Assembly: GCA_021927905.1 (NCBI GenBank)
Contig: BLLK01000020.1
Span: 310,001-374,000 of the forward strand
DNA length: 64,000 bases
Source: Chaetoceros tenuissimus
Lineage: Eukaryota > Bacillariophyta > Thalassiosirophyceae > Chaetocerotales > Chaetocerotaceae
Direction of reading: 5' to 3'
In this document: positions 1 to 64,000 of the stretch, piece by piece
How the letters are laid out: each line of letters begins with the position of its first letter
How positions within the stretch are numbered: position 1 is the stretch's first letter
The notes under the pieces: generated by a model
The model's input: the letters and a program-made list of their open reading frames with translations, nothing else
Database searches by the model: none
What the model was told of the DNA's origin: nothing
Position numbers and translations under genes: made by a program

Positions 1-1343
1 ATGCTGCTCCTACTAGTAGTACCAGTAATAATGTGTCTAGTATTGATGCAGAGAAATCAAGTTTTGATAATGATGATTGTCGTACTCGTACCTATGCTGA
101 AATTGCTGCAGAGAATAACAGTACAAATGTGGCTGCTCCTGTATCTGCTCCTGCTCCCACTGCTGTAATGGAGACAAAGCAACATGTAGAAGAGGAAAAG
201 AACGAGTCGGAAAAGGTGGTTCATGTACAAGAAGCAACAACACAGAATCCAGTCATTACTTTACAAGTTCCAATCAATGCCAGTACATCTCCAGGAAGTA
301 TTGGGCGAAAAGTTGAAGAAGCCATTCGTGCCACTCGGCAAAGTCAACAAGGAGTAGATCATCGTGTCATTCCTACTTCATCTGGAACATCTGTTCCAAC
401 ACCAGCAGCAGTAACGAATGTTACTACTCATGGTTATAATGAGTATCCTCGTCCTCCAAAGGCTCCAAAGGAGCATATCCCTCATCACGTTCATAGTCAT
501 GAACATGGACACCATTATTATCACAAAGAGCATGTGCATTATCCACCACCACCTCATCATCATGCATACAAGCATTATCCTCCACCGCCATATATGCATG
601 GGTATCCACATGGACCTCCTCCTCCGAATTATCATCATCCACATGCAGTTCCTGTGCCTGTGTATTCTTCTCATGGTCCACCTCCACCGGAATATTATCC
701 AACTTACCCAGCACAGCCACATCCATACTATGCACATGCTCCGCCTGTATATCCACCTCCTCCACCGTCCCATGGGCATCATACTGCCCCATCTCGTGCA
801 TATGCTCCACCTCGTGAACATCATGCTCCTCCACCACCGCCAGCCCATGAGCGAAATCCACAGGAACGTCTTCGTTTAGACCTTCCACCACATGAGCGAA
901 ACAGTGCACATCGTCGCTTACACCGTCATCCACGTTATCCTTACAATGAAACATTGGGATACGATGAACAGGGTGGAAATGGAGCGAAAGATTTATTCCG
1001 TCGTATTGGAATCTATAAAAACGAAGAAAAAACAGAAGAATCAACTTCGGATGCACCCTCTGAAATTCAAAATGATGTCAATACTACAGATGATTCGGCA
1101 TCTGAAAAGATTTCAAAACAGGAAGACAAGGAGACACAGCCGAAATTCAAGCCTCCTTCTTCTCATTCTAACGTGAGTAAACATGTTCAAGAAGAACAGA
1201 TCAAGAGAAAAGCACTCAAGGATAAATTTGAAGATAATGTTTCGAAAAATGCCATGGATGTCAATAACAAGAAGATGGTTCCAAGATCGAATTCCTTGGA
1301 TTTTCTTTCAAGTGTTGTCGGAGAGGGTATGGATGATATGTAG
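1..1343 (+). CDS. His/Pro/Tyr-rich low-complexity protein, 5' end outside window
   Basis: The frame is open from the first bases of the window (in-frame codons read AAPTSSTSNN before the first possible start), so the true start lies to the left and the protein is partial. About 446 residues are visible. Residues roughly 150-290 are dominated by runs of proline, histidine and tyrosine (PPPPHHH, HYPPPP, HGPPPP). The C-terminal third is charged and ends at TAG 1341-1343 after the short motif SNSLDFLSSVVGEGMDDM, which looks more constrained than the rest. No enzymatic domain is visible. Pro/His/Tyr-rich tracts suit a disordered scaffold or RNA/metal-binding region, but no function can be assigned. 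The opposite strand is also open here, which follows from the biased composition. Confidence 0.75.
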   Translation, partial: AAPTSSTSNNVSSIDAEKSSFDNDDCRTRTYAEIAAENNSTNVAAPVSAPAPTAVMETKQHVEEEKNESEKVVHVQEATTQNPVITLQVPINASTSPGSIGRKVEEAIRATRQSQQGVDHRVIPTSSGTSVPTPAAVTNVTTHGYNEYPRPPKAPKEHIPHHVHSHEHGHHYYHKEHVHYPPPPHHHAYKHYPPPPYMHGYPHGPPPPNYHHPHAVPVPVYSSHGPPPPEYYPTYPAQPHPYYAHAPPVYPPPPPSHGHHTAPSRAYAPPREHHAPPPPPAHERNPQERLRLDLPPHERNSAHRRLHRHPRYPYNETLGYDEQGGNGAKDLFRRIGIYKNEEKTEESTSDAPSEIQNDVNTTDDSASEKISKQEDKETQPKFKPPSSHSNVSKHVQEEQIKRKALKDKFEDNVSKNAMDVNNKKMVPRSNSLDFLSSVVGEGMDDM

Positions 1344-1625
1344 AGGTCGAGGGGATCTTGTGCATTGGATTTGATTGAACAGAGAAACACGCTAGAGAAA
1401 AGATATTACATCAAGAATAGAGATTTTGAATGCAACTAACTTTGATGGACATATTTCATAGATTGCAATTTACAAACAATTTGAAATGAAATATGGTAAT
1501 AATTTATAATATCTCATTGATTACAATGATATTTTCGGCTTCGAAAAGGTATTCATACAAAGCTGTTCAATAAATGTTTTTTAATTTGTATGTACATAAA
1601 AGTAGATACGCACTCTACAGTAGGC

Positions 1626-3999
1626 TCATAGTTTCATGGAAGCAAGAGATCCCTTGATGGAGACTCCAGCATCTGCCAATACTCCAGCCCAATTCTTTGT
1701 AGAAACGCTACCATGAATACTCTTTTGGCCATCCAAGGTTTCTTCTGGAGGCAGTTCAAACTCATGATCATCTGTTCCTTGGCCCAAAGGTCCATAATGA
1801 AAGTTTTCATTAGCGCTAACAACTCCGGCAAAATCTTTGAGTCGGATGATTTCATTCTTGCAGTATTCCAAATCAACCTTTATGTAATCCATATCGTCCG
1901 CCAGAGCTTTCAGAGCAGCTTCTTTCCTCTTTCGTTCACGGATCCATGAGCGGAATGTAGATTTGCCTCCTTTATATCTCCACCAAACAAATGCATAAAT
2001 GATGGCTGCAAATATCAAAAGAGTCAAGAATATTCCAAGAGCTTGATAGCCTCTCGATCCTTTTTCGAAACAAGTTGAAATTCCCAAAACCAAAATTGGC
2101 AAGACAAAGAAACAAATAATGATGAAAACAATTGGAAACTGACGCCATTTACGAGTTACTTTTCCAAGATATCTGGCAAAGAACAAAGGAACTCTTCGAA
2201 CTGGAGGTACGACATACCAAATTACTGCGCCGGTAATATTGAAGAAGAGGTGACAAAGAGCCACCTGTAGTGCGTCCACTTTCGAAGATACCAATGATGC
2301 TAGCAATGCTGTAATGCAAGTACCTATATCTGCACCAATCTTTAGGTAAACATAAATGGTTAGCAAATAAAGTGTACATACAAATTCTAATTACATAGAC
2401 TATCCTACTTACAATAAGTGGATACATTTGTTCAACTTTCAATACTCCAATGCCTGCTAACGGTGTGAGAGCAGAAGCGGTAATGCTTGAACTCTGGACA
2501 AGAACGGTAACTGCAGCACCAATGACAATGGAAATATACCCATTAATGTTGGTAGCTTTGTAAATGATACGAGTACTTGCACCAAGTAGGATTTTCTTCA
2601 ACAATGCTACCAATAGAATGAGGCAAATGATGAGTAGAAATAGTGACATGATGAGGCAAACCCAACCAGCTGTGATATCATCTTGCTTCGAAGCTCCTTC
2701 TTGGAAAAAGACTGGACATTTTCCATCTTTCTTGTTACAACCAATCAATCCAGCATCGCACGTATCATAGCCGACATAGGTTGGAGATCCAAAATCATAC
2801 TTGGTTGCATTAAAATCTGGATAGTCAATCGGATTCCTCTGTTGCAAAATGAATACATCTCTATTCTCGGTACTATTGAAGCAACGCACTGGATACTTGT
2901 CTTCACATTTCAAATCTTCATTTGCCAAATCGGTAATCAAACCGGAATTTGCCATAATGATTTTATTTGCCAAAGGTGCAACAATCTTTTTAATAGGTCC
3001 TTCCCACTTTTCATCTTGACCAACACGAGCTGGCAGCATAGCTTTACTCAATTCATAAAGGTATCCAGTAATCAATTCCAATGGAAACAAAATGACAACA
3101 GTAGACACATTGAATACCAATAACAATGAAGCACCAGAAAAGGCTCGCTCCAATTCAGCACCATCACCCATGTGCGCCAAAGAGACAATCATGGAGGTGA
3201 CAGAAGTACCAACATTTGCTCCCATGACTAGATAAATTGCCTGTTTGACATCCAAACCTCCACTTACAAGTGAAACAATAATAGCAGTAGTAGTACTGCT
3301 ACTTTGTAAAATAGCCGTTGCAATAATTCCAATGCATAAGGCAGCTACGGGGTTTGTATCACTGCTCAAAAGACTACCAGCTGTACAACCACCGACCACC
3401 TTGAAAGATGTTCCCAACAACTGCAAAGCTAGAAATATGTTAGAACATGTTTTTAAAAGGAAATCATCCAATAGTACTCATACACAACACATACCTAATA
3501 GAAAGAAATAGAGACATGCACACAAACACACCAATCCAACGACAATCGATAACCATTCACGAGGCGAATGACAACAACAAGCAGTAAGCACATCCATCCA
3601 ACTTGCATCTGTATCTTCATTGACATCATGTACAACTGATGAATCAGTCTGTGGTTGTGGATGAGAAGAGGGTGCTGGTTGAAATCCATTCTGATTGACT
3701 CGATAAAGTTTTCCCACTCGAAGTGATTTTTGCATTTCATTGGTTTTCTTTGTAGGTGTGTTATTGGTTCTTGTGGTATCTTGCGATACCTTGATGGGGA
3801 ATGCATCCGTTAGTTTTGGAGTAGATTGTGGTGGAATTAAATGCTGTTCTTCTAGTTTCGAATGAGATGCTGTAGGTGTAAGTTCCAGTTCTGATTCTGG
3901 TATTTGATATACTTGCGATGATTCTTCATTTGTATTGGTTGCATTTCCTAATTCAAGATCAGGCTGATCTTGATTGGATGAATTTCGTTTATCATCCAT
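1626..3999 (-). CDS. Na+/phosphate cotransporter, SLC34-type (3 exons)
   Basis: Exons on the minus strand are 3999-3495, 3428-2413 and 2339-1626; introns of 66 and 73 bp have GT...AG ends and the joined length is 2235 nt, a whole number of codons (744 aa). The protein has a long acidic, Ser/Thr-rich cytosolic N-terminus (about 145 aa), then a hydrophobic transporter core. Both inverted repeats of the Na/Pi-cotransporter family are visible, each with the QSSS motif: AILQSSSTTTAIIVSLVSGG and VLVQSSSITASALTPLAGIG. The family segment YPLIIGADIGT is completed exactly by removing intron 2. Between the halves lies a Cys-containing loop, probably extracytosolic. It should import phosphate with sodium across the plasma membrane. 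It is divergent from the ALG5-like gene. Confidence 0.9.
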
Positions 4000-4453
4000 T
4001 GTTATTTAGTTTGTTTATATTTTATTGTAGATTAATTATTATGAGTGAAAGGTGAGTGGGAAAATATATATGATGAAGTGGTTGAGAAGATGAAAAGTGA
4101 AGGTAACAATGTCAGTTTAGAAAGAAGGCTTCGGGTTCGTTTGACACGGAGTTCTCAATAGCCATACAAGAGACAATGACAACATCTATAGCCAAATTAA
4201 TATCAAGTTGGAATATAATGAATGGCTGTAAGACGTTCACACTGACAAAACTTTCTGTTGATGATGACGAAGAATAATAAAATCAAATTGGATCGGATCT
4301 TTTCTTTACTTTCATACTCGAAGTATTTCTTTTGAATACGAGTATGAGTGAAAGGACCAATCTTGCTGATTCGTCAATGAGAGCATCTATAAACATCATC
4401 ATCCAAGTCAATAAGGTGTGAGTGGAACTTGGTTGCCAGAAAAAAGAAAAGAA
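4000..4453. other. Divergent intergenic region, SLC34-type / ALG5-like
   Basis: This 454-bp stretch lies between two divergent start codons and must hold both promoters. It is AT-rich. I see no RNA gene, repeat or coding frame that I would support. Confidence 0.5.
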
Positions 4454-5464
4454 ATGTTGCTGTTCGACTCTTGCTATAGACGATTTCGTGCAATACAATT
4501 TTTCATACTTCTATCATTGACATTCTCAACAAAATCATGCCAAGGATTTACAATGTCTCATGATTCAAGAAAATCACATTTACATCTTGCAGCTTCAAAA
4601 GATACTTTTACTCAAGTAGAATCATGGACGGACATTTCAACGTTGCCTCAAGTACCAATCACCATTCTTTTACCAGCATACAATGAACAAGATAGAATAG
4701 CTTCAACTCTCATAGATTATGCAAATTATATATCCACATGTAAAATATGGAACTCGGATGAATCACTTGTAAATATCTTGGTAGTAGATGATGGTTCGAT
4801 AGATGACACCATTCAAACTGTCCAAAGATGCAGTGAAACTATTGACTTGGATGTAGAATGTTATTCCCTACCAACGAACGTAGGCAAAGGTGCGGCTCTT
4901 GAACAAGGTATACAGTATATTTCCAAAAGGTATTGCGACTCAATCTCATCCACAAGATTAATATTGATTGCTGATTCGGATGGAAGTGGTGACATCCATT
5001 CTCTACCTGATATGATTTATACTCTGTCGAATTGTATATCTGTTTCCATAGATAGAAAGCAACAAAATATATGGAATACAAATGCTATTCTGGTTGGCAA
5101 TCGATCCGGTAACAATTCAAAATCACGAATGATTACAAGATGGGGATTTCAGACATGTGTCAAACTTATATGTGGCAATTTACAGATTCAGGATACACAA
5201 TGTGGATTCAAACTCATGACATTATCCGCTGCTCAATCACTCTACAAGGGTTTGAATCTAAAACGATGGACACATGATGTCGAAGTATTGTATAGAGCCA
5301 AACTCAGAGGGTATTTGGTATGTGAATGTCCTATAGGTTGGGAAGACAAGACTGGATCTAAATTGGCGAGTAATGTTCAAGAAACTGTGGTTGTTAGTCT
5401 CAAAATGTTGAGTGAAATTATCAGCATGAGACTCAAGTATACACTTGGTATATGGAAAGTCTAA
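4454..5464 (+). CDS. ALG5: Dolichyl-phosphate beta-glucosyltransferase (ALG5-like)
   Basis: The ATG at 4454 gives 336 aa; an in-frame GTG further upstream is not a credible start. The N-terminus holds a hydrophobic segment (FFILLSLTF) that serves as membrane anchor or signal. The GT-2 core follows: ITILLPAYNEQDRI, the nucleotide-sugar site ILVVDDGSIDDT, NVGKGAAL, a DxD-like IADSDGSGD, then the ALG5 signature DTQCGFKLMTLSAAQ and RWTHDVEVLYRAK, ending with GWEDKTGSKL. Family knowledge: the enzyme transfers glucose from UDP-glucose to dolichyl phosphate on the cytosolic ER face, giving Dol-P-Glc for N-glycan precursor assembly. It is convergent with the MsrB gene, with fewer than 100 bp between the stop codons. 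Confidence 0.88.
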   Translation: MLLFDSCYRRFRAIQFFILLSLTFSTKSCQGFTMSHDSRKSHLHLAASKDTFTQVESWTDISTLPQVPITILLPAYNEQDRIASTLIDYANYISTCKIWNSDESLVNILVVDDGSIDDTIQTVQRCSETIDLDVECYSLPTNVGKGAALEQGIQYISKRYCDSISSTRLILIADSDGSGDIHSLPDMIYTLSNCISVSIDRKQQNIWNTNAILVGNRSGNNSKSRMITRWGFQTCVKLICGNLQIQDTQCGFKLMTLSAAQSLYKGLNLKRWTHDVEVLYRAKLRGYLVCECPIGWEDKTGSKLASNVQETVVVSLKMLSEIISMRLKYTLGIWKV

Positions 5465-5553
5465 TAGCATGTTATAGAATGTACAAGTAGAATTCATGTA
5501 GAATAAGACATTGAAATTAAACTTTTCTATTTAGCATATCCATATCCATACAT

Positions 5554-6150
5554 CTACTCATCCTTTGCATAAAACTTTAACGCAGCACCATTGATACAAT
5601 ATCTAGGCAAACGACTATACTGATTATTCAAATCAAAAGTCTTCAAATCATCACTCGGCAACCGTTCCAAAATCTCCGCATCAATATCCATTAATTTAGG
5701 GCCATCGGGGAAAGCATGACCTAAATGTCCTCCACAATTCTTACAAGCACATTCAATCCTTCCATCCCATTCTCGTTTATATGCAACTTTTTCTTCTGCA
5801 AAAGTTTTGTAAAAGGATGGCCAACCCGATCCACTATCGTATTTTCCTTCATGTGAGAATAATTCCGAGTTACAGTTTGCACATTTGTAGATTCCTTCTC
5901 GTTTTTCGTAATTGAGTGGTGATGTGTATCGCAATTCTGTCAATCCTAGTTTGAGTACTGCAAGTCGGAATGGATTGTATGTACCAATCTGAGAAGATGA
6001 TTCTTCATTGTCTGTGTCGTTGGATGCATACAGTGTTGTTGAAGATATCTTGTTCTTCGGTAAAAGTGAGAAAGCAGATGTACAGCTGAGTCCCATGAGT
6101 AACAGAGAAGCCATTACTACCGCATGTCTATTTGATTTCTTATAATTCAT
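5554..6150 (-). CDS. MSRB: Methionine-R-sulfoxide reductase B, probably plastid-targeted
   Basis: The first true ATG on the minus strand is at 6150 (198 aa); a TTG 45 nt upstream is ignored. The MsrB domain is clear: zinc pairs CANC and CKNC, DSGSGWPSFYKTF, GGHLGHAFPDGPK, and the catalytic motif RYCINGAALKF near the C-terminus. The N-terminus has a hydrophobic signal (VVMASLLLMGLSC) followed by TSAF-SLLPKN, which matches the diatom plastid-targeting cleavage motif with Phe at +1. It would reduce methionine-R-sulfoxide in proteins and so repair oxidative damage, presumably in the plastid stroma. Confidence 0.92.
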   Translation of the reverse strand: MNYKKSNRHAVVMASLLLMGLSCTSAFSLLPKNKISSTTLYASNDTDNEESSSQIGTYNPFRLAVLKLGLTELRYTSPLNYEKREGIYKCANCNSELFSHEGKYDSGSGWPSFYKTFAEEKVAYKREWDGRIECACKNCGGHLGHAFPDGPKLMDIDAEILERLPSDDLKTFDLNNQYSRLPRYCINGAALKFYAKDE

Positions 6151-6998
6151 TTTTGTAGATTCTATAGTTATGTTGATAAGTCTATTTGAATTCAATTAGA
6201 TCTCTTTTGACACGTAATTTTCTGCGTTGGACCAGGCCATACTTATCAAACTATCCTCGTAAACCGTTTCTAACGTCTCATAAAACCCGCGAAGCTGATC
6301 CCCCCTCCCAACGAGGTTTACCACTTACTCGATTACTCATCCCTCTTCCACCTTTATTTCTCTTCTTTGTGGGTTGTGCTCTCTATCAACCAGTTTAAAA
6401 CTCAACTCAGGTGAGACCTTCATGGCTGAGCAGTCAACTTTATGACGAGTTGAATGATGATTATGAATTCTTTAAATGGATATTGATAAGGGATGATTTG
6501 GTGCAAGGACAGAGGGGAGACAGAATGAGAGTTACATCTCTGACAAGTATATACAGAGACTACACTGAAGAGATGAAAAGAGTGGCTGACATGAGAGTGG
6601 AAAGAAAAGAAGAATGAATTTTGAGAATGAAACTTGAAAGAAATGAAATTAAAATCAAAAGTAGCAGACACAGAAAAGAAGGCTCCTTTGATGCAACAAA
6701 GAAATTCAAAAAAAAGAGAAAACGACAGAACTTGAAATCAAGATGCAAAGAATGAAAAGAACAGAGACGACAGTAGATACTATCCCTTTCATCAGAACAA
6801 GTCACGACTGGAGAACATTCCTCAATTTACATTGACAGAATTCATGCAGAAATCATTCATGGCATATTGCATAGAGACGTATTGATCGATGTCGTTTAGT
6901 ACTCGTCCCTCATGTAACACACATACATATCATATTCATGCAGACATATACATCTAACCCTCCTTTCCCTTTTTAATCACAGTACATAAACAAATACA
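6151..6998. other. Divergent intergenic region, MsrB / RPL23
   Basis: About 850 bp separate MsrB (minus) from RPL23 (plus). Short frames at 6186-6398 and 6411-6617 show no family motif and biased A/G-rich composition after 6580; I do not call them. The last 60 bp before the RPL23 start are pyrimidine-rich (TCCTTTCCCTTTTT), as in many ribosomal-protein 5' leaders. Confidence 0.45.
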
Positions 6999-7436
6999 AT
7001 GTCAGATAACCCTAAGGTAGCAAGAGGACGCGCAGCAGCAGCTGGAGTAAAGCACAAGGTATCCGCTGGACTTCCAGTAGCAGCAGTAGTAAACTGCGCA
7101 GATAACTCTGGAGCAAAGAACCTCCACATCATCGCTGTATGCAATATCGGAGGACGTCTTAATCGTCTCCCAAAGGCTGGAGCTGGAGATATGGTTATGT
7201 GCTCTGTAAAGAAGGGAAAGCCTGAGCTTCGTAAGAAGGTTGTTCCTGGTATCATCATTCGTCAGAGAAAATCTTTCCGCAGAAAGGAGGGAGTTTTCAT
7301 TCATTTCGAAGATTCTGCTGGTGTTATTGTCAATAATAAGGGAGAGATGAAGGGATCTGCTGTTTCTGGACCTGTTGCTAAGGAGTGTGCTGAGCTTTGG
7401 CCACGTATTGCTTCCAACTCTGGATCTATTCTTTAA
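6999..7436 (+). CDS. RPL23: 60S ribosomal protein uL14 (RPL23)
   Basis: 145 aa, close to the family's usual 140. The uL14 core is unambiguous: [75 protein letters not shown], and the C-terminal [22 protein letters not shown]. Eukaryote-type features ([11 protein letters not shown] near the N-terminus) mark it as cytosolic and not plastid. The gene is intronless and uses a restricted codon set, as expected for high expression. It is convergent with PEX12. Confidence 0.97.
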
Positions 7437-7503
7437 ACTAGAATAATATGAGTTTTATAAAAAAAATATTTGAATCAAAAGATGGTTTATGTAGACTTTG
7501 ATA

Positions 7504-8736
7504 TTATGAGCCATTCGATGGCTCAAACAGCCGCACCACTTGAGATTCATCGCAGTGTATTCCCACTACTGGACAATGTGGACCCTTGTCTCGTATATAC
7601 ATTACCAAACACTTGAAACAAAATACATACCCCGAAGAACTTGCTGCAGGATTGACTCTATCCGATAAACATATAGGACATGCTTGAGAATTCTTATTTG
7701 GTTCAACTCCTTCAAAGGACTCTGGAGGGATAGGTTTCATAGGTGGAGGTACAGTAAATCCTTCTAGTTTTGCTTTTTCCGATTCTGGATGATTCTGTGC
7801 AGATTCTTCATTACCAGTCTGTACTTGATTATGATAGCCTATTCCATCACGTTCTTCTGTACTATGATCGCTTGTACTCTGCTGCATTCGAATTCGTTGC
7901 ATCAATTGACGTAATTTTCCAATGTAACCAATCATTAATGCAGATCCAATCGCAATAGTTATACTTTTCTTGATTACTTCCATATGCGAAGATGATATTT
8001 GACTCACTACACTCTTATTCTCCTTCCATGCGATTTCATCTCGGCCTATACTTTTCTTTTTCTTTGCATCTAGATCAGCTTGGGTCACTCTACGTACAAT
8101 TTGACCTAAGATATGTTGCGATGGATCAAAGTAACGAGAGGAACCAATCAGATATCGAAATTCATATAGAAGCTGTATACCATGTTGACTCATGTGCAAA
8201 TACGGATACACTTGTCGAAATACCCTTTTGAAAGATTTCCATTTGCCATTTATAACAGATGCATCTCGGATCTTTTGAAAAAAAGTTTCCATTCGTTTGA
8301 AACTATATGTCGAAAGAGAAAGTAAGAGTGCATTTCGTATTCCATCTTGAGAATCTAATTCTTGTAATTTATGTGAAGAAGTGACTCTTGATCGTTTCAT
8401 TCCATACATGCTTTCAGATAGAGTTGCTTGTGAATGCAATAAACTCTTTCTCAATATAATATAATGAACTAGAGCTTCTACTTCCAGTTTATAGGTCTGA
8501 ATAATGTCATGTATCTTTTTCATTATTTTTTGTTTAAAAGTATTTCCATGTGTCAGATTCTTGTATAAATGATCTTGAATGGCTTGCAGAGTTGTAGTGA
8601 TTGCATTTTGACCGGCATGAGTCGTTTCTTGAATCACTTTCATTTCGAGAAAAGATGGGAAATGGTTATGAGGAGAGATGGTCGTCTCCTCGGCCAACAT
8701 TATATTCTTGTAGTCCAATGGTGATGACGTAGACAT
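7504..8736 (-). CDS. PEX12: Peroxisome assembly protein 12 (PEX12)
   Basis: 410 aa from ATG 8736. The N-terminal half carries the Pex2/Pex12 family region, including SEFS-like LSESMYGMKRSRV. A hydrophobic segment near residues 270-285 (ITIAIGSALMIGYIG) is a membrane span. The C-terminal RING starts at about residue 353: CPICLSDRVNP, GYVFCFKCLVMYI, HCPVVGIHC, followed by VVRLFEPS. As in other PEX12 proteins the RING has a reduced set of metal ligands. PEX12 works with PEX2 and PEX10 in the peroxisomal ubiquitin-ligase complex that recycles PEX5. Two CRE-like motifs lie within 220 bp upstream. Confidence 0.9.
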   Translation of the reverse strand: MSTSSPLDYKNIMLAEETTISPHNHFPSFLEMKVIQETTHAGQNAITTTLQAIQDHLYKNLTHGNTFKQKIMKKIHDIIQTYKLEVEALVHYIILRKSLLHSQATLSESMYGMKRSRVTSSHKLQELDSQDGIRNALLLSLSTYSFKRMETFFQKIRDASVINGKWKSFKRVFRQVYPYLHMSQHGIQLLYEFRYLIGSSRYFDPSQHILGQIVRRVTQADLDAKKKKSIGRDEIAWKENKSVVSQISSSHMEVIKKSITIAIGSALMIGYIGKLRQLMQRIRMQQSTSDHSTEERDGIGYHNQVQTGNEESAQNHPESEKAKLEGFTVPPPMKPIPPESFEGVEPNKNSQACPICLSDRVNPAASSSGYVFCFKCLVMYIRDKGPHCPVVGIHCDESQVVRLFEPSNGS

Positions 8737-10198
8737 GATGGCTGCATTTCAGTTGTTCTCTTGGGATAGGTTCTCTGGATAAAAGTATGATGTGCCGTTG
8801 AAGTAATAGGTGAGAGTCGAGTCTGTTGTTTATGTAGTCTAGTTGAATAGAAAAAGCTATCTCTCGCTTCTCGCTTCTCTTGATCATATTATTGCACGAG
8901 TACGTCATTGTCATCATCTTTTAAAACAGCCTATTTGACATTAAATGACGTCATTTATTTTTGTTCCGTCATTGTCTTCGTTGTCGTTTCTCTGTCCTTC
9001 CACCTCCCACCTCACACCTCACACACCTCACGCGTCTTTTGCTGCATTCCTCGTTTTTCATAAAGTATGAAGGTAATGTTCCCAAATGTAAAACTAGAAA
9101 TGACCTAAATAGAAACTACAAATAGATATCATAACCTCCCTTGGAAAATTACATGATTGTTTCGTTTGGGGAAAGAACGGAACTTGGTAGTCCTCAAGCA
9201 AGCTCCTCGCTCGTCAGCCTATATGTATTGCAGCCAGCCATGATGAGAGAAGCGCGGAATTCATGTAAAGAGAATCTTTATTTCAAGTTTATTAGCTCAG
9301 CGATAGTGAATCATGGTATAGATATACAGATGAAAGGCAGTATTGATGAGGCAGTGACGTTGAAGAAGGAATGCGAGAAAGCTATACTAGTGGTGCGTTG
9401 GTTGTTAATACTCTTTAATAGGTGTGCGCACAGAGATGATGCATTTAAAAGTGTATTCAGCGAAAGATGATGTAAAATGAATCATGATGGCAATCAAGAA
9501 TGCAAGAAGGCTAGAAAGAAAGAGTCTAGAATTGCAAGAGAATGAATGCTCGCATGACCTCCTCGACAAGTCACCTTAAATTTACCCTGTGGTGCTCATC
9601 AAGAAGAAAATAGATCATTCATTTGAAAAGTAAGTAGTATCATGATATGTTGAAACAGGATCCATGCAAGTCATTCCATGACGAATTGAAAAATTGCACA
9701 GAGATTACGAGCATTGATGGCAATACTCAGCCTTTTCCCTTGATAATGGGACATGTAAAGATTGATGAGCCATATTTGTAGATGCAGACTCCTTTCACCA
9801 AATGGAATCAACTTATGGTAGAGCGTTATTGATGGCAAGAACTGATTCTGCTACATGTGCCTCGATTTTAACCCATTTGTTTTGGCTATATTTGGATGAA
9901 TCTAGAGAGTTTGGTCTACCTTTGCAGTGATAAGAGAATCTTCTCTCTGAGAATAGACGCTGGACAATGTTTTGGGCGATGTTTTGCCGTTACTTCTTTA
10001 CTAACCCGTTCATTATTCATAGCTCGGTAGAAATTTTCATAGACAGACAAGGTGATAGAAAAGTGCAGGGTCATTTATGCTTGGAATAGTCAATCTAATA
10101 TTAATCTTTTTATTGCGTATAGTCAAATACTTATAGATTATAGCTAACAGAAAAGATGCAATTTATAATTCCAAGCATTCTATCTAAATAGCCTATTC
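8737..10198. other. Long intergenic region without a supported gene
   Basis: Nearly 1.5 kb. Close to the PEX12 start are ACGTCA (8902-8907) and the palindrome TGACGTCA (8946-8953), both CRE-like. A 109-codon frame at 9141-9470 begins with TTG, ends without a recognisable motif and is not called. The rest is AT-rich with no repeat that recurs elsewhere in the window. Confidence 0.45.
8946..8953. promoter_or_regulatory. CRE-like palindrome TGACGTCA
   Basis: A perfect TGACGTCA palindrome 210 bp upstream of the PEX12 start, with a half-site ACGTCA at 8902-8907. bZIP factors bind such sites; in diatoms TGACGT motifs are known CO2/cAMP-responsive elements. That it acts on PEX12 is inference. Confidence 0.4.
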
Positions 10199-11210
10199 TT
10201 ACAACGTCAGCAAATCTGGGTTCATATACAATTGATCTTCGCATGCATACATTGAATCTTCCATATTGGAAGTTACTCTTCTACATGTCTGATCTCTTCT
10301 AGAATCATATCCCCATTCTAGAGTCTCTCCTTTCGCATCTATCCATTCAGTCAATGTAACTGTGCTATTATCATTCACTGGAGATTCTACCATTGATGGA
10401 CAATGATGTGTGGCCAATACCCTTTGCAAACGATTCGAGTTTTGATAATTCATAAAAACCATTTTCGATCCAGTTTTTTGCAAAGTCTGATATACATCAC
10501 ATCCTAATGTCTTTGTCCCATCGGGTATTTCTCCAGCCTTTTTTTCTATAATGTTTTGAGTCATGAACAATTCATCCACTATGCATTTTCCATCTTTCGT
10601 TTCCTTTGCTCGTTTCACAAATTTCGGATCATATTGAATATGGTGGATAGCCACCGCATACTCTAGCACCTACGACATACTTTACAGCACTTAAATATCT
10701 ATCCGTTTCTTCTCGATGTAGGTAGATGAGAATACTCTTTCGACTCATATTTTTCAGAATCCGTATGACTGCTTCATGATTTACACTATGACCGGCTATT
10801 ATTTTTGGTACATGTAATTGCTTCGTCATGAAATTTGCAACAGCGGGAGTATATACAGTAGTATCAACTCCTGTACATTCCTTAGCAAACTTTTTCATGG
10901 AAGTCCCTCCTGCTTTGCTATTCATTGTTATGTAGATTGTCTTGGAAGAAGCTATAAGTTCTTCGAGGCTATTGTTGAACGTGAGGCAACCAGCAGATGA
11001 TGCCGAAGCAGTTTTTGTCTCCGATAGTATAGTGTGTCTATTGGTACTGCTCATCAACGAGGTTCGATGAGAATCTATGGATGGTGTTGGAATAAGGGGT
11101 TGCTCTTCTTGAATGTTGTTTTGTATAGTCGTGTATAAAAGAAACAAGAACGCAGAATTTAATGCTGCCAGAATCAAAACTAGCACATGAGCTGATCCTT
11201 TCACTTTCAT
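10199..11210 (-). pseudogene. Golgi-type sulfotransferase-like gene with a one-base frame break
   Basis: From ATG 11210 the first frame (to 10629) encodes a type II anchor (HVLVLILAALNSAFLFLLYT), then KTIYITMNSKAGGTSMKKF, which resembles the 5'-PSB loop that holds PAPS, and LHREETDRYLSAVKYVV, which resembles the 3'-phosphate motif. Just after RVCGG the frame ends and the rest of the family protein continues in a neighbouring frame (10669-10199; GKCIVDELFM, KMVFMNYQNSNRLQRVLATHHCP). No intron with usable borders fits the short overlap, so this is a frameshift or a base error. If functional it would sulfate glycans in the Golgi. The family occurs as multiple copies in diatoms. Confidence 0.65.
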
Positions 11211-11335
11211 TCTAGCAATAAAGTCCTTACGAGAAAGGTGAAATGATAGTGAAGAAGCTGATTAGTTTACTGTGTGATGTAGATGTTATCATTATGTTTT
11301 CAAAGAGCGAGAAGTTGCGCATCCTTGGAAAAGCC

Positions 11336-11343
11336 TTCTCTGA
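11336..11343. repeat. Left 8-bp target-site duplication TTCTCTGA
   Basis: TTCTCTGA immediately precedes the left terminal inverted repeat and recurs perfectly at 12486-12493 immediately after the right one. Confidence 0.85.
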
Positions 11344-11393
11344 CACCGTCGTGTATCGCAAGGTGCATAAATCGCAAGGTGCATGCAAGGTGC
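11344..11393 (+). repeat. Left terminal inverted repeat of the hAT-like element
   Basis: 50 bp, 48/50 identical to the reverse complement of 12436-12485; mismatches at positions 5 and 41. Contains three GCAAGGTGC units. Confidence 0.88.
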
Positions 11394-12435
11394 CATAAAT
11401 AGCCTATTTCCTACATCATCATGACGTTGCTTCGAAACTCCAAAATATAGTTCCGTCACCCTACTGGAAAAATCTCAATTCACACTCTTATGGCAACGGA
11501 ATTATTTTTGTTGATTTAATTGAATCTTGGAAGTTTATCTCTGCATACTCGCCCTATTTTTTCTCGCCTGGATTTCGACTTCAAACAGTGGTTTGTCATC
11601 ATCTTTTTTGAGTGCTAACATGTCGAAAAATCATCACTGAAAACACACAGTATTTCTACATACCAAATTAGATTTGATCTGATGATAGTACAAATTGAAA
11701 TAAAATTACTGGAATACGAATAATTTTAACTGCTGAGTAAAAAAATGATGTTATGTTTAAAATCTAAAAAAATACTTTTCGCACTATATTGTCACTTTGT
11801 TCTGCCTTTGACAATATTCTCCCTATGGTAATATTATCTTGCCTTTCATCCTATTCTCATGAATAGTAATTGCATGGCATGAGAACTGATGAGTTGCTGT
11901 TGAATTTTTCACAATTGGACACGGGAGCTATGTCATGAGAGCATATGTTCATGAGCTGGCGGAATAACGCTGTATTTCTTTCATATAACTTCAGATTCCA
12001 TTGATTTCACGCGTTTAAATTCATTTCCATTACGTAAAGGAAGGGAGAAATCATGTCAGAGCGAGGCAGCGAGAGTAGTACTACAACAGTAGCCGACCGA
12101 ATTAGCATTCACGCCTGCTTTACATCTGGCTCTGCCTCATTTCAACCACTTCTACATATGCATGAATTACTTTTAAAATTAAGTATACTCGTTTGATTTT
12201 TAGGATAACGACAAGCCAAGCAGAACAATCAATAATATTATGGAGAGCATCAGTGCTTGTTGGCAAATGCTTTGAACACAAAGCGAGCAAGCCGTGTTTC
12301 CGTTGCATAATCATCAGAAGGGATCATCTATTCAAGACTCACCATTAGAGTGTACGAAGTAAAATGTATTTTGAAAGCAGTTTATTGATGATGTCATAAA
12401 TAGCCTAAAAATAGTGAATAACCTATTAAAATATT

Positions 12436-12485
12436 GCACCTTGCTTGCACCTTGCGATTTATGCACCTTGCGATACACGATGGTG
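12436..12485 (-). repeat. Right terminal inverted repeat of the hAT-like element
   Basis: Reverse-complement partner of 11344-11393, followed at once by the second TTCTCTGA copy (12486-12493). Confidence 0.88.
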
Positions 12486-12693
12486 TTCTCTGAGAAGGCT
12501 TCCGACTAAAAATCACAAAATTAAAACTTGACAATTGTCAATAGGCAAAAATTTCTCTTTTGGTACTCATCTTTCAATTTGTGGAAGAATACTTTCTAAA
12601 ATTTTCTATTCTGTAAAAAGCTAAAATCGATCACGCTTTTAATTTTTGATAATTTATGTAAATCTTGAACTTTAGTTATTATTACCTTGCTAA

Positions 12694-14085
12694 TTATACA
12701 AGTCCAATGGCAAATGTAAGAGCAAATCCAAGAAGAATAGAAAAGCTAAAGCACACATTTATCAACCCATTCTGTTTTGTAAGATTACGTCCACGTTCCT
12801 CATTATCTAACAGCAATGGTGCAAGTTGATATGAACACGTAACCAAATATCCAGAAGAAAAAGCAAAGGCAAAGATACCGAATATGGCAGCAATATCTTT
12901 TTTCGGTAGGAAATTTGTATTCACGTAGACGAAAAAAAGTGGCAGAAATAAAAGTCGAATACTTGTGGCTAATTTGAGATGCGAGGATAATGATGAAGGT
13001 GCGTAATATAAAGTAGCGGGTCGTCCTAATAAATCGCCAAATAGTCTGACATAGAATAGAACTTGTGGAAATGCTTGATTTGTTGGATTCTCACTTTGAA
13101 CTCGATTCAGCCAGCCAGCTACTGTCATGGAAGATGCAACAGTCATAATTATAATCATGACTGCTACCCTAGACTTTTTCCAAAGTTGTTTCATGGTAAG
13201 TGCTTCGTAAAGGTCTTCATCTAGAGATACATCTGTAGTCTCTTCCATTCCATTATTTTGATCAGTTTCATCTTCGGAAAGCAAATTGGTTTGACTTTCG
13301 TCATGAAAAGACAACAAAGAATCATGCCTCTCCATTCCTTTCCTCACGCCGAGACATTTCGTGATTAGCACTTGAAAACAGATCCAACACAATACTAAAA
13401 TGACTGCAATGTAAAAATAAAATGCAAAGATTCCATCTTTACTTTCACATCGTCCAAACCCTGTCCATAATGAAATGGCCAATGTAGGTAGAGCCGAAGC
13501 TTGCATACCAGCAGCTACTGATGCAGCCAATCGTCCACATCCCGGATATATAAAGGACGCCATTTGTTTCAACATTCCATGCAATACCGAAGAAGCAAGA
13601 CCCATAAAAAATGCAACAATTGATAAACCCATTAAATGGCTTATAAAAGGCATCATCAAAAGACATATCAAAGAGAGAAGAAAACCTATATTCCCACGAA
13701 AGAAATATGTATTGTAACTTCCATAACTCGAGTCAAATTTTCCATCCCATATTGTTTGTAGAATAGTAATTGGTAGCATCGGTCCATAAATTGCAATGTT
13801 GAGTATGAGATAAGACTTTACTCCAATTGTTTGAGTATAGAAAACTAAATTGGACAATACAGATGTGTAAGGAATCGTGCATCCAATAGATGCTACAAAT
13901 ATTAGTATGCAGTCTTTCCAAGGACTCTGTATAAAGTTTTCTTCTTCTTCTCTCGATAGTAATCCACTGTTATTGTTTGAAGCAACATCATGATCATTTC
14001 CTTCCACATTTCTAGAACTTGAACTAGATCGTGTTGATAAAAGTGGACTTTCATCTATTGATATTACTTTGCTCAGCATTCTCAT
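12694..14085 (-). CDS. Equilibrative nucleoside transporter-like membrane protein (ENT/SLC29-like)
   Basis: 463 aa from ATG 14085, intronless. A Ser-rich cytosolic N-terminus (about 55 aa) precedes roughly ten or eleven hydrophobic segments, broken by a central acidic cytosolic loop (about residues 250-300; LLSEDETDQNNGMEETTDVSLDEDL). This is the ENT layout of six plus five segments with a large middle loop. Matching family positions include GRLAASVAAGMQASALPTLA before the loop and the signature-like VRLFGDLLGRPAT followed by IRLLFLPLFFVYVN after it. It probably moves nucleosides or nucleobases across a membrane; the substrate cannot be read from sequence. The family call is firm to moderate because some ENT residues diverge. 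Confidence 0.7.
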   Translation of the reverse strand: MRMLSKVISIDESPLLSTRSSSSSRNVEGNDHDVASNNNSGLLSREEEENFIQSPWKDCILIFVASIGCTIPYTSVLSNLVFYTQTIGVKSYLILNIAIYGPMLPITILQTIWDGKFDSSYGSYNTYFFRGNIGFLLSLICLLMMPFISHLMGLSIVAFFMGLASSVLHGMLKQMASFIYPGCGRLAASVAAGMQASALPTLAISLWTGFGRCESKDGIFAFYFYIAVILVLCWICFQVLITKCLGVRKGMERHDSLLSFHDESQTNLLSEDETDQNNGMEETTDVSLDEDLYEALTMKQLWKKSRVAVMIIIMTVASSMTVAGWLNRVQSENPTNQAFPQVLFYVRLFGDLLGRPATLYYAPSSLSSHLKLATSIRLLFLPLFFVYVNTNFLPKKDIAAIFGIFAFAFSSGYLVTCSYQLAPLLLDNEERGRNLTKQNGLINVCFSFSILLGFALTFAIGLV

Positions 14086-14492
14086 ATTAGTTTGATGAAT
14101 ACGAGTAGTAGCAAAGGGCGAAGGATCAGGAGTATTGAGGTGTGAGTATAAGTGACTTCTGCAAAATCACCATCGTGAAGAACAAAAATGATAACATGAT
14201 AACGTGGAGCTAGATAGTTACCATCTCTCATATCTCATTTCGCGAGTGCGATTTTTGAGGGTTTTCTTCTCTTGACGAAAAAGGAAAAAGATTTGCCGTT
14301 ACAGACGTTATTTGATTATTTAGTCCCACTTGATAAAAACTGACAGCAGAACAAGTGTGATCAGGATGATGGCACTGCTTCGCAATTGTTCTTTCCTTTT
14401 CATTCGAATAATCAAACGCTATCTTTACAACAGAACCTTTGCTCTATCCTGTATGAGATAGCTAGAATTAATGCACATATATACTAAAATCA
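14086..14492. other. Divergent intergenic region, ENT-like / CTL-like
   Basis: About 400 bp between two divergent transporter genes. Nothing beyond presumed promoters can be supported. Confidence 0.45.
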
Positions 14493-16108
14493 ATGTCGGC
14501 AGAAGATCAAAACGAATTGGCGACTCCGCTACTTGCAAGCGATGAAGAGGAGCAGTCGCTATTCCACGAACCAAACTTTGAACACCAAGGCGACACCCAA
14601 GAGACGACTGAAAACAAGAACACATCTACTAATGCTACTGATACAGAAGCTCCAACTCTGACACCAGTAGAGTCTCTAGCAGCAGTAGGAGAAGTTCAAG
14701 ATGCCAAGTGTCAAGATATCTTTTTTGCAATTCTATTTTACATTCTCTTTTTCGCAATTGCCATTCATGGATCAGTCCAGATTTCTCATTACAACTTTTC
14801 AAAGGATCTATTTGCATCTATCCAAAAGAAACATGTCATTACTGCCAGCATCAACATTGCCTCTGCTTTACTCATTACATCAGCTTTTCTCTCAATTTCA
14901 TCTACAAGAATTCTTACAAAATTGATTCAATTTGGACTTATTCTACCAATCGTTCTAGCTGGAATATCCGCCGCTCAATTCTTTCTGCATGGTATGATTA
15001 CGGCGGGAATCATGTCAATATTGAGCGGGTTGCTTAGTTTCTACTATCTATACAGTGCAAGGAAACGAATTCCATTCGCAAGTGCTACACTCAATTGTGG
15101 CATTCATGCTCTTTGTAATAATAAGGGAGTATTCCTTTCAGCATTCTTTGTACAACTTGTAATGATTCTATGGACCATTCTCTGGATTTTTTCTCTTTTG
15201 AACATCACTGGATATCATGTAACTTGCGAGGAGTTTGACAATCAGTGTTCATCGGAAATTGATCACCCGCAGTATATTCTTCTTTGGATGCTGTTTTTGC
15301 TTTGGGAAGGACAAGTGATGCTCAATGTTATCAACAGTATTGCAGCCGGGGTTACTGCTACATGGTACTTTTCTTCTCAAGACTGTGCTCCAAGTTGTTG
15401 CTCCAAGGCTGTTCTTGGATCTTTGTATAGATCTTTGACAAGTACTTTTGGGTCCATCTGTTTTGGAAGTTTACTCGTAGCTTTGATTCAATTCATACAC
15501 ATGATTGTTAGGAATGCAAGAGAGGACGGTCATGGACGTAGGCGAAGAAGTGCAAATGGCGGTCAAATGCTTTTACTATGTTGCTTGGACTGTATTCTCA
15601 AATGGACCGAAGATATTGCGCAGTACTTCAACAAATGGGTGAGTTTTACAAAAGTTCATACTTTACTTTTGAAAAAGGTTTCGCTAACAATTTCTTTTTA
15701 TCTTAGGCCTTTATCTACGTTGCAATCTATGGATACTCATATTGTGAAGGCGGCAAGAAAGTCATGACCTTGTTTCAGCAGAGAGGATGGTCTCTGATTA
15801 CAAATGATTGGCTGATTAATATCGCTACGTTCATCATAAGTTTCAACATTCTTGCTCTAAGCACCATCGTGGCATCGTTGATTACTTGGACAAATCTAGA
15901 TACAATTGCATCCTCAATTTCATTGCAAGTCAGTATTATCTTTGTAACTCTACTTGCCAGTACAGTTCATAAAATGTTGAATAGCTCGGCGTGTACTGCT
16001 CTTGTCTGTTATGCCGAGGCACCAGCACAATTGGAGCATCGTAGATATCACACTCAGGAGATCCATCAAGCCCTCCTCGATGCCTACCCAAATGTGGTAG
16101 TAAACTGA
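14493..16108 (+). CDS. Choline transporter-like protein (CTL/SLC44 family), 2 exons
   Basis: Exon 1 is 14493-15638 and exon 2 is 15707-16108; the 68-bp intron starts GTGAGT and ends TTATCTTAG, and the join is in phase, giving 515 aa. An acidic N-terminus (about 75 aa) leads into about ten hydrophobic segments. The second half has the CTL pattern: GSICFGSLLVALIQFIH, a Cys-rich LLLCCLDCILKWTEDIAQYFN, and, across the splice, NKWAFIYVAIYGYSYCEG, the most conserved part of the family. A final segment and SSACTALVCYAEAP follow. CTL proteins are plasma- or organelle-membrane solute carriers, first described for choline; the real substrate here is unknown. It is convergent with the TPR gene at 16189, about 80 bp away. 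Confidence 0.82.
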
Positions 16109-16188
16109 GCCCAAAAATTCCTATCTTTTTAATTTTACAGTATATTGATTTATATAATACCAAAATATGTTTGACAAATTGTTATACC

Positions 16189-16989
16189 CTAACTTTCTTT
16201 CGACAAGGTTCTTTCTTGATTATTCTCCACAAGTTGCTGTGCCTCTCGAAACTGTTTCCAACGAAAAACAGAATGTAGATCCTCATCCATTTTCACAGCC
16301 ATACTCGCAAGTCTAAAACTCTTTTTCTTATTCCCCTGCTTCATTTCAAACAAAGCATAGGCTTGAATAACCTTTGCACAACAGACACATTCAAACACAT
16401 CTCCTTCTTCTTTATGCACCATGTGGAAAAAGTCATCAAACATTTTCCGAGTCTCATCGTAACGATTGCATCTTTGAAGTAAAAGAGCAAGTAACAAAGT
16501 CGAAGTGGCAAGTTGAGCATGATCGCAATCTTGTTCTTCGGAGGATAGTTCGTGGATGAGTCTACGATAAATGACTTCGGCATGGCTTAGGTCTCCATTG
16601 TGTATTTTATTTCTAGCAAAGTATAGTTTTTTTGCAATTTGGAAATTCTTTTTGTGTTGACGTAAATGTTGGTTTTTGAGTTGTCCTTTTGTTCTTCTCT
16701 TTTCATTTTTCATGATTGTAGTGTAGTAGTGTGTCGATTGTTCAATCCATTTTCTTTGTCTTTTCTGGAGTACTCGTTTGGATTCATAGTTGGAAGTATC
16801 TAGAAGGTCAGTAGATGCAATGACTTGATGCTGAAAGTAGTTGAGTCTAGTAACAGATCTAGAGGTAGATAAAGTATTGAGTGGTGTCATTGTAAATGCT
16901 CGTACTCGAGTTGGGTTGGAAAGAAAAAAGATTGCCATGGATACAGTCCAAATGGTCAATGCCGAGAGTGTTCTTGCAGTGTGATTCAT
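16189..16989 (-). CDS. TPR-like protein with plastid-type targeting signal
   Basis: The ATG at 16989 (266 aa) is preferred over an upstream in-frame ATG (17052), because it places a clean signal peptide at the N-terminus: ALTIWTVSMAIFFLSNPTRV followed by RAF-TMTPLN, a plastid cleavage motif with Phe at +1. A basic Lys/Arg/Gln-rich region follows. The C-terminal half has alpha-helical TPR-like pairs (NGDLSHAEVIYRRLIHEL, LLLQRCNRYDETRKMFDDFF, ALFEMKQGNKKKSFRLASMAVKM). It is probably an adaptor in the plastid. No enzyme motif is visible. Confidence 0.65.
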   Translation of the reverse strand: MNHTARTLSALTIWTVSMAIFFLSNPTRVRAFTMTPLNTLSTSRSVTRLNYFQHQVIASTDLLDTSNYESKRVLQKRQRKWIEQSTHYYTTIMKNEKRRTKGQLKNQHLRQHKKNFQIAKKLYFARNKIHNGDLSHAEVIYRRLIHELSSEEQDCDHAQLATSTLLLALLLQRCNRYDETRKMFDDFFHMVHKEEGDVFECVCCAKVIQAYALFEMKQGNKKKSFRLASMAVKMDEDLHSVFRWKQFREAQQLVENNQERTLSKES

Positions 16990-17581
16990 GATTGACAATA
17001 TTAGAGATTGGTAAAATTTATGACTTGTTGAAAGAACTTTTGGAAAATGCAAGTTTTATGTTGTTATGAAAATGGCATGTTGAAAAGAGTTCTTGCGAAC
17101 AAAAGGCAGCATGAAAAAGAATTGTGAAGGGCAGGCAGTGCATCACATGTCACATGTGTTTTGACACGAGTTTCAAGGACATATGGAGACATATTTTAGA
17201 ATCATTTAGTTCAAATTATATGAAGACCCGGAGAGAGAAGCGTGTCCTAAACATGCCATGATCATGCTCACCTTTCTAAATGTATGTGGAGCATGTGCTT
17301 TGGATGCAACACCTCGATGAACACGAGACTCCAAATTCATAGCAGATGGAGGTGCACTTTGTTGGCGATGCAATGCAACGGGCAGATGCTGCCCATCTTG
17401 TTTCATAACGATGCTTCATGAATTCAATTTAGGCTTTTTCAATTAGTCATTAGTTGGGTAAGGAGTTGAGTCAGAAAAGTGAGAAAGATTTCTTCTTTCC
17501 ACTTTTCAACGCATCTCTTCTTCATCATACATGTGTATCTTCTATATGCCTAAGAGATCAATAGAAAGATTTATGACATAA
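16990..17581. other. Intergenic region between divergent plastid-protein genes
   Basis: About 590 bp. A 66-codon ATG-initiated frame on the minus strand (17406-17206) shows no motif or signal and is not called. No repeat. Confidence 0.4.
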
Positions 17582-19147
17582 ATGATGAAGACTTTTATGC
17601 TTCAGCTTCTGCTCTTGCTGGTAGCAACATGTTTAGGTGACGCATTTACGACGACATGTACAAGAATAAGAGGGTCATCATGTCCTACTCCTTGCAATAG
17701 CTTTCTCAAAACATCAAAACAGTTTCAATCGTTCCTTCTTCAATCATCTTCTACAGACGAACAAGAACTAGAATTAATAGCAAACATTAAAGCAATGAGA
17801 GTCAGAGAAATAAAGTCAAAATTAGAATCTGTTGGTATCGATACATCTGATGCTTTTGAGAAGGATGAATTAGTGAAGCGACTGGTGGATTACTCAATGC
17901 AGAATGATCTCAATTCCATACCTGAGGAAACTACTCAAAATTCTACTGGTAATTCAACTGTCAAAAAGAAGAAGAAGAAAAAGAAGAAACTGAATACTCC
18001 TCCTCCAGATATAATCTCTGAAGATGAACCTTTGATTGAAACGACAAGTAATGTACAATCGTCTATTCCAAAAAGTAACAAGCCTGAAATGAAAAGCAAA
18101 GCAAGAGGCTCAGTGACTCGAGTACCACTAGGATTTCACTCTACACAACCATCATCATCTATACCATCTGCAAAAACTACAACTGATAATCCATACAATC
18201 AAGTATTTCTACGTCCTTCACCGGGAAAATATCCATCTATACAACTTTCCTTGGAGGGATTTGAGTGTAAATTGACTCTGTTGGTGGATACAGCCTGTAG
18301 TGGATTCATACTTCGACCTAATATCATGTCATTGTATAAATTGCAGAATACAGCACCTAATGTGAATATCAGCATGACGGCCGCAGCTGGTACTGCCAAT
18401 ATTGGCGGAGTCAGTGTGGGTAATGTCAAGAATGCGAGAATGGACGATGGAACAATTTTAGAGGATATGATTGTCGCTGGACAGGATATAGGTGCTTTGC
18501 CTCAGGAATTAGATGGTATCATTGGTTTATCGTTTCTCAAACAGTTTGAAAAGATTGCATTTGATTTTCAAAATGGACAACTACTATTGATGCCTCCGAG
18601 GAGTCAAGATGAATGGATCGATTTGTCGAGTATGGAGTTGATGGCCAAGAGTCAATGTAAAACTTGTCGTATAGGTGTATGGACTGTCGACATGTCTTTG
18701 GATGGTAGAGGACCTGTCAAGATGCTTTTGGATAGTGGAGCAGCTGCTACGTTTTTGAATTGGAATGGAGTGACTGCATTGAATATGGATCGTAGCCATC
18801 CCTTGATTCAAAGAAATACAGATGCTATGGGTCTCATGGGAGCAGACAATGTTGCTCTACAATTGACACATCGATTTGTACTCAAGAATAGAGTCAACTT
18901 GACTTCGGACCTATCAGCCGTAGGTGCATTCGGGCCCCTTGGAATAGAAGTACAATCAGGAGACAATGGTCCATTGAATATTGATATAGGAGACTTGCCT
19001 GTATTGGAAACTTTAAAAGGCGAGAATGTAGGTGGTATTGTAGGATCAGATTTGTTAATGAGATGTGACTTGCTACTTTTGGATCTCAAAGGGTCATCGT
19101 CTCAGCCAGAGATATCCATGTACAATAGTCGTGATAACTTCTACTAG
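17582..19147 (+). CDS. Plastid-targeted SAP-domain protein with two aspartic-protease (retropepsin-like) halves
   Basis: 521 aa, single exon. Residues 1-22 are a signal peptide ending GDAF-TT, a plastid-type cleavage motif. Residues about 62-100 (IKAMRVREIKSKLESVGIDTSDAFEKDELVKRLVDY) form a SAP helix-extension-helix, which usually binds nucleic acid. A poly-Lys stretch and Ser/Pro linker follow. Two aspartic-protease-type lobes come next: LLVDTACSGFIL with IIGLSFLKQFEKIAFDF, and MLLDSGAAATFLNW with GGIVGSDLLMRCDLLLLDL. The second has a canonical D-S-G; in the first the D-T-A-C-S-G replaces D-T/S-G, so activity of that lobe is uncertain. No reverse transcriptase or integrase is nearby, so this is a host gene. 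It may be a plastid protease or an inactive clan AA protein. Confidence 0.75.
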   Translation: MMKTFMLQLLLLLVATCLGDAFTTTCTRIRGSSCPTPCNSFLKTSKQFQSFLLQSSSTDEQELELIANIKAMRVREIKSKLESVGIDTSDAFEKDELVKRLVDYSMQNDLNSIPEETTQNSTGNSTVKKKKKKKKKLNTPPPDIISEDEPLIETTSNVQSSIPKSNKPEMKSKARGSVTRVPLGFHSTQPSSSIPSAKTTTDNPYNQVFLRPSPGKYPSIQLSLEGFECKLTLLVDTACSGFILRPNIMSLYKLQNTAPNVNISMTAAAGTANIGGVSVGNVKNARMDDGTILEDMIVAGQDIGALPQELDGIIGLSFLKQFEKIAFDFQNGQLLLMPPRSQDEWIDLSSMELMAKSQCKTCRIGVWTVDMSLDGRGPVKMLLDSGAAATFLNWNGVTALNMDRSHPLIQRNTDAMGLMGADNVALQLTHRFVLKNRVNLTSDLSAVGAFGPLGIEVQSGDNGPLNIDIGDLPVLETLKGENVGGIVGSDLLMRCDLLLLDLKGSSSQPEISMYNSRDNFY

Positions 19148-19239
19148 AAATAATTCAAAACAGTAGTAATTGTACAGAAAAAATATATATTATTAGATTT
19201 ACACTTTACTCCCCTTTTCTAGCATATATTATTCTTCAT

Positions 19240-19986
19240 TCATACTGTTTCACCCATCATATCAAGAATATAACGTTTTATAATCTTTTGCTCTTTGATT
19301 TCTGTATATGGATTTTCACATAGATATCGCGACGGTGTCACTCCAACACTATCTTGCTTCTTGAATGCTTTTACTCCTTGTCTTTTCACTATATCAAAAA
19401 TGACTTCATCTATTGGATTGTATGAGGCGCAAGCTCGGTGTAAAGAGAATTCATTATCTGTGTGGTGGGTTTTAATCCATTCATTAGCTTCTTCATTATT
19501 GTCATAATCGCCATCATCATCAGCTATTGGAGATGCTTTGATCAAGGCCGTTCTTTCAATCACCCTTCCAAAGAGTTGAGTATGACGAGGCACAACTAAG
19601 TTTATCAACTTGTGACAGTCGCTAAATGCACCTTCATCAATATCTACACATGATGGCGGAATAAAGATTGAAGTAAGAGATGAGCATTCGTGGAATGCAA
19701 AACTATCAATGCTTTCGAGATTTGTTGACAGTTTGACATATACAAGACTTGTACACCAATCGAAAACAAAATGTCCAATTCTCTTGACTGTATCACTCAT
19801 TATTACCGCCTCAATTTTATCACAATTATTGAAAATATAATCAGGAATCACTTCAACTCCGGGAAGAATTATGACAACTTCCCATGTTTGTCTCTCTTCT
19901 TCATTGTAGATTAGAGGATCGCCATCAAGATCCCCTTCCCAAAGTATTTCTCCGTTGTAAAAGAGAGTTTTCTTTCCTTTGTACAT
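19240..19986 (-). CDS. BspA-type LRR protein, copy 1, with a shortened N-terminus
   Basis: Member of the MRVQTEEWRR family. The ancestral ATG is still present at 20033-20031, but the conserved leader is one base shorter than in copy 6, so that frame closes before reaching GVRMYKGKK. Translation could still begin at ATG 19986 (MYKGKKTLFYNGE), giving 248 aa. LRR_5-type repeats follow (VEVIPDYIFNNCDKIEAVIMSDTVKRI, LVYVKLSTNLESIDSFAF, SSLTSIFIPPSCVDI). The conserved C-terminal block is FSLHRACASYNPIDEVIFDIVKRQG ... IIKRYILDMMGETV. LRR_5 proteins mediate protein contacts; the function of the C-terminal block is unknown. It may be expressed in truncated form or be an early pseudogene. Confidence 0.6.
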   Translation of the reverse strand: MYKGKKTLFYNGEILWEGDLDGDPLIYNEEERQTWEVVIILPGVEVIPDYIFNNCDKIEAVIMSDTVKRIGHFVFDWCTSLVYVKLSTNLESIDSFAFHECSSLTSIFIPPSCVDIDEGAFSDCHKLINLVVPRHTQLFGRVIERTALIKASPIADDDGDYDNNEEANEWIKTHHTDNEFSLHRACASYNPIDEVIFDIVKRQGVKAFKKQDSVGVTPSRYLCENPYTEIKEQKIIKRYILDMMGETV

Positions 19987-20033
19987 TCTCACTCCGGGAA
20001 TAACCTTTGCCACTCCTCTGTCTGAACCCTCAT

Positions 20034-21128
20034 GCTTGAATCTGGTAGAAGTTATTCAATGAAGATTGATGATGGGACATCTATTCATCTCTATTCATTG
20101 TAATAGGTTGCCTCGTAAGAAGCCGATCCTTGCAACTTGACAACAAAAGAAAGATCCATCACTGAAAAGATACTTCAAAAGAGAAAAGGAAGAGAAGAAG
20201 GGAGGAATGGAAGTATCATCTTTTTGTACAATGCAGAATGAATATACTTATTGATCTTCTCAAGTATGGATTATGTTTCTTGCATGCACTAAAGAATATA
20301 TTTAACCTGGTTAAGTATATCATCCTAAGTGGCAAATGAACATTCTATAAAAGAGTACTATTATTTGAAGAGGCTCGTTTGAATGCGGAAAAAGTCGTAT
20401 ATTGAAATTTAGTCCCATCTCTATCACTTCAGTAAACCTCATTCAAGTTCGTATTTCGCCATTGAAAAGATTTGATACTTGGAAGAAGCGGCAAGATGCT
20501 ACGTGCTCATCATTCCAAAAAAAGACACAGCGGAAAAATACCGACAATGACACAAAAGGTGACCAGATGATTTAGAAGAATAACAAATGCGGTAGAAAAG
20601 AGGAGAAGAGATTAGATAAAGAACAGAAATGCAAATGATCTCTACATGTCAAGAATAATTTATACTGATAATGACGAAGACGGTACAATCAAATATAAGC
20701 TCAACACGTCCATTCCTCTTATTTTCAAATAAAAGCGACAGGATGTTTATCTCTAAAAGGTGGACTGATAATAGTCGTGAGAATAGGGAATCGATTGATG
20801 GCTTAGTCGTTTGCGTCTATTTCAAATGGCTCAATGGATGACTGGGAAGTAATAATGGTCTCAAAAAGGAGGCATGAATGATTGCAACAAATTCAGATAT
20901 TTTTGATTTGAAGGATCATAAAGAATAGAGAAATTTCCTTTGGTCAAAGATTAGCATTGAATGTAGAGTGAAGTCATCGCCAAAATGGCGATATTCTACA
21001 ATTGGAATATTATTGTTTTGTATGAAGCATACAGTTGAAATCAAGAATCAAAGGATAACTATCATTTTTGAATAAACTTAGTGGATCTACACTATTACTA
21101 TCTATTCTTCTTCGCTTTCAATCGACCT
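20034..21128. other. Duplicated flank with a relic of a divergent gene
   Basis: This holds the 5' flank shared by the LRR copies (AAGATACTTCAAAAGAG at 20167) and, at 20352-20535, a degraded copy of the upstream region and first codons of the SHWWGEP-like gene at 32.7-32.9 kb (shared GAAATTTAGTCCCATCTCT-like block and a TTGGAAGAAG...CATTCCAAAAA block). No intact reading frame remains. The stretch 20640-21128 shows nothing I can name. Confidence 0.6.
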
Positions 21129-21989
21129 TTAGATCACTTCTCCCATCATATCAAGAATATAACGCTTGATAATCATTTTTTCTTGCATCTCTGTGAACGG
21201 ATTTGCTGATAGGTACTGTGATGCAGTAACTCCAACATTATCTGGTCTTTGGAATGCTTTTAGTCCTTGTCTTTTGACTATATCGAAAACGATTTCACCT
21301 AAGGGGTTATAAGACGAGCAAGCCCGATGTAGAGAGAATTGCTCATCTCTATGCATATTCCTAAGCCATTCGTTCACTTGATTGTTGTCATATAGACCAG
21401 CCAATTCAGCAAGGGTGGCATCAAATCTATCAGCCATGGTTCCCTCCAAATCAGGGTTAATTTGATTACGAATCCCAGTAGGGAATGGAGAAGCTTCAAT
21501 CAAAGCAGTCTTGGCAATGACAGAATCTCCAAGTTGAGTTTGAAGTGGTACTTTCAAAATAATCAAATTTTTGCAATGCTCAAATGCTCTGTCCTCAATC
21601 TCCCTACACGATGGTGGAATGAATATGGATGTCAGAGGTTCACAGGCAACGAATGCAAATTCTCCAATACATTCCAGATTTCTTGAGAGTCGAACAATTA
21701 CGAGACTCTTGCAAAATAAGAAAGCAGCTGCTTCGATTCTCTTGACTGTATCACTCATAATGACTGCCTCGACATTCTTACAAAAACGAAAAGTTCTTTC
21801 TGGAATCACTTCAACGTCTGGTAATACGATGATAACCTCCCATGTTTTTCTCTCGTCTTGGTTGTACATAAGATACTCATTATTTTCAACATCGTATAGT
21901 TTCTCTCCGTTGTAAAAGAGAGTTTTCTTTCCTTTGTACATTCTGACTCCGGGAATGAATCTCCGCCATTCCTCCGTCTGAACACGCAT
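21129..21989 (-). CDS. BspA-type LRR protein, copy 2, intact
   Basis: 286 aa from ATG 21989 (MRVQTEEWRRFIPGVRMYKG); a GTG seven codons upstream is ignored. It shows the full family layout: conserved leader with GKKTLFYNGE, four to five LRR_5 repeats (VEVIPERTFRFCKNVEAVIM, IVRLSRNLECIGEFAF, LTSIFIPPSCREIEDRAF, LIILKVPLQTQL), a variable spacer and the C-terminal block FSLHRACSSYNPLGEIVFDIVKRQG ... IIKRYILDMMGEVI. Its spacer has about 20 additional residues (roughly 190-215, NPDLEGTMADRFDATLAELAG) absent from the other copies. No signal peptide or membrane span, so probably cytosolic. Confidence 0.85.
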   Translation of the reverse strand: MRVQTEEWRRFIPGVRMYKGKKTLFYNGEKLYDVENNEYLMYNQDERKTWEVIIVLPDVEVIPERTFRFCKNVEAVIMSDTVKRIEAAAFLFCKSLVIVRLSRNLECIGEFAFVACEPLTSIFIPPSCREIEDRAFEHCKNLIILKVPLQTQLGDSVIAKTALIEASPFPTGIRNQINPDLEGTMADRFDATLAELAGLYDNNQVNEWLRNMHRDEQFSLHRACSSYNPLGEIVFDIVKRQGLKAFQRPDNVGVTASQYLSANPFTEMQEKMIIKRYILDMMGEVI

Positions 21990-22654
21990 ATCTATGATTA
22001 CAGTACTCACTAGGGTCTAGTCTATAAAAGGATGCAGATATGATAGGCACCAAACCAAATTAAATTGTTTCAAGATAAAATGAAAAGAAGAAGCGAGTTT
22101 TGTTTTTTGTGTATTGTGGCTAGGCGCATATCCCTTCCGTGGCTTTACATTGCTGAAAGTTAGCACAATGACGACGGAGAAATAAATGATACCTTAGATT
22201 ACTTTTTTAGTAATAGAAGTACCAATGTAATAATAATTAATGTGAAATAATCATTATACAACCCACTTTGAAAGAAAAATACTCGAAAAGAAAAAAGGAA
22301 GGAAAGAAGAGAGAATTAGAAGCTTATTCATTTGAAGCTCAACTACGTTTTATGTTTCATGAAATATTTACTAAAGATTATATTGAACCTTATCCAGTAC
22401 TTTATCTTAATGGAGTATGTATTGAATGCTTTTCAATTAGAAGAGCTCAAACTGTCTATCAGATAAGATTCCTACACTTTTAAAAGTATCATGTTGACTT
22501 CACAATAATGTAGGATAATTTATATGGGAAATGACAGTGTTTATAAAGAAATACAAATACAAGTAAAAATATACAATAAATTTAGTGGATTTATACTATT
22601 ATTCTATCTTCATTATCCAAGGATTGGAAATTTATTTGTGTTTATGGTACGACT
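21990..22654. other. Duplicated 5' flank of LRR copy 2 with a coding-like relic
   Basis: This stretch matches the flank right of LRR copy 5. At 22340-22440 it keeps a frame reading FEAQLRFMFHEIFTKDYI whose protein-level likeness to 32598-32690 (FAAQLCIKIYDIFTNEYI) exceeds what I would expect of plain spacer DNA. The open 71-codon frame here is not called as a gene. Confidence 0.45.
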
Positions 22655-23446
22655 TTAGATCACTTCACTCATCATATCAAGAATATAGCGTTTGATTATC
22701 TTGTGCTCTTCGGTTTCAGTATATGGATTCTCTGAAAGATATTGCGACGCAGTAACTCCAACGCTGTCTTGCTTCTTGAATGCTTTCAAACCTTGTCTTT
22801 TGACAATATTGAAAATGACTTCATCTAGCGGGTTGTATGAGGAGCATGCACGATGCAAAGAAAATTCATTATCTTCATCGGTATGATGCCTGTCCTTAAT
22901 CCAAGTATTCATGTCGCCTGAATTGTCAAAATAATGTCTGGTAAATGGTGATGCTTTTAAAAGAGCCGTATCAGCAATCACGCTTCTTCCAAGTCGAGTC
23001 TGTTGAGAAACTCTCAAAATGATCAACTTTGCACAACGTGTAAATGCCCAATCATCAATCACTCTACAGGACGGAGGAATGTATATGGAAGGAAGAGTAT
23101 TACAGCAACCAAATGCACAATCTCCAATGTATTCTAGGTTTCTAGAGAGTTTAACATATGAAAGACCTGTGCAATAACTGACAGCCTCTCGCTCAACTCT
23201 TCGTACAGAATCTGACATGATGATAGTCTTGACATTTACACAATGGTAGAAAGTCCATTCAGGAATCACTTCAACTCCGGGAAGAACTATGATGACCTCC
23301 CATGACCGTCTTTCTTCAGAATCATCAAGCCACTTTTGGTTCGCTTCATCCCACAGCGGTTCTCCATTCCAAAATAAAGTCTTCTTGCCTTTGTACATTC
23401 TCACTCCAGGAATGAACCTCCGCCATTCTTCTGTTTGAACCCTCAT
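22655..23446 (-). CDS. BspA-type LRR protein, copy 3, intact
   Basis: 263 aa from ATG 23446; the longer frame begins with an unlikely TTG. Complete family structure: MRVQTEEWRRFIPGVRMYKG, TLFWNGEPLW, LRR_5 repeats (VEVIPEWTFYHCVNVKTIIM, LSYVKLSRNLEYIGDCAF, LPSIYIPPSCRVIDDWAF), a short spacer with DNSGDMNTWIKDRHH, and FSLHRACSSYNPLDEVIFNIVKRQGL ... IIKRYILDMMSEVI. With copies 2 and 6 it is one of three uninterrupted members in the window. Confidence 0.85.
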   Translation of the reverse strand: MRVQTEEWRRFIPGVRMYKGKKTLFWNGEPLWDEANQKWLDDSEERRSWEVIIVLPGVEVIPEWTFYHCVNVKTIIMSDSVRRVEREAVSYCTGLSYVKLSRNLEYIGDCAFGCCNTLPSIYIPPSCRVIDDWAFTRCAKLIILRVSQQTRLGRSVIADTALLKASPFTRHYFDNSGDMNTWIKDRHHTDEDNEFSLHRACSSYNPLDEVIFNIVKRQGLKAFKKQDSVGVTASQYLSENPYTETEEHKIIKRYILDMMSEVI

Positions 23447-23765
23447 GACTTGGTAGAGATTTGATAGATTCAATAGAGAGATTAAAAGTAATGAGCTTCT
23501 CTACATCAGATACTTCTTTTCATTTGCATGATATATCATGATGTGATAGTCTATGGTAAAACTTTCGGAATTCTTGGAAAATGAAAGATCCATCATCGAA
23601 AAGATACTTCAAAAGAGAGAGGAAAGGAAAGAAGAGAGAAGTAGAGGTGTGCAAGAACGTCATTGTAGTCATTCCCATTCTTTCGCTCTTTTTTTTTAAA
23701 CAATTTCAAATCGTAGAACAAATGGCGTCGTTGAAACAATAGAGTTTGAAAAAAAGAAATCTATT

Positions 23766-24587
23766 TTATACTACGTCGCCAATCATATCCAATACATATC
23801 GCTTCATTATAGCACTTTGACTAATATCAGTAAACTGATTAGAATCTAAATATTCTAAAGGAGTGATGCCTACTTCATTCTTTTTCTTCAAAGCCTTGAG
23901 TCCTTTTCTTTTGACTATTCCATGAAAGATGTTGGTCATCAGATTGTAGGATGAACATGCTCGATGGAGAGCATATTCCTCTGTATCGCCGTTGATATTT
24001 TTGATCCATTCATTGACTTCTTCATCATTATGATAAGTCTCACTGTTATATGTCTCGAATAAAGACCTTCTAATCAACTCCGTACCTGCAATGACAGTGC
24101 TACCTAGCTCAGTATGTTGAGGTACTTGTAAGATGATCAACTTTGTACACCATGCAAATGCACCTCCATCAATCTCTCTAAGGATGGTGGAATGGAAATG
24201 GAAGTCAAAGATCTACAGAATTGAAATGCGCAGTGTCCAATGTACTCCAGATTTCTTGAAAGTCGAACATATGAAAGACTGTAGCCATTATCGAAACCTC
24301 TAAATTCAATTCTTCGTACAGTGTCACTCATAATGACAGTCTCAATGTTTTTGCATAAACTAAAATTTCCATAGGGAATCACTTCTACTCCAGGTAATAC
24401 AATTATAACTTCCCACGATTCCTGCTCTTCTCTAGTGTAGACAAGAGCATGAGACTCATCATCATCATCCAAATCATAATCAAAATCATACAGTCTGTCT
24501 CCGTTGCTTGTAGAAGAGAGTTTTCTTTCCTTTGTACATTCGAACTCCAGGTATGAACCGCCGCCATTCCTCCGTCTGAACCCTCAT
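23766..24587 (-). pseudogene. BspA-type LRR gene, copy 4, broken in two places
   Basis: The family ATG and leader are intact at 24587 (MRVQTEEWRRFIPGVRMYKGKKTLFY), but about four extra bases after TLFY shift the frame. The middle piece runs 24472-24137 (SWEVIIVLPGVEVIPYGNFSL ... SLTSISIPPS); there a single base is missing next to the PPSC motif, and the rest of the LRR and the C-terminal block (YALHRACSSYNLMTNIFHGIVKRKG ... IMKRYVLDMIGDVV) continues in another frame to 23766. Its C-terminal block is closer to copy 6 (YALHRACSSYNPF) than to copies 1-3, so at least two subfamilies coexist. The 5' flank is interrupted by the transposon composite at 24738. Confidence 0.8.
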
Positions 24588-24729
24588 CTTAGTTCAATAA
24601 TCAAGGAGTCTTGTTGTGCGATAGAGTGGGTAAGAGGAAGATGTGTAATATACAACAAGCACAGTGAAGAAACTGTACCAAGTACCTTACCCCAGTTTCA
24701 AATATGATGTTGATGCTGCGTTGGAAAAT

Positions 24730-24737
24730 GAAAAATC
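24730..24737. repeat. Left target duplication GAAAAATC of the transposon composite
   Basis: GAAAAATC directly left of the first GGCAATCAGC terminus; perfect copy at 30711-30718, directly right of the last terminus. Confidence 0.75.
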
Positions 24738-27700
24738 GGCAATCAGCTCGTGCTGGTGGAGGGTTTTAACTTGAGAGGGGCTTAAGTATTTGGCTAATTA
24801 GCCTTGAAATAGCCTTGAACTCAACAAATGTCAACGAGTTAAAACACTCTGATCTGACATATCATTTCAAGTTAAAACACTATGATTGACACTGATCCAA
24901 CTCAAATCAGCGATGATCTGAACTTTACGAAGAAAATGTTCCATTCCATGTTCGATTCTAACATTCTATTCTAAGCTCATTACATTTAGATACGCATCAT
25001 GGTGCACAGATACAAAGAATAGTCTCATGGATTTGTTGTCGAGGAAATGACTGCTTTGAGAGCTGTATGGGAGGGTTATATTGAGAAAGCAAACAAGTTG
25101 ACGATGCTATGATAAATGTTGCAATCTTCTGCGTCAGAAAAAGCGCATTATCCAACCATACTTATATTATTCAATCATAACATGTAAAATATACATTGAT
25201 TTGACAATAATATCATAGATAGATCATGTGTTTCATAATAGCTCATGTGAGCAGTGCAGATGACTTATATTTTCATCGCGAATGACTCTTTCTTCTTGAA
25301 ATGACTTATATTATACTAAATGAATAAAATGAGGAGAATATTAGCGTGACTGACCTAAACAAAGCTAAATGATACTTTTCTGCGATCCCATAATGCTTTT
25401 TTAGCCAGACTCTTATTTGTCGAGCGTTGAATAAGAAGAATCTTCACGTCAACAAACAGCACACTTTTATTTCACATCTTTTCCTTCACAACGTTTCACC
25501 TACAGCAAGAAATAAATGCAAATTTGAGTACCCAATATATACATCAACGATATATGCACCTATTTGATCCTTGGGCGAGTGAGAGTTTTGGAGATTTACT
25601 TTTATTGATGAGCTAGACGATAGATTACAAGATTTGGTGAGATAGAAAAGAGAGCCGAGAAATGAAGAGTTTTCATGTTGAATGAGTATTGGAGAGTGTT
25701 AGAATGTTGAGAAAGGGCCAGTTCTCGATATCATATGTATAGGCAACTCACTGTGGCTTCGGATAACGGACTGGTGCATTTTCAAGCGAGATTTGGAGTC
25801 TGATCGACCTTCAAATTTGAATATTTGAGGTCGACAGTGGAATAGAAAGTGTAAAAATCAACTTTTACTCAACAGAATTCGATGCTGTATAGCTCAAAAC
25901 GTTGGTCCAGGTAATGAAGAAGAACGGTGTATATAGCAAGCGGACCTTTTTACATTGATATGATTTCCAATCGACTGGTAAAAAACATTACTCAAAAATT
26001 TGAACCACCTCATTTTCAATCGATGTGCAAACTTTTGGGACCTGTCTTGATGTAATAACGGATCACGAGTACAAACCATCTTCGCTTAATACTTCTAATT
26101 AGAACATTCAAGTTTTACTTCTCTTCTAGAGTGCATGGTACTTGAGTAAATCTAAATAATGTAGTCAATTTCCTTGCTCAAAAAGTAAATATGCATGCAA
26201 TTTAAGTATAATCTATATACACAGCCGTGCATGGCTAATCAGTAATCGCTTTTACTATATAAATAATGAAGATCTCAAGCTTGGGAAACATCTCAAGCTT
26301 ATCTTTATAGAGTATGGCAGTAAAACGTTATTTCAAGTCTATTTTTACGATATTTCAACATTGTTTTTCGTATGGTTTGATCTGTAGTGGTCTCAGAAGC
26401 TCCAAAAGTTCGCCAGAGTATCTATTTGTAATGGTGGTTCGCAATTGCTACGAATTATAGCTCTATCTATTCGACTAATAAAATTATACATGCCGATAGC
26501 CTATTTTGCCTAAATCTCGACCTCATTTCAAAGGAACGAATAGATTGAGAAAAGTACGTAGACGTTCTCAAACTGCCATAGGTAGGATATAAAAGGCTTG
26601 ACATTTGTATGGGTTTGAAGTATAAATGCTCAAAAAACTTCAACTATCCAAAATGCGCCATTTGCGTACATTATTACCTCGACTTACGGTCAAGGTAAGT
26701 CATCTTTAACTCAGCGACTCTTAAAGTTATGAATACGCCTCCTCCACTTTACTTCTCTCGTTCAAAATCAACTTTAATGGTTCTTAGGTAGATGTTGCGC
26801 TGTCCTATAATCAATTTTCGGCTCGATGCAAGTTTGGAGGAGCGAAAGAAAGGATTTAAGTATATAATACCAATGACGGTCGAGTCATATGTGAAATACA
26901 TAAGTTTCAATAAAATGAAACTCATGACAAATTAGAAGATATATAATTTAATATTTATAAAAAGCTATACTTGTATGAATATACTTTCCGATGCTGAATT
27001 ACTTGTTTCTATTATATTTTTTTTCTAATATGTGATTATAAATTTAACAGGTATTCAGACGTTGCAAATACGTCATACTACCAAGAGATATACGTACACA
27101 AGATTTGAATTTGTGTCGAACGGAGAAACGGTCATTCTGATTCGACACATAAATCAATTCATTCAACACACCTCCACTTCACAGCATGATATGATCAAAA
27201 GCAATACATACTAATAGATAAGAGATACAGAAATGTATTCTTAGTATGTATGGAAAAGATGGACGAGGATAGCTACTGTTGCATCTAGTTTCTTGGTGAG
27301 TAACAGTGACGATGGAAGATTTGTTTCTTGTCTCTTGTTTCTTCTTTTCCCTCATCCTCTTTTGTTCTAGTACTTGCCCGCTTTGTGCTATCGATATACA
27401 CGTTCTTTCCTTTGTGTATAGAATCAATCTACGGCAAAGATGGAATTACTCCACAGATGAATCAAAGAATAAGGTGAGTTCAACGATTATGAACACGACA
27501 TCTCCTTTCTTTCACTCATCAACATCGACTAACACTTTTCATATATCAGTAGCTAGTGTAATGCTATGTGACTATCAATACTAGGCAGCAGCAAAGGAAA
27601 AAAATTTCCGGAAATGGCAAAAAAGACTCGATGGCACATATCTTTTAGTTTTGTTTCATATACGATCATCTTCAAGGCGGCTGGTTGGTACTTAACTGGA

Positions 27701-29216
27701 ACGAATGAATGAGGGCGATGTATTGCTTTGAATAGGATCTCTAAGTTTGGAAAATCAAATAAGTGTTGAGAACCAGCCTAAATGTTTTACATAGAATAAT
27801 ATTGATAAGAACAAATGCATCTATTTTCAAAAGCTTTGAATGATATATAATGAAATTCGACGACTCATTTCTACATTAGATTACATTTTATGAGACATTT
27901 CCTTTGATTATCATAGTCAAGTCTTTTACTTGTATGAGTTGTTTTGGATTGAAAATATGAGTCAATTTCAAAACTGAAATGATTCAATTTTTGTCGCATT
28001 TGAGCCAATTGCGATGATTGATCTGGCGCCAAAAGTGTACTTTGTAGATGATGATATGAGTCAATATTTAGCTGATATGAGTCAATACTGTTGAAATGAT
28101 TGCATATGGATAATGTGCTTTTTCTGACGTGGAGAAGATAGATATAAACCTACGAGTAGAGACAGATATCTGCATTCAAAAATTGAGCACGGATATTTTG
28201 AAGAATTATTTCGATATCTCTAAGAACTTTGGCTTACGAGTGGAATATAGAATATACTAGTTGAGTGGAGAAAAACATATAGAAAGCTTCCGTACGAGTT
28301 CCAACCCAACTGCAGCGTTTGGCATATAACGGAATACATATGTGAGAATGAAAGAAGTGAAGCTTGGTGTCCACCTTCTGTGATCCTCGTTTTCACTTCT
28401 TTGTAGAAGTTCTAATACTGTGTTTGCAATGTAGGTAGCTACAACCAAGGCATATATAATTCTTGACGACGATGAAAGTAGACGATGAGTAATACTTTCG
28501 GGTTGCCTAGTAGAGGGCAACGCTTTGTGGCAGTGTGAGATGACACAAACGTAGTACTTACACTCGATGGAGAATGTGAATAGCTGCATATGGGAGAAAG
28601 TGATAAAGTGATTTCTTGAAAACGATGAGTATGCATTACTTTTGGGATTCCTAGGATGACTAATTTCTTTTATGATGATGGCAGTGTGAGATAACACCAA
28701 CGTAGTACTTGCACCAAATGCAGAATCTAGTAGTATGGGAGAGAACAATGAAGTGATCCTCGACAGTATTGATGTATGAGCCATCAAAGCTGACAATGAG
28801 CTTCATCGGCTCTACAAAATGTGCTAGATTACATGGATGTGAATAGGAAGTAAAAAACTTGATAAAGTAAAAGAGACATCACTCTTTATTTTACTTTCAT
28901 TGGAATATTAACAATATCAGCATTGCAATACTCATTTTAAAATTCAAAACGATGCATTATAAATGATTGATATCGCTCAGCCGATTGAAACTTTGACATT
29001 GTATGTTTCTTTATATTTTATTCTCTTATAGGCTTGCGATGGACAATAATATATTTACAAATGATTTATATGAATATCGTATTTAGAATTTGAATTTATA
29101 TCTAATTTCCTTCTCCTTTTTTCGTTTCTTTTTCCTCTCCTTTTTCTCTCCCTCCCTCCTCATTTTTCTCGCTCAACTAAAACTGGCTTTTGCTCCACCA
29201 CCATCAGCTGATTGCC
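24738..29216. mobile_element. DNA transposon copy 1, 4479 bp, no transposase frame
   Basis: Termini are inverted repeats of about 24 bp (24738-24761 and 29193-29216; GGCAATCAGCT then TGGTGGAG, 21/24 matching). The left 394 bp and the right 1086 bp recur without visible difference in copy 2. The interior has no long reading frame on either strand apart from a 179-codon minus frame (28796-28257). Several stretches between 26640 and 27590 carry splice-like borders, and 25440-25500 is pyrimidine-rich, so it may contain captured host sequence. No DDE transposase is visible, so it is nonautonomous. Superfamily is uncertain: the outer 8-bp duplication fits hAT or P-like elements, but the GG terminus is not typical hAT. 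Confidence 0.72.
28257..28796 (-). CDS. Hypothetical 179-aa frame inside the transposon
   Basis: An ATG-initiated frame with no recognisable domain. Two weakly similar 45-residue halves (DSAFGASTTLVLSHTAII and FSIECKYYVCVISHCHKA) reflect an imperfect direct repeat of about 130 bp at 28483-28622 and 28623-28757. An identical frame lies in copy 2 at 30290-29751. Identity of the two copies only shows that duplication was recent; it gives no evidence of selection. It may be a chance frame. Confidence 0.22.
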   Translation of the reverse strand: MSALMAHTSILSRITSLFSPILLDSAFGASTTLVLSHTAIIIKEISHPRNPKSNAYSSFSRNHFITFSHMQLFTFSIECKYYVCVISHCHKALPSTRQPESITHRLLSSSSRIIYALVVATYIANTVLELLQRSENEDHRRWTPSFTSFILTYVFRYMPNAAVGLELVRKLSICFSPLN

Positions 29217-29231
29217 AAAAGCGCAAAAATC

Positions 29232-30710
29232 GGCAATCAGCTCGTGCTGGTGGAGGGTTTTAACTTGAGAGGGGCTTAAGTATTTGGCTAATTAGCCTTG
29301 AAATAGCCTTGAACTCAACAAATGTCAACGAGTTAAAACACTCTGATCTGACATATCATTTCAAGTTAAAACACTATGATTGACACTGATCCAACTCAAA
29401 TCAGCGATGATCTGAACTTTACGAAGAAAATGTTCCATTCCATGTTCGATTCTAACATTCTATTCTAAGCTCATTACATTTAGATACGCATCATGGTGCA
29501 CAGATACAAAGAATAGTCTCATGGATTTGTTGTCGAGGAAATGACTGCTTTGAGAGCTGTATGGGAGGGTTATATTGAGAAAGCAAACAAGTTGACGATG
29601 CTATGATAAATGTTGCAATCTTCTGGAGAAGATAGATATAAACCTACGAGTAGAGACAGATATCTGCATTCAAAAATTGAGCACGGATATTTTGAAGAAT
29701 TATTTCGATATCTCTAAGAACTTTGGCTTACGAGTGGAATATAGAATATACTAGTTGAGTGGAGAAAAACATATAGAAAGCTTCCGTACGAGTTCCAACC
29801 CAACTGCAGCGTTTGGCATATAACGGAATACATATGTGAGAATGAAAGAAGTGAAGCTTGGTGTCCACCTTCTGTGATCCTCGTTTTCACTTCTTTGTAG
29901 AAGTTCTAATACTGTGTTTGCAATGTAGGTAGCTACAACCAAGGCATATATAATTCTTGACGACGATGAAAGTAGACGATGAGTAATACTTTCGGGTTGC
30001 CTAGTAGAGGGCAACGCTTTGTGGCAGTGTGAGATGACACAAACGTAGTACTTACACTCGATGGAGAATGTGAATAGCTGCATATGGGAGAAAGTGATAA
30101 AGTGATTTCTTGAAAACGATGAGTATGCATTACTTTTGGGATTCCTAGGATGACTAATTTCTTTTATGATGATGGCAGTGTGAGATAACACCAACGTAGT
30201 ACTTGCACCAAATGCAGAATCTAGTAGTATGGGAGAGAACAATGAAGTGATCCTCGACAGTATTGATGTATGAGCCATCAAAGCTGACAATGAGCTTCAT
30301 CGGCTCTACAAAATGTGCTAGATTACATGGATGTGAATAGGAAGTAAAAAACTTGATAAAGTAAAAGAGACATCACTCTTTATTTTACTTTCATTGGAAT
30401 ATTAACAATATCAGCATTGCAATACTCATTTTAAAATTCAAAACGATGCATTATAAATGATTGATATCGCTCAGCCGATTGAAACTTTGACATTGTATGT
30501 TTCTTTATATTTTATTCTCTTATAGGCTTGCGATGGACAATAATATATTTACAAATGATTTATATGAATATCGTATTTAGAATTTGAATTTATATCTAAT
30601 TTCCTTCTCCTTTTTTCGTTTCTTTTTCCTCTCCTTTTTCTCTCCCTCCCTCCTCATTTTTCTCGCTCAACTAAAACTGGCTTTTGCTCCACCACCATCA
30701 GCTGATTGCC
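29232..30710. mobile_element. DNA transposon copy 2, 1479 bp, internally deleted derivative
   Basis: It consists of the left end of copy 1 (24738-25131) joined directly to its right end (28131-29216), removing about 3.0 kb with one base of junction homology. It lies head-to-tail after copy 1, with a 15-bp spacer (29217-29231) ending in AAAAATC. As far as I can read, both shared parts are identical to copy 1, so the duplication is very young or an assembly effect. The right flank GAAAAATC (30711-30718) pairs with the duplication left of copy 1. Confidence 0.78.
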
Positions 30711-30718
30711 GAAAAATC

Positions 30719-31183
30719 AGAGATTTCCTCGCGGCGCTGCTCTCTAGCCTTCAAAGAGCTTTGCCGGAGTTGACTGATTGAGGGGCCTTGGAAGATTGTT
30801 GTGTGGTCTGGAAGGCGCAAGCCGTGACGTCAGCATGAACCATGATGAAAAGTCGTAGAACGACAACATGATCATGATGAGCATCCAAAGGGAGGGTGGG
30901 TGCGGACTCGTCTAAAACAACAGAAAGGCTGCGAGCTTGTTGGAGTTGAATACTTCTTGCAATCAAAAGAAAGTGAGCTCACACTGATGGACCTAATCTG
31001 CTGCAGCTTCTCTCTGAGAGAAATGCTGTACTGGCTTGTACCTGAAGGCTATTCCACGTCACTAGAACGGTCCTGGCAATGCATCATACGCACGTACTTG
31101 TCCGCTTCATGCATCCCATTCTCCGCGTGAGTGGTGGTGAGGGAATCAAAGACTTTGTTGGCGTTGGTCGCTGGCTAGCTAAC
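30719..31183. other. Unexplained 465-bp GC-richer insert between the transposon and the LRR flank
   Basis: Paralogous LRR flanks run straight from GGAAAATGAAA-like sequence to ATCGAAAAGATACTTC, so this segment is extra. It is bordered by AAAAATC (30712-30718) and AAAATC (31184-31189). It contains a CRE palindrome (TGACGTCA, 30825-30832). I see no coding frame with a motif, and no terminal inverted repeats. Confidence 0.5.
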
Positions 31184-31570
31184 AAAATCCAGCATCGAAA
31201 AGATGAAAAGATACTTCAAAAGAGAGAAGAAAGGAAAGAAGAGAAAGAAAGAGGTGTGCAAGAACGTCATTGTAGTCACTCCCATTCTTTCGCTCTTTTT
31301 TACAACAATTTCATAACGTAGAACAAATGGCGTCGTAGAAAACATTTATTCCAGCTTATTATTATTCAACGTCTGTATTTGTGTGAACGTGTAGAGAAGA
31401 TGGCACAAAAGAAGGATCAAAGATGGCTCGAGAAAAGAAATGATTCAAAAGATGACTCTTGTTGGATCTCAAAAGTTCGTCGTCGAGCCGGAAATATCTA
31501 TGTACAATATCGATAGATCAAGATTTTTTGAAAAATAATACAAATAAAATATACCTTAAAGTTAGTAGAT
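31184..31570. other. Displaced 5' flank of LRR copy 4
   Basis: AATCCAGCATCGAAAAG and AAGATACTTCAAAAGAGAG (31208) through GTAGAACAAATGGCGTCGT (to about 31340) match 23588-23737, the flank right of LRR copy 3. It is what used to continue the flank of copy 4 before the insertions at 24738-31183. No gene. Confidence 0.65.
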
Positions 31571-32384
31571 CTACACCCTTACTCCATTGAAAGCTACTTC
31601 GCCGACCATGTCAAGAATATAACGTTTGATAATCTTGTGCTCTTTGATTTCTGTATATGGATTTTCAGAAAGATATTGTGATGGTGTTACTCCAACACTA
31701 TCTGGTTCCTTAAAAGTCCCTACGCCATGTCTTTTAATTATCTCAAGAATAACTTCATCTAATGGGTTAAAAGATGAACAAGCTCGGTGTAAAGAAAATT
31801 GATTATCTGATGCATGGCGATTCTTGATCCATTCATTCACTTCCTCATAGTTGTCATAATACCCATTATTATTAGTAGCAAATGGAGAAGCTCTGATCAA
31901 TGCCGTATCTTCAATCACATGTTCTCCAAGTTCAGTGTGCTGAGGGACATGAAAGATGATCAACTTTTGACAATTCTCGAATGCATAATCATCAATCTCT
32001 CTACACGACGGAGGAATGAATATTGAAGTAAGAGATTCACAATTACAGAATGCACTGTCTCCAATGTATTCGAGATTTCTTGAAAGTCGAACATATGAAA
32101 GTCTTATGCAACCAGTGAAAGCACTTCCTTCAATTCTTCTCACTGTATCACTCATGATGACAGTCTCGACATTCCTACAGCAATCAAAAGTATCTTCCGG
32201 AATCACTTCCACTCCTGGTAGTACAATGATCACTTCCCAAGATTTCCTCTCTTCATAATCGTAGATAAGGTGCTCTTGATTCTCATCATCATAAAGTTTT
32301 TCTCCGATAAAAGAGAGTTTTCTTGCCTTTGTACATTCGTACTCCAGGAATGAATCGTCGCCATTCTTCCGTTTGAACCCTCAT
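31571..32384 (-). pseudogene. BspA-type LRR gene, copy 5, one frame break near the start
   Basis: The family ATG (32384) and leader MRVQTEEWRRFIPGVRMYKGKKTLF are intact, but two bases are missing where other copies read YNGE, so the frame closes soon after. The remaining coding part, in the shifted frame, is uninterrupted to 31571: VEVIPEDTFDCCRNVETVIM, YVRLSRNLEYIGDSAF, LTSIFIPPSCREIDDYAF, then FSLHRACSSFNPLDEVILEIIKRHG and IIKRYILDMVGEVA with a six-residue extended tail. Only one change separates it from a full-length copy, so a sequencing error cannot be excluded. Confidence 0.7.
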
Positions 32385-32819
32385 GGAAAGTATGCGGAAA
32401 CTTATTTTGTAGAGTTATTTCTTCATTTTAATTTTAGTTCATTTCATTGTTGTGTTCTGTTTTTTACTTGAACAACTTGTTGACAACACTGACAAGTCAA
32501 AGAAAGATACTTCAAAAGAGAAAAGGAAGGAGAAGAGAGAGAAATTGAAATAGAAGTTTCCAATCTTTTTTTTATAAAATAACATTGCAGAAATTTATTT
32601 GCAGCTCAACTATGTATTAAAATTTATGACATATTCACCAATGAATATATTCATATTGAACCTGGTCTAGTCCTTGATCATTATTGATAGAGTACTGTGT
32701 ACAAGAGTAGTAGAGGCCCGTTGGAATTGGAAAAAGTCGTATTCTGGAATTTAGTCCCATCTCTCTCAATTCAACGGCAGTTCCATCGTTTAGTTTTGCT
32801 ATCTTTCACTCATAAATTG
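32385..32819. other. Divergent intergenic region, LRR copy 5 / SHWWGEP-like gene
   Basis: Contains AAGATACTTCAAAAGAG (32504), a coding-like relic at 32598-32690, and a block at 32690-32770 that recurs at 20352-20425. It represents the shared promoter region of a divergent pair that was duplicated as a unit. Confidence 0.55.
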
Positions 32820-35052
32820 ATGTTAGATAGCAGCAATAAAAAAGCCTCAGCTATCATGAAGACGAATGCTTGGAAGAAGTTGCTTCGTGGCCGTCGTTCC
32901 AAAAAGGCAAAGAACAGTATAGAACAATCTGAGAAGGAGCTGAATCATAAAGAAGATGAAACAACAAGTTACAAAGGTACATTAGATGATGAAGTTCGAG
33001 ATGAGCAGATTTCTTCTGAGTCAAAAGAAGAAACTTCTGTAAAAGAGAATAAAGTAGAAGAGATCGCGGTAGATGATATACCAGTAGAAGAGACTACTGG
33101 AGCAGATATCCAACAGATTGAAGATAAACTTGACAATGAAGACATAGAAACCAGTTTCGACAGTGTAGATGTACGAGTAATCAACAAAATGAGTCAACAA
33201 AGCAAGTAAGCTGTATGCAGTACGATATAATGTGTGAAGCAAAAGAAGGATCTCAACGAAGAAAAGCTTGAGAATTTCATCAAAAGTTTGCAGAACTGAT
33301 TGAAGGATACAACGACGACTATGGAACATATATCGACATGAGTCAGCCTCGTGAAGCATCCTATTACGCTGGAGAGAAACGAGATGAAGAAACTAAGAAA
33401 TCAATCAAAGTTTATAGCCGACTTGGTGAAGATGTACCCTTGCAATCATCTAATCCTTCCATGATTTCAAAGTTTAGAATGCAAATATCCAATTCGTTTA
33501 TTCTTATAGACCGATTGAAGCAGAATATAGAGCAATTACATTGAGACAATTAAAGGCAGTAGCAGCAAATGTAAAACGTCGCTGTCAAGAGGAACATTGG
33601 AAAAGAACAATACAATGACAATGGACCAACTGGTGAATTTGAACCAGTGACGTACGAAACTGCAAATCTTTACGATGTATGCAAACATATTATTATGTCA
33701 TTCACGGAATACTCTCAAAAGTCATTTGTAGAAACTTTACCATCGACAGCAGGGACGTAACTTCCTCGATGGTTCATGAGTCACTTTGGGGGAAATCCTC
33801 TTGTAGACACTATAGTTTGTCTTGAACAAATGATTGGTGATTTTGATAATAACTACAATCCTAGAGATGATGCAAGAGGAGGTGGAATGATCAACATAAT
33901 ATTCAATCAGAATTGAATTCGCATCCTGCCCAATCGCAATTTGCAAAAGCTCTCCAACTTTGCAATCATCGTACCGTTTCCATCTTGGATGTATCTTCCA
34001 AAGTTTATACTCGACTTTGGGCTGTCTATGAGTTACATAAAACATTGATGGAATCTGAATCAGAGGGTATACTTGCTGTATATACGACAAAAGAACATAC
34101 ACTTAGTCTACATCGTGGATTGATCAAACAAAAACGTCGTGCAGTTGGGCTTGTAGACGGTGGAGTAACCAATGATGCTCCTGGTCGTGAAGATCACTTC
34201 CCAATCGATAAAATTTTGAACAGTGTTGAAGTGGAAATTGAAAAAGCAAATGCTTCCATGAAGGAAGATGAACGAAATATCAAAAAAGCAATTGCTGGGA
34301 TTCAAGGCAATGAAAATGAGGAACCTCCTGAAACACATGAAAACTATGATAAGCTCAATAGAGCTGTGAGAGGTGCATTTGCTTCAAGTATTCCATGCAT
34401 CGTTGGGGCTTTTAAGAATGGTACAGAGATTTGGGACAGAGTACTTTCAGCAATCTACAACGGGATGACAAAATCAATGACATTGGACTTTGCTCGAACA
34501 AAACTTTCAGACTTGAATGGGGAGGCATGTGCTGATTTATTTCGTCATTTACCAAAAGGATTAGAAGAATTGAATATTGGACACTGTCCATTCCAGAGGA
34601 TTGCTATGGATGCATTAATAGATTGGCTTGAGAATCCAGACACTAATCTCAAGAAACTTCATATTCGATCAACTTGTATAGGTGGATCCTCTGATGGTAT
34701 GGAATGTGGTATTCGTCTTGCGAAAATACTAGCAAGGGATGACTGTCAATTGGAAGGAATGGCTTTAAGCCGTACAGATCTCATTGGCTCACGGAATGTG
34801 AATGTGTGGATCAATTCATTGCATCAAAATCAATCCTTGCAAGATTATTTCAACCTAGAGGTGATGAATTCTTTAGTGCAACAAGTTGAAGAAACAGATA
34901 TCAACGCATTGATGGATCCACCTAAAAATCGATGGGGAGTTGGTTCTGTGGGTAAAATCAATTGGAATGGTTCCACATTCCCAGATGCGACTCTATCAGA
35001 GGCTGAAATGGAACAACTACAAACAGTATCAACTGTGTTTCATCCAAAATAA
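32820..35052 (+). pseudogene. Broken gene of the diatom/dinoflagellate SHWWGEP-like family with C-terminal leucine-rich region
   Basis: The first ATG is 32820. An acidic, Glu-rich head (MKTNAWKKLLRGRRSKKAK, then EEIAVDDIPVEETTG) ends at 33209. Family-like pieces follow in several frames: YIDMSQPREASYYAGEKRDEE, IEAEYRAITLRQLKAVAANVKRRC, LPRWFMSHFGGNPLVDTIVCLEQ (family versions I recall read WFVSHWWGEP), then the long frame 33913-35052: QSQFAKALQLCNHRTVSILD, YTRLWAVYELHKTL, HFPIDKILNSVEVEIEKANASM. Its C-terminus has LRR-like steps (LPKGLEELNIGHCPF, NLKKLHIRSTCIGG). At least one in-frame stop and two or more frame changes interrupt the first half. The 379-codon C-terminal frame could still be expressed alone. 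Role of the family is unknown to me. Confidence 0.65.
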
Positions 35053-35646
35053 TTTGTTACTTTTATGAAGAACAAAAGGGGCACAGCATACTTTTTTAAG
35101 ACGCATTTAGTATGAACGAGAGTTACTACGGCTGATTAAATATTTCTTCGCTTAATAAAACTTGCCCACTTTTGAAAGTTGAATTTTGGTTACATGAAAC
35201 TTGCCTCTTAAATCAGTGTATCTAATTCATCATGTTGTTCTTTTTCTTAAAACTCATTTTTCAATGCAATTCCATGCATCATAAGGAGAAGCAAAGAAAA
35301 CTTTCACTTCTCAAAGTCCCTCGGACTATCATAGTAAATCTCCGAGAATTCTATCATAGATTCATTCTATATTATAATAAAAATGAACTCTTTCCACTTG
35401 GTTTAGTTACAAATTATCGTACTTGTCATTCTGCGCTCACATTTTAACACCAGAATGAAGTATTCCATTTACGATACGAAGTGGTATGAGTAATACTTTC
35501 ATAATTCTCTTTTGAACGAGGACGATTCTCTTGTTTGGCACTGCATTGAAAAAAAGAATACACGGCTTTGCTCGTTTGCGAGACACAGCAACGAGGAATA
35601 ATGAAGAGCTAGTACCAGTCACATGAGTTTCTCAGATTAATTTTAA
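35053..35646. other. Intergenic region before the TPR gene
   Basis: About 590 bp, AT-rich. No ATG-containing exon that would join in phase to the TPR frame at 35647 was found. No repeat. Confidence 0.4.
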
Positions 35647-36630
35647 ATAAAACTCCGAGGATTGCATACGTTCAATCTATTCCAAAGATTGTCACTCCAA
35701 GCTCATGACCTCATCCAGACTCTACCGAAAGATGATGACCTTACTGCCAAGTACGATATTGTTATATGTTGCAAAATAGCCAGTCTCCTCTCCAAGAATA
35801 ATCAGGTTGAGAAGGCAGTGAGAATGTTTCATGAGGCTCTTGCAAAGATTGGGTCATTTGATGATCAAACAAAGCAGTACAAGTTCTCCCAGATGCGTGT
35901 CGAAATTCATAAGAACATTGCACAGATCTATGAGTCCATCGAATTCTATTCAAACGCAATTGATCATCTCGAACAGCTATCTGTCATTGCAACGGAAGTC
36001 TATGGACCTATGGACCCTCTTGTTTCAAACAACTTGAACCATCTTGGGCTATTGTATTACAAGGAACATGACTACGACTCAGCCCTTTCAGTATTTTTAA
36101 AATGTCTTCACATCTGTACTAGCAACAAGCATGACAAGAATCAACTCATTTCTTTACTCTACAATATAGCTACAGTATATAAGGCAATGGGAATGACAAA
36201 GGAAGCGCTCAAGATATACCTCAAAATACTCGGCTACGAAAGACAAATGATGCAAGAAGATACAGTCAAAACGCCAACTGATCTCATCAGGACTCTACGA
36301 CACATCTTTGAAATATACGCTGATCAAGACGAAGCTATTTCAAAGCAGGGTATACCATATCTTCTCGAGGCTGTAGATCTTTGTAGACAATACAAGGACG
36401 AAATCGACTCTCGTCTAGGTCAAAATGTATTCTTCTTACTTGGAAAATACTTGACATTGAATCAACAAGAGGTTACTGAAGGATTCAGATATTTCTGTGA
36501 AGGTTGTGAGTTGTTTGGCGAAGTAGATCTTGATATTGTTTATGCAACAGGTGAGGATGGTCTACGTATAATTCTTGCTCATCTTTGTACGACTGAGAAT
36601 GCATTTCCACTCCATGCAGCTGCTGCATGA
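35647..36630 (+). CDS. TPR protein, start not resolved
   Basis: The frame opens after a stop at 35644-35646 and has no ATG before residue 54 of the TTG-initiated frame (about 35824), so the gene is a 5'-truncated copy or has an undetected first exon. About 325 residues are visible. They form consecutive TPR units of the kinesin-light-chain type: NNQVEKAVRMFHEALAKIG, EFYSNAIDHLEQLSVIATEVYG, LNHLGLLYYKEHDYDSALSVFLKCLHIC, LYNIATVYKAMGMTKEALKIYLKILG. The C-terminal third diverges and ends LHAAAA. TPR arrays bind partner proteins; no effector domain is present. The gene lies beside the broken SHWWGEP-like gene and may belong to the same accessory set. Confidence 0.6.
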   Translation: MKLRGLHTFNLFQRLSLQAHDLIQTLPKDDDLTAKYDIVICCKIASLLSKNNQVEKAVRMFHEALAKIGSFDDQTKQYKFSQMRVEIHKNIAQIYESIEFYSNAIDHLEQLSVIATEVYGPMDPLVSNNLNHLGLLYYKEHDYDSALSVFLKCLHICTSNKHDKNQLISLLYNIATVYKAMGMTKEALKIYLKILGYERQMMQEDTVKTPTDLIRTLRHIFEIYADQDEAISKQGIPYLLEAVDLCRQYKDEIDSRLGQNVFFLLGKYLTLNQQEVTEGFRYFCEGCELFGEVDLDIVYATGEDGLRIILAHLCTTENAFPLHAAAA

Positions 36631-37085
36631 GTTATAGTATTGACAGAATAGAATTAGAATTGTAGGCAATACCAAGTTAGATATGATAAATGTATAAACT
36701 GTCTATGTAATCGTTGTATTGTAATAAGCCAAGAGCATAGCGAATACTTTTTCACTTTTTTAACGATGTTTACATGTTTACAGTGTCTTCTTCCAATGTC
36801 AGAAGAGAAACATAAAAAGCATATTCTATCGATTTAAGAAAAAATTACTTTGAATCCTGTTTTTGTGAGCTAGAGGTTTGGAATTCCAAAGGTTGCAAAG
36901 TTAAAAATTTTGTACTGGTATCTGGTATTCCAATGACGAAGAATTTCAAACGGCCCTTTAACGCTCAATCTCTGGCTTCGACACAACATCTTTCATCTCA
37001 TTACCTTTATGTAATTAAACTGCTCGAACCCTCTTTTAAAAGCCCAACTTTCATCTCTTGTCTTACTCATTAATCAAAAACGCCA
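36631..37085. other. Intergenic region upstream of dynactin p62
   Basis: About 450 bp holding the 3' end of the TPR gene and the promoter of the next gene. No repeat or RNA gene seen. Confidence 0.4.
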
Positions 37086-38708
37086 ATGGCATCATCAAGC
37101 TCAGAATCTAAAAGAAGCGGTGTTCTTTATTACATCACATCTCCTGACAATTCGCTCCTGTCTCCACCATTGCCTCTCTCTCATCTGTATCATGCAACAG
37201 CTACTCGCTACCTATCCACATCTTTACCTCTCAAAGAAGTAACGACAGCAGTCACAGACATTGACAGTGCATTCTGTCCTCAATGCTTAACTTCCTGGGA
37301 TGCATCGACAGCATTTACAACTGCTCAAGGCATTTGTCATAAACGATGCAATGAATCTTCTCGAGAACTCATCATGGGATGTGTCTCTTGTCCCTGTTGT
37401 GAATCTCGACTCAGTAACAGTGTCATGAATGCTAAATGGACTCTTCAAAAGGAAGGAGAGATACTTGTTTATAATTGTAGTTACTGTCAATGGAACTCAT
37501 CAGAATCTAATTTATATATACAGGTAGATGGTCAAAATGTGGATGCTGTCAAGGAAGCTATGCAACAGCTTGCTTTGCAATTGACGGAACGGCTTGAATT
37601 GTCAAATGGTCAACAGGAATTTGATTCAAAAGTTAATTTATGGAAGGAGAAATTCAATCAGGTGGATGTACAACGAAAAAGAGCAGAATTGCTCAAAGGT
37701 TCTACCTTGCAGAATTTTACTTTGGGAAATGTCTCTACTCTTTCTGCATTGGATCAAGTGGAAGAAAAGAAAGTCGCAACGGAAGATTGGAATGTGCAAA
37801 GATTAGAAGATGCTTTGAAGGAACGAAAAGAAACTATGGCTTTGAATGTGGTGAAAGATGAACCTTCCATTTCCATTCATGATACGATAGAAATTGATTC
37901 CAAAGAACCTATTTTCAAGAAATATTCCATGGAACAGCATTTGCGACAGGAACTCGTCTCACCCAACATTTCGACAGAGTTATTACCTACACCTGTCAAT
38001 TTACAAGTGCGAGCAGTACGTAGATGTTTGCGGGAAATCGAAGCTGGAAGACCGGGTATTGTCGTGAAACGAAAAGTGAATCCATTGGAAGGAGATTCTT
38101 CCCTAAGATATGGTCAAGGACAATGGTTCAAAAAGGATTCAAGTGCTATTCACAATGTACCTCGTGTCACTGTGGAAGAATATGTACATGATTTAGAAAC
38201 GAAACAGTTTGCTATTCTTTTGAGAGTCAAGAATCCTACTCTTGGTCCTGTTAGGTTTACACTTGGATGTGTAGATTCTACAACAGAGATTCCAGACACC
38301 AAAAACATCATGTTGGACTCTGTTACTTTAGAGAAAGTGTCTGTAAAAATTCATGCACCAACCCAAAAGGAAGCAAATACCATGGACGTTGTGACTTTAG
38401 ATGCTGTAGACGATGCGTTTTTGGATGGTGGGCAAAATCAGGGGGTGAATTGCAATCACTGGTTGGAAGGAAAGAATGACTTTGACTGGAGTTCGCAAAA
38501 TTCATTTCAAACACTTAGTGTTTCGAATGACGTAGCATATATCCAGTACCTTTCAAATACTATCGAAGAAAGCAATGATTTGTTGATAGGAATACCACTT
38601 TCTCTAAAAATTGAACTAGGCGATTCATCGTGGGAGTCGGCATTGATTGAAGCAAAAGGTGAAAATGATGCTTTGGAGCTTCCATTTGTAGCTGTTGTTT
38701 CTCGTTGA
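37086..38708 (+). CDS. DCTN4: Dynactin subunit 4 (p62) homologue
   Basis: 540 aa, single exon. The N-terminal Cys-rich zinc region is the family hallmark: FCPQCLTSWDAS, CHKRCNESSRE, MGCVSCPCCESRL, VYNCSYCQWNSSESN. A coiled-coil follows (QQLALQLTERLELSNGQQEF, VDVQRKRAELLKG). The middle contains LPTPVNLQVRAVRRCLREIE and VKRKVNPLEGDSSLRYGQGQW, matching the p62 segment preceding its beta-domain. The C-terminal half is beta-rich with LLRVKNPTLGPVRFTLGC and IGIPLSLKIELG. p62 sits at the pointed end of dynactin's actin-like filament and helps link dynein to cargo. It implies that this diatom keeps at least part of dynactin. Confidence 0.82.
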   Translation: MASSSSESKRSGVLYYITSPDNSLLSPPLPLSHLYHATATRYLSTSLPLKEVTTAVTDIDSAFCPQCLTSWDASTAFTTAQGICHKRCNESSRELIMGCVSCPCCESRLSNSVMNAKWTLQKEGEILVYNCSYCQWNSSESNLYIQVDGQNVDAVKEAMQQLALQLTERLELSNGQQEFDSKVNLWKEKFNQVDVQRKRAELLKGSTLQNFTLGNVSTLSALDQVEEKKVATEDWNVQRLEDALKERKETMALNVVKDEPSISIHDTIEIDSKEPIFKKYSMEQHLRQELVSPNISTELLPTPVNLQVRAVRRCLREIEAGRPGIVVKRKVNPLEGDSSLRYGQGQWFKKDSSAIHNVPRVTVEEYVHDLETKQFAILLRVKNPTLGPVRFTLGCVDSTTEIPDTKNIMLDSVTLEKVSVKIHAPTQKEANTMDVVTLDAVDDAFLDGGQNQGVNCNHWLEGKNDFDWSSQNSFQTLSVSNDVAYIQYLSNTIEESNDLLIGIPLSLKIELGDSSWESALIEAKGENDALELPFVAVVSR

Positions 38709-38899
38709 TTTATATAGTCACGTAACATGTAACAATGCTTGACGTCGTCAACATCAAATGTACTTACAACCAAACTAAAATGTTGACACGACGCTGAGAA
38801 AATCCATCTCCTTCTCCTCATCAAGGAAAAACGATTGCGCAGTCGTGTAAAATTGAAAAAAAAATGCCACTTTTTACATAAAAGAAAGCAAACAAAGAA

Positions 38900-40008
38900 A
38901 TGAAACTGTTCTTTACAACAATCATTACAACTCTCTTTGCTATTGCAGCCGCGCGAAGTTCAAGAAGTGAAAAGGCAGATGACTACCTGATTGATTATTA
39001 TTCCCTTGATGATGTATTTGAATTGAGCGAGTTTAGTTCACTCGTACAAACTGAAAATAGTTTTGTAAATATTCCACAAGAGATTGAAATCAATTATGAT
39101 GCGGATCATGCAACTGTGCCTCTTAGTCTCAACAATTGGTTTGTAATGGAGGAAAAGAATGAGTTAGTTTTGGTCTGGGAAGGTTCCTCGAATGATCCTC
39201 TAGCTACCATTCGAATGGAAATTGAAAAGGATAGCCGAGGGGATTCATTCGTCTTTGATGGGTAAGTGCAATTATTTCACTTGACATTCATCGAATTAGA
39301 TTCATCTTCTAACCTTTGCTTTGTCTTTGTAGAATTCTAGAATTAGAAGAAGAGGATGTTTACTTTTACAAGAAGAGAGATAAACTCAAAGTAAAGCACG
39401 TACAAAAGGCACCTGAAAGCTCCAAATCTAGTTCGAAGAAAGCCAAAGGACAGGAAATAGAATCGGAAGAATCTTCTGTTGTGGAAACTGAAATTGATCC
39501 AGAGGGCAATCTGCGACCTAGTTCTAAAATGCCAAAGTCATCGAGCACTGTTGCCCCCAAGTCTTCATCAATCAAGTCAAACGAAAGTGATACACACGAT
39601 AGAAAGACAAAGAGAAAGAAGAAAAAGAAGTTTGAGGTCGAGGATGAAAGTAAGAAAGAAAAGAGTACTATTCGCTCAAGTAAAGCTCCAAAATCTCTTC
39701 GCTCTAGTAGCAGTAGCAGCAAAGCACCAAAGTCGAATAGTGAAAAGCATAATTTTCAAGGCGACGAATCTAGTCAAGATGAGAAGAAATCCATCAAATC
39801 TCCAAAGGGGATGAAGGACATGATGACTAGAAGCAAAGAGGAGTTAGTTCGAGAGAATTTATTGCTTCGAGAGATTGTAAATAAGTATAGGGACGATGTT
39901 CATGAATTGACTAGGATGCAAAACAACGATCCTAGAGTATTGTTGGATTATGTAATTGAAGGCGTACTTGAAGGATTAGAATCAGAGCTACGAGACCTTC
40001 ACAACTAA
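38900..40008 (+). CDS. Secreted Lys/Ser-rich protein with C-terminal coiled coil (2 exons), silaffin-like composition
   Basis: Exons 38900-39261 and 39333-40008; the 71-bp intron (GTAAGT...CTTTGTAG) joins FVFDG to ILELEEED in phase, giving 345 aa. A clear signal peptide opens the protein (MKLFFTTIITTLFAIAAA). Residues about 25-140 form an acidic globular region. Then comes a long stretch of Ser and Lys: KAPESSKSSSKKAK, SSKMPKSSSTVAPKSSS, KTKRKKKKKFEVE, SSKAPKSLRSSSSSSKAPKS. The last 60 residues form a helix with LVRENLLLREIVNKYRDDVHEL. Ser-flanked Lys spaced two to three residues apart is typical of silaffins and related silica-associated diatom proteins, but sequence alone does not prove that role. 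Confidence 0.75.
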
Positions 40009-40397
40009 TCATTAATTTTAATAAATATATCATATTTGATTCTGACTATCCTCGCAACACATTTCGATAGAAGAGCTGTATTTTGTGACGATATTAGACA
40101 TACAAAAAAGTGGGAATGAATTGGTTTTGAAATTAGTAAATTTCCAAGAATACGATAGATTTTTTTATATACAGACTACGTTTATATTTATTTTATAGAG
40201 TAGTAGAACTAATCTTGATTGTTGGGAATGAAAACAATTTATTTTGTTTTAAAACTAATTTGTTTTTTCGGGACCGATTGTCGGTGATGGGAGGTGAATT
40301 TGAATCGTGACTAAATTCATCTAGTGTTCGCAAGAAAGGTTTCTATGCACAAATTAAAAAAATTACTTAATGCGCAAAAGAAAAGTGAGAGTTCAGA
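40009..40397. other. Intergenic region
   Basis: About 390 bp, very AT-rich; nothing supported beyond 3' and 5' flanks. Confidence 0.4.
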
Positions 40398-42352
40398 ATG
40401 AAGTCTACAAAGCAGTCCATCATGAAAAGTTTTTCAGACTCCGAGCAGAAACAAATTAGAGCACTTATAGAGACAAAAGAGAAGAATATAAAAGATGTAT
40501 GTGCCAAGATCATAGATTCATGGAAAAATTATAAATACACCATAAGAACGATCAAAGAGAAGAAAGAGGAAATGAAAGATATAGCTTTAGAGTTGAACAT
40601 CTTATCAAAGCTATCTGAAATGATAGATGATTCAAAAGTTGCAGAGCCAAATGGAACTCATGAGATGCATTCAGAAAAGTGTCAATTTGAGGTTCAGCGA
40701 AATGATATAGTAGTGTTTCTTTCATACCACGAAACGGAAGCTCATGATGCTAATACTATTTCAAAATGTTTGATGGACAATGGATATACGTCGAAATTTG
40801 GAAGTATTTCAAAGAGCGAGAGCCTAGATACCATGCATGTTAAGATTTGGATTATGTTCATGAGTAATAACTGGCAAAGTTCGGAGGAGTGCAAATTTCA
40901 GGCATCCGTAGCAGAGATCAATGATGAAATGAATAATTCCGTAAGTATTTTTACTTTGTACCATTTGAATATAGCCTTCTCCCAACTCATAATATTCCCA
41001 AGTTTTTGATCCCGATCTGGTACAAAACCTTTGATCATAAGCTAGACAAATATGAAGGATACTGGAAGCGATTGTATTCCAAACAAGGCATCATGTACAG
41101 AGAATCTACCGAAAACTTCGAGGAGAATGTTGTCAGAATAATAAAGTCTCTCAAACACGAGAAATCGATACTTCCATCACAATACTATCGTTGTAGAATT
41201 AATCAACTGTACATTGATTTCAGAATGGATGGATTGAAGGCATTACACCAAAGAAATCATAATGAAGCATTTGAAAGCCTTCGCACTGCGTTAGCCATCA
41301 GCAAGAAATTACACGGGGAAAGAGATGCTAGAACTGCTCTGATTCAATTTAATTTTAGCTCCCTACTTTTAGCGATAGGTAAACTCGAAAAAGCAATGGT
41401 GTATGCTAATGATGCACTTGAGATATTTCAAGAAGTCTATGGTTTGGAAAGCCCTCCTGTAGCTCGGTGCTTCAATATCATAGGAGACATTTACCAGCGA
41501 AAGGATGATTTTAATAAAGCATTGGAAACATACAAGAAAGCCTCTCAAATAAGTAAAATCTTTCACAGTTTCCATTAGGTGCGCATAAACACATTCGAAA
41601 AGATTGCCATGGTACAAGGTCTTATGCATAATCATCACAAAGCATTAAAGTATTTGCAAATCGCAAAAAAATTGAGCGAAAAAGTCTTGGGTTCGCATCA
41701 TCCAAGAATTGCAAACTTGTTATTACAGATGGGAGCTATCAATGAGCACCAAGGACGTGTCGATGATTCCTTGACTAACTATGAAGAGGGCAAAACTATC
41801 CTTTGTCAATCAGGTGTAAAAAGATATCCAGATCTGGCAACTATTCTTTGCAACATAGGAGACATTCAAAGAGAAAGAGGATTGGTTGACAAAGCGACTA
41901 CAAATTATGAACAGTCCTTGCATATTCATGAAAATCTTTGTGCATTGAATCTTGATAGTTCTAGAGTTTATATGGGTCTTGGATTTTGCTGCAGATCAAA
42001 AGAAATGCATTCTGCAGCAATAAAGTATTTCGTACAGGCAAAATGCATTCGTGAAAAGCAATTTCATCATACTTATCTAGATCTTGCCGAAACTTATTAT
42101 CAATTAGGCATGGCATATTATGATAACGGTAGCTACGATGAGAGCATTGAGTATTTGGAAAGGACAAGGCATATTTGTGAAAAGGAGAAGGGTCGAGAAT
42201 ACTGTGAGGAATCTAACAACACCATGCTAGCTCAAGTGTACGAAACGATTTGCTTTGCGTATGAAAGTAAGGGGAATTATGAACATTCTCAAAAATATTT
42301 TCGACTGTACAAGAATGTTTTGGACTCTCCGCAAAAAAATGTTACAGATTGA
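40398..42352 (+). CDS. TIR-TPR protein with one in-frame stop (2 exons)
   Basis: Exon 1 is 40398-40940, intron 62 bp (GTAAGT...CCCAAG), exon 2 41003-42352, joined in phase. An N-terminal helical region (about residues 1-95) is followed by a TIR-like domain: NDIVVFLSYHETEAHDANTI, LMDNGYTSKFG, VKIWIMFMSNNW, SSEECKFQASVAE, then FLIPIWYK across the splice. The position of the catalytic Glu in NADase TIRs (CxxE) appears to be Gln (CKFQ), so NAD cleavage is unlikely. Exon 2 encodes about eight TPRs of the kinesin-light-chain type. A TAG at 41576-41578 interrupts the array exactly where one residue is expected, and the same frame continues for 257 codons. It may be a recent null allele, read-through, or a base error. 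Confidence 0.68.
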
Positions 42353-42800
42353 GGATAACTTACTTCAATAATTCTCTTTCTTCAGACGGAAATACCCTCG
42401 CAGTAGTAGGTGGAACAAGAAGGTGGAAGATATCATGACACTACGAATGGTAATGATTCTGGACATGTGAAAATCTTTGAAGATGGTCTTGTTTGAGCAG
42501 TTGAAGAAAGTCTTTGAACACTCTAATCTCTATAGATTCTGATATTCAACTTAGGTAAAAAATAAATAGAAGTAGTGAATAGAGAAATGACTATGTAGGA
42601 AAAGATGTATATTTTTTTGGAAAAATGAGCGTTATTTGCAGTTTCATATTTTTAACGGAAGGATACCCGTTGGGGGGAGGAAAACATTTTTTCTGTTTTT
42701 GATTTAACAGACATTCCGATAATCTCCGAGTAAATGATGAAGAATCATAAATGCTTTCTTTACTATGGAATTTTATGTATAAACAATACTCAACTCATCT
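42353..42800. other. Intergenic region with a relic beta-propeller gene fragment
   Basis: At 42366-42490 two frames read NNSLSSDGNTLAVVGG and NGNDSGHVKIFEDG, which match the repeat unit of a diatom beta-propeller family (SSDGNTLAVG... NDSGHVRVFE). The fragment is short and frame-shifted. The remainder shows nothing. Confidence 0.55.
42366..42490 (+). pseudogene. Fragment of a diatom beta-propeller repeat gene
   Basis: One repeat unit's worth of coding-like sequence, SSDGNTLAVVGG then GNDSGHVKIFEDG in a shifted frame, directly after the TIR-TPR stop codon. No start, no remaining length. It marks a gene largely lost at this place or the tail of a past fusion. Confidence 0.5.
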
Positions 42801-44718
42801 CTAAAACGACCAAATCTGTTCAGGTCGTTGCTGTGATAGTGTATCTTCATTCCTATTTAAGCGATTCATTTGAAGTCTCTTTTCTCCATAAAGATCAATT
42901 ACAGTTTGCTTTTTCTCGAGATTTGGCGAAGTAATTGCTGCAATTTCTTCATTTCTATTCATCTTTTTGGGTTTATCCGATGAAGTAGGTTTGTATGTGC
43001 TTGGTCTTTCCTCTATGTATTCCTTCAATCGGTAATTGTTGCTAGGTTGTCTCAATTTGTTCAATGCACGGTTTTCAATAACTCGTACTCTTTCTCTAGA
43101 TATTCCTAAACGTCTTCCAGTTTCTTCAAGGGTACAAGGCTCACCACCTTCCAATCCGAATCTATGATAAAGTACATCTCGTTCTCGATCATTTCCAAGT
43201 CCATCAATGACTTCCCTCACATCCTTTTTGAGGAACTGTAACTGTGCATCTTCTTCTGGGCTAAGTGCGTCTGATGCAATCTTATCTCCTATTGTACGTT
43301 TATCTTCGGAATCACTTCCTCCTCCAGCTTTACTTCCACCTCCACCACCGGATGAAGTACCTCCATTAGAATTGACACCATTTCCAGACGATGACAATGG
43401 ACAATTCAAAGAAACAACAGATCTTGATGAATCATTGTACAATTGAAGTTTATCCAATGGCATATCTAGATGATGTGCCAACTCTGGCAACGATGGTTCT
43501 CGTCCAATCACCTTTTTCAAATCTGCCTTTGCCTTACGGATTGCTCTTAGTGAATTGTGAACTATGAAATGGAATAAGATAAAACGAGTTAGAAATTATA
43601 TTCAAATGATGAAGCTTGCATACGCAAAAACAGTTCTCTTGCACCTCACTTCGTTCGTCGCACTTGTACTTACCATGAGCAGGCAACCGAATCACCCTAC
43701 TATTCTCCGTAATAGCACGTATTATCCTCTGCTTCACCCAAAACCCAGCATATGTCGAAAACCTAGCTCCTTTATCCTTTTCAAACCGTTCCGCAGCCTC
43801 CATAATCCCCATATTCCCCTCTTGCACTAAATCATTCAGTGTCAAAATAGTCCCTACACCCTGCGACCCTTGACTCTGTATAGATTTTTTCAATTCATAA
43901 TCATACTTTCTCGCAGCCTGTAGTACCAACCCTGCATTGGCAGCAACAAGCGCCGCACGTGCTTCACGTCCATTATCCATAATTTCAGTTAGTTCTTCTT
44001 TTGTCATCAAACATGCATCAGCCCATTCCTCCAGAGTCGGATGTTCTTCAGGATCTTGATCCGAAGAATATTTATACATGGGATTCGGGATATAACTTAA
44101 ATGATTCTGATCATGATATTTCGAAATCAATTCTTGTTTGATGTCTTTGACCAATTTGTATTTCTGTACGGCGGATGTAAGTTCAATTTCTTGTTCTTTG
44201 GTAAATCTCTTGGATGAGGTTGTCGTCGAGGTCGTAACCTTGTGACGTGGGGATTGAATGTGATTTCCTAGGATATTGGTTACCTTTTTCGATGGTGTAT
44301 TGCAGAGCTGTTCATATTCTTGTAAAAAGTTGGAAGTTTGGGAAGTATCAAACATGTCTTGACTTGCAATTTTTAATTTCTTCTTGATTTTTTTCCTTTT
44401 ATGACTGGTTGGACCAGTTGTACTACTTGCATTACTGGAAGAAGAAGAAGAAGAATGATCATTGAGGCTGGAAGCATCAAAGTCGATTCTGATGTTATTG
44501 AGACCAAAATTTGATTTCTTCTTTTTCGAGTTTGGATCGGCAAGAGTACTCATGTGCAATGGCATCGTTCGCCTCGACAAAAGAGGAGAGCCAGTACTAG
44601 AGGTAGCACTCGAGATGATGCCATGACTATTAGTACTGGCCATGAATGCATCTGTGACAGTGAAGCATGATGAAGCAGTACTTGCCAGTATTATTAACTT
44701 TGCAGATGAATTTCTCAT
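42801..44718 (-). CDS. Nuclear-encoded plastid RNA polymerase sigma-70 factor (2 exons)
   Basis: Exons 44718-43674 and 43561-42801, separated by a 112-bp intron (GTAAGT...TTTCATAG); the joined 1806 nt give 601 aa. The signal peptide (LIILASTASSCFTVT) ends DAF-MAS, a plastid cleavage motif. Region 1.2/2 contains MDNGREARAALVAANAGLVLQAARKY, LTLNDLVQEGNMGIMEAAERF and FSTYAGFWVKQRIIRAITENSR; the intron splits RLPAH-VHNSLRAIRKAK. Region 3 is interrupted by a Gly/Ser-rich insert (SSSGNGVNSNGGTSSGGGGG). Region 4 is complete: DRERDVLYHRFGLEGGEPCTLEETGRRL and GISRERVRVIENRALNKLR. It would direct the plastid-encoded polymerase to promoters. It is divergent from the plastid oxygenase gene. Confidence 0.93.
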
Positions 44719-45359
44719 TGTATGGACTGTCTGCTGCTGTTGCTTTGGTATTATTTATAAGTCTCAAAGATGAAGATTCAATTCTTCTCTCTCTTTGTAT
44801 ATGATGTGTGATGGCTAGGATATCTCTCTTTTATGCCACTTGACACGCTGCTGCTTCAATCTTGTTCTATAGAATTACTTTTGACTAGGAACAGAAATGA
44901 ATAGACAATAGAATAAGGTAAGTGAAACACTCTTGGAATCTCTATTTCATTGAATGGCTTTGCACTTCCCTCTTCGGCATGGCATCTCTGAAATAGCATT
45001 CGTGTTGTGCCAATCTGCCAGAGAACATTGTACGTAAGTGAAAATGTACGTACTTAATATACCAGAATCTTCGCGCCAAAAACCGGGCGAGAACCATTGA
45101 AACGCTGATGTCAACTTCAACCACGCGGAACATGGTGACGTCATAATGACTTTATGTTTTGTCGATGACGTCGTTATGACGGCTTTATGACGTCTATAGA
45201 TTAGAATGCTTTTTCTCAACCGTTCAATTTTGCAACGTAGGAAGATCCACACGGTACGATCTATCGGCTACTACAGTAGCTATTTGTTGTTATTTGGATA
45301 GCAAGCAAGAGTATCTTTCTCATTTACCACTACTTCTATTTCATACTTTGCTATCCACG
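44719..45359. other. Divergent promoter region, sigma factor / plastid oxygenase
   Basis: 640 bp between two plastid-protein genes, with three TGACGT motifs clustered at 45136-45193. Short minus-strand frames at 44942-45252 have no motif and are not called. Confidence 0.5.
45136..45193. promoter_or_regulatory. Cluster of three CRE-like TGACGT motifs
   Basis: TGACGTCA at 45136-45143, TGACGT at 45166-45171 and 45188-45193, with a related TGACGG between. The cluster lies 167-224 bp upstream of the oxygenase ATG. In Phaeodactylum, TGACGT motifs in carbonic anhydrase promoters are established CO2/cAMP-responsive elements bound by bZIP factors. A similar response here is inference. Confidence 0.55.
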
Positions 45360-46529
45360 ATGCTGATTAGGAACCTGTCTCTGATTCTGAGCTTGATATC
45401 GATATCCAGCACGAGTGCATTCACTCCAAGCAGCTCTCCTGCTCTAACATTAAAAACTACACAAAACGCACTTACCTCTACTTTAAAAGTATCACCATCA
45501 GATGCGGCATCTGAATTATTATACCAAGAACAAGAAAACATTTTAATCAACAGAGGAATATTCGAACAAGAACTCATATCCAATAACGTATCAGAATTAC
45601 AACCGACCAAAGTCAAAGTGCGTGGAGCAGGATCAGCCGGAGGTTTCAGTTCCAAATCCACTAAAAAATCAAAAGGGATTACTCAACCCGAAGGCAAAGT
45701 CTATTCACAACATTTAAAAGAGCAAGGAGTAGTCAGAATTGATAATATACTCAAAGCATCCACTGCCAAAAAGTTACGTAAATATGTCTATGAACTTCGG
45801 GAAATTTCAACAAAGGAAGTGGAAGATGAGAATAATTCCATCACTTCTCTAGATCGATTTGCAAATGTTTTACTCAAAACCAATCGATGCGATTTGACTC
45901 TACCACTCGGTCAAGCTAATACAGATGCTCTAATTGATGCATTGGCAGAAGCAATCTTGGATTCACCCGTTGGATCCACCATTGCAGCTACCTTTGGGGA
46001 AGATGCCGTCTTGCATGAATTGAGTACCTTGATTTCCGATAAAGGGTCACAGCGGCAGAATGTACATCCTGATACGCCGTATTTGGAACATCATCCTGAT
46101 CCTGTTTTATATACTTGTTTCATTGCTTTGCAAGATGTAGAGTTGGACATGGGGCCTACCACTTGGTATCCCAATACTCATACCAAGGAAGCACATGAAG
46201 TATTCAAGGCGGGAGGAGAAGGAAAAGATGATCTTTTGGCAAATACACCTGCTGTTTTGGGAACTTTGAAAAAGGGATCTTGTGCAATCTTTGATTCGAG
46301 ATGTTTGCATTGTGGGACTTCGAATCAAAGTGCAAAAGATATGTCACGTGCTTTGTTTTACTTTTCATTCAAATGTCCAAAGGTTGGCAATCCAGGTAAT
46401 CCAGCTAGTATTCGAAGAGAAATTGGTGGTGCAATGTTGAGTTTGAAGGATATTGCAAATGATTTGGAATCGAGAAGAAAGAAAAATGGTCTGCCATTGC
46501 TAGATCAGATTGGAAAGAGGTTGAAGTGA
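45360..46529 (+). CDS. Plastid-targeted Fe(II)/2-oxoglutarate oxygenase, phytanoyl-CoA dioxygenase-like
   Basis: 389 aa from ATG 45360; an upstream in-frame TTG is not used. The N-terminus is a textbook diatom bipartite signal: LIRNLSLILSLISISS then TSAF-TPSSS. The oxygenase domain begins near HLKEQGVVRIDNILK. Candidate iron ligands are the H-x-D of RQNVHPDTPYLEH and the distal His of DSRCLHCGTSN; SRALFYFSF supplies the Arg for 2-oxoglutarate. Between them are the core strands PVLYTCFIALQDVELDMGPTTWYPNTH and LGTLKKGSCAIF, as in PhyH-type enzymes. It would hydroxylate a small molecule in the plastid; the substrate is unknown. Confidence 0.82.
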   Translation: MLIRNLSLILSLISISSTSAFTPSSSPALTLKTTQNALTSTLKVSPSDAASELLYQEQENILINRGIFEQELISNNVSELQPTKVKVRGAGSAGGFSSKSTKKSKGITQPEGKVYSQHLKEQGVVRIDNILKASTAKKLRKYVYELREISTKEVEDENNSITSLDRFANVLLKTNRCDLTLPLGQANTDALIDALAEAILDSPVGSTIAATFGEDAVLHELSTLISDKGSQRQNVHPDTPYLEHHPDPVLYTCFIALQDVELDMGPTTWYPNTHTKEAHEVFKAGGEGKDDLLANTPAVLGTLKKGSCAIFDSRCLHCGTSNQSAKDMSRALFYFSFKCPKVGNPGNPASIRREIGGAMLSLKDIANDLESRRKKNGLPLLDQIGKRLK

Positions 46530-46704
46530 ATTGAAAAATGAAGAGATGTTGATTCAATTTAGAGAGGTAATTTTATTAATTAGAGTCTAGATTGCGATAG
46601 CAAATTTATTAATAAATTGGAAATGTTTTATAGAGTTCTAAGGCATCTTTTACTATTTCTAGTCTATCCTACAATCTTACACTTGTTTGCACGATCGCTT
46701 TCCT

Positions 46705-47178
46705 CTAACCGCGACGAAGATTCAGGTATATGATCGCTTTTTTCCTATTGGAACCTTTCTTTTTAGTAGAACCATTCTCTTTTCTGGCACGAATGCGATT
46801 CAGTTCCTCATGGGATCTTTCAAGTCTTGAAGTTTCAGATTGAATAAAGTTCTCTAACAAAGCTTCACGGTCTCTCTGACGTTTGATGGCTTTTGCTGTA
46901 TACATATTTGGATTCTCCTCCATCTCTTCAAGCTTATGCATCACTTCCATCTTTTCCATATTCAAGTCACACAAAGCACGTTCACTTTCCCGGATTTGCT
47001 GGCGAATGTATGAACACTCTGAGGCGTATGAAGATGACGATATCTTTTTTCTCAAGGTCTTTGCTTCTTTTATAAGTTCTAGTACCATTACTTGTTTGCG
47101 CTTTCTTTTCTTTGATTTATTAGAAATCATGGGCACATTGCCCCCATCCAATGCTATTGATGGATCAATTCTCTGCAT
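46705..47178 (-). CDS. Small basic coiled-coil protein, function unknown
   Basis: 157 aa from ATG 47178. Lys/Arg clusters at both ends (NKSKKRKRKQ, GSTKKKGSNRKK) look like nuclear localisation signals. The centre is a long charged helix with heptad character (ECSYIRQQIRESERALCDLNMEKMEVMHKLEEM and ETSRLERSHEELNRIRARK). No family recognised. It is convergent with the oxygenase gene. Confidence 0.55.
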   Translation of the reverse strand: MQRIDPSIALDGGNVPMISNKSKKRKRKQVMVLELIKEAKTLRKKISSSSYASECSYIRQQIRESERALCDLNMEKMEVMHKLEEMEENPNMYTAKAIKRQRDREALLENFIQSETSRLERSHEELNRIRARKENGSTKKKGSNRKKAIIYLNLRRG

Positions 47179-47316
47179 GATAGTTGCTAAAACTTCAAAT
47201 TCTCTTTGATAGCATAAGCAAGTGAAGCAAAATGTTTCATATGTACCTCGTACCTCTTACACTACTTGTCGCTGATGCGTAGATCCTCCACCCTCCACCC
47301 TCCGTTTATTTGAAAT

Positions 47317-47390
47317 AACCCTTTTATAACTGAAACTGTTGCGCTGTAATAAAAGGCCTCTTGTGCGCGGGCAAATTTTCACTTTTACTT
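47317..47390 (+). promoter_or_regulatory. Shared promoter block, copy A (upstream of LRR copy 6)
   Basis: Begins AACCCTTTTATAAC and contains the 35-bp core at 47341-47375 (GCGCTGTAATAAAAGGCC followed by TCTTGTGCGCGGGCAAA) that is identical to copy C. It ends about 110 bp before ATG 47500. Confidence 0.7.
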
Positions 47391-47499
47391 TGATGTTTCA
47401 TGATCGCGATGCCTTCTTTCACAATACTTCTAGAAGTATTGTGCCGTACTACAACACTCACTTGCTAGCATTATTTTTTTTTCATATCATATATTTACA

Positions 47500-48312
47500 A
47501 TGAGGGTTCAGACGGAGGAGTGGCGGCGGTTCACTCCAGGAGTGAGAATGTACAAAGGCAAGAAGACTCTCTTTTACAACGGAGAACCGCTATGGGAAGG
47601 AAGAAATGTTGACGGCCACCCTCGTCGTATTTACGATTGGAAAGAGAGAGACTCATGGGAAGTCATCATCGTATTACCAGGAGTGGAACTGATTCCTAAT
47701 GAAACTTTCAGTAGTTGTGAAAATCTCAAGACAGTAATCATGGCCGATTCTCTCAAGAGGATTGAAGAGTGGGTGTTCAATCATTGCTACTGTCTAGAAT
47801 ATGTGAAACTCTCTAACAATCTGGAGTACATTGGATATGGTGCATTCCAATCTTGTTCATCTCTTTCTTCCGTCTTCATTCCTCCATCCTGTAGAGAGAT
47901 TGACTATGGTGCATTTTGGAATTGTAAAAAGTTGATTATATTCGTTGTTCCTCAACACACTCAACTTGGTGAAGATATGATTGGTTGTACGGCATTGATT
48001 GAAGCTTCCTTATTTGAATTAAATGAAAATGGGGACTACGAAAGTGAAAATTCCGACGAAGTCAATGAATGGATCAAAAATACCAACGGAAATACAGATG
48101 AATACGCTCTCCATCGAGCATGTTCGTCTTATAATCCATTCACTGAGATCATTTATCAAATAGTCAAAAGGCAAGGACTCGAGGCTTTTCATAAAAAGAA
48201 TGAAATTGGCATCACGCCATTTCAGTATTTAGATACTAATCCGTTTGCTGATATTAGTCAAAGTGCTATAATGAAACGATATGTTTTAGAGATGATGGGC
48301 GAAGCCGTATAA
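47500..48312 (+). CDS. BspA-type LRR protein, copy 6, intact
   Basis: 270 aa, plus strand, about 15 kb from the other copies. It has a full leader (MRVQTEEWRRFTPGVRMYKG), TLFYNGEPLWEG, LRR_5 repeats (VELIPNETFSSCENLKTVIM, LEYVKLSNNLEYIGYGAF, LSSVFIPPSCREIDYGAF) and the subfamily-specific end YALHRACSSYNPFTEIIYQIVKRQGL ... ADISQSAIMKRYVLEMMGEAV. The end is closest to pseudogene copy 4. Unlike the cluster copies, it lacks the AAGATACTTCAAAAG flank and instead carries the shared promoter block. Confidence 0.88.
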   Translation: MRVQTEEWRRFTPGVRMYKGKKTLFYNGEPLWEGRNVDGHPRRIYDWKERDSWEVIIVLPGVELIPNETFSSCENLKTVIMADSLKRIEEWVFNHCYCLEYVKLSNNLEYIGYGAFQSCSSLSSVFIPPSCREIDYGAFWNCKKLIIFVVPQHTQLGEDMIGCTALIEASLFELNENGDYESENSDEVNEWIKNTNGNTDEYALHRACSSYNPFTEIIYQIVKRQGLEAFHKKNEIGITPFQYLDTNPFADISQSAIMKRYVLEMMGEAV

Positions 48313-48791
48313 AATAGATTTTATTTTTCGAAACCTTACTAATATATAGTATATCATACACGTAGACGACAATGGAATCATACGTACATGCATTACAATT
48401 CGTATTGATGTTTCTAAAACTGTTTCCCAAATATTCAAAAACTTAGCTTGAGATGATGGGTGAAATAGAATGAATGGAGAATACCATCAATGTGAAAGAG
48501 CATTCAAAGCATTAAACCAAAATATAAAGATCATATTGATTTCACCTACATTCTCGTCCTGAGTGTTTCCAATAAGGTACATTTTAAAATTTATGAAATG
48601 AAATATGAGTAGAGTAACCCTTTTTTAACCGTCGTGCTGGAAAAAGGCTTCTCATGCTGCGGGGGCAACGGTCAAATCAAAGAAAACAGAAAACATCACA
48701 CCTTCTTCTTTCAACCGTACCGATTGCTTGTTACTTCAAACTCCATTTCAAAAACTACTAAAATACCTTTACTATCTTTCACTTTTTCCAA
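48313..48791. other. Intergenic region with promoter block copy B
   Basis: About 480 bp; only the promoter block at 48616-48672 stands out. Confidence 0.45.
48616..48672 (+). promoter_or_regulatory. Shared promoter block, copy B (upstream of the glycosyltransferase-like gene)
   Basis: AACCCTTTTTTAACCGTCGT, then GCTGGAAAAAGGCTTCTC and GCGGGGGCAAC: a diverged version of copies A and C with the same order of sub-blocks, starting 176 bp before ATG 48792. Confidence 0.6.
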
Positions 48792-49799
48792 ATGAAGAAT
48801 CAGTTCAAATCCATACTGTATGGAATGTTAATGATTTCCTTTGTGTTGTCGTTTTACAGTCAATTTGTTTCAACTGCAGGAGTGGTAAAAACGAGCAAAG
48901 ATGCATCTTTCGTAATACCACGACTAGCAGACAAGAAGAGACAACTATTGCAAGAAGAACCAAAAGGACCAAAGTCCTATTTTAATGAACAAACGAAAAG
49001 TGATGCGACAGTGATTGTACTATCGTCATTGATTCCAACTCATCCATCTATTCACATGATTAACAGAACGATTACATCTGTTCGATCGAAGATACATGGA
49101 CTACATGGTCCAAAAATCATTATTACTGTCGATGGTTTACCTTTACGCTCAACACGCAGGCGAAAACGGAATCCAGTTGAAGACATTAATCAATTCGAGG
49201 AAAACATTGATCGAATAGAAAAATATACAGACACGTTGCGAAAGTATTTCTACAATGATCCATCTGTTACGATTTTAGCCCATGCCAAGCATCTCCATAT
49301 TAGTAATAACATCCAGAATGCATTGGACTATGTCGATACGAAATATGTTTACATTGTTCAACATGATTTTGAATTCATTCGTCAAGTGAACCATACTGAA
49401 ATTATCAATGCTATGGAAAATGATCCTGATGTGTTGAGAATTGTAAGATTTGACAAAGGAAATGACATAGAAAGTGTGAATCATTATCACTATAGATTAA
49501 AGAGCAATGGATGCAAGGTACAAAAGTACCAAAATGAATCAAAGTTTATACTTGCGCAATGGAGTGATAACAATCATATCACAACAAAGGATTATTATAG
49601 AGAGGCTTTCGAAATGATGGGTCCGACTCCAAGAATTGTCGAACACTTCTTCATGGCAAATTGGAGAAAACTTGATTGCTTTTATGCAAATCAATGGCTT
49701 TACAAATATGAGCCAGGAAATCCATTTCTTAATCACCTCGACGGAAGACAGACTCTGTCATTGTCAAATTCGTCTAGCATGGCCACTGCTACTGGTTAA
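48792..49799 (+). CDS. Type II membrane glycosyltransferase-like protein
   Basis: 335 aa from ATG 48792. A single N-terminal anchor (ILYGMLMISFVLSFYSQFV) and a short stem suggest a Golgi-resident type II protein. The lumenal domain has TVIVLSSLIPTHPSIHMINRTI, KIIITVDGLPL, a candidate acidic site YVYIVQHDFEFIR, RIVRFDKGND, ILAQWSDNNHITTKDYYREAF and a final HLDGRQ. The order of strands and the HDFEF motif resemble GT-A-type transferases, but the match to a numbered family is not certain. Donor and acceptor are unknown. Confidence 0.6.
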   Translation: MKNQFKSILYGMLMISFVLSFYSQFVSTAGVVKTSKDASFVIPRLADKKRQLLQEEPKGPKSYFNEQTKSDATVIVLSSLIPTHPSIHMINRTITSVRSKIHGLHGPKIIITVDGLPLRSTRRRKRNPVEDINQFEENIDRIEKYTDTLRKYFYNDPSVTILAHAKHLHISNNIQNALDYVDTKYVYIVQHDFEFIRQVNHTEIINAMENDPDVLRIVRFDKGNDIESVNHYHYRLKSNGCKVQKYQNESKFILAQWSDNNHITTKDYYREAFEMMGPTPRIVEHFFMANWRKLDCFYANQWLYKYEPGNPFLNHLDGRQTLSLSNSSSMATATG

Positions 49800-50483
49800 G
49801 GATGAGCACTGAATGCCTTTATTGGGAACACATGGAAAAATTTTTACCACTCATGATTCACGTTTGTCCGACATTAAAATGTATTCTTTTCTCTAATGTA
49901 AAACCTAGTATACTATGTATACAAAAGACATTTCAATATTACATCCATCTCACATGTATTAAGAATGAGTATTACATAAGCACACATATATATATATATA
50001 TATAAATAAATATATATAACATAATCGATAAAAATGATTTCTTGACTTGTTCTTTTTGGGATAGAAATTGTAGAGAAAAAGTTCAACAGAAAATCGAACA
50101 AAAATGACACAATGACTTATCAGTATTTTCATTTAGGTTGTCTTTTTTGATGGATAATCTATTTTTGAGAAAACTTCGTAATGAAGTCGTGCCAAAAGTT
50201 ATTCCGAAGCCAGCAGCTGTTTTTCCTTGTTTTTCGCTGTTCATACTGTTTCAGAGTCTGCATTGATCTAGCAAAAGTATGTCTTGAAAGAGACAAATTA
50301 GAAATTTCTTGAGGATTTTATTCGTCAGAAGGAAGAAGAAATGATATTTCATACACTTCCTATTCTGAAAAGCTTCCCAAAAGTATCAATTCTCTTTAAC
50401 CTTCAAACCTTTGACACGCTCCTTCTTTCTCACATTTCTTCTGTTTACAAAAACAAGCCATATCGCTATAGCTAGCAATCAAT
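49800..50483. other. Intergenic region with an AT microsatellite
   Basis: A run of TA dinucleotides at about 49986-50003 followed by AAATAAATATATATAA. Otherwise plain AT-rich spacer between the glycosyltransferase-like gene and HSF. Confidence 0.5.
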
Positions 50484-52078
50484 ATGTGTAAAGAGACCAG
50501 AATTAATGCAACTAATGAATTGCAATTTGACTCTGATGCAATCCTTTATCCTCAAGAATGTGCTTTAGATAGTAGTACCTTCGGTGTAACTTCTAGTAGT
50601 GCTAGTGGTAAAAAGATCGAAGACGGCGCTGTACTTCCTTTTGGTAATACTCCTCATTCAGATAATAATAATACCATGTCGCAACAAGAAGATGATGAGG
50701 ACCCACATGATACTATGATCACATTCCTCACTGGACGTACAAAGAGTGAAAGGTCCTCCAAGGAACGTGCTATTATTTTCCCCGTCAAGGTAAGTCCCTT
50801 ATTCTGCTCTTTCTGTTCACAACGAGCCTCTTCTTGTATCCTCGGATGAAATTATAGATCCAATGGCGTGTTGTTCTAACACTCGTTGATCTTTCTCTTT
50901 AACAGCTCATGTATGTTCTTCAATGTGGCAAATACAGCCACATTGTCAACTGGCAAGTTGATTCGGACCATGATGAGCATCACTTCATTGTACAAGACAT
51001 TGATGAATTCACAAAACACGTTCTTCCGTCCTTTTTCAAGGTTGCCAAGTACGAGTCCTTCCAGCGCAAGCTATACAGATGGGGCTTCATCAAGACTCGC
51101 AGAACTCGAGCTGAAAAGATGAAGTCGCCAAAATCTGTATCCTACGTTCATCCTTGCTTCAGACAGGGTGATTACAATGGTGCGGCACAGATGACTTGCT
51201 CTGGGGCTTCTGTAGAAATTTTTAAAACAACACAGAAGCACCGCAAGCGTCAACAGAAACAGAATGGAAACAAGAGCAGTTCCAAGAAACAACGTATTTC
51301 TGAAAACAACAATGATCTTGGTCAGAACAACGTGCAGCAGATAGTGACCATGCAACAACAGCCTGTTGTTCCTTCAATGCAAAGCAATTTGACACCTCTT
51401 AATTTGTCTTCCTTTCCACAAAATAACAATATGTTCATGATGATGAATCATTCGTCCTCAAATGATCCAATTGCCAGCAATTTTCTGCATACTATGCCAA
51501 CATTTCCAAATACTGGTATTTTTAATAGCAATGAACGTATCCAAGATGATTCATTTGCTGGTGCTGTCATTCCTAATTACAGTTCTACCTCGAATTCCAA
51601 CTGTGGAAGAAGTGATGACAACAAGACCATGATTTCCAAGATGAGTAATAGTTCTTCTGCGACAAGACCTGAAGAAGACATCCAACAGCTACTTGCTCGA
51701 GCTAGAACTCAGCGTGAGCTCAAGAGGATTCAAATGAATAACCTCATGAGAGAGAAAATGTTGGAAGAACTGCTACAAACTGATCCGTCGGACTGGACTG
51801 GTCCAGATGTGAATACTGTTTCTATAGAGTCTTCGATGGATACCCTTTCGAATAATAGCAATATCATGTTGATGAACACTGCTGCTGATGACGACAGTGG
51901 CAATATCAGCAATAATTCGGCAGCATCTCAATTCATGATGACTATGAATAGTGGAAACAACAATTCGATGACGAGAATGGATAGTAATATGCATTATACT
52001 TCCTTTGACAACGACACCAGGAATATGCATCAGCAAGTTATTACTGATGCATTCAATGCACTCATGAGGTCCTCTTAA
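50484..52078 (+). CDS. HSF: Heat shock transcription factor (2 exons)
   Basis: Exons 50484-50789 and 50906-52078, 116-bp intron (GTAAGT...TTTAACAG) joined in phase; 492 aa. The N-terminus is acidic (about 95 aa). The HSF DNA-binding domain spans the splice: FPVK-LMYVLQCGKYSHIVNWQ, HHFIVQDIDEFTKHVLPSFFKVAKYESFQRKLYRWGFIK, ending SYVHPCFRQGDY. Compared with the usual FVxKL opening, the first helix is slightly altered (LMYVLQ). A basic Lys/Arg/Gln stretch follows, then a long Asn/Ser/Met-rich region. A helix near residues 370-400 (IQQLLARARTQRELKRIQMNNLMREKMLEELL) may act in assembly. HSFs are the largest transcription-factor family in diatoms; targets are unknown. Confidence 0.92.
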
Positions 52079-52654
52079 GATTCTTTATATACGTTAACGC
52101 AAACATGTACATAATAACTTAACATTTGGATCGCGTATGTTCTATTCTAGGTACATGTGAAACCTTGTTGAATCGACCTGTTCAGTAAAAGTGTCTTTTG
52201 ACCGAAATTGTTCTCGCCAATAGAAATAATTGTTCTCATCAGATAGAGCTTCTAATTTCTCATTTTTCCATAATATTTTTTATTTTCAGAAAAGAATGAA
52301 TCTTTCTATTTTTATTCCATATAGTCGTGCCAATGTTAATGTTCAACTAATGTGAAAGGGAATTTTTCATCACTTCAAATAGAAATCATGAATGTAGTCT
52401 ATTCAAATAGTATTGACTTTTAGAATGCCATACTGAAAATAATTTGCGCTATCGCTTGATTAGAGTATAAAAATAACGCATGCAGTATAACCCTTTTTAA
52501 CCGCCGCGCTGTAATAAAAGGCCTCTTGTGCGCGGGCAAAATTTTCATTTTGACTTTCGCTTCTTGCTTCAAACATAACACATCTACTTCATCAATCTCC
52601 ATTGCTAGCTTTCTTATCATTCAAAGTTCATTTCAATAAACAATTACAAGAACA
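52079..52654. other. Intergenic region with promoter block copy C
   Basis: About 575 bp between HSF and the TIPIN homologue; promoter block at 52489-52563. Confidence 0.45.
52489..52563 (+). promoter_or_regulatory. Shared promoter block, copy C (upstream of the TIPIN homologue)
   Basis: AACCCTTTTTAACCGCC followed by the 35-bp core at 52506-52540, identical to that at 47341-47375, and an ATTTTCA tail. It starts 166 bp before ATG 52655. The TTTGCCCGCGC on the minus strand resembles an E2F site with one extra C. Confidence 0.7.
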
Positions 52655-53998
52655 ATGATTAGTCGTCGCTATCAACCAGCCAGTGCCTCTAATTCAATCC
52701 CACTTGCAAGGGAAGACAGCAGCTCCTCTTCCGAAGATGAAGAAGAAGAAGAGAGACTCGTAAGTCAAGAACAACCAACCACACAAACCAACTCGAAAAA
52801 GCGTCAAACAGATGCAGACATTGCCAACGATCTCAACACTGGTACAGTGAAACCTAAGAAGCCACGAATGGTACTCACCTCCGCCAAACTGACTGGACCA
52901 GATGGTTTCTTGAAAATACGACATAACTTTCCTTCTCAGGTGAAATACCGCCCACCAAAATCTTTGAAAAAAGATTCCAAAAGGAAATTTTTCGAGAGGG
53001 ACATTCATGCTTCCGCAGTTTATATTGGAAAATTAATGCAGGCGTATCAACAGTTTGCAATTGATATTGCTCCGAATATGCATTACAATGATGCCTTTAT
53101 TAAAATTCGTGATTTGGGGAGTAAAAAGGATGTCAAGGATCATGTTAATATGATGAGGCAGGAAGTATGTAAAGCTCATTTGGAAAAGGTTTATGGGAGA
53201 GAAAAGGCAGAGAGGTTTGTGGATGAGTTGGAACATGGCTTTAGGACTGGTGAGAAAGAGACTGTGGATGAATTTGAACTTATGGAACGGGATACTGGAA
53301 GAGGGGTTGCGCAGAGATTGGCGAATCTTGTAGGGGAGAATGATGACGAAGAAGAGGTTAATAATGATGGATCTGAGAAGGAATCAGAAAAGCAGGATAA
53401 TTCCTTGAATGCTTCTGCAACTACTACTGGAAATGAAAAGGCTGGAAATTCTACTATGCAAGACAGTGATGACGATGAAGAAATGGAGGCTAATTTCGAT
53501 GATGTTTCACCTACTCCTGCAAATGATGCTTCGAATGATCATGCAACTACAACAGATGGCAATGTTTCAAATGAAGAAGAAAGTAAAGATTCTCCTAAAG
53601 ACAGCGATGACGAAGAGGAAGAAGCTACCTTTGATGATTTAGCCGTTCCTTCTGAAAAGCCAGTACAAGCAGAACAAGAAAACACAGACGCTGCTGACAA
53701 AAATAATGACAATATTTCAGAAGAAGCTACACCTCAAGTTGTTCTAGAGGAAGTTGCATCGGAAACTGAAGAAAAGGAAAAAGAAGCTAACGAAGCTACT
53801 ACAAATAATGAACTTGAACAGAGTCAAGACTCTTTTTCCATGTCGCAAGAAAGTATGGTGTTTGATGCGACACAAGATACAATGATTATGGATTCAACTC
53901 AGGCTGATCTAGCTACTCAAGATACCCTCGTCGAAGATGTTTCTCAAACACAGCCAACACAACTGCTTGAAGATTTGGGTAATTCTCAAGACTATTAA
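52655..53998 (+). CDS. TIPIN/Csm3/Swi3 replication-fork protection protein
   Basis: 447 aa, single exon. The Swi3 domain occupies about residues 65-170: RMVLTSAKLTGPDGFLKI, then VYIGKLMQAYQQFAIDIAP and YNDAFIKIRDLGSKKDVKDHV. The N-terminus is acidic with a Ser/Glu run. The C-terminal 270 residues are highly acidic and disordered, ending in a dense SQ/TQ cluster (SQDS, SQES, TQDT, TQAD, TQDT, SQTQPTQ, SQDY), the preferred ATR/ATM phosphorylation sites. Family knowledge: with Timeless it stabilises replication forks and supports checkpoint signalling. Its promoter shares a block with two unrelated genes. Confidence 0.85.
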   Translation: MISRRYQPASASNSIPLAREDSSSSSEDEEEEERLVSQEQPTTQTNSKKRQTDADIANDLNTGTVKPKKPRMVLTSAKLTGPDGFLKIRHNFPSQVKYRPPKSLKKDSKRKFFERDIHASAVYIGKLMQAYQQFAIDIAPNMHYNDAFIKIRDLGSKKDVKDHVNMMRQEVCKAHLEKVYGREKAERFVDELEHGFRTGEKETVDEFELMERDTGRGVAQRLANLVGENDDEEEVNNDGSEKESEKQDNSLNASATTTGNEKAGNSTMQDSDDDEEMEANFDDVSPTPANDASNDHATTTDGNVSNEEESKDSPKDSDDEEEEATFDDLAVPSEKPVQAEQENTDAADKNNDNISEEATPQVVLEEVASETEEKEKEANEATTNNELEQSQDSFSMSQESMVFDATQDTMIMDSTQADLATQDTLVEDVSQTQPTQLLEDLGNSQDY

Positions 53999-54563
53999 AG
54001 GAGAAAAAGATGGTGAGATTTATCAATGAGGGGGTTGTTTGAAGTTGTAGTAAAATTAAAAGGTGATTTTATCAAAAAATAAACAGTTGGAACAGCTTTT
54101 GTCATTAAAACCCTAACCCTAAGAAAAGGGGGAAAAAAATAAAAAGTGCAATATGAAACACATATTTAAAAGTAGTAGAAGGCGAATGAGAACAGATATC
54201 CGACAGAGCTTTTGTCACTGTGCAATTACAATATTACATCACTTTCCAACCTCTCGAACTTTCTATTCATAAAATCTTATTTCAAGTCAGAGGCTGCGAT
54301 AGAGAAAAATGTCACTTTTGAGCTTCTACGAGTCGAGTCATCGTACACGGACTAATTTTTGAACCTAAAATTTGGATTATATTTATACAGTGTATATACC
54401 TATCTATGCTCTATTGAATATAGTTTTAACCTCTGTCCAAGTACGGGTGAAGTGGGAAGTCAATTCATTCATAGGCCGAGTTTCGAGTGCTGGTGCATAG
54501 GTCATCGCTCGTTTGAGAAAAAGGGAAAAGCCTAGCTAGCTAGAGAAGAACAACAGGGTCCAT
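53999..54563. other. Intergenic region
   Basis: 565 bp with no gene. It includes CCCTAACCCTAA (54111-54122), two telomere-like units, probably chance. Confidence 0.4.
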
Positions 54564-54821
54564 CTACCGCCTTCTATTCTCTAATATATTATATTGTCTT
54601 TGCATTGATTCCTTTAATTGGCGTTTGTAATCTCGATGGAAACTTTGAATCGACTTTTGAGAGCAGTTGGCAAAATCATAATCCGTTAGAGACTCTTGTA
54701 CTTTGATTGCATCGCCGAAACTGATGATGCATCTGCTAGAGGATCCTCGTAATGAAGAGCTATAAGCATTCGTCAAGGAGAATAGGGATAGTAGAGCGAA
54801 AAGGGTCGATAGGAAATTCAT
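54564..54821 (-). CDS. Small secreted protein, unknown
   Basis: 85 aa from ATG 54821. A clear signal peptide (MNFLSTLFALLSLFSLTNA) is followed by a 66-residue chain with two Cys (SSRCIISFGDAI and DFANCSQKS) and a basic C-terminus (RRR). It may be a secreted peptide or the N-terminus of a larger, undetected gene. No family recognised. Confidence 0.45.
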   Translation of the reverse strand: MNFLSTLFALLSLFSLTNAYSSSLRGSSSRCIISFGDAIKVQESLTDYDFANCSQKSIQSFHRDYKRQLKESMQRQYNILENRRR

Positions 54822-55219
54822 TGTGGTGAATGCAAGTTGGAGTTTATGATTTTTATGAGGTTGAGAATATCCAAAACGAAGTGTGTGTTCCGTTTAATAG
54901 TCATAGCAACGAGTCATTTGAAAATTTCGATGAGTCATATTACCTCATGTAGCCATTTATACCTTTTATGTGGCAAGCCGGGGCTGATTTTTAGTACCAC
55001 TGAATTTTATTGGGCCATATAAAAGTATTTTTGGCTAAGTTATACAAAAACAAGGTTACATACTTGAAGTTTGAGTCACGAAGAATCGAATCATCTTGGT
55101 TCTGGTACGATAGTCGAAGCGAGAGAGTGTCTCGCTTCATTCATAATTCATCAAGAAAAGAAATAAAGAAATATCCAAAAGGAATACATCACTATTCCTA
55201 TCTTTTATTCCAACCAGAA
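54822..55219. other. Divergent intergenic region before the DUF1800-DUF1501 gene
   Basis: About 400 bp. The plus frame that enters the next gene is open from 55010 but begins with an unlikely start and lacks a signal peptide; the region is treated as promoter and 5' leader. Confidence 0.45.
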
Positions 55220-58200
55220 ATGAAAGTCTCAAAGCTTTCATTCGCTGCTTTCCTGTTCTCTGCAGGAGCAAGCTTCTTCTCTCAAGGAGTAGCAGGGCAG
55301 TCATCCACTTCCTATATTTGTCCGCAAGGTGATTTAGGATCTGTTACTGCTATTGATACTTCTCCTAGCAATGGTGCAATTTCTATTGAAACTACATCTG
55401 CTGGACACCTTTGTGTACTCGCTGTTCGAGATACATCTGCATCTTCCGCTTCTGATCATATCACGAAGCCCGTTGCTCGCGGTTACGATGGACATTCTTG
55501 GGAAATAAGTGCCGGATTTCTATCCGATCTACTTCCTAAACCAACCTGCTCAGGCACTACTTGTACTATTGAAGGCCTTCCTTCTCTTGGTCCGAATGAA
55601 ACGTACATTCTTACTTCCTATTTCCATTCTGGATTTGGTGAGAAAGCGGAGGCTGTACGCTTCTTGGAACAGGCAACCTTTGGACCGACACGTGAGGGAA
55701 TTGACAAAGTCATTTCATATGGAGAGGACAGATTCAAAAAGTGGGTAGAGCATCAGATCAATGAAGTTCCTATGACATCTCATAGAGAGTATTTTCGCCG
55801 TCGCACCGTTCCTCGTCAAGAGTTTTCTTTTTATGCTGCTGCTCCAGGACCCAAGACTGCTTGTGAACGTGAAAGTAGTTGGAGAATGTATGCTTTGAGC
55901 GATCGTGATGGAATTAGATCTAGTCAATCTAGAGTTTCCAAATACATGTACATCAAGTTGATTAATGGTCGTTATGTTTGGTTCGTCGAAGGTATTGCGA
56001 GGTAAGCATTACTTGCAATGGAATATTTTGTAAAATTTTGGCTACATGGCTGGTAACTCAATTGTGCGGATTATGTTCATGTCTCTTCTTCACAGAACTA
56101 CTACAAGCTACTTACCAGATCATATTGAAAGTGATGGCACATTCATTGAAAAGTTTGAATTGTATCCTACTCTCTACAACTTATTTTACAAATATAGTCA
56201 GATGAAAGCATGTGTCGGATGCCCTGTTTATGCAATCAAAACAACTAGTGATGGAATTGATAGAGGCTATGTGGCGAACCCAAAAATTGACCTCACTGGT
56301 ATCATCAATGATCCCAATCTTGTTCCTCACACCATCGTCGATCTACCACCTATCCTTGGTCAACAAGGCTCTGCCATGATTGCTATCGATCAAGATGAAT
56401 TCTTGGATTCTCCATACTTTTCTCAGTATAACAAGAAAAATGATGAATTTTACCTCAACGACGCTAGCAGTGTCGATTCCTCTCAATGTGCTAATCATCC
56501 AAATGTGTGGATTGCAGGCTATAATACTCCTACAAAGCTGGTGATTCAAGATGGCACTAATTCAATTTTAGACAAGAATCATCCTGATGAAGAGTTTCCA
56601 CCACTCTTCGGAAGAGCTCTCAATGAAGAAACTGGTGAATATGTGTATCTAATGTTTGATCCGAAGATGGTTCTTCACAACAATACCGTCGATAATCCTA
56701 TGGTTGATGGTGGAGGATATAGAGAGTATGAAACAAGAGGCTATTACAATTGCGCAAACGCACCAAGAAACTTTATGAATGAAGATGGATGTAAGTACAT
56801 TTTCCTTGGTGGAAACTTCAATTGTATTAGTCTTGCTGACGAATGTTTTATTTTTGTTTCATTAGGTAAATTGAGCTTTTCAGAGTACGCGTGCAAGACA
56901 GGTGAAGATGGATGGACAGGTACTCTCAAGAATCCCCATAAAAAGGGAGTTGTTGTCTGTGGTTCAGTAGGAGAAGTAGCGAATGATTTGACCTTTGGTA
57001 CTGCAAATGCATTCGATTTGAAAACTGAATCTACAAAAAAAATCAATAAGGATATTTATCTATTCAATGAGTTCACTGAGTACAAGAACACTGTTTGGAC
57101 TACCCTAGCTTTATTTGATGAGGGACAACTAAGACAACGAGTCGCCTATGCTCTCTACCAGATTATTCCGATCGGTACTCCAGACACCTCTGCTTCTCCT
57201 TCCGCTGAAATTTGGTTGCAATATTATGATATTTTTGTGAGGGTAAGTGCAAATGATGTCTGAAACTCATAGAGTGTCCTGGTTTTGGTCCTAACCTTTG
57301 TTTCTTTTCATCATCAAGAATGCGTTTGGAAACTATTTCGATGTTTTGAAACAAATTGCATTTACAGATGTTATGGCAGATTGGTTAGATTACTACGACA
57401 ACATGAGTTTACAATTCAATATCGATAAATGTGACCTCGATGTAAAGACTTTGGAGCAATGTGAAAATACACATCCAGATGAGGTAAGAGGACGTTTTCA
57501 CCTCATTTTTGCTATTCTCCATTCATTCTCATAATTGATTTATGCACTTTCATAATAGAACTTCGCAAGAGAAATCATGCAATTGTTTAGTGTAGGTTTG
57601 TGGCAATTGAATATGGATGGTACAAAAAAGTACGACGACAGTGTACCTCCACAGCCTCTCCATGCCTATGATAGTTCGGATATTATGAACATGGCTAGGG
57701 CATGGACTGGCCTATCTAGAGCATATAGACACAGAGGAAATGCAGAAAGTGCAAAATGGGGACCACGTGTGGATGCCATGCACATCGAAGACAAATTCAG
57801 AGATATTTACCCAAAAGCAGACATTCTAGGAGGTTACATTGGAGATAGATATCCTTTATGTAGTGAACTTCCAATGAAGCATCACTTGAAAAAGGGTGCT
57901 ACTTATAGGCTTAATGGAGGATTTGCCAACCCAGAAATGTCAAAGGACCGTGATGAATGGGAGGGTAATGAGACTTTGTTGCGACTAGAAGTGACACCAG
58001 ACTCTCCTCTTTACGCGAAATTATGTGTGGCTCAGAATGGAGTGTGCACTTGGCCTGGTAAGGTTGTTCTTTCTGAAGATTTGGATTACAGTACTAGTGA
58101 AGCGAAAAATGGTGAAGAATATCTAGTTGACACTATTCGTACAATTAGAATCGTTTTGCCAGATCAGAAGTATCTTCATTTTGAATATATTCGGCAAGCC

Positions 58201-61200
58201 TGTGTCGAACATTTCTTCCTTGGGAGCGATGCAAAGAAGATTATTCGTGGTGATATTGGGTAAGCCTTTCCAATTATTCGTTCATAAAATTTTCGATTAT
58301 TCAATCTAACATTTGCATTACTCATTCATCTCAGCACTGATAATATCGTTGATGAAAGTGTCTGTGCGGATCCTAGGCGTGAAATTGCAACTGAATCCTG
58401 TTGTGAGAGTAATTGGGAGACATCTTCGAATGCAGCAGATCAATACTCTTCCAGATTTTGTTTCTATCAAGGTGAAAGAATGAGCTATGAGTCGGCAGTT
58501 CAACGTTGTGCTGCAAATAACAAGCAACAATGCACACCTCGAAGACATGGAGGTGGCTTATGTAACTTTGATTTAAACAGGGATCTTTGGTATTCTTGGA
58601 CCACCTCTAGCTGTATGACTAGAGCAAAGATTTCATTCGATTCAGGATTGATAGGTCGCGTTGACTACCCAGATGCAGACTACGCAGGCCACCGAAATGT
58701 AGCAAAAATCGTGAATGAAAACCAAAAGAATTTTGTGAAGGTGGCGTGGATTACCAACCCAATTTTGCCTACATCAGCAGCTGAGTGTAACATCATTTCA
58801 TCTTGCTACTCTATCAGCGATGGCTGTATTTGTGACACTAGTGTTGTCGAAGCCCCTGTATTCTCAAAAAGTTCTGAAATTTTGTCGAGCTCTGCAATTT
58901 TTTCCAGTCTATTCACTGCAAGCTATAATGATGCTGGCTCTATTTCCTTAGGGAATTGTGGCATTGAGGGAGTTCTAGTTTATACAACTTCCAATAGTGA
59001 TTCATGCGATAGTTTTAGCACAGAAACATTCTTTGGTTTCGAGGATCATCACGGAATTCAGCGTTATTTGAAGAATACTTTATCCACTGTCACAATAGTA
59101 GGTATCGAAGATGCAACGTTTAGAAATATTCCTCACTTTATTGACATGGTGGATTCGATTCTGATGTTCGAGATATGTATTATGAAACTGATGCCGGTGA
59201 GTTGATATAGGCCATGCACCTGAATTCATATTGTTGTTCTAATTTCATTTTACTCACGACTTGCTATTGGCAGTAATTGAACATTTTTTCCATCATCCTT
59301 CACACGCGCCATTCTTGGCAACAAGATTGATTCAGCGCTTTGGAATCAGTAATCCAAGTCCAGGCTTCGTTAAAAGAGTAGCATCAGCATATGTCAAGGG
59401 TGAATACCTAGGCATTGGCTCTGGAAAGTATGGTGATCTTGGTGCTCTGATTTCAGCAGTCCTACTTGACACTGAATCTAGAAGCACTACTCTCGATGCT
59501 GATCCATCTCATGGTCAGTTGAGAGAGCCAATCATTAAAGTCACTTCCTTGTTGCGTTCTATGGACGTTCATTATACATCACCAGAAGGATGGAGAAAAT
59601 TTCGAAGGATTAGTAATATTGGACAAAGCCCCTATGGCGCACCTTCAGTATTTTCATTCTTTTTACCTGAGTATGCTCCAAGTGGGGCGATTGAAAAAGC
59701 TAAGTTGGTTGCTCCAGAATCTATGGTTATGACAGGAAAACAAGTTACTACTCGTAAGTCTTTGCTTTGTGTCAAATTGAATAAATATATCCTATTTCCA
59801 ACTCACGATATGCTCGAAGTTCTTGATGGTTTATTCACAACAGTGAAAATGGGTCTAGTCTCTTGCTACAGTGGATTCGTAAGTAGTCTATACCTCTTCT
59901 ACTTTTCATACTGATGCATTGCATTGATATTTCTCAAATTAAATTTTATAATAACTTAGGGAGACACTATGGGAGCTTGTCCAATTGAGGAAGGTAACAC
60001 AGACGACGGACAAGGATACTTAACTTATACAATTCCATCAGGAGCTAGCATGGATGAGGCTCTTGACGATTTAGCTTTATTACTAACAGGCGGGAAACTT
60101 TCGATGACAAATCGAGGTATCATTCGTAGTGTTATGAACCAGTATTATACAAGTGATAAAAACAAAGCAACACGCATTGCTCAGCAACTTCTATTAGCAA
60201 CACCAGAGTTTCATACTTGGGGAAGTATTCATTCCAATTCAGGTGTACAGAGGCAGATTGAAGGTTACACACAACCTCCTTCGCACTCTTACAAGTCAGT
60301 TGTTTTCTTTTTCATGGGAGGTGGAGCTGATAGCTATAATATGATTGTACCAACTGGAGGATGTTCCCACAAGGACATGTATGCAGAATATTCCAATGCT
60401 CGTGGGCCACTTGCACTAGCAAAAGACACACTACTACCAATTACCGATAATAGTGGAACTCAACGTTGCTCTCAGTTTGGTATCCATCCCTCCTTCAAGA
60501 CACTTCAGGAACTCTACAACAGTGGAGATGCAAACTTTTACATGAATGTTGGAATTCTTTCTGAGCCAATGACTAAGACTGACGACTGGATTACCAAATC
60601 CAAGATCCGTTTGTTTGCTCACAACCATATGACCAGAGAGCAACTTGCTCTTGATCCTCATGACGTGAACCCTGGTACTGGAGTTGGGGGAAGGCTGCTA
60701 GATGTTTTGAAGAGAAATGGTTATCAAACCTCTGGAAATACGGTGGATGGTAGCTCTCTACTCAATGTCGGTGATTCGTATTACTCTAATCCTACATCAA
60801 CAATATCTGCTGGAGGAATTTCCTTGATAGATACAGTCTCTTCTCTTCCTCCAAATGAAATGATGAATCTAGTGAAGCAACTCAATGGAGATGGCGATGA
60901 TAGCAATTCACTTTTAGGAGACACTTGGTCTCAGCGATTATCCCAGAGTCTTCACGAATATGAAACAGCTTTGGAGATTGATGAGGCAATTCAAAGTGGT
61001 GTTTTCAACATGAATGGGTACCCAAACAAAGATGCTCTAGATAAACAATTCTTGTCAGTCGCTCAGTATATGAAATCAAGACATATGAGAAAGGTTGATC
61101 GCGAAGTTTACGTCGTTGGACAGGGATCCTACGATATGCATGGTGGCTTAGAGACTCTTGCAGGTCAATTTCTTCAAGCAAATAATGCATTAGCAAATTT

Positions 61201-64000
61201 TGTGAAAGAGTTAAAAGACCAAGGACTATGGGAGGATACTGTCATTGTAATGGGTTCAGATTTCGGAAGAAGTATTTCTCCAAATTCAAATGGAGGAAGC
61301 GATCATGCGTGGGGAGTAAGTTTTCTCTCGACTCGATTTCTTTCTTTCTATTGATAACCATTATGATTTAATTTCCTCACCTTACTGTTCAACTACTAGG
61401 GAAATTATTGGACTCTTGGTGGTGGATTGAATGGTGGAAAAATACTAGGAGAGTATCCTGAGCATCTATCTGAGAAAAGTGACTACTGGGTTCGAAGAGG
61501 ACGTCTAATTCCAACAACTCCTTGGGATTCAATTTGGAATGGTATAGCTGAATGGATGGGAGTTCAAGGTGATAGAGACTTACAGTTTGTGTTGCCAAAT
61601 CGTATCAACTTTGACAAATGTAGTAAAATGTTCAGAGGACACGATCTATTCCTCGATGTTCCATATTCCCCTTGTATTGATGATTATGACGGGGATGGAG
61701 TCGAAGATAGTATAGATCGGTGCAATGATACCGAGTACTGGAACGGAGAAACAGTCAATTCGAGCGGCTGTCAGGATAATCAGCCAATAGCACCTATTCA
61801 AGCTCCGATCTCGGCACCATCCACACCAACGACACCTATTCAAGCTCCGATCTCAGTACCAACCACACAAACTCCAGTTTCAAATCCAGTCAGCGCTCCA
61901 GTTGGTAGTACTGTTGAATACGAAGCAGAGTATGCTACTTGGGATACTTCCTCACAGATTGGAACATCCAATACTGGTTTCACTGGAGAAGGTTATGTTA
62001 ACATGGGTGGAAACGGGAGTTGGGTAGAATGGCCTACAGTTGCTTCGAGAAGTGGAACATGCACTCTAATATTCAGATACGCGACTACAGATCAACGCCA
62101 GGCTATGATTACTATCGATGGGAACAACGCTGGAATTGTTGAATTTGAAGCAGCAGGTACAACATGGACAGAATATGGTGAAGACTCCCTTGTAGTTGTA
62201 GATTGTCCTTCCATAACAATGACTATTAGACTTCAAGCAATAACCTCAAATGGTGGCCCAAATGTGGATAGTATCAAAGTTATATTTGCAGAAAGCACTT
62301 CAGAACCAAGTTCTCCATCTGTGACAACAAGTTCTCCGACAAACTCACCAAGTATGAACCAATCAGTTTCGCCTACAGCAATCGTAAGTTTCTTTCTTTA
62401 CAATTTGAGCATTTGTTGATCATTCATCGCCGCTTATAAACTATATAAACTCTCAATTTTAATTATTCCTTTGTTAGGTTACAAACTCTCCTACAGTTTC
62501 AAAAAGTGCACAACCTAGTAATAAACCTACGATTCAGAAATCCGAGTTGCCTTCTCAAAGTCCAGTTGCAATTACTAGTGAACCTAGTGCGAATACTAAT
62601 TCACCAACCACAAGTCCGGTTGCCAGTCCAACATCTTCCCCTTCTTCACCTCCTAGTATTGCACAAGTTACAAGCGCGCCTACTACAGGTTCAGCTCCTA
62701 CTGGAGGAGTATCGTCAGTCCCATACACTTTCCGTGAAGCTGAAGATCCAAGCAACATCATTTCTGGCGATGCAGTCGTATCTTCCACCAACCAAGGTTA
62801 CACCGGCAGTGGATGGGTAGACATGGGTGGCAATGGATCCTTCGTGGAGTTTACCAATGTGAACTTTGGCGGTGGAGGATCATGTCAACTGAAGTTCCGC
62901 TATGCACTCAAGAAAAGGCAGGCTCCTATCAAGCCATGCATGGTGAGTATCAATGGTGTTGATGCTGGCTACATGACCTTCCGTGCGACAGGACCAGGTG
63001 GAGAGTACTATGGATACGATGAGGTAGTGACGACATGTCCATCGGGAGTGTTCAATGTACGTTTGACGGGTATCAGTGATTATGGAGCACCGAATCTAGA
63101 CAATCTAGCAGTATCACCACTAGGAGTATCACCATTGGATGTCGCAGCAACAGTATACGAAGCTGAGGATCCCGTCAATGATATTCACAATGGAGTAGTG
63201 AAGACAAGCTATACAGGCTACACAGGTAGTGGGTCTGTGAGTATGGCTACTGAATTGGGTACATATTTGGAGTTTAAGAATGTCAACTTTGGTAGTGGAG
63301 GATCATGCAAGATTGATTTTCGATACTCTTTGCCGAAGCAGAGTGACTCTATCCGTACTTGTAAGGTTGAGATAGATGGTAATGAAGTTGGTATTGTGAA
63401 CTTCAGCGAGTCCGGTCCAAGCTACAATGAGTATACAAGTGAGATGATGTTTATTGATTGTCCATCTGGTGTTGGCAATGTGCGTATCACTTCGTTGTCA
63501 TCAAGTGGTGGAGCGAATATTGATCATATGTTGGTAGCATCTGTCGGAGCATCACCTTTGGATATTCCACTGACTGAGGTGTATGAGGCTGAGGCTGATG
63601 GCAATATCTTCTTTGATACAGCATTTTCGGATGTGTTTGCAGGGTATGGTGGTAGTGGGTTTGTAGGTTTATCGAATCAGTATTCTTGGTTGGAGTTTAC
63701 TGGTGTAGACTTCAAAAATGGAGGATCATGCAAGCTTGAGGTTCGATACACATTGAAGCAAAGCTCATCTTCTCCGCGTCCATGTGGAGTCTCAATCAAT
63801 GGTGAGGAAGTAGGTGTGTTGAGGTTTGATGGTACAGGTCCAGTGTGGGGGACATGGGGTACTGATATGTTGGTATTTGATTGTCCGGCAGGATTATGGA
63901 ATGTGAGAGTGACAGCATTGTCAACGTTTAGAGGACCAAACATTGATAGCATGCTTCTTTCTTCTTTAGGTGTCGCAGGCGAGAATCCTAGCTCGGGATC
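55220..64000 (+). CDS. Secreted DUF1800-DUF1501 fusion with TSP3-like loop and four CBM6/35-like modules; 3' end outside window
   Basis: ATG 55220 opens a signal peptide (LSFAAFLFSAGASFFSQGVAG). Exons: 55220-56001, 56096-56790, 56866-57242, 57319-57483, 57559-58259, 58335-59196, 59274-59753, 59820-59878, 59960-61315, 61400-62383, 62478-64000 (open). Introns are 66-94 bp with GTAAG/GTGAG donors. About 2,660 residues are visible. DUF1800 begins at AVRFLEQATFGPTREGID and includes NFAREIMQLFSVGLWQLN and ATRLIQRFGISNPSP. DUF1501 follows: VVFFFMGGGADSYNMIVP, FGIHPSFKTLQELYNSGDA, VIVMGSDFGRSISPN, HAWGGNYWTLGGGLNGGK. Then DDYDGDGVEDSIDRC (TSP3-like Ca loop), Pro/Thr/Ser linkers and four beta-sandwich modules (YEAE... 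GYTGSGWVDMGGNGSFVEF). Phase fails by one base near 59160, between DMVDS and DVRDMYYETDA. Function unknown; in bacteria the two domains are usually paired genes. Confidence 0.85.

Follow-up and report, generated by a model that had tools for sequence, protein, structure and literature searches.

DUF1800 and DUF1501 are widespread bacterial protein families of unknown function. In the diatom Chaetoceros tenuissimus, both are found in a gene at the end of the stretch of 64,000 nucleotides that was analysed (the window), which raises the question of whether a bacterial gene pair has been taken up and fused by a diatom, and what the resulting protein might do. The presence of DUF1800 and DUF1501 in one gene, in the bacterial order, is confirmed here for the window copy. 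The favored reading, with a probability of about 0.5, is that a diatom ancestor took the bacterial pair and fused it, giving a secreted metal-dependent hydrolase or group transferase that would act on extracellular glycans with DUF1800 as its partner. If true, a bacterial gene pair has been co-opted for the algal cell surface. As the two domains are naturally fused, it can be argued, following the Rosetta-stone argument, that they work as one unit. The diatom copies are single-chain, probably secreted versions that are open to expression and assay, and, with 18 loci in an alga, the role of the family is accessible to tagging and knock-out. No printed description of fused DUF1800-DUF1501 diatom proteins was found in the literature searched.

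Gene Structure of the Window Copy

The preliminary description placed the gene at 55220-64000; the start holds, and the coding part continues past the end of the window to 65786. The predicted model has the 11 exons that were proposed, because ten GT-AG introns are present. The features, in window coordinates, are as follows.

55220-64000 (+): whole gene as contained in the window; coding part to 65786 including the stop (G000:C14:365220-375786)
55220-56001 (+): exon 1; signal peptide (by eye), diatom N-terminal stretch, first DUF1800 segment (~55619-55918)
56096-56790 (+): exon 2; bulk of DUF1800 insert 1 (~320 aa in all; without Pfam match)
56866-57242 (+): exon 3; end of insert 1, start of second DUF1800 segment (~57048)
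57319-57483 (+): exon 4; DUF1800 core
57559-58259 (+): exon 5; more of the DUF1800 core, after which insert 2 begins (~430 aa in all)
58335-59196 (+): exon 6; insert 2, after which the third DUF1800 segment begins; one frame break
59274-59753 (+): exon 7; C-terminal third of DUF1800
59844-59878 (+): exon 8; short, DUF1800
59960-61315 (+): exon 9; single open frame with DUF1800 end (to ~60214), linker of ~17 aa, most of DUF1501 (from ~60266)
61400-62383 (+): exon 10; DUF1501 end (to ~61615), weak thrombospondin-3-like loop (~61673-61726), first CBM6/35-like module (~61919-62293)
62478-64000 (+): exon 11 as far as the window end; linker rich in Pro/Ser/Thr, then three CBM6/35-like modules, running on to 65786 with a second three-module block

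In this model, a probable signal peptide is followed by DUF1800, DUF1501 and a series of seven CBM6/35-like modules. Signal peptides were assigned by eye, in the window copy and in the paralogs L012, L013, L020, L025 and L027; several other paralog models begin inside the gene. The gene finder gave 10 exons, with exons 7 and 8 joined, and cannot cross the break in exon 6.

The reading frame of exon 6 is broken once near 59150 relative to the nearest paralog, L014, and both sides were read separately. The break reflects either a pseudogene or an assembly error, and because of it the window copy may be non-functional. That this copy became a pseudogene recently, or that its break is specific to one allele, with relatives intact at that place, is a tentative reading that deserves serious weight. 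The frame is broken against the conserved DUF1800 motif as well as against L014, and only the second frame agrees with the canonical donor of intron 6, but the remaining ten exons are open and spliced in frame, and the region is present in a single copy in the assembly, so that there is no second copy for comparison. Small indel errors are common in assemblies built from Illumina and Nanopore reads. A published assembly resembling the present one was, according to the accessible part of its report, built from these two types of reads (PMC8613185), which also speaks against a pseudogene.

Domain Matches and Fusion

Both domains named in the preliminary description were recovered by Pfam above the curated cut-offs. 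DUF1800 (PF08811; cut-off 26.1) was matched in exon 5 (33.5 bits, E 3.4e-8) and exon 7 (65.5 bits, E 6.4e-18), with weak matches in exons 1 and 4, and DUF1501 (PF07394; cut-off 27) was matched in exon 9 (85.6 bits, E 5.2e-24). In the same exon, Sulfatase (PF00884) reached 23.2 bits, under its curated cut-off of 25. Profiles made from bacterial copies only nearly fully covered DUF1800 (E 4.9e-111) and DUF1501 (E 8.8e-83) in the spliced window reading, and these matches, at E 1e-82 or better, bear out the bacterial kinship of both domains. The conserved motif DEN-x-ARE-xx-QLF, whose DEN.ARE part straddles the exon 4/5 junction, is kept in the window DUF1800, with D, E, N, A, R, E, Q, L and F at those columns. 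The DUF1800 inserts matched no Pfam family over the cut-off, and a comparison of insert 2 with PDB chains gave nothing up to E 0.5.

At least four carbohydrate-binding-like modules had been expected; CBM_35_2 in exon 10 (28.5 bits, E 1.7e-6; cut-off 23) and three stretches of CBM_6 in the part of exon 11 that lies in the window (72.9 bits, E 3.7e-20; cut-off 28.9) correspond to these, and the whole gene contains seven, four of them inside the window. The last three are a tandem copy of the preceding three (98-99% of bases over ~1.2 kb) and were placed by this identity, the Pfam scan having covered the four in the window. The calcium loop described earlier is matched weakly by the thrombospondin type 3 calcium repeat (12.4 bits, E 0.13), below the Pfam curated cut-off of 25.

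The fusion, claimed at the outset, is independent of splicing because DUF1800 ends within exon 9 and most of DUF1501 follows in that same exon. One frame runs across the junction in the window copy, in contrast to the two separate adjacent genes of bacteria. A single-exon junction is also present in 16 of the 17 other paralog models of the genome.

Paralogs and Accessory Parts

The fusion gene in the window is real, as first described, but it is not unique: 18 DUF1800-DUF1501 fusion loci are present in the genome, the window copy included, a count based on predicted gene models in which near-identical loci could include haplotype copies. The two large DUF1800 inserts are found at fixed points in the window copy, and likewise in the 13 paralog models extending over both; therefore, they were probably gained before the expansion to 18 loci. 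The copies may then have acquired differing accessory parts. Cupredoxin-like or cytochrome-b5-like stretches are observed in the sequences of some paralogs, neither of them in the window copy.

These stretches suggest a redox system, in which the cytochrome-b5-like and cupredoxin-like parts would pass electrons, and DUF1800 and DUF1501 would oxidize glycans instead of hydrolysing them. A stellacyanin match in the tail of L012 (E 9.6e-6), a plastocyanin match in the tail of L025 (E 0.016), an HPG[GM] motif in L013, L017, L018 and L028, Pfam Cyt-b5 matches in L028 (6.5e-4) and L017 (0.0016), and a match of L028 to cytochrome b5 1cxy (0.018) are consistent with this, and a possible bacterial counterpart is DUF1501 next to cytochrome-bearing PSCyt proteins, as in two planctomycete partners. 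However, both Cyt-b5 matches are below the Pfam cut-off, the L013 exon has no Pfam match, and no cupredoxin family was matched by Pfam in the four tails scanned (L012, L023, L024 and L025). Since the window copy lacks both parts and the predicted DUF1501 fold is hydrolase-type, a redox function is considered unlikely.

Predicted Structure and Possible Function

Structures were predicted for Pelagicoccus proteins as a proxy for the diatom domains. The DUF1501 model (pLDDT 87) matched choline sulfatase and LtaS with a Foldseek probability of 1.00, and 36 PDB matches at E <= 0.001 had probabilities of 0.91-1.00; the TM-scores to PDB entries were low, at 0.23-0.49 among the 50 matches listed. An alkaline-phosphatase/sulfatase fold is thus predicted for DUF1501, in agreement, on this bacterial proxy, with the fold family named earlier. 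The putative metal ligands are D57, H150, D316, H318, an acid at 359, D372 and H373 (profile numbering), and these are identical or acidic-for-acidic in 81/81 bacterial rows and, of the 18 diatom rows, in every one that has letters there. DUF1501 resembles the S1 sulfatases and the alkaline-phosphatase superfamily (choline sulfatase, LtaS) in predicted fold and conserved Asp/His pattern. It differs from them in the window copy by the absence of the C/S-x-P-x-R sulfatase (formylglycine) motif, which occurs in 2/81 bacterial and 1/18 diatom domains, and by the lack of a clear nucleophile: the alignment has no evident conserved one, and no conserved His follows D372-H373. The Asp-x-His spacing also differs from that of alkaline phosphatase.

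The DUF1800 proxy gave a confident all-helical model. Against solved structures, nothing was found up to E 5, and Foldseek returned nothing better than E 2.2. An invariant His of bacterial DUF1800 is Arg in 16/16 diatom rows.

In the favored reading of a secreted hydrolase or group transferase, the chimera would belong to the alkaline-phosphatase/sulfatase superfamily, with DUF1501 providing a metal site without the formylglycine motif. The helical DUF1800 would be its obligate partner and would either shape the active site or cover it. The covalent linkage would fix a 1:1 ratio and joint export of the two domains, and the CBM arm may anchor the window protein to polysaccharide on the cell surface or exuded from the cell. 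Points that weigh against this reading are the low TM-scores of the proxy, the lack of an evident nucleophile and of a His after D372-H373, the His-to-Arg change in DUF1800, the disagreement of the two domain trees on a sister group, and the frame break in the window copy. Alternatively, the proteins could be catalytically idle adhesion or wall-matrix proteins in which an old enzyme fold is a scaffold for sugar-binding modules. The recent duplication of the CBM block, the long Ser/Pro/Thr-rich linkers and the missing nucleophile fit this idea, but idle copies are expected to lose the putative metal ligands, which are kept in every diatom row with letters there, making it rather improbable. A broader and speculative proposal, doubtful at present, is that of an unrecognised class of two-part extracellular enzymes. 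Here, a nucleophile-less alkaline-phosphatase-type core and a helical protein of a fold absent from the PDB would form a widespread bacterial gene pair, captured whole by diatoms and made single-chain, with attachments for redox or sugar binding; its expansion to 18 loci would serve to build or remodel the diatom's own surface glycans.

The Bacterial Gene Pair and the Origin of the Fusion

A DUF1800 frame lies directly upstream of DUF1501 on the same strand in 77/80 bacterial loci, none of them fused; the remaining three start at contig ends, and the set is biased, because these 80 loci are those that best matched an alignment headed by a diatom paralog. Three samples, of 79, 150 and 118 genomes, yielded 146 DUF1800 matches; the 13 with frames of at least 752 aa were all opened, and none was a fusion. 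The pair is found in Verrucomicrobiota, Bacteroidota, Pseudomonadota and Acidobacteriota. Bacterial pairs such as those of Pelagicoccus (L036) and Vibrio maritimus (L033) share with the diatom gene both domains, their order, the conserved motifs and sometimes extracellular accessory modules. They differ in being two proteins, in the RR (Tat-type) start of DUF1501 (69/69 bacterial rows with letters there, of 81 in all), and in lacking large inserts at the two points where the diatom DUF1800 has them. PA14, PKD, CHRD, TSP3 or F5/8C modules are carried by some bacterial partners; where scanned, they lie on the N-terminal side of DUF1800 or on the C-terminal side of DUF1501. The suggested addition of adhesion modules is thus not purely eukaryotic.

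The pair had been described as typically side by side in Planctomycetes. This applies to one pair in a Stieleria genome (L085) and to other Pirellulaceae (L068, L106), but the nine Stieleria DUF1501 genes inspected, of 78 matches, are each preceded by an ORF of 859-1362 aa, and no DUF1800 was found in eight stretches beside them. Two of these upstream ORFs were scanned and are PSCyt1-PSCyt2-PSD1 (DUF1549/DUF1553) proteins. As in the DUF1800 pair, DUF1501 adjoins a larger partner, and both scanned partners carry a lectin-like Laminin_G_3 module; the difference is that this family bears cytochromes. Kinship of DUF1800 with PSCyt2/PSD1 was unsupported (hhalign probability 0.1).

In both careful domain trees, which contained diatom and bacterial rows, the diatoms form one clade (100/100), and its sister group differs between the two. 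In the DUF1800 tree, the diatoms have a group of six Opitutales rows as their sister (99/98), and a placement beside seven gamma/acidobacterial rows is not rejected (AU test, p 0.155). The DUF1501 tree does not resolve the sister group, and an Opitutales sister is not rejected (AU test, p 0.305 careful, p 0.844 quick). No donor is named because DUF1501 does not resolve the sister group and DUF1800 allows the gamma/acidobacterial placement. The careful trees used 44 hand-picked bacterial rows of 81, with the long-branched L031 among those excluded, and dropped 3/18 diatom rows for DUF1501 (L015, L020, L022) and 5/20 for DUF1800 (L014, L015, L021, L022, L030). The quick trees dropped 0/99 rows for DUF1501 and 3/101 for DUF1800 (L068, L015, L030; few letters).

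Kinship and distribution suggest that the pair was acquired by a diatom ancestor. Two reading frames would then have become one, as seen in the junction within a single exon. The RR-type start of DUF1501 was lost, no diatom row having letters there, and one N-terminal secretion signal, judged by eye, would serve both parts. Two separate genes or bacterial contamination are very improbable, as no supporting point was found and they are contradicted by the single-exon junctions, the introns of the window gene, and its 2.4 Mb contig, which also bears silicon-transporter genes (11 such matches in the genome, in line with diatom origin).

A virus as the vehicle was rejected: a phage collection gave no match at E 0.01, IMG/VR gave none with the window protein, and the 14 IMG/VR loci with a bacterial-type DUF1501 found with alignment A3, five of which also match DUF1800 in another frame, include no fusion.

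According to the accessible part of one report, DUF1800/DUF1501 operons are linked to chitin synthase in Dickeya, Pectobacterium, Brenneria and Agrobacterium vitis, and a functional link was proposed (PMC5122149). The gene pair is the same, but the diatom genome differs in that PF03142, the chitin synthase family searched, had no match there, and this link was not retained. DUF1800 is also present in another alga, Emiliania huxleyi, where, in the accessible text of the report, DUF1800 genes are enriched among upregulated genes (2/10; PMC7563939).

The fusion gene in the window

The assembly of Chaetoceros tenuissimus comprises 41.03 Mb in 68 contigs, and the longest contig seen (C34) has 4,456,483 bases. 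Gene models were made from DNA only with a simple custom finder, so that some starts or ends are wrong. The gene under study is:

55220 to 65786, + strand: fusion gene with 11 exons and ten GT-AG introns, the last exon extending beyond the window end

In an exon-by-exon search of the window part of this gene, Pfam gives DUF1800, DUF1501 (85.6 bits against a cut-off of 27), CBM_35_2 and three CBM_6 stretches, and an NCBIfam scan gives nothing close to a cut-off. With profiles made from bacteria only, DUF1800 is matched by three pieces of the window reading that fall within profile positions 44-569 of 572 (E 4.9e-111), and DUF1501 is matched over positions 36-446 of 447 (E 8.8e-83). The preliminary description had proposed one diatom protein carrying both domains, and this fused protein is real: exon 9 is a single open frame to which DUF1800 contributes about 85 residues, followed by a linker of about 17 and by the greater part of DUF1501. 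Because this frame runs across the junction, the fusion is independent of predicted splicing. Among the papers listed by searches of a library with few subscription journals, no description of such a fusion was found; proteins of this kind may be recorded in databases.

In exon 6 of the window copy, one frame change is present between conserved motifs flanking 59150. The second frame alone agrees with the canonical intron 6 donor and with a motif common to the paralog L014, and the region is single copy in the assembly. This break may mark a young pseudogene or may be an assembly error. A three-module CBM block also occurs in tandem, with copies from 62721 and 64536 (the latter past the window end), offset by 1815 bases and with 98-99% identity across about 1.2 kb, a recent change. 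Upstream, at 50903-52078 (+), an open frame resembles by eye a heat-shock-factor-type DNA-binding protein.

A family of fused proteins in the diatom

The fused bacterial-type proteins form a diatom family and thus reach further than the single protein first described. The bacterial profile finds DUF1501 at 17 further loci of the same genome (Pfam alone gives 16 places, the window counted), and in 16 of 17 paralogs one predicted exon runs from the last part of DUF1800 into the first part of DUF1501, the exception being L011. By domain bounds, the linkers in the paralogs measure -9 to 34 aa. Loci L030 and L014 are probably opposite ends of one long gene, and likewise L021 and L022.

The DUF1800 segments of the window gene are interrupted by two inserts of about 320 and 430 aa, which are located at the identical two points in 13 of 17 paralog models; in L018 the second insert is seen, and the models of L014, L015 and L022 cover the 3' part only. 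Among the domain-trimmed bacterial sequences, no insert of 40 aa or more is found at these two points, and one row (L032) has a 40-aa insert at a different point of DUF1800. Neither insert matches a Pfam family above its cut-off. In some paralogs insert 1 contains a cytochrome-b5-like stretch (Pfam 6.5e-4 in L028 and 0.0016 in L017, both under the cut-off; E 0.018 for L028 against 1cxy), and the HPGG motif is present in L013, which has no Pfam match, and L018. In the related copies L015, L018 and L028, the C-terminal segment of DUF1800 is interrupted by a third gap, about 130-200 aa long.

The attachments vary among paralogs. L014 has three CBM_6 stretches, and cupredoxin-like tails are seen on L012, L025 and L023. 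The L012 tail resembles stellacyanin (E 9.6e-6) and the L025 tail plastocyanin (E 0.016), with no Pfam match for either; circumsporozoite-protein rows among the L012 matches are due to its Pro/Ser-rich part. The repetitive tail at L029:814-2934 (-) scores 41 bits for Pfam Lactamase_B_3 with no single stretch passing, which is probably spurious.

The bacterial gene pair and the origin of the family

Bacterial relatives were collected by scanning 84,980 species genomes with a query alignment headed by a diatom paralog, and the best 80 loci among the matches listed were taken. At 77 of these, DUF1800 occupies the frame immediately upstream in the same orientation; the other three start at contig ends, and none of the 80 is fused. 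In several cases, Photobacterium among them, a single stop separates DUF1800 from DUF1501 and the two frames share one register. Genomes from the phyla of the Pelagicoccus, Exilibacterium and Saprospiraceae genomes were also sampled for DUF1800 at E <= 1e-40 (see the table).

DUF1800 in three genome samples
Phylum of: genomes; with DUF1800; matches; longest frames
Pelagicoccus: 79; 18; 32; the 13 longest, 752-2253 aa, have DUF1501 in a separate frame every time
Exilibacterium: 150; 26; 34; none above 700 aa
Saprospiraceae: 118; 48; 80; none above 700 aa

In seven DUF1800 frames of the longest type, Pfam finds PA14 in four, CHRD in five, TSP3_bac in three and PKD-type domains in one, L129 being without any of these; the counts are not a rate, since the frames were chosen for length. 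An F5/8C module is present on the Photobacterium DUF1501. In the planctomycete genome of locus L085 (Stieleria), at least 78 DUF1501 matches occur at E <= 1e-15, a count made among the best candidates. The IMG/VR contigs L135, L136, L137, L139 and L148 carry the bacterial-type pair in separate frames and could be mis-binned bacterial DNA.

In the DUF1800 and DUF1501 trees alike, the diatom sequences group as a single clade (18 rows, SH-aLRT 100), and they do so again for both domains in a second tree pair (15 rows, 100/100). Six Opitutales rows (Pelagicoccus and kin) adjoin the diatoms in the DUF1800 tree (99/98); the DUF1501 tree does not resolve this placement, and AU tests reject neither placement. 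The trees being unrooted, the direction from bacteria to diatom is drawn from the wide spread among bacteria. Kinship and architecture of the fused proteins are well supported.

Predicted structure and candidate function

The Pelagicoccus DUF1501 was modelled from a 56-row alignment including the window's DUF1501 exon (pLDDT 87). The model has 36 PDB matches at E <= 0.001, with low TM-scores, including choline sulfatase, lipoteichoic acid synthase, carrageenan sulfatases and kin. By sequence, no relative was found in the PDB: the best match of the window exon is LtaP (E 0.22), and the profile picks up two GTPases, both unrelated, at E 0.46 and 0.69. D57, D316, H318, R362, D372 and H373 are invariant in 81/81 bacterial and 18/18 diatom rows, H150 in 81/81 and 17/17, and position 359 is D or E in all rows. 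The sulfatase motif C/S-x-P-x-R is absent from the window DUF1501 domain. The fused proteins are plausible candidate enzymes and are probably secreted.

The Pelagicoccus DUF1800 (L036:6180-7730) is modelled as almost wholly helical (pLDDT 90.7) and its best PDB structure match reaches only E 2.2, so bacterial DUF1800 is possibly a candidate unsolved fold. Profile position 294 is His in 80/80 bacterial rows and Arg in 16/16 diatom rows.

A functional link of the bacterial pair to chitin synthase is proposed in PMC5122149; the Pfam profile for chitin synthase (PF03142) has 0 matches in this diatom genome. The silicon-transporter profile PF03842 has 11, which marks the genome as that of a diatom. 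Three of these are consecutive at G000:C17:442278-446357 (-). For each of the three a 1459-aa open frame is given, with two stops inside the last match, and together they are perhaps one fused triple transporter. A further silicon transporter is located at G000:C14:278825-280192, some 30 kb before the window start.
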